Made by a program: the position numbers and the translations under genes. Shown here in pieces: positions 1-49,356 of a DNA stretch of 49,356 nucleotides; position 1 is the stretch's first letter; the number at the start of each line of letters is the position of its first letter. Source of the DNA: Bacillota bacterium (GTDB lineage: Bacteria; Bacillota; Sulfobacillia; Sulfobacillales; JAIMBI01); the NCBI GenBank assembly GCA_021795575.1, contig JAJYPH010000007.1, positions 1 to 49,356 of the forward strand, in the 5' to 3' direction. Below the pieces are notes generated by a model. It searched no databases, was not told the DNA's origin, and saw only the letters and a program-made list of their open reading frames with translations.

Positions 1-2
1 CC

Positions 3-548
3 GTGTGCCAGGTGCGAGACCCGTTCGGCAATGCCTGGGGATTTGTGGCGCCCGCGCCTGTCGATGTGCGGGGCGCCCAAGCGGAGGACCGGCCCTGGCT
101 CCGCGACTTATGGCGGCGAAAATGGGGTGGAGAGACCCAGGAGTACCAGGGGACGCACCATCACGTGACAGAGGTGGACGCGCTGGTGGCGTGGCGCGGC
201 GGGGCTCGGGTGGGGGCCGCCACGTTTGTGGTGGCCGGGCGGGTGGCGGAACTGGTGACGCTCAACGCGGACCCACGCGGCCAGGGAATTGGCAGCCGCC
301 TGTTGGCGGCTTGGGAGCAGGACATGGCGGGCCGCGGGGTGACGCGCCTCACGCTCACCACGACCAACGACAACCTGGACGCGCTGGCGTTGTACCAACG
401 GCGGGGCTACCGCCTCGTCCGCCTCAATCCCGAGGCCGTCATGCGGGCTCGGATGCAAAAGCCGTCCATTCCCCTGACGGGGGAGCACGGGATCGCCCTG
501 CGGGACGAGCTGGTCCTGGTCAAGCCTCTCGGCGGGGCGGAGGCGTAA
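3..548 (+). CDS. GNAT acetyltransferase with a possible glyoxalase-like N-terminal segment (5' truncated by window edge)
   Basis: ORF with GNAT core VTLNADPRGQGIGSRLLAAWEQ...ALALYQRRGYR; N-terminal VRDPFGNAWGFV resembles the C-terminal strand of glyoxalase/VOC proteins. Confidence 0.75.
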   Translation: MCQVRDPFGNAWGFVAPAPVDVRGAQAEDRPWLRDLWRRKWGGETQEYQGTHHHVTEVDALVAWRGGARVGAATFVVAGRVAELVTLNADPRGQGIGSRLLAAWEQDMAGRGVTRLTLTTTNDNLDALALYQRRGYRLVRLNPEAVMRARMQKPSIPLTGEHGIALRDELVLVKPLGGAEA

Positions 549-1210
549 TGCGCTGGACCACGGTGTTTTGGGATTTGGACGGCACCCTCATCGACCCGTG
601 GGACGGCATCACCGGCGCCGTGCGCTATGCCGTGGCGGCTCTGGGCCACCCGCCGCTGGATGACGCGGCGCTGGCCGGCTTCATTGGACCGCCGCTCTTG
701 GACTCGTTTCATCGCGCGACCGGATGGGACGAGGCGCGCTGCCGCGTGGCGGTGGGCCACTACCGGGTGTATTTCCGCCGCGAGGGCATCCGCCAGCAGC
801 ACCTGTATCCCGGCATCGCCGGCCTGGTGCGGGACTTGGCCCGTCACGGGGTTCGCTAGGTGGTGGCCACCTCGAAGCCCACCCCGTTCGCCGAAGACAT
901 TGTGGACGGACACCTGCTCCGTCCGTACTTTGCGGACGTGGTCGGCTCCGAGTTGGACGGTCGGCGGGCCGCCAAGCACGAGGTGCTGCAGGCCGCCGCG
1001 GATCGACTGGGGGATCTGGACCCCACCCGCGCCGTCATGGTCGGCGATACGGCCGCCGACGTGGAGGCGGCCCACCGACTGGGGTGCGCCAGCGTGGCGG
1101 TGCACTGGGGCTACGGCCACTGGGAAGCGACTCTCCGTGAAAGGCCGATGGTGACGGTCGACCGGGTGGCCGAACTGGCACACCTGTTGATGGCGACCCC
1201 GGTCGTGTGA
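548..1210 (+). pseudogene. HAD-superfamily phosphatase (phosphoglycolate phosphatase-like) interrupted by an in-frame TAG
   Basis: FWDLDGTLIDPWDGI motif in 548-859 and VVATSKPTPFAE...KHEVLQAA...AVMVGDTAADVEAAHRLG in 860-1210, same frame, separated only by TAG at 857-859. Confidence 0.75.
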
Positions 1211-1237
1211 GACGGGAAGTGGTGGTCTTCAGCCAGC

Positions 1238-1542
1238 TCAGTCACGCGACTCCTCCATGGCCGCCGTCAGCAGACGCAGGTCCTGGAGAGTGCCGGGAAT
1301 GTCATCTTGTACGGTGGTCCACATCTCCGGGTCCACATGACCATCGTCCTGGACAACGCGATGGCGGATCCCCGTGATGTCGGCCCAGGGAAGCTCTGGG
1401 TGGCTGGCCGTCCACGTCCGGTCAATGGGTCCCGCCGCCTCGCCCAACAGGGGGAGGGTTTCTCAGCACGGCGTCGTAGCCTTATCCTCTCGCAAGCCGT
1501 CACCATATCGGCGAGTTGCACGGCCGGGTTCCTATCGGCCAC
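1238..1542 (-). pseudogene. HepT-like (DUF86) toxin remnant with frameshifts
   Basis: [20 protein letters not shown] in one frame, YDAVLRN in a second, LLGEAAGPIDRTW...PELPWADITGIRHRVVQDDGHVD in a third; DUF86 order preserved, overlaps end of the nucleotidyltransferase ORF. Confidence 0.65.
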
Positions 1543-1861
1543 GGGGGCCTTCAGGAGGAAAAACCGGGATGAGCTGCTCCTGCACGCGGTCGCGGATGAG
1601 GGGGTGAATCTCCCGCCAGGTGTGCAGGTCCACCGCTCGGCCTTCGAAGGATTGCGAGAAGCGGCGCTGAACGGCCAACAGCCGGAGCAGCCCGACCCTG
1701 TGGGTGGGAGCGAAACGCGCGATGAGGTCGATATCGCTGTGAGGGGCAAAGTCGTCCCGCGTGGCCGATCCAAACACCGATAGAGACTCAATCAGCTCCT
1801 GCCGACAAATCTGGACCACCTCGGGCAGGTGGCGTTCAACGTCCGCGCCGAGTACGCATCC
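1532..1861 (-). CDS. MntA-like nucleotidyltransferase antitoxin (start codon uncertain)
   Basis: [22 protein letters not shown] matches GSx10DxD minimal nucleotidyltransferase motif; followed by a DUF86 partner. Confidence 0.7.
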
Positions 1862-2045
1862 ACCTCCCCCAAGTGCCACGCCAGGTATACGCCGATCTTG
1901 TGTGCGACGAGGCGATCGGACCCAAGAACAACCAATGCAGAGCGGGCAAGCTCCTGGATGTCGATGTGACGTAGGGGCCAGTACGGTTGTGGAGGGAATG
2001 TCCCGATTCACGCCAACGCCGAAGGCGCCAAGATGCATTGAAAAG

Positions 2046-2130
<85 letters not shown>

Positions 2131-2137
2131 GAAAAAT

Positions 2138-2224
2138 TGGTGCCGAAGGAGGGACTCGAACCCACACGAGCTTACGCTCACGGCGCCCTGAACACCGCGT
2201 GTCTGCCAGTTTCACCACTTCGGC
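2138..2224 (-). tRNA. tRNA-Leu (anticodon CAG)
   Basis: Reverse complement GCCGAAGTGGTGAAACTGGCAGACACGCGGTGTTCAGGGCGCCG..GGTTCGAGTCCCTCCTTCGGCACCA; acceptor stem GCCGAAG/CTTCGGC, long variable arm, encoded CCA. Confidence 0.95.
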
Positions 2225-2237
2225 ACGAAGCAGGTTG

Positions 2238-2266
2238 ATTGTATCAGAGGGCGCGGGGGCATGCAA
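2238..2266 (-). promoter_or_regulatory. Promoter for the tRNA-Leu pair
   Basis: Minus strand TTGCAT-17 bp-TACAAT immediately upstream of tRNA-Leu(CAG). Confidence 0.7.
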
Positions 2267-2374
2267 GGCATTTGGGGCTCGATGATGAAACCTGTGGGCT
2301 GGGCAGGTCGGAAAGGAGCGGCAGTACGTCCAATTCGTTGACAGCTGACATCGACGGAATAGGATGCCCCCGCT

Positions 2375-3110
2375 ATGGAGGAGTACAACGCAGAGTTGGC
2401 GACGGTGCTGGGGTTGGCGCGAGAACCGGTGGACGCGGTGCAAGCCGCCGCCACGGGGTGGACGGTGCCGGTGCGGAGTCCGCGGCCGGCGGGCTGTTCG
2501 GCGGGCGGCGGCCCGCGCTGGCACCGGCATGGGACGCTACGGCCCCGGGGGGTCGCCGATACGTGGGCGGCGGATGCACCGGTCCCGGTGGCCTGGACGC
2601 CGGTCCGATACCGGTGTGTGGCATGCCACTATGTGACCCAAGTGACCCAACCGCGGCGGGTCGGGCTGAGGCCCTGGCAGCGGTGGAGCCGGCCGCCCAG
2701 CAGGCGGCCCGCGACGCGTGGTTCGCGCGGCTCTCGGCGGACGGCCGGGCGCATCCGTGGCGTCTGCATCGTTATGAAGGCGGCTTATCGGAAGGCCATC
2801 CAGCGGGCCTGGCCCTCGGCCAGGTGGTGTTGGACCCCTTCCCCCTCGTCAAGATGGCGCGCACCGGCTCGACGAAATCCGGTGCCTCGAACAGACGCCC
2901 ATCCGCCGGTGGCCGCTCCTCAAAGGCGTTGAGCCGTTGCGCCCGCGCCACGTCGACGCCCTCGCCACCCGTCCGGCCCCTATCCCGCACTGGAGGCCCT
3001 GCACCGCCTGAACGCCGAGGCGTGTGACCATGCGGAAGGCTATGCCTGGGCGCAGACGGTCCAGCGGTGGCGGCCCCCGATCCGGGCGTGGTGGCAGCTC
3101 GGCCGCGCGG
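2375..3110 (+). pseudogene. ISL3-family transposase remnant (copy 1), frameshifted
   Basis: N-terminal zinc-ribbon-like region [35 protein letters not shown]; later LDPFPLVKMA and WPLLKGVEPLRPRHVDAL...LNAEACDHAEGYAW in different frames. Confidence 0.6.
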
Positions 3111-3626
3111 TCAGCGCCAGGGCCGGCGCCTGAGGCTGCAGGCGGCCTCGGGGCACCGGATCCAACGGATTCCCGACGGCGACGGCTATCGGGTGCCAGC
3201 GTGGGCGGGCGCGCCCATCGCCCTGTAGTCCGATCCTCTGCCGCTGGAGCATGCGCAGGGCGTGGCGGAGGACTGGGTGCGCGGCCAGGACGGCGGTGGG
3301 CTTGCCCGCAAGGACGCGAAGGGCGCCAACTCCCCCCGTCCGCGAAGCCAGTGGCACGGGCCCGCACCTGGCGGTTGAACTTGCCGGATGGGACCACGCG
3401 GGAAGGCGCGCACGACGCCTGGGAAGGGGCGATGGCGCAGGCCCGCCTGCAGGACCCCACCGCCCCCTGGCGACAGGATCCCACCACGCCCAAGCAGATC
3501 GCGTGGCTTACGGCGCACCGCATCCGGGTGCGCGAGGGGCCCACCAAGGGTGAGGCGGCCGATCGGATGAGCCGCATCATGGGGCGGTCGTCATGAAACG
3601 ATTCGGCCACGTCGAACGTGAAGTGT

Positions 3627-3649
3627 GGTACGATATGCGGTACTATATG
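3627..3649 (+). promoter_or_regulatory. Direct-repeat candidate operator of the YefM/YoeB module
   Basis: GGTACgATATG-C-GGTACtATATG, an 11-bp repeat with one mismatch, just upstream of the antitoxin start. Confidence 0.4.
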
Positions 3650-3663
3650 AAGGGGTGGTTCTG

Positions 3664-3912
3664 ATGGGCATTACCGCGAGTGAGGCTCGCCGTGGTCTGT
3701 TTCCGCTCATCCAGCAGGTGAACGATGACCGTGCGGCCATCGTGATCACATCGAAGCGGGGCAACGCCGTGCTCATGTCGGCGGACGAGTACGCCGCCTG
3801 GCAGGAGACCGCGTACCTGTTCCGTTCGCCAGCCAATGCGCGCCGACTGCTCGATGCCGCCGACGCCGCAACACGAGGCGACATCACCGAACATCCCTTG
3901 GACCGGACGTGA
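3664..3912 (+). CDS. yefM: Phd/YefM family antitoxin
   Basis: MGITASEARRGLFPLIQQVNDDRAAIVITSKRGNAVLMSADEYAAWQETAYLFRSP; overlaps downstream toxin; ORF track extends upstream to 3625. Confidence 0.9.
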   Translation: MGITASEARRGLFPLIQQVNDDRAAIVITSKRGNAVLMSADEYAAWQETAYLFRSPANARRLLDAADAATRGDITEHPLDRT

Positions 3913-4172
3913 GGCTCGTCTTCACGCCGCAAGCTTGGGAAGATTATGTCTACTGGCAGCGCCATGACCGCGGGTTGGTCACGCGCATCAACCGGTTGGT
4001 TGATGACGCCTTGCGACACCCCACCACTGGGATCGGCAAACCGGAGGCGCTGAAATATGGCATTGCTGGCGCCTGGTCGCGACGCATTACGGAGGAGCAC
4101 CGGTTGGTGTACCAACTGGCCGGGGACGATCTTGTGATCTTGCAGGCACGCTATCACTATGGACAGCCATAG
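3909..4172 (+). CDS. yoeB: YoeB/Txe family mRNA interferase toxin
   Basis: MRLVFTPQAWEDYVYWQRHDRGLVTRINRLVDDALRHPTTGIGKPEALKYGIAGAWSRRITEEHRLVYQL...ARYHYGQP. Confidence 0.92.
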   Translation: MRLVFTPQAWEDYVYWQRHDRGLVTRINRLVDDALRHPTTGIGKPEALKYGIAGAWSRRITEEHRLVYQLAGDDLVILQARYHYGQP

Positions 4173-4540
4173 ACCCCCTGGCCGGTCTCGTGGAAGCCAG
4201 GGGTCGGAGGCTACCGCCTGCCCACAGAACGTCACCGCATCGCGTTGCCACAAGAGACCCCTCCGAAACAAGTCCCGGCGCGGCGAAAGTCCCCCGGTCC
4301 CTTCGACAAAGGGCACCTCGGCGATCCATACTTTAGCGGGGGCTATCTCCGCCGCGCCCCGGACTTCCACGATGCTCGCCTCCGCCACCGCCGCTCTACG
4401 ACCCCACGGTGGCCGCGCGGCCCGAATTGTCTGGCGCACAGCGCGTCCGCGGATCACCGAGGCCCACTGGTCGCTACGCACAGGGAGCTGACCGGAGCCC
4501 AATAGCAAGACTGCTCGCGGTGGTGGCGGATTCGTGGTGT

Positions 4541-4559
4541 AAAAAGGCGGGTTGCCGCC
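4541..4559 (-). terminator. Possible Rho-independent terminator on minus strand
   Basis: Minus strand GGCGG-CAAC-CCGCC followed by TTTTT. Confidence 0.4.
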
Positions 4560-4623
4560 GGGTCCCTGAGTCAAAAAGCGGTAGTCGACGCGGAGGGCGC
4601 ACGTCAAGCTCGGCCGGGCTCTA

Positions 4624-4900
4624 GGGTATAACGCAGAGTTGGCGACAGTGCTGGGGTTGGCGCGAGAACCGGTGGACGCGGTGCAAGCCAACGCCACGGG
4701 GTGGACGGTGCCGGTGCGGAGTCCGCGGCCGGCGGCCTGTTCGGCGGGCGGTGGCACGCGCAGGCACCGGCATGGGACGGTGCGGCCCCCGGGGGATCGC
4801 CCATCCGTGGGTGGCGGGATGCGCCGGTCCAGGTGGCCTGGACGCCGGTCCGATACCGGTGTGTGGCATGCCACTATGTGACCCCAAGTGACCCAAGTGA
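4624..4900 (+). pseudogene. ISL3-family transposase remnant (copy 2), 5' part
   Basis: Near-identical to 2381-2650 (AACGCAGAGTTGGCGAC.GTGCTGGGGTTGGCGCGAGAACCGGTGGACGCGGTGCAAGCC...). Confidence 0.65.
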
Positions 4901-4924
4901 CCCCAGCGCGCCGGTCGGGCTGCG

Positions 4925-5097
4925 GCCGTGGTGCTCCCCGCCGGGATCCCGGTCGTCAACGCCGCCACGAGGGCGGCCGCGCCGGCGGCATCATTCGCGA
5001 ACCCCCCGTGGCCATAGCGCCCGTGGCCGGCCGTACCGGTCACGGCCACCGGGACGCGGGCGCGACGCCCGTCGATGCCCACCAAGATGGTTTTCAT
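4925..5097 (-). pseudogene. IS110-family transposase N-terminal fragment
   Basis: RBS AGGAGGTGG then MKTILVGIDGRRARVPVAV...GFANDAAGAAALVAAL, resembling the N-terminal RuvC-like start of IS110 transposases; no C-terminal part. Confidence 0.45.
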
Positions 5098-5394
5098 CTG
5101 AACCACCTCCTTTCTGGGCGACCGTCTCGGATCGGGGAGCCTCGCCGCCCGGCGCCCCGTGGGAGGCCGCGATGGGCGGACCCGGGCGAGGCGGCAATCT
5201 CTCGGAGCGCTCGGGCGCAAGGGGGAAATGGCCTGTCTCTCGATCGGACGTCACCCTCCCATTCGGCGGGGGCCCCCGACCTCCTGGATCACGGCCTCGG
5301 TCGCGGTCCGCCTCACGGCGATCGTTGCCCAGGCGCTTAGGTCCAGGTCGACGGTTGAGAGACACGTCTGTCACGATCGATCTATAGGGAGGGC

Positions 5395-5674
5395 CGCGCC
5401 AGTGGCTCCACGCCCCGGCCGCTGCCCAGCTCTCGCGCTGGCTCATCAACGCCGAGGCGTGTGACCATGCGGAAACGGTCAAGCGGTGGCGGCCCGCGAT
5501 CCTGGCGCGGTGGGAGCTCGGCCGCGCGGTCACCAACGGGTTCCTTGAAGGCGGCCACACGAAAATCAAAGCGCAAGAGCGCCTGAGCGACGGGTTTCGC
5601 AACCGCGCTCGCTATCGACGGAAGATGTTGCTCGGCTTCCTTCCACTTGCCGCGGTGGGTGGGGCGATATACTG
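5395..5674 (+). pseudogene. ISL3-family transposase remnant (copy 2), C-terminal part
   Basis: LINAEACDHAETVKRWRPAILARWELGRAVTNGFLEGGHTKIKAQERLSDGFRNRARYRRKMLLGFLPL; NGxxEGxxxKIK..x..GFRNxxRYRxKML is typical of ISL3 C-termini. Confidence 0.65.
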
Positions 5675-5726
5675 ATGGCATGCCGCTGTCATGCCGCGCG
5701 GTAGCGGCGTGCAAGGAGGAATCGCC

Positions 5727-6524
5727 GTGACGAAGTCGCTCCGCATGCCCGTGCTGTTTATCGCCCACGGGTCCCCCATGATTGCGCTGGAGGACAGTGC
5801 TTACACGAAATTTTTGAACCAGTTGGCAGCCACCTTGCCGGCTCCGACGGCGATCGCGATGTTCTCGGCCCACTGGGAAGAGTCCGTGCAAACCGTGAAT
5901 GGCGGGGCGCGGCTCGAGACCATGTACGATTTCGGGGGCTTTCCCGAGGCTCTGTACCAGGTGCGCTACAACCCTCCGGGCGACCCCGCGCTGGCCCGGC
6001 GCGTGGGCGCGCTCCTGGCGGACGCCGGCGTCGAGCATCGCGTGGAGCAGAGCCGCGCTCTGGACCATGGCGCGTGGACCATCCTGCACCGGGTGTTTCC
6101 GGCCCAGACGGTTCCCGTGGTGGAGCTGTCCGTCAATGCGCGGCTGACTCCCGCGGAGCAGTACGCCATCGGCCGCGCCCTGTCGCCCCTGCGCGATGAC
6201 GGCGTGCTGATCCTGGCCAGCGGCGTCACCGTGCACAACTTTGCCATGATGCGCGAGGCGCGCGACGATGGACAGGCGGCGCCGTGGGCGGAGGCGTTCG
6301 AAGCGTGGCTGGACGACGCGGTGCGGCACTGGCAGCTGGACGATCTCTTTCACTATGCGGACCGGGCGCCGGAGGCCCAAAAGGCGGTGCCGCCCCGGGC
6401 GCGCGAGCACTTTGTGCCGCTGTTGTACGCCGCGGGGGCGGCCGATGCGACCCGGCGCGCGCGGGTCCTGTATCGCGACTTTCCCTGGGGTGTGATGAGC
6501 AATACGGTTTATCGCTTCGACTAA
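5727..6524 (+). CDS. DODA-type (4,5-DOPA-like) extradiol ring-cleavage dioxygenase
   Basis: AAGGAGG RBS before GTG; FIAHGSPMIALEDSAYTKFL, MFSAHWEESVQTVN, YDFGGFPEALYQVRYNPPGDPALARRV, RALDHGAWTILHRVFP. Confidence 0.9.
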   Translation: MTKSLRMPVLFIAHGSPMIALEDSAYTKFLNQLAATLPAPTAIAMFSAHWEESVQTVNGGARLETMYDFGGFPEALYQVRYNPPGDPALARRVGALLADAGVEHRVEQSRALDHGAWTILHRVFPAQTVPVVELSVNARLTPAEQYAIGRALSPLRDDGVLILASGVTVHNFAMMREARDDGQAAPWAEAFEAWLDDAVRHWQLDDLFHYADRAPEAQKAVPPRAREHFVPLLYAAGAADATRRARVLYRDFPWGVMSNTVYRFD

Positions 6525-6586
6525 CCGCATCAGGCGTTGGATGCACCGGGCCAGATTGGTCGACGTGTTACAATGTTCCGTGAATC

Positions 6587-7015
6587 ATGGGAAGGCCGGT
6601 GGCGCCCGTGTCCAAGAAGCTCCGCATCAAGATTGGCGCCGTCCTGGTGCTGGCGGCGCTGGTGTACTTGGGTTTGCAGGCCACCAAAAGCTTCTCGCAG
6701 TATTTCGTGCCGGTGGCGCAGTATCAGAATCAGCTGGCCCGGTTCAAGGGGCAGATCATTCGGGTCCAAGGGCGCCTCTTGGCTCAGAGCGTGCACTACA
6801 ACCCGTCCACCGAGGTGCTGACGTTTCTGCTGGCGTCCGGGGGGCAGACGATGCGGGTCCGCTACGTCGGCGCCCTTCCGACCGAAGAGTTTAAAAATGC
6901 ACATGCCATCGTTGAGGGCGAAATGGGCAAGGGCGGCGTGTTTGTCGCCGAGAAGCTGATGGTCCAGTGCCCCAATCACATCGTCCCGGTTACCACGTCC
7001 AGCGCCGCCGGATAG
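6587..7015 (+). CDS. ccmE: Cytochrome c maturation heme chaperone CcmE
   Basis: N-terminal TM then OB-fold FKGQIIRVQGRLLAQSVHYNPSTEVLTFLL...MRVRYVGALPTEEFKNAHAIVEGEMGKGGVFVAEKLMVQCPNH; followed by ccmF. Confidence 0.85.
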   Translation: MGRPVAPVSKKLRIKIGAVLVLAALVYLGLQATKSFSQYFVPVAQYQNQLARFKGQIIRVQGRLLAQSVHYNPSTEVLTFLLASGGQTMRVRYVGALPTEEFKNAHAIVEGEMGKGGVFVAEKLMVQCPNHIVPVTTSSAAG

Positions 7016-7072
7016 CGGGTTTGCGGGCTGCCGCAGCCCGCAAACGGGCGCGCGCGAGTTGGAGGGTGCACG

Positions 7073-9085
7073 ATGAGCCTTGTGCTGGTGGGCCGCTTGG
7101 CACTGATCCTGGCCCTGCTGTCGGCGGCCTATACCGCTGCCGCGGGGTTCTGGGCCCACAAAACCCACAACGCGCGGCTGCGGGAGAGCGTGCGGGGATC
7201 GGCTCTGGGCATCGCGCTTGCGATGACCGCCGCTGTGCTGGTGCTGGAGTACCTGCTGGCCACGGGGGACTTTTCGGTGGCGGCCGTGTTCAACCACACC
7301 AACCGCGGCCTGCCCCTGTCGTATCGGCTGGCCGCGCTGTGGGGTGGGGACTCCGGATCCGTTCTCTTCTGGGGCTGGCTGCTGTCGCTGTACACGGCCT
7401 GGGCGGCGGGCATCGGCTGGAGGTCGGAACGGCGCATCACGGCGCTCGCGGTCCCGATCCTAGCGCTGATGCTGGTTTTCTTCGCCGGGGTGTCCAACGT
7501 GGCCGCTGATCCGTTCCGCATCATCGCGGGGCACCCCACGAACGGAAGCGGGCTCGACCCGCTGCTGCAAAACCCCGTCATGGTGATTCATCCGCCGGCC
7601 ATGTATACGGGGCTCATTGGCATGGGCGTGCCGTTTGCCCTCTTCATGAGCGCCCTGTGGCAGCGTCTGCCCAGCGAGTCGTGGACGCCGCTCGTGCGGC
7701 GGTGGCTCCTGTTTGCCTGGATGTTTCTCAGTGCCGCGATTATCCTGGGCGGCTGGTGGGCCTATATGGAACTGGGGTGGGGCGGCTACTGGGAGTGGGA
7801 CCCCGTCGAAAACGCGTCGCTGCTGCCCTGGCTGGCGGCCACGGGGTTTCTGCACACCCTCCAGGCGCAGGAGAAGCGCGGCATGCTGCGCACGTGGTCG
7901 GCGGGATTTGTGGTGGCGGCGTTTCTGCTGACCCAGGTGGGGACCTATATTACTCGGAGCGGCGTGCTGCCCAACTCCGTGCATTCGTTTGCGGGGACCG
8001 GCGTGGGACCGTACTTCTTTGGCCTGTTTTGGGCGGGCCTGGCCGGTTCCGCCCTGGTGCTGTATCTCCGGCGGGACCAATTGTCGGACCGCCAGCCCTT
8101 GCATGACACATTTTCCCGCGAGGGCGTTCTGTTCCTGATGGCGTTTCTCATGGCGGTGCTGGTGGTTGTGGTGGAATTTGGGACATTCTACCCGATCATT
8201 TCTAAGGCGCTCTTGGGCACCACGGTGGTGCTCAAGATTGGCTTCTTTAATACGATGACCGTTCCGCTGTTTCTGGCCGTGGTGGCTCTCATGGGCCTGG
8301 CGCCCGCGATGAGCTGGCGGTCGTCCAAGGGGCGGGTGGTGGTCCAGCGGCTCCAGTGGCCGTGGCTGGTGGGGCTGGCAGGCGGCGTCGCGGGGTATCT
8401 CTGGGGGGCGCGCTCGCTGGGGCTGTTTCTGGGCGACCTGCTGGCGGTGTTTGCCCTGGCCGCGACAGTCCAGGAATTCACGCGGGCCGCGTCGATTCGG
8501 CGCCGCGCGACGGGGGAGCCGTGGGGGGTGGCGCTCTTGCGCGCCGTCAACCACAACCGCCGCCGGTTCGGCGCGTACGTGGCCCACGCCGCGTTTCTCA
8601 TCGTGGTGCTGGGCGTCGTCGGGTCGCACACCGGCAACTACGCGGTGGTCAAGACGTTTCGGGTGGGGCAGACCGAGAGCATCGGACCCTATCGCGTCAC
8701 GTTCCAGGGCTTGGAGACGGTGCCGCACGGGACGTACCAAACGACGCGGGCTGCGCTGGTGGTGAATGGCGGGGGGCTCCGCCGCGACGCGCTGGCGCCC
8801 GGCCTGGAGTTCTTCCCGGGGTCGTCCCAGCCGGTCGCGCACGTGGCCATTCAAGGTGGCTGGATGCAGGACCTGTACACCGTGCTGGTGGGTTACAGCC
8901 CGGGCGGCACGACGGCCAACGTCGAGTTTTTTGTGAACCCCATGGTGTCGTGGATCTGGATTGGCATGTACGTCATCGTGTTGGGATCGCTGCTCACCCT
9001 GTTGGGGGGGGGACGCCCGCGACCCAAGGCGGGCGTCCCGCTCGCGGCTACCTCGCTGTGGCGGGCGCGGAGGGATGAGGCATGA
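7073..9085 (+). CDS. ccmF: Heme lyase CcmF
   Basis: WWD-type motif WAYMELGWGGYWEWDPVENASLLPWLAATGFLHTLQAQEKRGM; many TM helices; LLQNPVMVIHPPAMYTGLIG. Confidence 0.95.
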   Translation: MSLVLVGRLALILALLSAAYTAAAGFWAHKTHNARLRESVRGSALGIALAMTAAVLVLEYLLATGDFSVAAVFNHTNRGLPLSYRLAALWGGDSGSVLFWGWLLSLYTAWAAGIGWRSERRITALAVPILALMLVFFAGVSNVAADPFRIIAGHPTNGSGLDPLLQNPVMVIHPPAMYTGLIGMGVPFALFMSALWQRLPSESWTPLVRRWLLFAWMFLSAAIILGGWWAYMELGWGGYWEWDPVENASLLPWLAATGFLHTLQAQEKRGMLRTWSAGFVVAAFLLTQVGTYITRSGVLPNSVHSFAGTGVGPYFFGLFWAGLAGSALVLYLRRDQLSDRQPLHDTFSREGVLFLMAFLMAVLVVVVEFGTFYPIISKALLGTTVVLKIGFFNTMTVPLFLAVVALMGLAPAMSWRSSKGRVVVQRLQWPWLVGLAGGVAGYLWGARSLGLFLGDLLAVFALAATVQEFTRAASIRRRATGEPWGVALLRAVNHNRRRFGAYVAHAAFLIVVLGVVGSHTGNYAVVKTFRVGQTESIGPYRVTFQGLETVPHGTYQTTRAALVVNGGGLRRDALAPGLEFFPGSSQPVAHVAIQGGWMQDLYTVLVGYSPGGTTANVEFFVNPMVSWIWIGMYVIVLGSLLTLLGGGRPRPKAGVPLAATSLWRARRDEA

Positions 9086-9327
9086 CGATCATGAGCGTGG
9101 TGCTGGCGGGGTTGCTGACCGCCGGCGTCGTGGGCTTGGCGGTGGTGCCGTACTTCAGGGCGGTGACCCCGGGTGGGGGGAGCCAGCGCCTGCCGGACGA
9201 CCTGCGACGGCAGATCGAGCGCGAGCTGGCCGAGCGGTACTGCCTCGGCTGCGGCGTCCCCTTTGACCGCGCGGACGCGGGTCGCTGCGAAAGTTGTGGG
9301 GCCGAGCGGCCGGTGGTGCGCCGATGA
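9082..9327 (+). CDS. Small single-TM zinc-ribbon protein inside ccm operon, unknown function
   Basis: Hydrophobic N-terminus then RRQIERELAERYCLGCGVPFDRADAGRCESCGAERP; ATGA-type overlaps with both neighbours. Confidence 0.75.
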   Translation: MTIMSVVLAGLLTAGVVGLAVVPYFRAVTPGGGSQRLPDDLRRQIERELAERYCLGCGVPFDRADAGRCESCGAERPVVRR

Positions 9328-10136
9328 TGCGCCGCTGGGTCGGCCCGCTGGTGGCAGGGCTGGGCCTCGTCGGCATGATGGCGGCAGGGGGCTCCGCGCA
9401 AGCGGCGTCCGGCCGCATTGCGTCGGAATTGCTGGTCCTGTTGCCGCAAGGCAAGCATTTGGCCGTCTACGAGCAGGTGGTGCTGGCCGATCCCGGGGCC
9501 ACGACGACGCTGGGGGTGCTGGCGGGCCACGGCGCGGTGAAGGGCGTGAACGTCCAGCTGGGTTCCACGGGGCCCCAGCACGTCGTGCTGGACGGCGCGA
9601 CGGGCACGGTGGCAGTGGAGTACGACGTGCCGTGGAACGGCACCTCGCAGTACCTCGCGCTGCGCCAGTATCTGCCCGTCTCGGCGCTGGTGGTGATGGT
9701 GCCGCCCGCCGACACCCTGCCGTCAGTGCTGAATGCCGCATTCCAGGTGCTGCCGTCCCGGACGATTCCGGGACTGCCCCACAGCCCCAAGTTCCACGTC
9801 TATGAGACGACGAGCGTGCACGCCAACACCGTGACGGCGTTTTCCATGGCCGTGGGCGGCACGACGGTGCCGGGCCGCCAGGGATTTCCGGCGGTGGGCT
9901 CGGCGGTGCTGCTGGCGCTGGCGCTGGTGGTGCTGGCCGCGCTTTACCTAGTGGTGAACTGGTCACCGCTCTCAGACGCGACGCATGCTCGGGCGCAGCG
10001 GGAGGATCTGCTGGAGCGCTTGGCGGGCATCGAGGCACTGTACCGTCGGGGGGAACTGGAAGATGTGGTGTATCGGGTGGAACGAGAGGCGCTACTGGGG
10101 GAACTGGCTCGCGTCTGGACCCCAGAATCGGTGTAG
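9324..10136 (+). CDS. Exported/membrane protein of unknown function inside ccm operon
   Basis: Signal-peptide-like N-terminus, ectodomain, C-terminal TM LLALALVVLAALYLVVNW and cytoplasmic helical tail REDLLERLAGIEALYRRGELEDVVYRVEREALLGELARVW. Confidence 0.75.
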   Translation: MMRRWVGPLVAGLGLVGMMAAGGSAQAASGRIASELLVLLPQGKHLAVYEQVVLADPGATTTLGVLAGHGAVKGVNVQLGSTGPQHVVLDGATGTVAVEYDVPWNGTSQYLALRQYLPVSALVVMVPPADTLPSVLNAAFQVLPSRTIPGLPHSPKFHVYETTSVHANTVTAFSMAVGGTTVPGRQGFPAVGSAVLLALALVVLAALYLVVNWSPLSDATHARAQREDLLERLAGIEALYRRGELEDVVYRVEREALLGELARVWTPESV

Positions 10137-10141
10137 TCCGG

Positions 10142-10888
10142 GTGGCAGGCGGTGGGGGGGCGGCACCCCTGTTGAGCGCGGTGGCCGTGGCCAAGCGGCT
10201 GGGCGAGCGGCTGGTGCTGCGGGATGTGACGCTCGCGGTGCCGGCGGGCTCGGTGGTCGTGGTGCTGGGTCCCAATGGATCGGGCAAGTCCACGCTCTTA
10301 AAGCTGGCGGCCGGCCTGTGGGCCCCGTCGCGCGGACGGCTGGAGCGGTTTGGGCAGGTGGTCGGCACGGAGGCGACCGACCCCCGGGTGGGTTATCTCG
10401 GCCACCGCTCGTTTCTGTACGGCGCCCTGTCCGGCTTGGACAATCTCACGTTCTACGCACGCCTCTATGGGGTGCCGCGGCCGCGCGAGCGAGCGGCGCG
10501 CCTCTTGGCGGAGGTTGGGCTCCGGCGCTTTCAGCACGAACCGGTGCGGCGCTATTCGCGAGGCATGGAGCAGCGCGCGGCGCTGGCGCGGGCATTTGTG
10601 GCCCACCCCCAGCTGCTGCTGCTGGACGAGCCGTACACGGGACTGGACGTGGGGGCGACGGGGCTTTTGGACCAGTGGATCCGGCGCACCACCGCCGCGG
10701 GGGGCGCGGTGCTGCTGATCACGCACCACCTGGACGAGGCGGCCCGGATGGGCGACCGGGTGGGCATCCTGTGGCGCGGCCGGCTCGAGGACCCCCCGGT
10801 GACCCGGGATGGCCCGGGGGGGTTTCGCGAGCAGGTGGCCCGTACCTACGAGGCGCGCTTTCACGGGAGCGGCCCCAGTGGGGCGTAA
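10142..10888 (+). CDS. ccmA: Heme exporter ABC ATP-binding protein CcmA
   Basis: Walker A LGPNGSGKSTLLKLAAGL, signature YSRGMEQRAALARAF, Walker B LLLLDEPYTGLD; next to ccmB/ccmC. Confidence 0.93.
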   Translation: MAGGGGAAPLLSAVAVAKRLGERLVLRDVTLAVPAGSVVVVLGPNGSGKSTLLKLAAGLWAPSRGRLERFGQVVGTEATDPRVGYLGHRSFLYGALSGLDNLTFYARLYGVPRPRERAARLLAEVGLRRFQHEPVRRYSRGMEQRAALARAFVAHPQLLLLDEPYTGLDVGATGLLDQWIRRTTAAGGAVLLITHHLDEAARMGDRVGILWRGRLEDPPVTRDGPGGFREQVARTYEARFHGSGPSGA

Positions 10889-11555
10889 GTACGGCGCCAT
10901 CCTGCTGAAGGATCTCCAGCTGGAGATCCGCAGTAAAGAGACCTGGGTGGCCATGGTGGCGTTCGCGTTCATGGTGGCCCTGGTGTTCGGCATTGCGGTG
11001 AATCCGGTGCGCGTGCGGCTGGCCCCCGTGTTCCCGGGCGTGCTGTGGGTAGCGTATCTGTTTGCGGGGATGTTGGGCGTGGGCCGGGGCTTCGAGCAGG
11101 AAGCCCGCGACGATGCGCTGACGGGGCTGCTGGTGGCGCCGGGCGATCGGCTGGCCATCTTCCTGGCCAAGCTCACGGTGGCCTTCGTGTTCATGTTCAC
11201 CATGGAGCTCTTGGTGCTGCCGTTCATGGTGGTGCTGCTGGGGGAGCCGATGCCGGGCGGGATCCTGCCTCTGCTGGCCGCCACGCTGGCGCTCGGGACC
11301 GTGGGATTCGTGGGCGTGGGGACGCTGTTTGCCGCCATGGCGGCCAATACGCGGGCCGGATCGGTGCTGCTGCCCGTGCTCTTGGTGCCGTTTTCGGTGC
11401 CGGTGCTGATTCTGGCCACCGAAGCCACGGCGGGGATCCTGGGCCACGTGGCGCCGGCGGTGGATCCGTGGCCCTGGCTGCACGCGCTGATGGCCTACGA
11501 TGTCGTGTTTTTGGGCTTGCCGCTGGTGCTTTACGAATTTATTTGGGAGGTGTGA
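10878..11555 (+). CDS. ccmB: Heme exporter permease CcmB
   Basis: MGRKYGAILLKDLQLEIRSKETWVAMVAFAFMVALVFGIAV...GFEQEARDDALTGLLVAPGDRLAIFLAK. Confidence 0.9.
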   Translation: MGRKYGAILLKDLQLEIRSKETWVAMVAFAFMVALVFGIAVNPVRVRLAPVFPGVLWVAYLFAGMLGVGRGFEQEARDDALTGLLVAPGDRLAIFLAKLTVAFVFMFTMELLVLPFMVVLLGEPMPGGILPLLAATLALGTVGFVGVGTLFAAMAANTRAGSVLLPVLLVPFSVPVLILATEATAGILGHVAPAVDPWPWLHALMAYDVVFLGLPLVLYEFIWEV

Positions 11556-11556
11556 T

Positions 11557-12261
11557 GTGACCAAGCGCCAAACGCGCGTGCGGACAGGCACGTGGTGGCT
11601 CTGGCTGATGGCGGCCATTTGGGTGGTGGCCCTGTACCTGAACTTTATTTACACGCCGGATGCCAAGTACCTGTTGTCCAGCGAGCGCATCTTCTACGTG
11701 CACATGGGGTCCGCCACGGCGATGACCTTTGTGTATGGCATTACGTTTGTGGCCAGCATCGGCTACTTGTGGCGGCGGCGGCTGGCGTGGGACCGCTGGG
11801 CGGCGGCGTCGGCGGAGGTGGGGACGCTGCTGACCACCATGGTGCTCGTGTCCGGGATCATTTGGGGACGAACGGCCTGGGGTTCTTGGTGGACCTGGGA
11901 TCCGACCATTACCACGACCCTCATCCTGTGGGTGCTGTTTTTAGGCTACCTGCTGCTGCGCGACTGGACGGACGACCGCGAGCGGAGGGCCCGCTATGCC
12001 TCGGTACTGGCCATCGTGGCGTTCTTTCTGGTTCCGCTCGACTACTATGCGGTCTATTTTTTGAAATCCATTCATCCGGCGGTCATCACCACGCACGGCG
12101 TCAACCTCGCGCCATCGATGGTCTTGGCGATGCTGGTGTCGATGGTGGCGTTCATGTTTCTGGCAGCGGCGTGGATCCTGATTCGTCTTCGCCTGCTCGC
12201 GGCCCAGGACTATGTCCAGGAGATTCAGGACCGCGTGCGCACTCCGCTCGACTCGATGTGA
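11557..12261 (+). CDS. ccmC: Cytochrome c maturation protein CcmC
   Basis: WWD-type GRTAWGSWWTWDPTITTTLILWVLFLGYLLLR; SSERIFYVHMGSA. Confidence 0.93.
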   Translation: MTKRQTRVRTGTWWLWLMAAIWVVALYLNFIYTPDAKYLLSSERIFYVHMGSATAMTFVYGITFVASIGYLWRRRLAWDRWAAASAEVGTLLTTMVLVSGIIWGRTAWGSWWTWDPTITTTLILWVLFLGYLLLRDWTDDRERRARYASVLAIVAFFLVPLDYYAVYFLKSIHPAVITTHGVNLAPSMVLAMLVSMVAFMFLAAAWILIRLRLLAAQDYVQEIQDRVRTPLDSM

Positions 12262-12283
12262 CACGAAAATCAGGAGGTGGGCC

Positions 12284-12493
12284 ATGAGCCCCTTGGAGCG
12301 TCAGGACCTGTGGTACCTGTTTTTTGCCTACACCGCCCTGTTCGTGCTGATGTTCGGCTTTCTGTACCGCATGTTTCAAAGCACGCGGCACCTGGAGCAG
12401 GAGCTCGCCCTGTTGCGCGACGAATATCGTGACGAAGAAGACGTCGATGGTCCTCGCGGCCGCGGAGCGGGCCACCCCGACGTCACCGTGTAG
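12284..12493 (+). CDS. CcmD-like small membrane protein
   Basis: RBS AGGAGG; single [25 protein letters not shown] plus charged tail; position directly after ccmC. Confidence 0.6.
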
Positions 12494-12557
12494 CCCGGTC
12501 GGGCGCGCGGTATGGTCGGGGGCGCGGTATGATGATGCCTTGGGACGCGCCAGAGGC

Positions 12558-12968
12558 ATGAGAGATGGGGGCGAGCGAGTGATTCGTGTGTTGGTGGCCA
12601 AACCTGGCCTGGATGGACATGACCGGGGCGCCAAGGTCATTGCGCGGGCGCTCCGGGATGCGGGTATGGAAGTAGTGTACACGGGCCTGCACCAAACGCC
12701 GGAGCAGGTGGCGGAAGCCGCGCTGCAGGAGGATGTCCAGGTGGTCGCGCTGTCGATATTGTCGGGCGCGCACCCCACCCTGGTCCCGCGCATCGCCGGG
12801 CTGCTCCAGCAGAACGGACAGGGCGACGTGCTGCTGCTCCTCGGCGGCATCGTGCCGGAGCAGGACGTGGCGAGCATGTTGGATGCGGGCGTGTCCCGGG
12901 TGTTTGGTCCCGGCACGGACACCCGCGACATTGTGCGCTACATCCAAGAGCGGGTGGGGGACTCATGA
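12558..12968 (+). CDS. Cobalamin-binding domain protein (methylmalonyl-CoA mutase C-terminal/small subunit type)
   Basis: [44 protein letters not shown]...[15 protein letters not shown]...LGGIVPEQD; DxHxxG motif as DGHDRG. Confidence 0.92.
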
Positions 12969-13933
12969 CGGGGACGCCCCCGTTGGTGGCGGCCGAGGTG
13001 CTGGCGGGCCAGCGGCGCGCCGTGTCGCGGGCGCTCACCGTGGTGGAGCGCGGGGGTCCCGAGGCGGAGGCGCTGTTGCAGACACTGTTGCCGCACACCG
13101 GCCACGCCCACGTGGTGGGCATCACCGGGGCTCCGGGGGTGGGCAAGTCCACCCTGGTGGACGGGCTGGCCTTGGCCGCGCGCGCGCAGGGCCAAACGGC
13201 GGGCATCATCGCGGTGGACCCCTCCAGCCCCTTTACCGGCGGGGCGATTCTGGGCGATCGGATCCGCATGCAGGACGCCACCATGGACCCGGGCGTGTTT
13301 ATGCGCAGCCTGGCCAGTCGCGGGCAGACCGGCGGCTTGTCGCGGGCGGCGGCCGCGTCGCTCACGGTGCTGGATGCGTCGGGATTCGACTGGGTGCTGG
13401 TGGAGACGGTGGGGGCTGGGCAGAGCGAGATCGAGATCATGGCGCTGGCCGAGTCGGTCATGGTGGTGCTCGCGCCGGGATTGGGCGATGACATACAGGC
13501 CATTAAGGCCGGGATTTTGGAGATTGCGGATTTGTTCGTGGTGAACAAGGCGGACCGCCCGGGCGCCGACGCCAGCGTGCGGGAACTGCGCGCCATGCTG
13601 CGGCTGGCGGCCGACCCGCCCCCCTGGACGCCCCCGATCGTGACCACGGTGGCCGCCGAACGGCGCGGCCTGGAACAAATTCTGGCCGAGTTGGCGCGCC
13701 ATCGCGCGTTTCTGGAGGAAACCGGACGGCGCGCCGACCGGCGCACCCACCAGGTCGAGACGCTGGTGCGTCAGGCGGTGTGGGATGCGGTGGCGCGTCG
13801 CCTGGCGGCGGCCCGAGAAGACCCCGGCTGGGCGCGAGCCCTGACCGCGGTGGCGGCGGGAACCCGGGACGCCACCGGATTGGCGGACCAAGTGCTGCGA
13901 GGCGCGGGGGGCATGGCCGATGGAATTCACTGA
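12965..13933 (+). CDS. meaB: MeaB/ArgK G3E GTPase (methylmalonyl-CoA mutase chaperone)
   Basis: [61 protein letters not shown]. Confidence 0.95.
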
Positions 13934-15080
13934 GGACGAACAGGCCATTGCCGGGGCCGTCCGCCAGCTGGTGGCGGCCGCCATTACCCCGTCCAGCGAC
14001 CAGAACGACCGGGACCAGGTGTACCCTCGGGCCAACCTGTTGGCGCTGGGACAGCATGGATATCTGGGGATGACGGTGCCCACCGCCGACGGGGGTGGGG
14101 GCACCAGCTATTTGGCCCAGACGCTGGTGGTGGAGGCGGTGGCGTACGGCGACCCCGCCACCGCCGTGGTGTACGAGGTGCACAACTCACTCCATCTGGA
14201 GGCGATTCATCGGTACGGGACGGCAGCCCAGAAAGCCGAGTGGCTGCCTTCCCTGATTGCGGGGCAGCAGATTGGGGCCTTTGCGCTGACCGAGCCCGAC
14301 GCGGGGTCCAACGCCGCGGCGCTCGCCACGGTCGCGGAGCCGGTGGAGGGCGGCTACCGTCTCCGGGGCGGCAAAGTTTTCATCACCGGGGCGGGCGAGG
14401 CGGATCGGTACCTGGTGTTCGCCCGGCTGCCGGGCACCTCGGGCCGGGACGGCATCACGGCCTTTTTGGTGGACAGGGGAGCGCCGGGGCTCACCTTCGG
14501 GCGGGCCGAAGAGAAGATGGGCCTGCATGCCGCCAAAACCGGCGCCCTGCTGCTGGACCAGGTGCTGGTTCCGACGTCCCACCGCCTGGGGGCCGAGGGG
14601 GCGGGCTACGACATGGCGCTCCGCCTGCTGGAAGGGGGGCGCATCGGCATCGCGGCCCAGGCGCTGGGCATGCTGGGCCGCGCACTGGACCTGTCGCTGA
14701 CTTACGCGCGCACCCGCCAGCAGTTTGGCCAGGCCATCGGGCGGTTCGAGGCCGTCCAGTTCAAGCTGGCGGACATGGCCACGGACCTGCACGCAGGCCG
14801 CCTCCTGGCATATGACGCCGCGCGAGTTCGAGAAGACCCCCAACGCGGCCGCATGGCGGCGGCCATGGCCAAGCTGTTCTGCTCCGAGGCGGCGGTGCGG
14901 CACTGTCTGGCCGCCATCCAGGTGCACGGCGGCTACGGCTACATGCGGGAGTACCAGGTGGAGCGGCTCCTGCGCGAGGCCAAGGTGACCGAGATTTACG
15001 AGGGCACGTCGGAAATCATGCGACTTGTCATTGGCAGCCAGCTCCTGCGCGGTGACGCCGCCCCACGGCTGGAGGCCTGA
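13920..15080 (+). CDS. Acyl-CoA dehydrogenase
   Basis: GAFALTEPDAGSNAAAL, FITGAGEADRYLVFARL, YARTRQQFGQAIGRFEAVQFKLADMATDL, QVHGGYGYMREYQVERLLREAKVTEIYEGTSEIMRLVI. Confidence 0.97.
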   Translation: MEFTEDEQAIAGAVRQLVAAAITPSSDQNDRDQVYPRANLLALGQHGYLGMTVPTADGGGGTSYLAQTLVVEAVAYGDPATAVVYEVHNSLHLEAIHRYGTAAQKAEWLPSLIAGQQIGAFALTEPDAGSNAAALATVAEPVEGGYRLRGGKVFITGAGEADRYLVFARLPGTSGRDGITAFLVDRGAPGLTFGRAEEKMGLHAAKTGALLLDQVLVPTSHRLGAEGAGYDMALRLLEGGRIGIAAQALGMLGRALDLSLTYARTRQQFGQAIGRFEAVQFKLADMATDLHAGRLLAYDAARVREDPQRGRMAAAMAKLFCSEAAVRHCLAAIQVHGGYGYMREYQVERLLREAKVTEIYEGTSEIMRLVIGSQLLRGDAAPRLEA

Positions 15081-15085
15081 CGGCC

Positions 15086-15856
15086 ATGGCGGAGCCCATT
15101 CGGGTCGCGCTCGCTGGGGCGACCGGCCGCACGGGCCGGGAAGTGGGCCGCGCGATCGTCGCGGCGCCCGACATGGTCCTGGTGGCGGCCCTGGCGCGCT
15201 CGCACGCCGGTGAGCACTTGGGGGCGCTTTGGGGAGACGAGGCGGTGGACCTGACGGTGGTGGACACCGTCGGCGAGGCCGCCACGCAGTATCCCACGGT
15301 GATGGTGGATTTTACCGAGCCGGACTCAGCGTATCCGCGCCTGTTGGACGCGGTCGACCGGGGCTGGTCCATCGTGGTGGGCACGACCGGGTTTTCGCGC
15401 GAGCAGCGCAGCGAGCTGGCGCGGCGTACGGCGGCCCACGGCGTGGCGGCGGCGCTCATCGCCAACTTCTCCGTGGGAGCCTGGCTGTCCGAACGCCTGG
15501 CCGAGGAGGCGGCGCGCTTCTTTCCCGATGTGGAGGTGCTGGAGGCGCACCACGCCACCAAGCGGGACCGCCCCTCGGGGACGGCGCTCCGCATGGCTAG
15601 CCTGCTGGCGGCCGCGACGCGCCGGGATCCCGACGCGATTCCCGTGCACAGTATGCGGCTTCCCGGCTTGGTGGCGCACCAGACGGTGGTGTTCGGGGCG
15701 GCCGGCCAGGTACTGACGATACGGCACGATGTCCACGACCGCTCGGCTTACGCCGCGGGGGTGTTGGCCGCCATTCGCCGCCTGCCGTCTCTGGGCGGCC
15801 GGTTCGTCGAAAACCTGGGCGACCTGATGCCAACCGCCAAGGAGCCTGCCCCTTAA
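15086..15856 (+). CDS. dapB: 4-hydroxy-tetrahydrodipicolinate reductase
   Basis: RVALAGATGRTGREVGRAI, VMVDFTEP, VVGTTGF, IANFSVGAWLSERLAEEAARFFPDVEVLEAHHATKRDRPSGTA. Confidence 0.93.
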   Translation: MAEPIRVALAGATGRTGREVGRAIVAAPDMVLVAALARSHAGEHLGALWGDEAVDLTVVDTVGEAATQYPTVMVDFTEPDSAYPRLLDAVDRGWSIVVGTTGFSREQRSELARRTAAHGVAAALIANFSVGAWLSERLAEEAARFFPDVEVLEAHHATKRDRPSGTALRMASLLAAATRRDPDAIPVHSMRLPGLVAHQTVVFGAAGQVLTIRHDVHDRSAYAAGVLAAIRRLPSLGGRFVENLGDLMPTAKEPAP

Positions 15857-16574
15857 GGCGCGGATAGCGCAGACAGGAGGGAGAGGCTGGTCCTGCACGG
15901 CCGCGCCGGCCACGTCCGCGATCCCGAGGGGCGCGTGCCGACCCGCCGGGGCGATGGGATCTCCGCTGGTCACGGGTGAAGCGGCACGCCACGTGTCGAT
16001 TCCACGGCGCGGGGCGATCCGGCCATGGAGGGTCCAGGGTCCCGAGGGGGAGTGTACGTGGGTTGTGTACACTTCCGGGTCCGCTATACGGGAGTTCGCA
16101 GGACGGGCGCTCCCCATGAGCACCCTCTGGCGCGACGTGACCGCGACCCCCGACGTCCGGTCCCCCGAAGACGGCCAGCGGGCTCTGCAGGGACTGTTGT
16201 GCGTACACCGTGAAGGCGATGCGGGTGACCGCCGCCGGCAGCGACTCCGTCCCGGCGGCGGATCGGGCGCGACGGCCGACGGTGAGGGTGTCCGCCACCG
16301 CCGTGGCGCAATCCGCCCACAAGCCACCGCAGCGGGCTAGTGCGAGGAGCCGCCGGCGTCGCGGGCCAGCACCGCTCGCAGCGCCGCATGAAATTTCTGT
16401 ACCGCGGGGCCCCGGGGCGCCTGAAGTGGCGGCGTGGCCGCCCCGCTCGTGCGCACGCGCACAGACAGGGCGTCCAGCGCACCGCGCGCGTCGGGCACCA
16501 GCGGCGATTTTCTCCGCTTGCTCATGACAGGAGGGTGCCCGGCCTGATGCGGCGGCTTGCATGCCTGCAAAACA

Positions 16575-16600
16575 ATCGGGGCCGCTTGAGCGGCCCCGAT
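16575..16600 (-). terminator. Rho-independent terminator of tRNA-Pro
   Basis: Perfect inverted repeat ATCGGGGCCGC-TCAA-GCGGCCCCGAT followed on minus strand by TGTTTT. Confidence 0.8.
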
Positions 16601-16605
16601 TCACG

Positions 16606-16682
16606 TGGTCGGAGAGACAGGATTCGAACCTGCGACCTCCTGCTCCCGAAGCAGGCGCGCTACCAAGCTGCGCTACTCCCCG
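16606..16682 (-). tRNA. tRNA-Pro (anticodon CGG)
   Basis: Reverse complement CGGGGAGTAGCGCAGCTTGGTAGCGCGCCTGCTTCGGGAGCAGGAGGTCGCAGGTTCGAATCCTGTCTCTCCGACCA. Confidence 0.96.
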
Positions 16683-16693
16683 ATGACAAGCTG

Positions 16694-16722
16694 AGTATAG
16701 CGCAAGTGGGTCCGCGGCGCAA
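16694..16722 (-). promoter_or_regulatory. Promoter of tRNA-Pro
   Basis: Minus strand TTGCGC-17 bp-TATACT. Confidence 0.65.
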
Positions 16723-16879
16723 TTGGAGGCGAAGTGATGTGAGGACGCTGCGGGGCCGCCCCGTTTGTTCGTAACGCTGGCTCGGCCGTGGCGAAGAGGC
16801 CTACAATGAGTGGCACGAGACGCGGGCAAGATCGGCGCGCGAGGCAGCGGCCGGTTGGCGCCCCAGGGAGGCAGGCGCC

Positions 16880-17671
16880 ATGACCGTCAATGCAGGGGAA
16901 CCGCTGGTGCTCCGCGACGATACGCTGGCGGACGAGCACATCGTACGGTTGACGTTGAACCATCCGGCGAAGCGCAACGCGCTGTCCGCGGCGATGCTCC
17001 GCGCCCTCGCGGACGCCGTCGCCCGCGTGGCGCCGGACGAGGCGAGCGTCATCATCATCCGGGCCGCCGGGCCGGCCTTCAGTGCCGGGCACGACCTGAA
17101 CGAAATTTTGCGCGGGACGGACGCCGAGGTGGCGGGGGTGTTCGCAGCCTGCGAACAGGCCATGCAGGCCATTCGGCAGGCGCCGCAGATTGTGGTGGCG
17201 GAGGTGGAGGGCATTGCGACGGCGGCGGGCTGTCAGCTGGTGGCCACCTGCGACTTGGCGGTGGCGGCGTCGTCGGCACGGTTTGCCACGCCCGGCGTCC
17301 GCATCGGCTATTTCTGCGTCAGTCCGGGGGTCGCGCTGTCCCGCAACGTGGGCCTGAAGGCGGCGGCGGCCATGCTGTTCACCGGGGAGCCCGTGACGGC
17401 TGCCGAGGCGCTGGCGGCCGGTTTGGTCAATCGCGTGGTGTCGGCGGAAGCCGTCGAGGACGCGACCCTGGCGCTGGCGCGCAGCATCAGTCGGTTCAGC
17501 CGACATGTGCTGGCCCACGGCAAACGGCACTTCTACAGCCAGCTCGCGATGTCTTACGACGACGCGGTCCGCTACGCCAGCGGCATCATGGCGGAGCAGC
17601 GGGCCATGCCCGATGCTCGCGAGGGGATGGCGGCGTTTTTGGCGAAACGGGATCCCAGGTGGCTGCCCTAA
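16880..17671 (+). CDS. Enoyl-CoA hydratase/isomerase family protein
   Basis: LTLNHPAKRNALSAAMLRAL, AAGPAFSAGHDLNEI, VEGIATAAGCQLVATCDLAVAA, ALAAGLVNRVV. Confidence 0.95.
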   Translation: MTVNAGEPLVLRDDTLADEHIVRLTLNHPAKRNALSAAMLRALADAVARVAPDEASVIIIRAAGPAFSAGHDLNEILRGTDAEVAGVFAACEQAMQAIRQAPQIVVAEVEGIATAAGCQLVATCDLAVAASSARFATPGVRIGYFCVSPGVALSRNVGLKAAAAMLFTGEPVTAAEALAAGLVNRVVSAEAVEDATLALARSISRFSRHVLAHGKRHFYSQLAMSYDDAVRYASGIMAEQRAMPDAREGMAAFLAKRDPRWLP

Positions 17672-17773
17672 GCGGGCCCGTGCAAATATTTCGCGGTTTC
17701 TGGCCCGGAATCTCCCCCAGGACGTTTCAAAAATTCTGGACACGTGCTATGGTGCACGCGTAGGAGGGCCGAG

Positions 17774-17817
17774 CTTTAGCCGACGTTTAGCCAACGGTTA
17801 AGAAACGTTTAGGCCGT
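17774..17817 (+). promoter_or_regulatory. Four 11-bp direct repeats (candidate PhoP/PhoB-like operator)
   Basis: CTTTAGCCGAC / GTTTAGCCAAC / GGTTAAGAAAC / GTTTAGGCCGT, contiguous and exactly 11 bp in phase. Confidence 0.55.
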
Positions 17818-17980
17818 CTGCTCCTATCCCGCCTCTCATCTGACCCGCTGGCGACATGAGATGCGTCACCTTGGGATGGTGGCGGGCCTTGCCCTACAGA
17901 CTTCGGAGACGGGATTCGGAATTCGCATCTGGGTTCCCATGAGCCGCGCCGCGGCGGAGGTCAACAACGGAGGTGGATGC

Positions 17981-19750
17981 GTGCGCGCGATAGTCAACCC
18001 CCGCTGGGTGCGATGGGGCATGCTGGCGGTGGGATCTTTGGGGCTCATTCTGGCAGGGTGCGGAAGCTCACCAACCCCCTCGGCGACTACGGTGAAAAGT
18101 GTGACGCTGGTGGGAGGGGTGGCGACGGAGCCCACGTGGTGGTTCCCCGTGGACCCGGTGTCGTACAACTCAACGTCCAACGACGTCACCGGCCAGATGT
18201 GGAAGGGCTTGTTTCACATCTCCAAAAACGACACCATCAACTTTAGCCGCTCCATAGCGTCCAGCATCACGCCCAGCAACCATGACACGGTCTTTACGAT
18301 AAAATTTAATCCCAAGTGGCATTGGTCCAACGGGACGCCGGTGACCGCTTACGACAGCGCGTTTACGTGGCAGATTTACAAGGCGTCCAGCGTCTCGTCC
18401 GCTCCGTGGGAAAACAGCAGCGTGGGCGGGACCAGCTTCGACCGGATCCAGTCGGTGGTGGCGAAAAACGCGACCACGCTGGTGGTGACCATCACCCAGC
18501 CGTCCAACCCCGTGTGGGTGGAGCTGAACGTGCTGGGCTACCCCACGCCGGTGCCGGTGAAAATCTGGAACCACTACCCGGATCCCTCGAACCCGAACCT
18601 GGTCAACCCCGCCGACATGACCAAGGAGCTCAATTGGCTGCTGAAGGTGGGTCGGACACCGATGGCTCCTCAGTTCCGGGTCGTGGACGGGCCGTATGAC
18701 GTCACCAAGTTTGTCAACGACAACTACTGGGTGATGAGCGCCAATCCGAAGTACGACGGACACCAGCCGGCCATCAAGACGCTGGTGTACCAGTACGAGA
18801 CCTCGTCGGTGCGCGTGTATGTCGGCCTCAAAAGCGGCTTGCTGGCCGAGGCGTCGCTGCCCTCCGCCTACACGGCGGATGCCCACTCCCTCTCCGGGTA
18901 TCGGGCGGCCAATGCCGGGTACGTCATCAGCTACAACCTGCTGCAGCCCAACTTTCACAGCAATGCGCCGGTCATCGGCGGGCTGTTCAACAAGCTGTAC
19001 TTTCGGCAGGCGATGCAGATGGGCATCAACCAAGCCCAGATTGCGAAAGTCCTGTACCATGGCTTTGCGATTCCGGGGTGCACCGTGGTGGCGCAGAAGC
19101 CCACCAATCCGTATTACGACACGCATGTGCACTGCTACCCGTACAACCCGGCGGCCGGCAAGAAGCTGTTGGAGCAGCACGGGTGGCATCTCAACAGCAA
19201 CGGCGTGATGACCCGCAACGGCGTCACGCTCGCGTTCAACTTCCTGGTGATGTCGGGGTCCACGACGGACACGAACATCGTGCAGTACCTGAAGCAGAGC
19301 TGGGCGCAGGAGGGCATTGACGTCACCCTGACTCAGCAGCCGTTCTCTCAGCTGATCAACCTCATCACCAACCCGCAGAACACGGGCAAGTGGGACTTGG
19401 CGTGGTGGGGCGCCGGCTGGTACGAAGGAGAGGGCTATCCCAGCACCAGCCTCTACCTGACGGGAGCCACCAACAACTTTGGCGGCTTCTCGAGCAAAAC
19501 CATGGACCGGCTGGCCACGGCGGTGTACGCGCCGGGCACTCCGGCCCAGGCACAGCAGCGGCTGGACGCATACGAAGAGTACGCGGCCATCAACCTGCCA
19601 GTCCTGATGATGCCGGAGTACGTGGGAGTGGGCAGCCCCGCCCCGTACCGGATCATCAAAAATGGCCTGCACGGGGTGTCGAAGTACCATTCCCCCGTCA
19701 ATGGCGGATCCGAGCCGTGGCGGTGGACGGTGACGTCCCCGTCGGTTTAG
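17981..19750 (+). CDS. Oligopeptide/dipeptide ABC transporter substrate-binding lipoprotein (SBP_bac_5)
   Basis: RBS GGAGGTGGATGC before GTG; lipobox LILAGCGSS; DTVFTIKFNPKWHWSNGTPVTAYDSAFTWQ; INQAQIAKVLYHGFAIPG; ORF track extends upstream to 17861. Confidence 0.93.
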   Translation: MRAIVNPRWVRWGMLAVGSLGLILAGCGSSPTPSATTVKSVTLVGGVATEPTWWFPVDPVSYNSTSNDVTGQMWKGLFHISKNDTINFSRSIASSITPSNHDTVFTIKFNPKWHWSNGTPVTAYDSAFTWQIYKASSVSSAPWENSSVGGTSFDRIQSVVAKNATTLVVTITQPSNPVWVELNVLGYPTPVPVKIWNHYPDPSNPNLVNPADMTKELNWLLKVGRTPMAPQFRVVDGPYDVTKFVNDNYWVMSANPKYDGHQPAIKTLVYQYETSSVRVYVGLKSGLLAEASLPSAYTADAHSLSGYRAANAGYVISYNLLQPNFHSNAPVIGGLFNKLYFRQAMQMGINQAQIAKVLYHGFAIPGCTVVAQKPTNPYYDTHVHCYPYNPAAGKKLLEQHGWHLNSNGVMTRNGVTLAFNFLVMSGSTTDTNIVQYLKQSWAQEGIDVTLTQQPFSQLINLITNPQNTGKWDLAWWGAGWYEGEGYPSTSLYLTGATNNFGGFSSKTMDRLATAVYAPGTPAQAQQRLDAYEEYAAINLPVLMMPEYVGVGSPAPYRIIKNGLHGVSKYHSPVNGGSEPWRWTVTSPSV

Positions 19751-19758
19751 CGGCCACC

Positions 19759-19794
19759 AGCAGAGCCGGGCGCCTGAGTGCGCCCGGCTCTGCT
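19759..19794 (+). terminator. Strong hairpin after the substrate-binding protein gene
   Basis: Perfect 15-bp stem AGCAGAGCCGGGCGC-CTGAGT-GCGCCCGGCTCTGCT; lacks a clear U-tract. Confidence 0.6.
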
Positions 19795-19868
19795 GTCGCT
19801 AGCGGCAGCAGGGATCGGGCGGGCAAACGGGAATCAGGCAGTGACCCACAACGACGGGAGGGCGACCG

Positions 19869-22800
19869 ATGAGCGATGGGCTGAAGGACCACGAGACCGG
19901 CGGAGTGCGCCGGGCCATAGAGAACCAGGCATCGTGGCGCCAGCTGGGACCGTTTCGGGGGGGACGGGTGGTGGCGGTGGCGGGGGATCCCCGCGACCCC
20001 GCCGCCTTTTACTTTGGCGGCGCGGCCGGCGGCGTGTTCAAGACCCAGGATGGTGGGGCCACGTGGGGCAACGTGTCGGACGGGTTTTTTCGCGCCGCCT
20101 CGGTGGGCGCGCTGGCCGTGTCGGAGGCGGAGCCGTCGGTGGTGTATGCCGGCATGGGCGAGGCCTGCATCCGCGGCAACGTGGTGGCGGGCGACGGCGT
20201 GTGGCGCTCCCCGGACGGCGGCGCCACCTGGGAGCACCGCGGGCTGTCCGCGACCCAACATATTGCGCGGGTGCGAGTGCATCCCCACCACGCGGATTGG
20301 GTGTATGCCGCCGTGCTGGGACACCCGTACGGGGCGCATCCCGACCGCGGCGTGTTTCGCAGCCGCGATGGCGGGCGGCACTGGGACAAAATCCTGTACC
20401 GGGACGACCACAGTGGCGCGGCGGATCTGGCCATGGATCCCCGGCGCCCCAGCCTGTTGTACGCGACCCTTTGGGACGCACACCGCACGCCGTGGTCGCT
20501 CTCCAGCGGCGGGCCGGGCAGCGGCCTCTTTAAAAGTGTGGACGGCGGCGACACGTGGGTCGACTTGACCCACCGGCCCGGCCTCCCCGAGGGAGTGCTG
20601 GGCCGCATGGGCGTGGCGGTGTCGCCCGGCACCGACGTCGTGTGGGTGATGGTCGAAGCGGCGGCCGGGGGACTCTATCGGTCGGACGACGGCGGCGGGC
20701 ACTTTCAACGGGTCAGCGACCATCCTGACCTGATGCAGCGGCCGTGGTACTACATGCACGTGTTTGCCGACCCCACCGACGTGGACACGGTTTATGTCCT
20801 GAACCTGCGCATGTGGCGGTCCAAAGATGGAGGACGGCACTTTACGGCCATTCCCACCCCGCACGGGGACAACCACGATCTGTGGATCGACCCCGACCGT
20901 CCCGGCCGGTGGATCGAGGGCAACGACGGCGGGGCCTCCGTGTCCTACAACGGGGGGCGCACCTGGAGCCTCCCGTACAATCAGCCGACGGGGCAGTTCT
21001 ACCACGTCACCACGGACCGGGCGTACCCGTTCCGGATTTACGGCGCTCAGCAGGACAACAGCACGATCTCCCTGCCCAGCTTTTCGGACAAGGGAGCCAT
21101 TATGGCCGGTGATACCTATCCGGTGGGCGGAGGCGAGAGCGGCTACATCGCGGTGCGCCCCGACCAGCCCCACATCGTGTTTGCCGGAAACTACGCGTCC
21201 CGCCTGACGCGCTACGACCACCGTTCCCACCAGCAGGTGGACATCACCGTGTGGCCCGAGGACCCCATTGGCTACGGCGCGGGGGACCTCCGGTACCGCT
21301 TCCAGTGGACGTTCCCCGTCCTGCTGTCGCCCCACAATCCGGGCTGCCTCTACACGTGCGGCAACCACGTGTTTCGGAGCTTGGACGGGGGTCAGCACTG
21401 GGAGGTGCGGAGCCCCGACCTGACGCGGGGCGATCCCAAGACACTGGGGTCGTCCGGAGGCCCCATCACGCAAGACAACGTCAGCACCGAATACTACGGG
21501 ACGATCTTTGCCTTCGCCGAGTCGGCGTGCCAGCCCGGTGTGCTCTGGGCCGGGTCGGATGATGGCCGAGTGCACGTGTCCACCAACAACGGGGACACGT
21601 GGGAAGACGTGACACCGGCGGATCTCCCGGACTGGGCGCTCGTCAGCGTCATTGAGCCGTCGCCGCACGCCGGCCAGACGGCCTACGTGGTGGCCACGCG
21701 GTACAAGCTGGATGACCGGGCGCCCTACGTGTATCGGACGGACAACGTCGGGGAGACGTGGCGGCGGGTGGACCAGAGCCTCCCGGCCGACGACTTTGCG
21801 CGGGTGGTGCGGGAGGACCCGCGTTGCCCGGGCCTGTTGTACCTGGGGTCCGAGTCCGGGCTTTACGTCTCGTATGACGGCGGCACCGACTGGCGTCGGC
21901 TCGGGGGACGGTTCCCCGTCACGCCCGTGCACGACCTTGCCGTGCATGACGACAGCTTGGTGGTGGCAACCCACGGTCGAGGCTTCTGGGTACTGGACGA
22001 CCTTACGCTGTTCCGGACGGCACAAGGACTGGGGGCCGAGAACCAAGAGGCTCGCCTGTTCGCGCCGCCCGTCGCCGTACGGCGACACTCCGGCCGGCCC
22101 ATGCGCGCGGAGCCGGCCGGCGGATTTCACACGTATCGGCAGGCGGCCGGGGAGATGGTGGTGGGAGAGGCGGGGACCGACGGGTTTTCCCCCGCCACGG
22201 CCGGCGAGAATCCTCCCGAGGGTGCCGTGCTCTTCTACTACCTGCCCGCGGCTCCCGAGGAACCGGTGCACATCACGATTCGGACACTTGCGGGACAAGT
22301 GCTCCGTGAAGTGGCGAGTGACGACGAGAGTGACTGGGGACGGTCGCTCAAACCGCACACGGGCCTCAACCAGGCTGTGTGGGACCTCAGGGTGGCCCGG
22401 GGGGTGGATCTGCCGGGGGCGCTCCTGTCAGGGTACTGGGGAGGCAGCACGATCGGTCCGGAGGTGCCGCCGGGACAGTATCAGGTCGAGGTCACGAGCG
22501 GCGCGGTGCGGCTGGCTGGCGCCGTCACGGTTCGCCTGGATCCGCGCGTCGAGGGGGTCACGCAGGAGGACGTGGAGGCCCAGTACGCGCTGTTGCTGGC
22601 CATTCGCGACAAACTGTCCGCCGTGCACCGGGCGGTCAGGCGGGCGCGAGGGGTGCGCGCCCGCCTGGCGGAGCAGGCTCAGGAGGTGGATACGACTGGG
22701 CAGGCCGCCCTGGCCGGCGACGCTCGAGCCATGGCGGCCCGCGTCCTGGCGATTGAGGGGGAGCTGCACCAGGCCAAGAGCCGGGGGCGGGCTGATTCGT

Positions 22801-23036
22801 TCAACTACCCGCCGAAGGTCAACAGCAAGCTGGCCTCGTTGCAGTCGACGGTGGCGTTTGGTCTCTCGCGACCACCCCAGCAGTGCTACGACGTGTTCCA
22901 GCGGCTGACGAAGGAGGCCGACGGCTACCTGGGGGCGCTGGAGCAGTTGTTGGCGGACCACGTGGTCCCGCTGTCGCGTCGGCTGACGGCAGCGGCAGCG
23001 CCGGTCGGGACGCCGGGGGCGGCCCCGGAGGGGTAG
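19869..23036 (+). CDS. Large Asp-box/BNR repeat beta-propeller protein (sortilin/VPS10-like, often annotated glycosyl hydrolase)
   Basis: Repeated Asp-box motifs: KTQDGGATWGNV, RSPDGGATWEHR, RSRDGGRHWDKI, KSVDGGDTWVDL, STNNGDTWEDV, RTDNVGETWRRV. Confidence 0.88.
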   Translation: MSDGLKDHETGGVRRAIENQASWRQLGPFRGGRVVAVAGDPRDPAAFYFGGAAGGVFKTQDGGATWGNVSDGFFRAASVGALAVSEAEPSVVYAGMGEACIRGNVVAGDGVWRSPDGGATWEHRGLSATQHIARVRVHPHHADWVYAAVLGHPYGAHPDRGVFRSRDGGRHWDKILYRDDHSGAADLAMDPRRPSLLYATLWDAHRTPWSLSSGGPGSGLFKSVDGGDTWVDLTHRPGLPEGVLGRMGVAVSPGTDVVWVMVEAAAGGLYRSDDGGGHFQRVSDHPDLMQRPWYYMHVFADPTDVDTVYVLNLRMWRSKDGGRHFTAIPTPHGDNHDLWIDPDRPGRWIEGNDGGASVSYNGGRTWSLPYNQPTGQFYHVTTDRAYPFRIYGAQQDNSTISLPSFSDKGAIMAGDTYPVGGGESGYIAVRPDQPHIVFAGNYASRLTRYDHRSHQQVDITVWPEDPIGYGAGDLRYRFQWTFPVLLSPHNPGCLYTCGNHVFRSLDGGQHWEVRSPDLTRGDPKTLGSSGGPITQDNVSTEYYGTIFAFAESACQPGVLWAGSDDGRVHVSTNNGDTWEDVTPADLPDWALVSVIEPSPHAGQTAYVVATRYKLDDRAPYVYRTDNVGETWRRVDQSLPADDFARVVREDPRCPGLLYLGSESGLYVSYDGGTDWRRLGGRFPVTPVHDLAVHDDSLVVATHGRGFWVLDDLTLFRTAQGLGAENQEARLFAPPVAVRRHSGRPMRAEPAGGFHTYRQAAGEMVVGEAGTDGFSPATAGENPPEGAVLFYYLPAAPEEPVHITIRTLAGQVLREVASDDESDWGRSLKPHTGLNQAVWDLRVARGVDLPGALLSGYWGGSTIGPEVPPGQYQVEVTSGAVRLAGAVTVRLDPRVEGVTQEDVEAQYALLLAIRDKLSAVHRAVRRARGVRARLAEQAQEVDTTGQAALAGDARAMAARVLAIEGELHQAKSRGRADSFNYPPKVNSKLASLQSTVAFGLSRPPQQCYDVFQRLTKEADGYLGALEQLLADHVVPLSRRLTAAAAPVGTPGAAPEG

Positions 23037-23222
23037 ATCCTGGGCAAGGGGACCGCACACGACCCGACACGCGAAGTTCCGGAGCTGGAGGACCGGCAGT
23101 CCGCGCCGGCGGGAGGATGGGCCCCGCCTGCTCGTCCTCTGGCACGTTTGGCCGCCGGTGATTCGGGCTGTGGGGCGGCGGCGCTGGTCAACCGGAACGC
23201 CGCCGTCCCCCGCCGAGTCCCG

Positions 23223-23864
23223 TCAGGAGCCGGTGTGGGTGCCAAGCGCCGTGAGCCCGTACCCGTAAAGGTCCAGCTCACAAACCGACCGAAATCCGAG
23301 GCGCTCGCAGACCGGTGCCGAGGTGATGTTCACCGGCTGGATGACGGCGGTCGAGCAGCCGTGTGCGGCGCCGGCTCGGAGACGGGCGGCCACCATGGCC
23401 GTGTAGATGCCCCGGTGGCGAAACTCGTCCAGCGTGGCGGAACCGCCCAGCAGCATGACGCGGCCGTCTGGGTGATAGAGGGTTTCCGACCACCCGACGG
23501 GGTCGGGCCGGCCTTCCACGTACGCCAGACAAACCTCGGCCGCCTCGCCGAACGCCATATAGAACCGATTGACGGCTCTCATGTCCTCGGGGGTCATCCC
23601 AAACCCAAACGAGCGTGCCATCATATCCTCGTGCGGGTCGATGGCGTCCCACGGGGTGCGCTCGACTCGGACCGTGGCGGGCGCGGCGAGCGGGCGCGCA
23701 ATGTCCTCCATGACTATGCCCCACATGGCCTGGCTGTCCTCGCGGCCGAGCCCGTCGCGGACGAGCCGGTCCCGCAGGTCCGGTGGCGAGCTGGTGGGAC
23801 CCACGGCCCAGTCCATCACACGGCCCGCCTGCTCATAGGCCGACGGCCCGCGCAATGGTGGCAT
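23223..23864 (-). CDS. GNAT-family N-acetyltransferase
   Basis: GRVMLLGGSATLDEFRHRGIYTAMVAARLRAGAAHGCSTAVIQPVNITSAPVCERLGFRSVCELDLY. Confidence 0.8.
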   Translation of the reverse strand: MPPLRGPSAYEQAGRVMDWAVGPTSSPPDLRDRLVRDGLGREDSQAMWGIVMEDIARPLAAPATVRVERTPWDAIDPHEDMMARSFGFGMTPEDMRAVNRFYMAFGEAAEVCLAYVEGRPDPVGWSETLYHPDGRVMLLGGSATLDEFRHRGIYTAMVAARLRAGAAHGCSTAVIQPVNITSAPVCERLGFRSVCELDLYGYGLTALGTHTGS

Positions 23865-24183
23865 CAGCGTCGTCGGGGCCGAGCCGGGCTAGCCCCACCA
23901 AACTCAGGAGCGGAGACTGCCACGGCGTGCAACGGACGCGCAGCCCCGGCACATCCAAGGGCCACATCTCGGGAGACGGGCGCACACTTCATCCGATGCC
24001 CGCGAAGGTTTCGTCGAGGCGCAGCGCCTGGCCGGAGATCGTGGGCGCCGGATCCGGGAAGCCCAGTGTCTGGGTCCAGTGTAAGTGGGCGGGATCCTCT
24101 ACGCAATGCCCGGCCGCTCTGGAGTCCGTCGCCCCCGGGCGCATCGCCGGCCACATGCGGGAGCGATCCGCTACACTGGAGAC

Positions 24184-25578
24184 ATGACCGTCCTGAGACG
24201 AATGCGTGTGTGGCTGGCCATCGTAGTGGTGCGTGCGCTGGTGGCCATCCTGCGGGGCCTGTCCCGCGGCGGCGGCGCCCTGCCCGGCCGCCTAGCGCTG
24301 GCCATCGCGCCGGGGCTCTTGGGGGAGTTGGGCCAGCGGCTGCCGCGGGGCGTGGTGATGGTCACCGGCACCAATGGCAAAACCACCAGTGCGCACCTGC
24401 TGGACGAGGTGCTGACCGGGTCGGGATTCCGCGTCCTGCGCAACCACAGTGGAGCGAACTTGGCCAGCGGATTGGCCACCGCCCTGGCGCTGAACGGCGG
24501 GGCGGACGTGGGCATCCTGGAAACCGACGAGGCCACCGTGCCGCGGGTGGCGCCGGCGCTGCGGCCCACGGTGATGGCGGTGTCCAACTTCTTTCGCGAT
24601 CAGCTGGACCGCTACGGGGAGCTAACCACCACCGTCGGCCACGTGCAGCGCGGCTTGCCGCACTTGGCCCCCTCCGGCGTGGCCGTGCTGAACGCCGATG
24701 ACCCCAACGTGGCGGGCCTGGCGGCGTCGGCCCCCCGGGTCGTGTACTTCGGCCTGACGGGAGCCGGCCGGTCAGCCGCTGAGCGTGGAGAGGAGGGCGC
24801 GGACGCCCGGCGCTGCCCTCGGTGCGGGGAGGCGTTGAGGTACGACATGTACCAATACGCCCATCTGGGGTCCTACGCGTGCGCGGCGTGCGGGTTTCAG
24901 CGCCCTCCGCTGGATTTGGCGGTCACCGTGCACCACCACCCGGAGGGGCAGGAACTGGAGATGGACTGGCACGGCGAACGTTGGCGCGTCGGGCTGTCAC
25001 TGCCGGGCACGTACAATGCCTACAATGCGACCCTGGCGGCGGCGGTCGCGCTGACGTTGGGGGTGCCGCCCGACGGCGTGGCCAGGGGTCTTGGCCAGGC
25101 GCGCGCGTCGTTCGGCCGCATGGAGGCGCTGGCGTGGCGCGGCGTGGATCTGCGACTGGCCCTGGTGAAAAATCCGACGGGATTCAACCAGGTGCTGGAG
25201 ACGCTGGCGGACGACCCCCGCCCCAAAGACGCCGTGATGCTGGTCAATGACCGATATGCCGACGGGCGCGACGTGTCGTGGCTATGGGATGTGGACTTCG
25301 AGGGACTGGTCCCACGCACCGGGATCGACCGGATCTGGACCGGGGGGACGCGGGGACGGGACATGGCCGTGCGCCTGAAGTACGCCGGGCTGCCCACGGA
25401 CCGGGTCGCGGTGGTACCCGGGCCGCCGGCCGCGGTGCTGGCCGCGGCGGTGGGGGCCCCCGACGGCCGGGCGGGGCACGGGCGCCGGCTGTATGTCCTG
25501 CCCACCTACACGGCCCTCTTGGCGGTACGGCAAGGTTTGGCGGCGGAAGGAGTGGTGCGCCATTTCCGAGAAGGGTAA
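24184..25578 (+). CDS. murT: MurT-like Mur ligase (lipid II isoglutaminyl synthase catalytic subunit type)
   Basis: VMVTGTNGKTTSAHLLDEVL, LETDEATVPRV, SNFFRDQLDRYGEL, four-Cys insertion CPRCGEALRYDMYQYAHLGSYACAACGFQRP, C-terminal DUF1727-like part. Confidence 0.9.
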   Translation: MTVLRRMRVWLAIVVVRALVAILRGLSRGGGALPGRLALAIAPGLLGELGQRLPRGVVMVTGTNGKTTSAHLLDEVLTGSGFRVLRNHSGANLASGLATALALNGGADVGILETDEATVPRVAPALRPTVMAVSNFFRDQLDRYGELTTTVGHVQRGLPHLAPSGVAVLNADDPNVAGLAASAPRVVYFGLTGAGRSAAERGEEGADARRCPRCGEALRYDMYQYAHLGSYACAACGFQRPPLDLAVTVHHHPEGQELEMDWHGERWRVGLSLPGTYNAYNATLAAAVALTLGVPPDGVARGLGQARASFGRMEALAWRGVDLRLALVKNPTGFNQVLETLADDPRPKDAVMLVNDRYADGRDVSWLWDVDFEGLVPRTGIDRIWTGGTRGRDMAVRLKYAGLPTDRVAVVPGPPAAVLAAAVGAPDGRAGHGRRLYVLPTYTALLAVRQGLAAEGVVRHFREG

Positions 25579-25615
25579 TCGTCCCGGGGGGCAGCGGACC
25601 GCCGGGGCTCGGCCG

Positions 25616-27481
25616 GTGGTGTTTGGCACCGCAGGCCACATCGACCACGGCAAGACGACGTTGGTGCGCGCCCTGACGGGGCGCGACACCGACCGGTTGC
25701 CCGAGGAGAAGCGGCGGGGCATCTCCATCGACCTGGGCTTTGCGCCGCTCACCCTTCCGTCGGGTCGTCCCGCGGCGTTTGTGGACGTGCCGGGCCACGA
25801 GCGCTTTATTCGCAACATGGTGGCCGGGGTCCATGGCATGGACGCGGTGCTGCTGGTGGTGGCCGCGACCGAGGGCGTGATGCCGCAAACGGTTGAGCAC
25901 GTGGCCATTCTGGACTTTTTGGGCGTGACCGACGGGCTCGTGGTGCTCACAAAAGCCGACCTGGTGGACCCGGAGTGGTTGGAGCTGGTCGCCAGCGACA
26001 CGCGGGCCACCCTGGCGGACAGCTTCTTGGGGGCGGCTCCCCTGCTGACGGTGGGGACCCCCACCGGCCGAGGGGTTCCCGAGGTGCTGTCCGAGTTGGA
26101 TCGTCTCGGGTCGGCCGTCCGGCCACGGGATGCGGGCGGGGTGTTGCGCCTGCCGATTGACCGGGTGTTTTCCGTCCGGGGCTTTGGCACCGTGGTGACC
26201 GGGACCCTGACCCGTGGGTCGCTGCGGACCGAGGAGGTGGTGGAGCTGGCGCCGGGGGGGCCACGGGCTCGCGTGCGGGGCCTGGAATCCCATGGCGAGG
26301 CGCTCAATATCGCGGTGGCCGGGCAGCGGGTGGCTGTGAACCTGTCGGGGGTGGACCGCGGCGCCGTGGTGCGCGGCCAGGTCCTGACCCACCCGGGCCA
26401 GCTGGAGCCCGTGACCGTGGCGGCCCTGCAGCTGACACTCTTGGCGGACGCCCCGGCTCTGAAGCACCGGGCGCGGGTGCACACCTACGTGGGCACGGCA
26501 GAGGCGCTCGCGCGTGTGTACTTTTGGGATCGCGAGGCCCTAGCGCCCGGCACCCAGGCGTGGGCGGAGCTGCGCTGGGAGGAGCCGATGGTGCTGCAGC
26601 GCGGAGACCGGGTCCTGGCGAGGACCTACAGCCCGGTGGTGACGGTCGGCGGGGGCGTCGTGGCCGAGGTGGGCGTGCACCATCGGCGCCGCGAGCCCAA
26701 CCTGCTGGTCCGGCTGGACCAGCAGCTGGCCGGCGATCCGCTGGCACTCTTGGCGGAGCGCCTGGCGGCCCGCGAGGCGCCCCTGCCGCTGGACCAGGCG
26801 GCCCGCCAGCTGGACGCGCCCGCCGAAGATCTGCCGCGTGTGTTCGCGGGGCGGGCAGACATCACCCTGCTAGCGGAGCGGTGGGTGTGGTCGCCGGCCG
26901 CCGCCCGCCGCGTGGCCGACCGGGTGCGGGCGGTGGTGACGGCCTACCACCGGGAGCATCCGCTGCGCGCCGGGTGGCCCCGCGAGCGCCAGAAGCAGGA
27001 GTTCCCGGAGTGGGATGCCCGGCTGTTTGGCCAGTGGGTGGCCGCGCTGGATGGCCTGGAGTTGGAGGGCGACGTCTTGCGGCGGACGGGCTTTCAGGTG
27101 GAGCTGACCGAGGCGCAGGCGGCGTGGCGGGCCGAGATTGGCGACGCCGTACGACGCCGGGGACTGGAGCCGCCGGAGCTCGCGTGGGTTTTGGCCCGCG
27201 TCGCGGCGCCCGAGAACACGGTGCGCGATGTGGTGCAGTGGATGGTGGCTCAGGGGGAGCTGGTGCGTCTCGGTGACCAGCTGCTGGTGGACGGCGGGGT
27301 GTATGCGGACGCGGTCCAGGCGGTGGCGGCCGCCATCGCGCGCGAGGGGCCCTTGGGGACGGCGGTGCTGCGCGATGTCCTGGGAACCACCCGTAAGTAT
27401 GCCGTACCGCTGTTGGAGCGCATGGACGAGGCGCGCGTGACGCGTCGGGAAGGGGACGTGAGGGTGTTGGTGCAGTCGTGA
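25616..27481 (+). CDS. selB: Selenocysteine-specific translation elongation factor SelB (start uncertain)
   Basis: VVFGTAGHIDHGKTTLVRALTGRDTDRLPEEKRRGISIDLGFAPL, VDVPGHERFIRNMVAG, VLTKADL, C-terminal winged-helix repeats; ORF track extends to 25493. Confidence 0.95.
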   Translation: MVFGTAGHIDHGKTTLVRALTGRDTDRLPEEKRRGISIDLGFAPLTLPSGRPAAFVDVPGHERFIRNMVAGVHGMDAVLLVVAATEGVMPQTVEHVAILDFLGVTDGLVVLTKADLVDPEWLELVASDTRATLADSFLGAAPLLTVGTPTGRGVPEVLSELDRLGSAVRPRDAGGVLRLPIDRVFSVRGFGTVVTGTLTRGSLRTEEVVELAPGGPRARVRGLESHGEALNIAVAGQRVAVNLSGVDRGAVVRGQVLTHPGQLEPVTVAALQLTLLADAPALKHRARVHTYVGTAEALARVYFWDREALAPGTQAWAELRWEEPMVLQRGDRVLARTYSPVVTVGGGVVAEVGVHHRRREPNLLVRLDQQLAGDPLALLAERLAAREAPLPLDQAARQLDAPAEDLPRVFAGRADITLLAERWVWSPAAARRVADRVRAVVTAYHREHPLRAGWPRERQKQEFPEWDARLFGQWVAALDGLELEGDVLRRTGFQVELTEAQAAWRAEIGDAVRRRGLEPPELAWVLARVAAPENTVRDVVQWMVAQGELVRLGDQLLVDGGVYADAVQAVAAAIAREGPLGTAVLRDVLGTTRKYAVPLLERMDEARVTRREGDVRVLVQS

Positions 27482-28188
27482 ATCCCAGCCGGGTGGAGGT
27501 AGCGTGGGCGAAAATGCCCAAGGGGGCCTTGGGCGAGAGCGGCGACACCATTGAGCTGGTGGAGCGCCCGTTGGGCGGCCTCTCGCTGATTTTGGCTGAC
27601 GGCCAGGGATCCGGGCCGGCGGCGCGGCGGATCGCGCGCCTGGTGGCCATGAAGGCCGTCAGCCTGCTGGCGGACGGCAGCCGGGATGGCGCGGTGGCGC
27701 GCGCGGTGCAGGACATGCTTTATACGGCCCGCGAGGGCCGGGTCACGGCCACGCTCGCCATCCTGTCTGCGGACCTGCATACCCAAACCGCCGTCATTGC
27801 CCGCAACTCGCCCTGTGCCGTGGTGGTGCGGCAGGAGGGCGTGGTGTTTCGCATTGAAGGGGGGGCGGAGGTGATTGGCACCTACCGCCGGACGCGGCCC
27901 GCGATCACGGAGCTGCCGCTGGTGCCGGACCTGGTAGTGGCCACGTACTCGGACGGCATCGTGCATGCGGGCCGGCAGTGGGGCAAGTCGCTGGACTGGG
28001 AGGCGCTGGACGAAGAACTCCTGGCGTTGGACGTGGTGCATCTGGGCACCTGGGTGCAGTCGGTTTTGGACCGGGCATTGGCGCTGGATCGCGGTCGGCC
28101 GGGCGATGACATGAGCGTCATGGCCTTTGGACTGGTCGAAGATGAGCGCCCGCCGCTGCGCTGGCTGCGCGCCAGCATCCCGTCATGA
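27478..28188 (+). CDS. SpoIIE-like PP2C-family phosphatase
   Basis: LSLILADGQGSGPAARRIARLVAMKAVSLLADG, ATLAILSADLHTQTAVIARNSPC, LVVATYSDGIVHAGRQWG, RPGDDMSVMAFGL. Confidence 0.85.
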   Translation: MNPSRVEVAWAKMPKGALGESGDTIELVERPLGGLSLILADGQGSGPAARRIARLVAMKAVSLLADGSRDGAVARAVQDMLYTAREGRVTATLAILSADLHTQTAVIARNSPCAVVVRQEGVVFRIEGGAEVIGTYRRTRPAITELPLVPDLVVATYSDGIVHAGRQWGKSLDWEALDEELLALDVVHLGTWVQSVLDRALALDRGRPGDDMSVMAFGLVEDERPPLRWLRASIPS

Positions 28189-28592
28189 CGGCGGCTCGCG
28201 CCGCGCCCGCCGTGCGACCCGCCGACGACGCCATCGTGGTGGTCGGGCCGTGCGCGGCCGGCAAAACCACTCTCGTGCAGCGATTGGTGCGAGCGGGTGT
28301 GCCCGCCCGGGCGCTTGCCCAGGAGCACTCGGTCGTGCCCACCTTGTTTCTCCGATATCCCGGGGCCGGTTTGATTTATCTTACCGCCGACTGGACGGTG
28401 CTGCGGCGTCGCCGGCCGACGTCGGGCGGACAGGCGCAGTATGCGGAGGAGATGCGGGTGCTGCAAGCGGCGCGGGCCGCCGCCGCGCTGGTGGTGCACA
28501 CGGACAGCCGCACGCCGGACGCGGTGGCGGCGCTGGTGCTTGCCTGGTGGCAGCACCATGGGCTGGCGGCGGCGGCAGATGCTCGGGTTTGA
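28185..28592 (+). CDS. Small P-loop NTPase-like protein of unknown function
   Basis: Walker A-like VVVGPCAAGKTTLVQRLV; 4-nt overlap with upstream phosphatase gene. Confidence 0.7.
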   Translation: MTAARAAPAVRPADDAIVVVGPCAAGKTTLVQRLVRAGVPARALAQEHSVVPTLFLRYPGAGLIYLTADWTVLRRRRPTSGGQAQYAEEMRVLQAARAAAALVVHTDSRTPDAVAALVLAWWQHHGLAAAADARV

Positions 28593-28619
28593 CGCTCTCC
28601 GCATCCCTCAGGATATAAT
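28589..28619 (+). promoter_or_regulatory. Possible promoter upstream of secD
   Basis: TTGACG-19 bp-TATAAT just upstream of secD start; spacer longer than optimal. Confidence 0.45.
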
Positions 28620-28625
28620 GGGACG

Positions 28626-29876
28626 ATGATTGCGGGGGGGCTTGCCATGCGGCGCGCGGGCTTTTGGTTAATTGCGCTGGTCGTGCTCATCGGAGCGGCC
28701 GGCTATTATTTTGGGGCCGTGAAGCCCGTGACCAACCAGCTGCACTTCGGGTTGGACTTTGTGGGCGGCGTGAGCGCGGAATTTCAGGCAGAGCCGACGC
28801 CGGGGGCGCCCATCAATGCCACCAGCATGCAGCGGACGCTTACGATTATGCGGCTCAGAACCAATCAGCTGGGCGTGAGCGACCCCGTGCTGCAGCAGGT
28901 GGGGCCGAACCGGATCCAGGCGCAGCTGCCCGGGGTCAAGAACCAGGAGCAGGCGCTGAAGTATCTGGGCGAAACCGCGCTGTTGCAGATCAAGACGCCG
29001 CATGGCCACCACGTGCTGCTGAGCGGCAGCGAGCTGACGGCGGCGCAGGCCGCCACCATTGCCCCGTCGTCCTCGAATCCGAGCGGCATCGTCATCAACC
29101 TGACGTTCAATGCCCGGGGGACGAAGGCATTTGCGGCGGCGAGCGCCAAGTACCTGCACCAGCCGCTGCCCATTTACTTGAACAACAAGCTGATTGAGGC
29201 GCCGACCATTCAGTCGGTGATTCCCAATGGACAGGCCCAGCTGTCGGGGGGTTTCGCCAACCTGCAGGCGGCCCAGCGCACCGCCAACCTGCTGATGTCG
29301 GGGGCGCTGCCCGTGCGCCTGAATGTGCTGGATGTGCGCACCGTGAGTGCGACCCTGGGGCAACAGTCTATCCAGGACAGCAAGATTGCGGGGGCGCTGG
29401 CGCTGGCCCTCATCGGAATCTTTCTCATCATCTGGTACCGGCTGGCGGGCCTGCTGGCCGACATTGCGCTCGGTGTCTACGTGTTCCTGTTGGTTGCGGC
29501 GATGGCGCTGTTGGGGGCCACGCTCACCCTGCCGGGCGTGGCCGGGATGATTCTGTCGGCGGGCATGGCGGTGGACGCCAACGTCATCATCTTCTCACGC
29601 GTGCGCGAGGAAATCGTCGGGGGCAAAACCCCGCGCGCGGCGGTGGAAGTGGGCATGCGGCATGCGTTTCGCGCCATCATCGACTCGCACTCCACGACCT
29701 TCTTGGCGGGGGCGATTCTGTTCTTTTTGGGATCCGGTGAGGTCAAGGGGTTTGCCATCACGCTGATGGTGGGCAATGTCATCTCGCTGTTCACGGCGGT
29801 CTTCTTGACGCGGAGCTTTATCCGGCTGGCGGCCGACGCGGGTTGGGCTAAGGTTCGCGCCGTGTTCGTGGGTTAG
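28626..29876 (+). CDS. secD: Protein translocase subunit SecD
   Basis: FGLDFVGGVSAEFQ, LSGGFANLQAAQRTANLLMSGALPVRLNV, AGMAVDANVIIFSRVREEI. Confidence 0.97.
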   Translation: MIAGGLAMRRAGFWLIALVVLIGAAGYYFGAVKPVTNQLHFGLDFVGGVSAEFQAEPTPGAPINATSMQRTLTIMRLRTNQLGVSDPVLQQVGPNRIQAQLPGVKNQEQALKYLGETALLQIKTPHGHHVLLSGSELTAAQAATIAPSSSNPSGIVINLTFNARGTKAFAAASAKYLHQPLPIYLNNKLIEAPTIQSVIPNGQAQLSGGFANLQAAQRTANLLMSGALPVRLNVLDVRTVSATLGQQSIQDSKIAGALALALIGIFLIIWYRLAGLLADIALGVYVFLLVAAMALLGATLTLPGVAGMILSAGMAVDANVIIFSRVREEIVGGKTPRAAVEVGMRHAFRAIIDSHSTTFLAGAILFFLGSGEVKGFAITLMVGNVISLFTAVFLTRSFIRLAADAGWAKVRAVFVG

Positions 29877-29898
29877 AGCGGGGGAAGGAGGAGACGCC

Positions 29899-30795
29899 AT
29901 GCCCTTTCATTTTCAGTTTGTCAAGCACTGGCGCACTTGGTTTGCCCTGTCCGCCATCCTGATGCTGGTGGCCCTGTTTGGCATCTTTGTGCGCGGTCTG
30001 AACTATGGGATTGACTTCACGGGCGGCACGCAGATGGACCTGCGCTTCAACCACGCCGTCAGCTCGACCCAGTTGCAGGGCCCTCTCGGCCAGTATCATC
30101 TCAGTGGCAACAGCACGGTCGTGTTTGTTGGCTCGGGGCACCGGGAGGTGCTCATCACCACGCCCACGATTTCTGAGCAGGCGCGCGCTGCCCTCCTGGC
30201 GGCGTTTAAGACCCACGTGGGCACGTTTTCCGCCATCGGCACCAGTCGGGTGTCGTCAATCATTGGCCAGCAGACCGAGCAGACGGCGCTTCTGGCCGTC
30301 CTGATCGCCATCGCCGGCATCATCTTGTACATCGGCATTCGGTTTGAGTTTCGCTTCGCCATGGCGGCCATTATTTCCCTCGTGCATACGGTCGTGATTG
30401 CGGTGGGGATCGTGGCGCTCATCCACATCAGCCTGACGCAGTACTTTGTTATGGCCGTGCTGACGGTGTTCGGCTATGCCATCAGTGATACAATTATCAT
30501 ATTTGACCGCATACGGGAGAATCTGCGCAAGCAGAAACGCGGCGAGGCCCTGGATGACTTGGTCAACAAGAGCCTGAACCAGGTGCTGGTGCGTTCGATC
30601 AACACGTCCAGCACCGTGATATTCGCCTTGCTGGCTATTTTGATCTTTGGTGGATCCACCATTCGCGACTTTGCGCTCACCATGCTGCTGGGGGTGCTGT
30701 TCGGGACGTACTCGTCGATTTTTATCGCGAGCCCCATCTGGCTCCTGTGGCGCAGCAAGACCGTGCCCACCCCGCGAAAGAGTCGCGCGGCCTAG
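29899..30795 (+). CDS. secF: Protein translocase subunit SecF
   Basis: GLNYGIDFTGGTQMDLRF, FGYAISDTIIIFDRIRENLRKQK, SLNQVLVRSINTSSTV. Confidence 0.97.
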   Translation: MPFHFQFVKHWRTWFALSAILMLVALFGIFVRGLNYGIDFTGGTQMDLRFNHAVSSTQLQGPLGQYHLSGNSTVVFVGSGHREVLITTPTISEQARAALLAAFKTHVGTFSAIGTSRVSSIIGQQTEQTALLAVLIAIAGIILYIGIRFEFRFAMAAIISLVHTVVIAVGIVALIHISLTQYFVMAVLTVFGYAISDTIIIFDRIRENLRKQKRGEALDDLVNKSLNQVLVRSINTSSTVIFALLAILIFGGSTIRDFALTMLLGVLFGTYSSIFIASPIWLLWRSKTVPTPRKSRAA

Positions 30796-30838
30796 GGCCG
30801 GGGACCGGCTGCCGCGCCGTGGCACAAGGGGGGATGAT

Positions 30839-31312
30839 TTGACGCCCGCGTTGATCCGGCCCGCGACCCCAGGGGACGCCATCGGGATTTGTCGCGTCCA
30901 CCGACGGGCGGTCCGCCTGCTCTGTCGCGGAGACTACACCGCTCCGCAGATTGAAGCGTGGGTGGGACCCAGGCGTCCCGAGGACTATATCGCCGCCCTC
31001 GTGGATGGGGAACGCTTGTGGGTGGCGAGTGCCGCCGGCAGGGTCGTGGGTTTTGCCGGAGTCAAAGGGCATGAGCTCACGGCCTGTTATGTGGATCCAG
31101 ACCAGGGCGGCCGGGGCATTGGCCAGCGCCTGCTGCGGGCAGTCGAGTCGGTGGCCCTGACAGAAGGGGCCGCCTGCCTCGTCGTGATGTCGTCGCTCAC
31201 CGCATTAGAGTTCTATCACCGCGCGGGCTATGGGGCGGACCAGCCCCGGACCCATCGGCTGCGTTCCGGCATGACCATTCCGTGCGTCCGCCTGGCGAAG
31301 CGACTGGTGTAA
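30839..31312 (+). CDS. GNAT-family N-acetyltransferase (TTG start proposed)
   Basis: IRPATPGDAIGICRVHRRAVR...VVGFAGVKGHELTACYVDPDQGGRGIGQRLLRAVESVAL...ALEFYHRAGY. Confidence 0.85.
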   Translation: MTPALIRPATPGDAIGICRVHRRAVRLLCRGDYTAPQIEAWVGPRRPEDYIAALVDGERLWVASAAGRVVGFAGVKGHELTACYVDPDQGGRGIGQRLLRAVESVALTEGAACLVVMSSLTALEFYHRAGYGADQPRTHRLRSGMTIPCVRLAKRLV

Positions 31313-31516
31313 CCCGCGGACGCCCGTCGCGTGTGAGGCCGCGCGATGGCATCGTGCCGCGTGAAGCCGCCACAGCGCCCGGAGGGCGCATGCGAAGCGT
31401 CTGTCGGGGTAAGTTGGGGAAGAGTGGGGAAGAACGTGGACGGGACGAGCGCGTGCGCCCCACTTAGGCGGGCAGCCTGAGGAGAGGGTTGGCGTGGAGG
31501 TCCGAGGGGGGACGGG

Positions 31517-31933
31517 GTGATGCCCGCTCCTCTGTATGAAGCCGCCACCGGGGTGGTCGTGGCGCTGGCGCTGATCGTGGAGGCGCCCTGGCTGGTGGGG
31601 TTCGCCGCCCTGGCCCTGCTGGCTGGCCCAATCGGGTGGGCCGCGGCCGCGGTCGGCGGCCTGGCCGTGGCGGGGGAGGTGCTGGCGCGGCGTAGCCTGC
31701 CAGGTCGCACCGAGCGCGTGGCTCTGGCGCGGGTGCGGACGGCGCTGTGGGGGCTGGCCGCGATGAGCGTGGCCTTCGGCGCGACGGTGGGGGCGGGCGT
31801 CTGGTGGCTCGGACCGGGCCATGTCGTGAAGTCGGACCGCGCGCCCGCGCTGTATGCCGTCAAGCGACTGGCGCTGGTTCGGGTCGCGCGCGTGGTCGTC
31901 GGGGTGACGCTGGTGTACCTGATGCCCCGCTGA
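31517..31933 (+). CDS. Small membrane protein of unknown function
   Basis: GGACGGGGTG upstream; several hydrophobic segments; sits between GNAT gene and recJ. Confidence 0.55.
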   Translation: MMPAPLYEAATGVVVALALIVEAPWLVGFAALALLAGPIGWAAAAVGGLAVAGEVLARRSLPGRTERVALARVRTALWGLAAMSVAFGATVGAGVWWLGPGHVVKSDRAPALYAVKRLALVRVARVVVGVTLVYLMPR

Positions 31934-31983
31934 ACCCGGCAGGCGCGGCCGCGCGCGTGATAGACTCAGTCCGGGGGGAGCAC

Positions 31984-34299
31984 ATGCCGATCCAGCAGGA
32001 GCGCACGCGAGCGGCCGCGGATATGGCCGCCTGGGAGGCGCTCGGGCGGGAGCTGGCGGTCCCGGGGTTGTGGGCCCGCGTTCTCTGGCAGCGCGGCATC
32101 CGGGACGTTCAAACCTTTCGCAGCATGACGGGCCAGCCGGCGGCGCTGGGGGATCCGGCGGCCTTGCCGGATCTGCCCGCGGCGGCCGATCTCCTGCGCC
32201 GCGCCATCCGGGATGGCGAGCGGATCCGGGTGCATGGCGACTACGACGCGGATGGGGTGACCGCCACGGCCATTATGGTGCGGGTGCTCCGTCGGCTGGC
32301 CCCACGCGGTGCCGTGGACTGGCACGTGCCGTCCCGGTTTGTGGAAGGCTACGGCGTGTCGCTGGAGGCCGTCTGGCGCGCGCATCAGGCGGGTGTCCGC
32401 GTCATGCTCACCGTCGACTGCGGCACGAGCGCGCCGGACGCGGCCCGGCTGGCGGACAGCCTGGGGCTGACGCTGCTCGTGACGGACCACCACCGGCTGC
32501 CGGAGGCGCTGCCGGTGGTGCCGGCGTTGGTGAATCCCGAACGCATGGCCGTGCCCCAGATCCTGTCGGGCGCGGGCGTGGCGTTGCAGCTGGCCCGCTT
32601 TCTTCTGCAGGACGAGGCACCGCCTGTGCTGTGGGGGCTGGCAGCCGTGGGCACCGTGGCGGACGTGGTGCCGCTGGTGCGCGACAGCCGGGCCGTCGCC
32701 CAGCGCGGGCTCGAGGCGCTGGCGGCCGGCGCGGTGCCGGGGGTGGCGGCGCTCTTGGCGGCGGGCCGCCGCGACGTGCGGACCGTGACGGCGCGGGACT
32801 TGGCCTTTTCGGTCGGGCCGCGGTTCAATGCCGCCGGGCGTATGGGAGATCCTGCGCCGGCGGTGGAACTGTGCCTGGCGGACGACGCGCCCGCGAGCCA
32901 ACCCCTGGCCATGCGCCTCGAGGAGCTCAATCAGGAGCGGCGCCGGGTGGAGCTGGCCGTCCGGACGGCGGCCGTGGCCGAGGTGGACCACCGGCCGCAC
33001 CTGCCAGACTTTCTGGTCGTCAGCGGCGCATGGCACGAGGGGGTCATCGGTATTGTCGCGGCGCGCCTGGCGGAACGATACCGGCGGCCGGCGGCGGTGG
33101 TCGCGCTGGCCGACGGCGCGGGCAAAGGGTCCGCCCGGTCGGGCGGCGCAGGAGACCTCGCGGGCGCGCTCGCGGACGTGGCCCCCCACTTCACCAAGTG
33201 GGGGGGTCACCGCGGGGCCGCCGGCTTCAGCCTCGCGCCCGGGGGGCTGGCGGGCCTGGAGGACGAACTGGCCGCCGTGTGGCGAGAGCGGTGGGGGCGA
33301 GGCTCGGTGCCCGCCCCGACAGTGGACGCGGAGGTGTCGGTGTCGGACCTGACACCGGAGCTGGCCCGTTTTCTCGCGCGGTTGGAACCGTTCGGCCATG
33401 GATTTGAGGCTCCGCGCTTTAGGGTGTCCGGTCTGGTCGTGGAGAGCGCCACCATGGGAACCGACGGCGAGCATATGCGCCTGAAGCTTTTCGGCGAGCG
33501 GGCGGGCTCGGTGGCGTTCGGGCGGGGAGCGTATGCCGAGGATCTGCCCGGACGCTGGCTGGTGGGGCGGGCGGGTTTGTCGCTGGGGCAGTATCGCGGG
33601 CGCGAACAGGTGCAGATTCGGTGGGACGCCATCGAGGATCCCCCTGGCCCCGCGGGGCCTCTGGACGGCCACCCGTGGGAGCGCGGTCGGCCGCCCGACC
33701 GGGAGCGCGTCCTGGTGCTGGTGGGCAGTGCGCGTGCGGCGGCGCGGCTGGCCCCATCGCTGCCGGAGCACTGGCACGTGTCAAGTTGGTGGCGACCCGA
33801 TCTGACCTTGGGGGCATTCGCCGGCTGGACGGCGTTGTGGATCCAGGACGCGCCCCCACATGCGGCGGCCCTGCGCTCAGCGGTGGGTCAACTGGTGGCG
33901 GACGGCGTCGTATACTGGGAGGAGCGCGCGCTGTCGGGATCCGGCGTGCTGGCCAAGTGGACCCGCCTGGTGCCGGACCGCCAGCGCCTCTTGGCGCTGT
34001 GGCAGGGCCGCCGGGCCTCGCGGCGCGGGCTGGTGCCCGGTGGCCGAGTGCTGCAGGACTTGGGGCTCGACGGCGGAGAGGTGCCGGGGACCCGGCGCGA
34101 TCTGGGGGACAGCGGCCGCTGGGTGGCGGCCCGCCATGAATATGACCGGGCGCAGCGGGACTGGCGCTTGGGCGGTCCGCTGGTATGGCGAGAACACATG
34201 AAAGGGGCCACAACCGTCGGTGGAACGCGGGGAGAGGCAGAGTGGGCCGCCGACAGACAGCCCCGGAGGTTGGCGGACGCGGGTGCGGGAGATTCCTGA
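31984..34299 (+). CDS. recJ: Single-stranded-DNA-specific exonuclease RecJ
   Basis: RIRVHGDYDADGVTATAIMVRVL, LTVDCGTSAPDAARLADSLGLTLLVTDHH, GPRFNAAGRMGDP, WGGHRGAAGFSL. Confidence 0.95.
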   Translation: MPIQQERTRAAADMAAWEALGRELAVPGLWARVLWQRGIRDVQTFRSMTGQPAALGDPAALPDLPAAADLLRRAIRDGERIRVHGDYDADGVTATAIMVRVLRRLAPRGAVDWHVPSRFVEGYGVSLEAVWRAHQAGVRVMLTVDCGTSAPDAARLADSLGLTLLVTDHHRLPEALPVVPALVNPERMAVPQILSGAGVALQLARFLLQDEAPPVLWGLAAVGTVADVVPLVRDSRAVAQRGLEALAAGAVPGVAALLAAGRRDVRTVTARDLAFSVGPRFNAAGRMGDPAPAVELCLADDAPASQPLAMRLEELNQERRRVELAVRTAAVAEVDHRPHLPDFLVVSGAWHEGVIGIVAARLAERYRRPAAVVALADGAGKGSARSGGAGDLAGALADVAPHFTKWGGHRGAAGFSLAPGGLAGLEDELAAVWRERWGRGSVPAPTVDAEVSVSDLTPELARFLARLEPFGHGFEAPRFRVSGLVVESATMGTDGEHMRLKLFGERAGSVAFGRGAYAEDLPGRWLVGRAGLSLGQYRGREQVQIRWDAIEDPPGPAGPLDGHPWERGRPPDRERVLVLVGSARAAARLAPSLPEHWHVSSWWRPDLTLGAFAGWTALWIQDAPPHAAALRSAVGQLVADGVVYWEERALSGSGVLAKWTRLVPDRQRLLALWQGRRASRRGLVPGGRVLQDLGLDGGEVPGTRRDLGDSGRWVAARHEYDRAQRDWRLGGPLVWREHMKGATTVGGTRGEAEWAADRQPRRLADAGAGDS

Positions 34300-34777
34300 C
34301 TTCCCGGCACCGGGGGTCCTGTTTCGAGACATTCTGCCGGTGCTGGCCGATCCGATCGCCTATCGGGAGCTGCTGGATGAACTGGTGACAGCCGCGGCCC
34401 CCTTTGGGGCGACGCTCATCGTGGCCCCAGAGGCGCGCGGCTTCCTGCTGGCCGCCCCGCTGGCCCAGCGCCTGGGGGCCGGCCTCATTCCCGCCCGCAA
34501 GGCGGGCAAGCTGCCGCCGCCGGTCTACGCCGAAGACTATGCCCTGGAGTACGGGAGCGCGCGTTTGGAAGTGGAGCCGGACGCTGGCGCGGTGGGCCGC
34601 CGCGTGCTGGTCGTGGATGATGTGCTGGCCACGGGAGGCACCGTGGCCGCCGCGGCCCGCCTGGTGGGGCGTCTGGGTGCCCAGGTGGCGGGATACCTGT
34701 TTGTCCTGGAGCTCAGGGCGCTTTCCGGCCGGTCGCAGCTGGGCGGCCAGCCGACGGCGGCGCTCTGGACGGTGTAG
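34220..34777 (+). CDS. apt: Adenine phosphoribosyltransferase (start uncertain)
   Basis: REIPDFPAPGVLFRDILPVLADP, IVAPEARGFLLAAPLAQRLGAGLIPARKAGKLP, VLVVDDVLATGGTVAAA. Confidence 0.95.
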   Translation: MERGERQSGPPTDSPGGWRTRVREIPDFPAPGVLFRDILPVLADPIAYRELLDELVTAAAPFGATLIVAPEARGFLLAAPLAQRLGAGLIPARKAGKLPPPVYAEDYALEYGSARLEVEPDAGAVGRRVLVVDDVLATGGTVAAAARLVGRLGAQVAGYLFVLELRALSGRSQLGGQPTAALWTV

Positions 34778-34836
34778 CGCCGCCAGCCGGCGCGTGGCGG
34801 GTAGAGAACCTTCGAGCATCCGAGAGGAGGAAGCCG

Positions 34837-36987
34837 GTGTCCGTGGACCTGGACCGCATGGCGGAGGAGTTGGGCTTCAAGCCTGACCCCGAGTCGGCCG
34901 TGCGCATTCGGGCGGCGCTGGCCCTGGCCGAGCGGGCACACGCCGGGCAATCCCGCGCGTCGGGCGACCCCTACATTGCGCACCCGGTGGCGGTGGCCCG
35001 CATCCTGGCGGAACTGCACATGGACACCGACACCATCGTGGCGGCGCTGCTGCACGACGTGGTGGAGGACACCGGTGTGTCGCTGGCTGCGATTCGGGTG
35101 GAGTTTGGCGACGACGTGGCTGAACTGGTGGATGGCGTCACCAAGTTGTCGCGGCTGAAGGTGCGGTCCCGCGAAGAGGAGCAGGTGGAGAACCTGCGCA
35201 AGATGTTCCTGGCCATGGCCAAAGACATTCGCGTAATTTTCATCAAGCTGGCGGATCGGCTGCACAACATGCGCACTTTAAAGCATCTGAGCTCTGATAG
35301 GGTGGAGCGCATTGCGCGCGAGACGCGAGAGATTTATGCCCCGCTGGCCAATCGACTGGGAATTTTCCGCATCAAGTGGGAACTGGAGGACTTGGCCTTT
35401 CAGTTCCTGGAGCCCGACGCCTTCCACGACATGCGGGAGAAAGTCCAAAAGCGGCGGCAGGAGCGCGAGGCCGCGGTCGAGGAAGTGGTGTCCGTGCTGA
35501 CCCAGCGTCTGGGCGCCACGGGCGTGGAAGCGGAGGTGTCCGGTCGGGCGAAGCATCTCTACAGCATCTACCGCAAGATGCGGGCTCAGGACAAGGACTT
35601 CACCCAAGTTTACGACCTGGTGGCGGTCCGCGTACTGGTGGAAAGTGTGCGCGACTGCTACGCCGCCCTGGGACTGGTGCACGAGATGTGGAAACCGCTG
35701 CCCGGGCGGTTCAAGGATTACATTGCCATGCCCAAGTCCAATCTGTACCAAAGCTTGCACACCACCGTCATCGGGCCGGGCGGAGACCCCCTGGAGGTGC
35801 AGATCCGCACCTTTGAGATGCATCGGACCGCGGAGTTCGGGATTGCCGCCCATTGGCGCTACAAGGAGTCGCGGCCCGAGGATCGGGACTTCGAGCAGAA
35901 GCTGGCGTGGATTCGGCAGCTCATGGAGTGGCAGCGCGACATGGGAGACGCGCGCGAGTTCATGGAAACCCTCAAAGTGGATCTGTTTGCGGACGAGGTG
36001 TTCGTGTTCACGCCCCGCGGCGACGTCATCGAGCTGCCCAGCGACGCGACGCCGGTGGACTTCGCCTACCGGATCCACACCGATATTGGCCACCACTGCG
36101 TGGGCGCGCGGGTCAACGGGCGTGCGGTGCCCCTCAACTCCACGCTGGACAACGGCGATATTATCGAGATCATGGTCAACCGGTCGTCCCCCGGCCCTTC
36201 CCTGGACTGGCTCAGCTTCGTGCGCACCAGCAGTGCGAAGCACCGCATCCGGCAGTGGCTCCGACGGGAGCGGCGCCAGGAGCATCTGACGCGCGGTCGG
36301 GAGCTTTTGGCGCGCGAATTAAAGCGCACCGGCCTTGACGAGGCGTTCGGCGAGGACCGGCTGGCGGCGCTGGTCCGAAAAATCGGGATGGGCACGGTCG
36401 ATGAGGTGGCGGTTCGCCTTTCCGAAGGCGGCTTGACGCCGGGCCAGCTGTCGCAGCGCCTGACAGAAGAGATGGGTCGCGATGTGGGGGCTTTGCCCGC
36501 GCGTGCGCCGCGCCCGGCGCGCGCGTCGGCCCAGCCGGAGGTGCTGGTGCATGGCGAGCCCCGACTGCTGGCCCGCTTTGGGCGATGTTGCCTGCCCGTG
36601 CCGGGCGATCCCGTCATTGGGTATCTGACACGGGGGCGAGGGGTGTCCGTGCACCGAGCGGACTGCAAAAACTTTGGCAAGCTGTCCGCCGACGATCCCG
36701 CCCGGATTATCGACGTGGCCTGGGACGATGGCGCGGTGGGAGCGCCTCATCCGGTGGAGCTGGCGGTGTACGCCTGGGACCGGCCGGGCCTTTTGGCCGA
36801 CGTCGCCAACACCGTGCAGGGCACCAACATTCAAAACGCGTCGGCCCGCGGCTTTCGAGACCGGACCGCCGTGGTTCACCTGAAACTGGAGGTGCGGGAC
36901 CTGGGCCAGCTGACGCACATCATCGACAAGATTTCCGCGCTGCCGTACGTCCTCCGGGTGGGCCGCGTGGCCAAGGAGCGGGCGTAG
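34837..36987 (+). CDS. relA: RelA/SpoT (p)ppGpp synthetase/hydrolase
   Basis: HD domain HAGQSRASGDPYIAHPVAVA...LLHDVVEDTG, synthetase domain VRVLVESVRDCYAALGLVHEMWKPLPGRFKDYIAMPKSNLYQSLHTTVIGP, TGS and ACT domains. Confidence 0.98.
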   Translation: MSVDLDRMAEELGFKPDPESAVRIRAALALAERAHAGQSRASGDPYIAHPVAVARILAELHMDTDTIVAALLHDVVEDTGVSLAAIRVEFGDDVAELVDGVTKLSRLKVRSREEEQVENLRKMFLAMAKDIRVIFIKLADRLHNMRTLKHLSSDRVERIARETREIYAPLANRLGIFRIKWELEDLAFQFLEPDAFHDMREKVQKRRQEREAAVEEVVSVLTQRLGATGVEAEVSGRAKHLYSIYRKMRAQDKDFTQVYDLVAVRVLVESVRDCYAALGLVHEMWKPLPGRFKDYIAMPKSNLYQSLHTTVIGPGGDPLEVQIRTFEMHRTAEFGIAAHWRYKESRPEDRDFEQKLAWIRQLMEWQRDMGDAREFMETLKVDLFADEVFVFTPRGDVIELPSDATPVDFAYRIHTDIGHHCVGARVNGRAVPLNSTLDNGDIIEIMVNRSSPGPSLDWLSFVRTSSAKHRIRQWLRRERRQEHLTRGRELLARELKRTGLDEAFGEDRLAALVRKIGMGTVDEVAVRLSEGGLTPGQLSQRLTEEMGRDVGALPARAPRPARASAQPEVLVHGEPRLLARFGRCCLPVPGDPVIGYLTRGRGVSVHRADCKNFGKLSADDPARIIDVAWDDGAVGAPHPVELAVYAWDRPGLLADVANTVQGTNIQNASARGFRDRTAVVHLKLEVRDLGQLTHIIDKISALPYVLRVGRVAKERA

Positions 36988-37446
36988 ATGCGGGTGTTGG
37001 TGCAGCGCGTGGCTTCGGCCCGCGTGGAGGTGGACGGGGCCGTGGTGGGCGCGATTGGCACCGGCCTCTTGGCGTTTGTGGGGGTCGCGGTGGACGAGCG
37101 GGGGGCCGACGTCGACTGGTGTGCCGACAAGGTGGTCGGGCTCCGTGTCTTTCGGGACGCCCACGACCACCTGAACCGGTCCGTGGGGGATGTCGGGGGC
37201 GCCATTTTGTCGGTGTCGCAGTTCACGCTGTATGGCGACGTGGGGCGGGGCCGGCGGCCCGCGTTCACCCAGGCCGCACCGCCGGACGTGGCGGAGCGGT
37301 GGTGGCAGCATTTCAACGACCGGATGCGGCGGGCTGGCGCGACCGTGGCCACGGGTCGCTTCCGGGCGGACATGGCTGTTCATCTGGTGAATGACGGTCC
37401 GGTGACCCTCTGGGTCGATTCCGCCGCGCGTCGGACGGGACCCTAA
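36988..37446 (+). CDS. dtd: D-aminoacyl-tRNA deacylase
   Basis: MRVLVQRVASARVEVDGAVVGAIGTGLLAFVGVA, GGAILSVSQFTLYGDVGRGRRPAFTQAAPPDVA. Confidence 0.96.
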   Translation: MRVLVQRVASARVEVDGAVVGAIGTGLLAFVGVAVDERGADVDWCADKVVGLRVFRDAHDHLNRSVGDVGGAILSVSQFTLYGDVGRGRRPAFTQAAPPDVAERWWQHFNDRMRRAGATVATGRFRADMAVHLVNDGPVTLWVDSAARRTGP

Positions 37447-37530
37447 GCGCCCACCAACCCCTCCAAGCCGCTCCCAGACGAATCTACCAACCTGACCCAC
37501 CAACCCGACCAACCAAGGAGGTTCGGAGCA

Positions 37531-38784
37531 TTGGATGAAAAATGGCAGCGGCCCCGGGGCACCCAGGACATCCTGCCGGCCGACGCGGCGCGCGTGGAGC
37601 GGCTGCGGCGCCTGGTGTCGTCGGTGGCGGCGCTCTATGGGTACGGCGCCATTGAGACGCCCGTGTTTGAGCAGACGGCGGTGTTTGTGGACGGGGTGGG
37701 GGACGGCACGGACATTGTCCAGCACGAGCGCTATTCGTTTGTGGATTCCGGGGGCGTGGCGCTGACGTTGCGGCCCGAAGGGACGGCGGCGGTGGCGCGC
37801 GCCTATGTGGAGCATGGCCTGTCCGCGTGGCCCAAACCCGTGCGGCTGTACTACTGGGCGCCGATGTTTCGCCGCGAACGCCCCCAGAAGGGGCGCTACC
37901 GTCAGCATCAGCAGTACGGGTTTGAGCTTTATGGCTCGCCAGAGCCGTCCGCCGACGCGGAAGTGCTGCTGGTGGCGCGCCGTCTCCTCGAGCGAGTCGG
38001 GCTCACGCCCCAGGTGCTGGTCAACTCGATTGGCTGCGACGTCTGCCGGCCGGGGTACCGGGCCGCGTTGGTTTCCTACTTTCAGGAGCGGTGGGCGGAC
38101 CTGTGCGAGGATTGCCGGCGCCGCGCGACGGAGAATCCGCTGCGGGTGCTGGACTGCAAGCAGGATCGGGACGTGGCGCGGGGCGCCCCCGACATCGCCG
38201 ACTTTTGGTGCGCCGCGTGCCGAGCCCACCAGGACGCCGTCATGGCGCTGGTCGCCGACCAGGGCCTGGCGGTCGTGCGCGAGCCCTCCCTGGTGCGCGG
38301 GCTCGACTACTACTATCGGACGGTGTTTGAAGTGCACGATCCTTCCCTCGGCGCCCAGTCCACGGTGCTGGGCGGGGGCCGCTACGATGGCCTCACGGCC
38401 CGGGTGGGCGGGGCGCCCGTCCCGGCCGTGGGCTTTGCCGGCGGGGTCGAGCGCCTCCTGATGGCGGCGGGGAGTGCGGTCGCGGAGGATCCGGTGCCGC
38501 GGGCCTACGTGGCGCAGGTGGGACCGGGGCGCGCAGCGTGGCGGGTGGGCGAGATGCTGCGGGATGCGGGCATTCCCACCGAGGTGGATCTGATGGCCCG
38601 CAGCTTGAAGGCGCAGATGAAAGAGGCCGGGCGGCGAGCGGTCGTGGTGGTGTTGGCCGGGGGCCAGGAATGGGAGGCCGGACGGGTGGGGTTGAAGCGG
38701 CTGACCGATGGCCGAGAAGCCGAGGCGCCCTTGGTCGACCTGACCGAGACGGTGCGGGCGTGGCTCGATGAGCACGAGCGATGA
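37531..38784 (+). CDS. hisS: Histidyl-tRNA synthetase
   Basis: RPRGTQDILPADAARVERL, TLRPEGTAAVARAYVEHGL, FRRERPQKGRYRQHQQYGFELYG, LVRGLDYYYRTVFEV; TTG start with AAGGAGG. Confidence 0.97.
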   Translation: MDEKWQRPRGTQDILPADAARVERLRRLVSSVAALYGYGAIETPVFEQTAVFVDGVGDGTDIVQHERYSFVDSGGVALTLRPEGTAAVARAYVEHGLSAWPKPVRLYYWAPMFRRERPQKGRYRQHQQYGFELYGSPEPSADAEVLLVARRLLERVGLTPQVLVNSIGCDVCRPGYRAALVSYFQERWADLCEDCRRRATENPLRVLDCKQDRDVARGAPDIADFWCAACRAHQDAVMALVADQGLAVVREPSLVRGLDYYYRTVFEVHDPSLGAQSTVLGGGRYDGLTARVGGAPVPAVGFAGGVERLLMAAGSAVAEDPVPRAYVAQVGPGRAAWRVGEMLRDAGIPTEVDLMARSLKAQMKEAGRRAVVVVLAGGQEWEAGRVGLKRLTDGREAEAPLVDLTETVRAWLDEHER

Positions 38785-40583
38785 CCAAGAAGGAGAGTGG
38801 CTGGGCGGTGAGCAGCAGTCTGACAGACGTAGGCCGCACCGCCTACTGTGGACGGGTGGGCCCAGAACGGGTGGGCGAGACGGTGACGGTGGCGGGGTGG
38901 GTTCACCGCCGCCGGGATCATGGGGGCTTGGTGTTTATGGACCTGCGCGACCGTACCGGGCTGGTGCAGGTGGTGGTGAGCCCCGACGCGACGGCGGCAT
39001 TCGAAACCGCCGACGCAGTGCGTCCCGAGTGGGTGGTGTCGGCGACGGGGCCGGTGGCGGCCCGGCCCGACGGCATGGCGAACCCCGATCTGCCGACCGG
39101 GACCGTTGAGGTGCGGGCCACGGCGCTCTCTGTGTGGTCGCGCTCCGAAACACCGCCCGTGTCCCCAGCGGACGGCGCGAGTGTGGACGAGCGGCTGCGG
39201 CTTCGCCACCGGTATTTGGACCTGCGCCGGCCGGAACTGCTCCAAAACTTTGTGCTGCGGGACCGTGTGGTGTTTGCCGTGCGGCGCTGGATGCACGCGC
39301 ACGAATTTTTGGACGTGGAGACGCCGACCCTGGGGCGCAGCACCCCCGAGGGGGCGCGCGACTTCTTGGTGCCGAGCCGCCTGCAGCCCGGACACGTCTA
39401 CGCGCTGCCGCAAAGCCCGCAGGTGTGGAAGCAGCTGTTGATGGTGGGCGGGGTGGATCGGTACTACCAGATTGTCAAGGTGTTTCGCGATGAGGCACTC
39501 CGATCCGATCGGCAGCCGGAGTTCACGCAGATTGATGTCGAAACCTCGTTCCTGAGCCAGGACCAAATCTTGGACCTCATGGAGGACATGGTGCGCACCG
39601 TGTTTCAGCAGGCACTGGGCGTTGCGCTGCCGGCGTGGCCGCGCCTCACGCATGCGGAGGCGCTGGCCCAATACGGGACGGACAAGCCGGACCTGCGCGC
39701 CGGTCCTCCGCTCGTCGACCTGACCGCAGTTGGCCAACAGGTGGGGGCGCTGGCGCTTCCCGATGAGACACGCTGGGTGGGCATCGTCGTGGAGGCGGCG
39801 GCCTTTTCGCGCAAGCAACTGGACACGCTGGTGGACCGCGCCCGCGACTTGGGCGCGCCGGGCGTGTTCTGGATCCGCCGGACGGCAGACGGTGTCAGGA
39901 CCAACGCGGGTCGGGCGTTCACGGACGGCGGCGCGGGCCGCCTCGCGGAGGCTGCCGGGATGGGGCCGGACGGGTTGCTTTTGGTGATGGCGGGACCGAC
40001 GGGAGCGGTGCACCGGCACGCGGGAGCCCTGCGGTTGGAAGTGGCCGCGCAGCTGGGCCGAGAGGCCCCGGGGTTTCACTTCCTGTGGGTGACGGACTTT
40101 CCCCTGTTCGAATGGTCAGAGGACGAGCACCGCTGGACCTCGGCGCACCATCCGTTCACGATGCCGCACCCGGACGACCGGGAGCTGATCGCGACGGACC
40201 CCGGTCGGGCCCGTTCCCAAGCTTACGACGTGGTCTTAAATGGGGTGGAACTGGCCTCCGGCAGCCTGCGGATTTATGACTCTGAGCTGCAGGCCCAGGT
40301 GTTTTCCGTCCTGGGGCTGACGCCCGCCGAAACCACCAGCAAGTTCGGGTATCTGCTGGACGCGTTTCGCTTTGGACCCCCGCCGCACGGAGGCATCGCG
40401 TTTGGCCTGGACCGGCTGGTGATGCTCATGGCCGGCGCCGACAGCCTGCGCGATGTGATTGCCTTCCCGAAGACGCACACGGGGTCCGATCCCGTCATGG
40501 GCTCCCCGGCACCGGCCGATCCCAGCCAGTGGGCGGAGCTGCGCCTGACCCCCTGGGAAAGGGACCAGCCCCCGCGCCCCTGA
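38781..40583 (+). CDS. aspS: Aspartyl-tRNA synthetase
   Basis: GWVHRRRDHGGLVFMDLRDRTGLVQVV, RHRYLDLRRPELLQNFVLRDRVV, FLDVETPTLGRSTPEGARDFLVPSR, FGLDRLVMLMAGADSLRDVIAFPKT. Confidence 0.97.
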   Translation: MTKKESGWAVSSSLTDVGRTAYCGRVGPERVGETVTVAGWVHRRRDHGGLVFMDLRDRTGLVQVVVSPDATAAFETADAVRPEWVVSATGPVAARPDGMANPDLPTGTVEVRATALSVWSRSETPPVSPADGASVDERLRLRHRYLDLRRPELLQNFVLRDRVVFAVRRWMHAHEFLDVETPTLGRSTPEGARDFLVPSRLQPGHVYALPQSPQVWKQLLMVGGVDRYYQIVKVFRDEALRSDRQPEFTQIDVETSFLSQDQILDLMEDMVRTVFQQALGVALPAWPRLTHAEALAQYGTDKPDLRAGPPLVDLTAVGQQVGALALPDETRWVGIVVEAAAFSRKQLDTLVDRARDLGAPGVFWIRRTADGVRTNAGRAFTDGGAGRLAEAAGMGPDGLLLVMAGPTGAVHRHAGALRLEVAAQLGREAPGFHFLWVTDFPLFEWSEDEHRWTSAHHPFTMPHPDDRELIATDPGRARSQAYDVVLNGVELASGSLRIYDSELQAQVFSVLGLTPAETTSKFGYLLDAFRFGPPPHGGIAFGLDRLVMLMAGADSLRDVIAFPKTHTGSDPVMGSPAPADPSQWAELRLTPWERDQPPRP

Positions 40584-40584
40584 G

Positions 40585-41760
40585 CTAGGCGCCGGGCGCA
40601 TAGCGGGCGACGCGCGCTTCCAGCTGCGCCAGCGGGAGAAAGCCGGAGTGGTGCCACAGCACGCGGCCGGTCCGGCTGGTGAGCACGAACCACGGGAGTC
40701 CCTGCACCCCGTAGCCATCGGCCAGCCGGCCCGTGGCGTCCACCGCGACCGGATAGGACAGCGGTGCGCCCAGGCGCCCAAGCAGGGTGGCCAGGGCCGT
40801 GGGTCCAGGCTCGGTGGGCGCTTCGTCGACGGCGGTCAGCGCCGGCCAGCCGTGCGCCCCGGCCACGGCGGCATAGGTGTTCAGGGCCGTCAGCTCCTCG
40901 GCGAGGGGCGTGGTCTGGGTCAGCCAGCTGGCGAAAAACATCACCAGGTGCGACTGCCCCGGACCCAGAATGACCGGCGGCCCACCGCCCGTCGCGGTGG
41001 CGGTGGGGAGCGCCGCCGGCGTGGTGGGGGCTGTGCCCCCCACATACCGATAGGACAGGCGGGCCGGGACCTTCGGTGTCCCAGGCAGCCACCGGGCGAT
41101 GGCTCGTGCCAGGATCTGCCCCTGCTGTGCGATGCTCGCGTACGCCATCTGCGTTTCAAACAACGTTTCCTCACGGCCCTGCCGGTTGATGATGTACACA
41201 GCCGGGGTGTGGTCCACGTGGCCGTCGACAATCGCCGCGTAAATGCCGTAAGCACTCCAGACGCGGCGCACCTGACTCAGTGATCCGGTGAGAAACTGCC
41301 ACGACGTGGTGAGCCCGTGGGCGGCCGAAAAGCTGGCGACGTCGGACACCGACAGCGCCTCGGGATTGGCCACCACGCCCACCAGCTGGACGGCGGACGC
41401 CGCGGGGCCCAGCAAGTGCACGGCGTCCAGGAGGCTCATGGTGGTCAGCGGGCAGATGGTGGTGCACCGGTCGTCGACGAATGCCAGCACCACCACGCGC
41501 CCGCGCCACTGGTGGAGCGAGGCGGGGTGGCCAAACTGGTTCACCAGGCGGAAGCCGGGTGCCGGGCGGCCTCCGAGCGCGGTGCCGGGATCCAGGTCTG
41601 GGTTTGTGGCCAAGGCGGAGAGCGCCGGAGGACGGGCGCTTGGCGGTGGCGCCAGCCGGCTCCGTCCCGACAAAACCCCCACGAACAGCGCGGCCGCTGC
41701 CGCCACCACCAAAGCCATGGCCATGACCCGCCGGCCCACTCGTGAACGCCAACGGTCCAT
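40585..41760 (-). CDS. Sco1/SenC-type protein fused to a TlpA/thioredoxin-like domain
   Basis: VVLAFVDDRCTTICPLTTMSLLDAV (CxxxC Sco motif), ...VYIINRQGREETLFE; second domain HLVMFFASWLTQTTPLAEEL...YPVAVDATGRLADGYGVQGLPWFVLTSRTGRVLWHHSG. Confidence 0.88.
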   Translation of the reverse strand: MDRWRSRVGRRVMAMALVVAAAAALFVGVLSGRSRLAPPPSARPPALSALATNPDLDPGTALGGRPAPGFRLVNQFGHPASLHQWRGRVVVLAFVDDRCTTICPLTTMSLLDAVHLLGPAASAVQLVGVVANPEALSVSDVASFSAAHGLTTSWQFLTGSLSQVRRVWSAYGIYAAIVDGHVDHTPAVYIINRQGREETLFETQMAYASIAQQGQILARAIARWLPGTPKVPARLSYRYVGGTAPTTPAALPTATATGGGPPVILGPGQSHLVMFFASWLTQTTPLAEELTALNTYAAVAGAHGWPALTAVDEAPTEPGPTALATLLGRLGAPLSYPVAVDATGRLADGYGVQGLPWFVLTSRTGRVLWHHSGFLPLAQLEARVARYAPGA

Positions 41761-42137
41761 GGTCGCCCCCTCAAAGGTGGGACTCGGAACATAGGCTGTT
41801 GCGGCACGCGCTACTGAGGGGACCGTAAACCCGCAGGGATCCGCTTGTCAATCGGAGTGCGCCGTTTGTCTCCGAGGCGGGGCGCCCGAACGGTGCCGAC
41901 CGTACGCGGCCGACGTCGGGAGCTCGGCCGAGTCGTCGCCAACAGCCGGGGGCCGGTGTCAGCGCCGTCGTCTCGCCCCGGTGGACGCCAAGCGCTAGCG
42001 GGTTGTGTCCGCGAATGTGGTGTAAAATGCGCGGGGCGTTCTGAGACCCAGGGCTTTCCTGGACACAGAGCATCCCGTTCGGGTTTCCTTGGGCTAGTTG
42101 GCAACCGAAAGGAGTCCGCACGAGAGGCGACGGAAAG

Positions 42138-42947
42138 GGTGGCACGGAGCGACCTGTTGCGCAGGGCCGGGGTGGGCCCAGCCGAGTTCTTGCGGGTGGC
42201 GCTGGAGGGGTTGCTGCAGGGCCTCATGGAGGCCGAGGTCGACGCCCCGATGGGGGCCGACCGCTATGAGCGGACGGCGGACCGCGCTACGTACCGTCAT
42301 GGCCATCCGGACCGGGACGGGGGGACCCGCGGGCTGTGCCGTGGGGCCGAGCGAGTCGAAGGAGTTCTGGACCGGTTTCCTGCGGGACCTGACGGCACGG
42401 GGCCTCTCAGGGGTGCAACTGGTCATCAGCCACGTGCACCGTGGCTTGGTGGTGCCGACTCACACCGTGTTCCCAGGGGCCCCGTGGCAGCGGTGTCGGG
42501 GGCACGCGCTCCGCAATCTGTTGCGGCATGTGCCGAAACATCAGCCGGCCATGGTGGCGGCCGTGATCCGGACGATGTTCGTGCAACCGACCCACGCGGC
42601 GGTCTTAACCGAACTGGCGAAGGTGGGGGAGGCTGGCATCCGCGCTTTCCGCAGGTGGCGGACGCACGGCGCGACATGGCGGCGGATCTGCTGGCCTTTA
42701 TGCAGTTCCGTCGGAGCACGGGCGGCAGATCGATTCGACCAATCCGCTGGAGCGGCTGAACCGCGAAATCGGGCGGCGGGCCGACGTGGTGGGCATCTTT
42801 CCGAATCGGGCGGCCACCCTGCGGATCTGCGGCGCCGTGCTGATGGAGCCGAGCGATGCGTGGGCCGCGGCGCCGCGCCGATACTTCAGCCAGGAGTCCA
42901 TGGCCAAGGTCCTCCTGCCCGCCCTGCCGGCGGCGATGACGGCCTAA
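42138..42947 (+). pseudogene. IS256 (Mutator)-family transposase remnant with frameshifts and internal deletion
   Basis: FLRVALEGLLQGLMEAEVDAPMGADRYERTADRATYRHGH, then EFWTGFLRDLTARGLSGVQLVISHVHRGL, then STNPLERLNREIGRRADVVGIFPNRAATLRICGAVL in different frames. Confidence 0.8.
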
Positions 42948-43264
42948 GGGCCCGGCGCCGCGCGCCGGGGGTCTGACCGCGGGGGGCCGCCCCCCCGGCC
43001 GAGCAGACTTCCCCCGGCCCGCGCCGACGAGGGATGGGGCCTCCCGGAGGCGGGCGAGGTGCCGCTGGGCCGCCGCGCCGCGATTGCCGCGCGCTGGCCC
43101 GCACCTGGGCCGAAATGGCCCACGAGCTCCGCACCTGGGCCTTCACGACCGACCTGGTGAGCGAACAGCGGGCGTTGGAGGGCGCGGCGGGGATCCTGGC
43201 GCTGTGGGCCGCGCGCACGCCGCCCCCGTCCCCATGGGCCCACCGTCCGATGGGACCGTTTGCT

Positions 43265-43276
43265 GGGGGGGGGGGG
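43265..43276. repeat. Homopolymeric G12 tract
   Basis: tgctGGGGGGGGGGGGcacg. Confidence 0.9.
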
Positions 43277-43442
43277 CACGGACGCCCTGCGATACACCGG
43301 CCCGAGGCTTTCCGGCTTGACGCGCCGCTTCTTCGTCGGTTACGCTCTCTAGATACTCAGGGACCCGGCGGAACAACCTACTGGTTACCACCACGAATCC
43401 GGACGTGACCCGAACCGTCCTCGCAGAAAGGGTGGAAAACGG

Positions 43443-44303
43443 GTGACGCTGATGGCTCATGCCTTAGACGCTTTGAACCTGACCGGTGCATTGGTGGGAC
43501 CGGAAGCCCCTCTCGGGGGATCTTCGGCCCCGGTGCACCGGATCTCGGGGGCGGACGGCCGTGTATTTGCACTGAGGGTGCGGCCCCCGCAGCAGGCCCT
43601 CGCCATTGTGCGCGAAGCCAGCAATGCGCGATTGGCGGCAGAATTGGGCGTGGGCCCCCGGGTTGTGGGCGTGCACTGCGGTCCCAAAGTGGCGTGCCTC
43701 CTGACCGAGTGGGTGGCTGGATCCAGCTTGGTGGCGTGTCTGGTGAAAGAGCCGCAGCGCATCACGGTGTGGGCACGAGCGGCTGGCAAATTTCAAGCCG
43801 CCATGCATGACGCGGGTCGGGGACACCCGGGGCTCGGACAGTTGGACGTCGGGTGGGCACGCCCGCACTCGGCGGCGGAAGTCCACCGCCTCCAGCAGCT
43901 GCCGCCCTGCGACGTCGCGACCCTGGTCCACCTAGACTTTCATCCGATGAACTTGGTCGTCACGGGCGACGCCACCATGGCCGCCGTTGACTGGGTGAAC
44001 GCCGGCGTCGGCGACCGTCGGCTCGACGTCGCCCGCACGGTGGCTTGCATGGCGCTCGACGGGCCAACCCAGGGCCCGTTCGGCTTTTGGATCCCGGCGT
44101 TTGTGGCTACATTCGTCCAAGGCTACGAGGAGTCAGTCGGAGCTCTGTCGGACATGGCGCCGTTTGTGCGGTGGGCCGCGGAAGCCACGCTGCGCGATGT
44201 GCGGCCCAAGCGCTCCCCGGAGCAGGTGGCCCGCATGGAGGCGGTGGCGCGGCGGTGGGATGAGTCTGCCGCCTGGCCTCCGGATGGTGCCTCGAACGCA
44301 TAG
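43443..44303 (+). CDS. Aminoglycoside phosphotransferase/choline kinase-family protein
   Basis: ACLLTEWVAGSSLVA, ATLVHLDFHPMNLVVTGDATMAAVDWVNAGVGDRRLDVARTVACMAL (HxDxxxxN and DW motifs). Confidence 0.88.
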   Translation: MTLMAHALDALNLTGALVGPEAPLGGSSAPVHRISGADGRVFALRVRPPQQALAIVREASNARLAAELGVGPRVVGVHCGPKVACLLTEWVAGSSLVACLVKEPQRITVWARAAGKFQAAMHDAGRGHPGLGQLDVGWARPHSAAEVHRLQQLPPCDVATLVHLDFHPMNLVVTGDATMAAVDWVNAGVGDRRLDVARTVACMALDGPTQGPFGFWIPAFVATFVQGYEESVGALSDMAPFVRWAAEATLRDVRPKRSPEQVARMEAVARRWDESAAWPPDGASNA

Positions 44304-44639
44304 GAGTGCCGTGGCCGGCGCACCTCTCGCCAGCGCTGGCCGAATGTTGGAGCCCCCGCCGTCCGCGCCTGCCTCAGGTCTGCGGCCCCGTCCCACGATA
44401 GAACTGGCTGACCCGCCACGCCCCGCGTTCCCCTTTCCGGGGTCTCCTATGGGTTCAACGCACGGCTTCGTCTCTTTACCTTCTGCACCGATCGCGACGT
44501 TTGCCGTGCCGGCGGCGCCGTAACGCCCATGGCGGTGGGTCCGCGGCGTAGCGGGCCTCTTTTTATCGGCCGCTTGTCGGCCCCTCCGTCAGGTTTTCCG
44601 CACTTTGCGATGCGGGACGGGCGGCCCAAGGCGGCGGGT

Positions 44640-45181
44640 CAGTCCATCCGCATGCCGTCATTGACGTCCAGCATGTGTCCCGTGATCCCGTTGGAGGCCG
44701 GGATCGGCAAGGGCCCGCGCGGCGGGCGGCGTGGGAGACCTTGTCCCCCGTGCTGGCCGGTGTATCTCGCGCCGTCCGACGACTGGGCCCCCGTCAGTTC
44801 TACCGGCGACGGGCGCACGCGCTGGGCTACCCCGGCGCCCGGCTCCTGGAGGAGACGGAACAACAGGTGCGGGACACCCTGTGGGCGCTGGCGACGCAGC
44901 AAGGCCGCCCGCCCGTGCTGGCGGTGGACTGCTCGCGCCCCGGCTGCTGCAGGCACTGCACTTCCTCTGGAAGTACCACCTCGACAGTACGGCACCGGTG
45001 GCCCTGACTCTATGCGGGCATACGGAGCTGCGCCACACACCGGCGCTGCGCCCACTGGAGGTGATCCGCCCACGCGTCACCGAATAGGGGGCTGCGGGCC
45101 TGCCGGATGGCGGCCTATGCCGGTCAACAGACGCTGGTGGAGGATGCGGTCACGGCCCATGCCGCGACCGATCTCCAATGA
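44640..45181 (+). pseudogene. Decayed ExeA/TniB-type AAA+ ATPase associated with mobile elements
   Basis: EETEQQVRDTLWALATQQGRPPVLAVD in one frame, LLQALHFLWKYHLDSTAPVALTLCGHTELRHTPALRPLEVIRPRVTE in another, MAAYAGQQTLVEDAVTAHAATDLQ in a third; order matches ExeA-like ATPases. Confidence 0.55.
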
Positions 45182-45727
45182 GCCAGCCTGGGGCCACCCG
45201 GCTGACTTCTATCCGAATCCGACGGGGCACCCGGGGCCGAGTGCCCCGTTCTTCCGGCCCGACGGCGACCACCGACAGGGGCAGTCCTGGCCACACAGCC
45301 TTAGACTCGATAGTGGGGGCCGGTGCTGTCACATTGTCTAGGGTGGCCGCAGTCGGCGATCGTCATCGCGGAGACCCGGCCGCCACCCCGAACGGTATCT
45401 GGCGGGCCCGTCCCAGCCGCCGGCCCTCCCTGACCGCATGGTGATCCATCGCTCGGAGGATCCCCCGTAAATGGCGAGCATGAAGTTCCTGCATCTATCT
45501 GTCCATTGGGGCTTGACATCTACCGATCAGGTCGGACGGTAACATCAGTACACAAAGTGCGCTCTCTATTAGCCATCTGGAAAAACGGCATTTGCGGTGT
45601 GCCGGCTCGCGAGCCTCGTCGGACGCGAGGGGGCGGAATCAGGAAAGTGGCTGCGTTCTTAAACGTTTGGCGTCGCCGACCCGTTGATGCGAGTGTGAGC
45701 GGGATCTGACCCGATGGGAGGGTGTCG

Positions 45728-46399
45728 ATGGCCAAGCCCGGTCGCGCCGACGTGGAACAGGAGGTGGGCGAGTGGGTGGGGGAGTACGGCGACCGCCTGG
45801 TGCAATACGCCTGGGCCTTGGTGCGAGACCGGGAGGAGGCCCAGGACGTGGCGCAGGAGGCATTTCGGCTGTTGTACCGCTGGCATGCGGGACCCGGCGC
45901 CGCCCGACCGATGACCCCGGCGCTCTTGTACCGCATCGCCCAGCGCGTGGCCCTCGACCGGCTTCGCCAGCGGCCGACGCGTCCCCTGCCTCGGGACTCG
46001 GCTGCGGAGCCTGCCCCGCTGTGGGACGCTCAAGGGGATCTCCGGCTCGATGTGGAGCTGGTGCTGGCCGAGATCGCCTGGTCAGACCGCGCGGCGCTTC
46101 GGCTGTTCTACTGTGATGGGTGGACGACGGAGGACATCGCTCGCCATCTAGGCGTGACGCGCGTGAACGTGCGGGGGCGGCTGTTCCGTGCGCGCCAGCG
46201 CTTCATGAAGATTTGGAGGGCCCGGGATGTGGAAGAGGATAGTGCGCCCGAAGGTGTGGGCCGGCGGGATGCCCGAGACGCGTGGGAAGGAGAGGGGCCT
46301 GATGCACCATCAGCGGAGCGACCGGTCGGGGACCGTGGGCGGAGACGACGCGTTGCGCGAAGGGGTCGCCGTGGGGCCGCGGCCGCGGTTGACCTTTGA
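45728..46399 (+). CDS. ECF-like RNA polymerase sigma factor
   Basis: QYAWALVRDREEAQDVAQEAFRLLYRW, ALLYRIAQRVALDRLRQR, DRAALRLFYCDGWTTEDIARHLGVTRVNVRGRLFRARQRF. Confidence 0.88.
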   Translation: MAKPGRADVEQEVGEWVGEYGDRLVQYAWALVRDREEAQDVAQEAFRLLYRWHAGPGAARPMTPALLYRIAQRVALDRLRQRPTRPLPRDSAAEPAPLWDAQGDLRLDVELVLAEIAWSDRAALRLFYCDGWTTEDIARHLGVTRVNVRGRLFRARQRFMKIWRARDVEEDSAPEGVGRRDARDAWEGEGPDAPSAERPVGDRGRRRRVARRGRRGAAAAVDL

Positions 46400-47654
46400 C
46401 CGGAATCGCTGGACGGCGGGGACAGTCGGGCGTGCCGCCGAGCCCCGACGTTGGGCGGGGCCCATGTGGATGGCTGGCGCGGCGGCCGTGGCGGTGACGG
46501 CGCCGGCTTGGCTGCACACCGTCCACCTCCTCGGACCTGGTCAGCCGGCCGTGGTGGTGCCCGTGCCGGCGGCGGCGCGGGGACACGTGGGGCTCGAGCA
46601 TGTCTGGATGACGTCGGCGGCGCGCGGCTGGGCGATGGGGGCTCGGGGCGTCATCTGGTCCACGGCCGATGGCGGTCGCCGGTGGCAGAATGTGTCGCCG
46701 CCGCACGCACCAGCGGTCGGTGCCTTGGTGGTGCGCTCCTCCCGTGCTGCCTGGTGGGCGGCGGCCAACCGCGAGGGCGTCCGCATCTACCACACCCAAA
46801 ATGGGGGGCGGACGTGGAGGTGGACCGAACTGACCGGGCCGGCATTTCCGGCCGGCTGGCGGCTGTCGCGGCACGCCCTGGCGCTGGGGCGACCCGGCAC
46901 GGCGTACCTGTTGGTGGCGCCCAACTGGTATGGCAAGGCGGGATCGCCGCCGGCGGAGCCGGACACGCTCTGGGTCACCCACAACGGGGGCATGACGTGG
47001 ACGCGGCGCGTGCTGTCCGGATTCACGGGAGGCGTGGAGGATGCGGGCCGCCTCTACGCGGGGCCGGGCGGTACGCTGCTGTTGGAAAGCGCCGACCACC
47101 ACCAGGCGTGGCGGTCGTCCGATGGCGGCCGGCACTGGACGGCGGTGCCAGTCCGCGGTGTCCGTGCGGGCGCGCGGCTGGTGGGTCATCCGATATTTTT
47201 CGGCCAGGGACCCTGGGGCGTCGGGGCTGTGGCTCGCCTCGACGGGCGCACTAGGGGCTCCCGTGTCGCAGGACACGACCGATGTCCTGGTGAGCAGCAC
47301 CGGCGGCGCGTCGTGGACGTTCACCATGACGATCCAGGGCTTCAACCCGGTGCTGGCGGGGTTGTCGCCCACCAGCTGGGCCGGCGCGGCCAGCGATCCC
47401 GGGAGCGGCGGCCCCTCCGGACCGCCGGGCCAGTACTTTGAATACGAAACCCATCGCGGGGGTGTCGGCCAGTGGTCAGAGACGCTGGTGCCGCAACTGT
47501 CCTCGGCCGCGCGTATTCAGGAGCTGGACTTTCTGACCCGGCAGGACCAGTGAGTCCTGATGGATGTGGGCGGTGCGAGTGATCTGTGGGCCTCTACCAA
47601 TGGCGGACGCGGGTGGTCCGACGTGTCGTCCGGCACCAACCCCCAAGCCCCCTG
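46271..47654 (+). pseudogene. Membrane-anchored BNR/Ycf48-like propeller protein, disrupted by a frameshift and an in-frame TGA
   Basis: TM WMAGAAAVAVTAPAWLHTVHLL; WSTADGGRRWQNVS, HTQNGGRTWRWTE, WVTHNGGMTWTRR, RSSDGGRHWTAVP; continues in another frame VSSTGGASWTFTM...LDFLTRQDQ-TGA-VLMDVGGASDLWASTNGGRGWSDVS. Confidence 0.75.
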
Positions 47655-47662
47655 ACCGATGA

Positions 47663-47691
47663 CGTGAGTGGCCGGATGCGGGCCACTCACG
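47663..47691. terminator. Hairpin between convergent genes (possible bidirectional terminator)
   Basis: CGTGAGTGGCC-GGATGCG-GGCCACTCACG inverted repeat; no clear U-tract. Confidence 0.5.
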
Positions 47692-47702
47692 CGAGAGGCG
47701 CG

Positions 47703-48035
47703 TCAGCGAACGGCGGTGGGGACGAAAAGGTCCACCAGCCCAATGATCAGGGCGGCAATGAGTGCCGCCACCACGGTCACATGCATGGTGGGAATCACAA
47801 ACTGCACCATCCAGATGACGACGGCAGACACCAAAAATCCCACGATGCCGCGGCCGTAGGGCGACACGCCGTGTCCAAACAGCGTTTCCAGCAGATATCC
47901 CACCAAGCTGATGACGATGGCGGCCAAGAGCGCGTCCCAAAACGTCAGGTGCGAAAATCCGGGCACCACATACCCCAACAGCATGAGCACCAGTGCCGCT
48001 ACGATGAAGCGAACGATGGCTCCGACCCACCCCAT
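47703..48035 (-). CDS. YvlD/phage-holin-IV-family membrane protein
   Basis: RBS AGGAGG; MGWVGAIVRFIVAALVLMLLGYVVPGFSHLTFWDALLAAIVISLVGYLLETLFGHGVSPYGRGIVGFLVSAVVIWMVQFVIP. Confidence 0.78.
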   Translation of the reverse strand: MGWVGAIVRFIVAALVLMLLGYVVPGFSHLTFWDALLAAIVISLVGYLLETLFGHGVSPYGRGIVGFLVSAVVIWMVQFVIPTMHVTVVAALIAALIIGLVDLFVPTAVR

Positions 48036-48262
48036 GTGCCCATCGCCTCCTTGATTGCGCTGAGTGCGCCTGGGCCCCCGCCGCATCGCTTCGGGCGGGC
48101 GCCGAGGCGCTCGGCCATAGTGTGGCGCGGTGCCGCGCTTTCATACGAGACGCGATCGTCTAGCGCGGCTGCCCGACGGGCACGCTATCTCGGGATGCCG
48201 TGCCGCATCGCCAAGGCGACTCCAGCTGACAACGTCGAAATCTGAGGAGGTGCACGGGCACC

Positions 48263-48550
48263 ATGGCCAATCAAGGAAACGGAGTCCCGCGGTCGTTCCA
48301 AGATCTGAAGGCGCGTGCTGCCGCCAAGATTCAGCGGGGCGACCAGGATGTCCACAGCGACATCATCGAGATGGGAGACGCCATGCTCCAGGCGGGCGTC
48401 GAGCCCCAGACACATCAGGACCACGTGGCCAAGTCGGTTTGGCAGTCCAGTCAGCCGCACGAAAAGCGCATGCTGGCGGATTTGGTGGCCCGCATGGCGA
48501 AGGCGGAAGCGGATGCGACCAACGCCGCGGACCCGGATGCCCTCGGCTAA
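48263..48550 (+). CDS. Small soluble protein, possibly DUF3243-like
   Basis: RBS GGAGGTG upstream; DIIEMGDAMLQAGVEPQTHQDHVAKSVWQSSQPHEKRMLADLVARMAKA. Confidence 0.5.
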   Translation: MANQGNGVPRSFQDLKARAAAKIQRGDQDVHSDIIEMGDAMLQAGVEPQTHQDHVAKSVWQSSQPHEKRMLADLVARMAKAEADATNAADPDALG

Positions 48551-48607
48551 ATCTGGGCCGCGCTGGGTTTCGGAGGACGGTTTGCCGGCAACGGCAGCCG
48601 TCTCTCC

Positions 48608-48636
48608 TTGTGCGCGGGGCCCGAGCTGCTTATAAT
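48608..48636 (+). promoter_or_regulatory. Sigma-A-type promoter of the candidate ncRNA
   Basis: TTGTGC-17 bp-TATAAT (consensus -10). Confidence 0.7.
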
Positions 48637-48642
48637 GCGGTC

Positions 48643-48858
48643 AGGTCCTGCAGTGTGCGTGCGCGTTGTGGTATGTTTTGAGCCAACACCATGACATAGG
48701 GAACCGGATCCTTGAGCAGGTAGCCGGCACGCCCCCCCGAGAGGGACAGGGGACGTCGAAAATTTGCGGGAGGTTCCCACCTGCTTGCGAGCAGGTTCAA
48801 AACGCCAAAAGTCACACGGCATCGCGGGGCGTCGGCGGGGCCACACCCCGCCGTTTTT
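48643..48858 (+). ncRNA. Structured non-coding RNA, probably 6S RNA (ssrS-like)
   Basis: Own promoter and intrinsic terminator, no supported ORF; about 185-nt rod with closing pairing CCTGC/GCGGG, inner helix GTTTTGAGCC/GGTTCAAAAC, GGGAACC/GGTTCCC, side hairpin CCTGC-TTGCGA-GCAGG on 3' side, CCC-GAGA-GGG tip. Confidence 0.55.
48833..48858 (+). terminator. Rho-independent terminator of the candidate ncRNA
   Basis: CGGCGGGG-CCACA-CCCCGCCG-TTTTT. Confidence 0.85.
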
Positions 48859-49356
48859 CATGCCGTCCTGGTGGGACCGGCCGTCGGGGCCGGTGCGTGC
48901 CCGCGCGCGGTGGCCGTGGGGTGGGCTTCGGCCGCCGGTCCCGCCAACGCGGCGTCGCGGTGCACCCAGACGGCTTGGAGGATGCTGTCGCCGGCGTGCC
49001 AGCGGTGCAGTCGTTCGGAACGAAACGCCACCGAGTCCCCCGCATCCAAGATATAGGCGCGGTCATCGGTGAACGCCAGGTGCAACCGTCCGCTCACGAC
49101 CCAGATGAACTCTTCGCCGGGATGCCCGTGAAACGCATCAACGCCCGCGCCGGCATCGGCCGTCACCAGCAGGGGCCGGAGGTGCACGTCCCCCTGGGCC
49201 AGGCCAGCCAGCACGACGCCGCTGCCGCTCGTCAGCAGGACCGGCCGGTCGCTGGCGCGGACCAGGGCGGGGTCCGCACCCGCACGGCCTCTCACCAGAT
49301 CGATGAGGGCGATCCCGTACAGCGTGGCCAGCGCCTGCAGGCTCACGAGCGTGCCG
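48858..49356 (-). CDS. Cupin-domain transcriptional regulator (XRE-cupin type), N-terminus beyond window
   Basis: SLQALATLYGIALIDLVRG (HTH C-terminal end) followed by cupin FHGHPGEEFIWVVSGRLHLAFTDDRAYILDAGDSVAFRSERLHRWHAG. Confidence 0.8.
   Translation of the reverse strand, partial: GTLVSLQALATLYGIALIDLVRGRAGADPALVRASDRPVLLTSGSGVVLAGLAQGDVHLRPLLVTADAGAGVDAFHGHPGEEFIWVVSGRLHLAFTDDRAYILDAGDSVAFRSERLHRWHAGDSILQAVWVHRDAALAGPAAEAHPTATARGHAPAPTAGPTRTA

Follow-up and report, generated by a model that had tools for sequence, protein, structure and literature searches.

The 49,356-nucleotide stretch of DNA analysed here (the window) almost certainly carries, at 48642-48834 on the plus strand, the single 6S RNA (SsrS) of a Sulfobacillales bacterium, of the Bacillus subtilis 6S-1 type, which has its own housekeeping promoter and terminator and would act as an open-promoter mimic released by pRNA synthesis. 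6S RNA is a small RNA that blocks the main RNA polymerase in lean times in many bacteria. The region matched the Rfam covariance model RF00013 (6S/SsrS) over its full length (model positions 1-187) with a score of 72.8 bits, 26 bits above the curated gathering score of 46.4 bits, and an E-value, computed over the window, of 1.5e-12. No other family came near at this locus in the Rfam scan of the window; weak hits to ncS037 and isrA close to the RNA fell far under their own thresholds and were dismissed as chance matches. The RNA is 193 nt long and forms a rod in the range of about 180-200 nt, with a closing stem, a central bubble and an apical stem backed by covariation. It is present in one copy in the 3.7 Mb draft genome, which was searched for a second copy and yielded none. 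The initial annotation had proposed a 6S-like RNA, and this assignment is borne out by the full-length RF00013 match, by covariation over 40 order-level homologues and by the retention of promoter and terminator among them.

The genome is that of an uncultured bacterium placed in the Sulfobacillus order. In a class-level sample of 61 genomes, a 6S match was found in all 45 genomes of good quality and exceeded the threshold in 58 overall. Every matched genome had a single match except G053, a class-level relative in which two were found (L005 and L059, 103.2 and 71 bits). In another genome the sole match was partial and under the threshold at 28.5 bits (L058, G056:C1:122710-122811), so that it may be a 6S RNA that has diverged or a match that arose by chance. 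For the comparisons below, 40 order-level copies were oriented and aligned. Among the relatives in the order are Sulfobacillus thermotolerans, S. harzensis and S. benefaciens, along with many metagenome bins that carry just the label Bacillota.

The genomic neighborhood is conserved as well. Upstream of the RNA, and outside it, lies a gene for a DUF3243 protein (48263-48550, plus strand; PF11588), preceded by a gene for a holin-like membrane protein with four transmembrane segments (47703-48086, minus strand; PF04020). A search with the holin-like gene returned 22 loci, 20 of which had a 6S core on the opposite strand at a distance of 450-660 bases, with the DUF3243 gene located between the two and adjoining the RNA; the two loci lacking a 6S neighbor were the most distant of the 22. 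A cupin gene downstream was limited to three same-genus loci within this set. Elsewhere in the window, a gene for an ECF-type sigma factor with Sigma70_r2 and r4_2 matches lies some 2 kb upstream of the RNA, likewise on the plus strand (45722-46399), and the Rfam scan located three tRNA genes at 2049-2224 and 16609-16682 (minus strand).

The sigma-A-type promoter that had been read from the sequence, TTGTGC and TATAAT separated by 17 nt, is present at 48609-48636 (plus strand), with the -35 box at 48609-48614. It was missed by a generic promoter scan because TTGTGC agrees with TTGACA at just 3 of 6 positions. Conservation at the order level nevertheless extends over both elements, with a -10 box of TATAAT in 40/40 copies and a TTG-type -35 box at 17-18 nt in 40/40. 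The -35 box is mostly TTGCNN at 17 nt across the order and TTGTGN in the genus of the window, and the spacer measures 18 nt in one copy. Transcription can be inferred to start approximately 6-7 nt past the -10 box. At the other end, the intrinsic terminator, described earlier as CGGCGGGG-CCACA-CCCCGCCG-TTTTT, was found at 48833-48858 (plus strand). A terminator-like hairpin followed the RNA in all 40 order-level copies under a permissive scan that allowed one mismatch, asked for 4 T in 8 and was run without a shuffled control. The terminator sequences vary between lineages, so it is structure and position that are kept rather than the letters.

A lack of covariation in the rod and conserved coding on the minus strand had been named as observations that would speak against the proposed RNA; covariation proved to be present, as described below. 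A frame of 61 codons is indeed open at 48630-48815 on the minus strand, and two of the three closest relatives keep it open, which would be compatible with a small protein-coding gene. However, a Pfam search of this frame gave no match, the frame is broken in the third copy from the same genus as well as in other families, and conservation at the locus tracks RNA pairing rather than the minus-strand frame. The odds of a genuine minus-strand gene are accordingly negligible and the frame was set aside as incidental; judged from the sequence, the 6S RNA thus appears to form an independent transcription unit free of conserved coding.

The minimum-energy fold of 48640-48858 has an energy of -96 kcal/mol (z = -2.4), and 2 of 200 shuffled sequences folded equally well. 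Taken by itself, fold energy is only modestly better than chance and therefore does not settle the identity of the RNA; the Rfam score together with the conservation in relatives is decisive. The nested helices recognized in the initial annotation (CCTGC/GCGGG, GTTTTGAGCC/GGTTCAAAAC with one G-U pair, and GGGAACC/GGTTCCC) all occur in this fold, as does the small hairpin CCTGC-TTGCGA-GCAGG on the 3′ arm. The second of these helices corresponds to P2. Its 5′ strand GTTTTGAGCC (48675-48684, plus strand) is almost invariant in relatives and contributes to the predicted pRNA template; it is paired, with that single G-U, to the 3′ strand GGTTCAAAAC (48794-48803, plus strand). The hairpin of the 3′ central bubble spans 48781-48796 (plus strand), and its inner pair covaries in relatives (helix 9).

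Compensatory change along the rod was examined in the 40-row order-level alignment, one row of which (L038, shifted by 30 nt) lacks the 5′ end. Standard pairs of the window's fold were kept in 90.8% of the cells, and 20 pairs were changed on both sides, amounting to 132 cells. The covariation score of the rod was 0.184, as compared with 0.105 +/- 0.005 for shuffles and at most 0.059 for slid versions, the tested fold being somewhat favored over these slid controls by its derivation from one member of the alignment. Double changes were clear in the apical helix, reaching 16 sequences for one pair.

On the 5′ strand of the bubble, a putative pRNA template was placed at 48670-48687 (plus strand), with the B. 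subtilis 6S-1 RNA taken as an analogous case; the pRNA made from that RNA, 5′-GUUCGGUCAAAACUA, is initiated with GTP (PMC12005410). The B. subtilis-like template segment GAGCCAAC is conserved in the order-level copies and, taken with this analogy, leads to initiation being predicted opposite C48687, giving a pRNA of sequence 5′-GUUGGCUCAAAACAUACC. The predicted product begins 5′-GUUGGCUCAAAAC... (start GUUGGCUC), and 11 of its first 13 bases are identical to those of the B. subtilis 6S-1 pRNA in a sequence comparison.

From what is described for the family, the RNA may be expected to work as follows. The rod with its central bubble resembles an open promoter, and the housekeeping RNA polymerase holoenzyme is therefore expected to bind it and, once bound, would be kept off DNA promoters when nutrients are scarce. 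Upon a rise in NTP levels, the polymerase would use the 5′ side of the bubble as the template for a short pRNA beginning at C48687 (GUUGGCUCAAAAC...), and this copying would unwind P2 (48675-48684 with 48794-48803) and release the 6S RNA, P2 unwinding by pRNA synthesis having been described for B. subtilis (PMC8876501). A 6S-related RNA could also have a form of the polymerase other than this holoenzyme as its partner; in actinobacteria, for example, the polymerase core is bound by Ms1 RNA, whose structure is related to that of 6S RNA (PMC9130861). Such a role is very improbable here, given that the RF00013 match is full-length and well over the threshold and that the B. subtilis-like pRNA template is conserved.

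Assignment to the 6S-1 type is further consistent with the comparison with B. subtilis 6S-1 RNA (bsrA), which likewise forms a rod with a central bubble and has a small 3′-bubble hairpin already in the free RNA (PMC8876501), so that the hairpin CCTGC-TTGCGA-GCAGG fits this type. In both RNAs the pRNA template lies on the 5′ bubble strand and specifies a pRNA starting with G, of the form GUU..GUCAAAAC, which is a prediction for the present RNA (PMC12005410). Unlike B. subtilis, which has two 6S paralogues, the genome studied here has a single copy. The RNA from E. coli (ssrS) is captured by the same covariance model, RF00013, and is of similar length. It also shares a closing stem with CGGCA and a bubble closed by a GAGCC/GGTTC helix. 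In contrast, its 9-bp 3′-bubble hairpin arises only after pRNA synthesis (PMC8876501).

A second difference from B. subtilis concerns the 5′ side of the bubble, where in most Sulfobacillales relatives a hairpin is predicted to be about as stable as P2. For B. subtilis 6S-1 RNA, weak 5′-bubble pairing was predicted and was unconfirmed by probing (PMC8876501). Most order-level copies allow AUGUUUUG on the 5′ strand to pair with CAAAACAU, which follows after a few bases, and this places the predicted pRNA start in the loop. Forced folds of the 40 copies gave the hairpin state an energy within 0.1-0.2 kcal/mol of that of P2 for 20 copies, and one lower than that of P2 for 11 others. The corresponding hairpin of the window's copy, TATGTTTTG/CATGACATA (48672-48698, plus strand), is weak owing to one U-U mismatch; here the hairpin state was 2.9 kcal/mol worse than P2, which accounted for 98%. 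Its predicted stability is likewise reduced in the genus to which the window belongs. A double change preserving the hairpin pairing was seen in L018 and L019, both from one lineage. The hairpin arms are nearly unvarying within the order, permuting the distal arms among 17 class-level copies revealed no excess pairing (mean 5.33 vs 5.35), and slid controls equaled or beat the hairpin on double-change counts, so that the hairpin is to be regarded as a possibility and not as a finding; as a class-wide element it was rejected on the permutation and the slid controls. No strong B. subtilis-style collapse helix between distal 5′-bubble sequence and the 3′ strand of P2 was apparent by eye. In a tentative and rather unlikely model, Sulfobacillales 6S RNA would be bistable, P2 alternating with the 5′-bubble hairpin AUGUUUUG/CAAAACAU together with an extended 3′-bubble hairpin. 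Since the loop of the alternative state would hold the predicted pRNA start, refolding would control binding or release, a behavior undescribed for B. subtilis.

The 6S gene described here is an ordinary, intact and well-supported member of a well-known RNA family; it is detectable by any Rfam-based annotation and leaves knowledge of 6S RNA itself unchanged. The 6S RNA of the Sulfobacillus order seems to have been little discussed in the papers that were searched, and the present analysis adds a well-supported example for this little-studied order of acid-loving bacteria and puts forward a testable alternative fold specific to the lineage.
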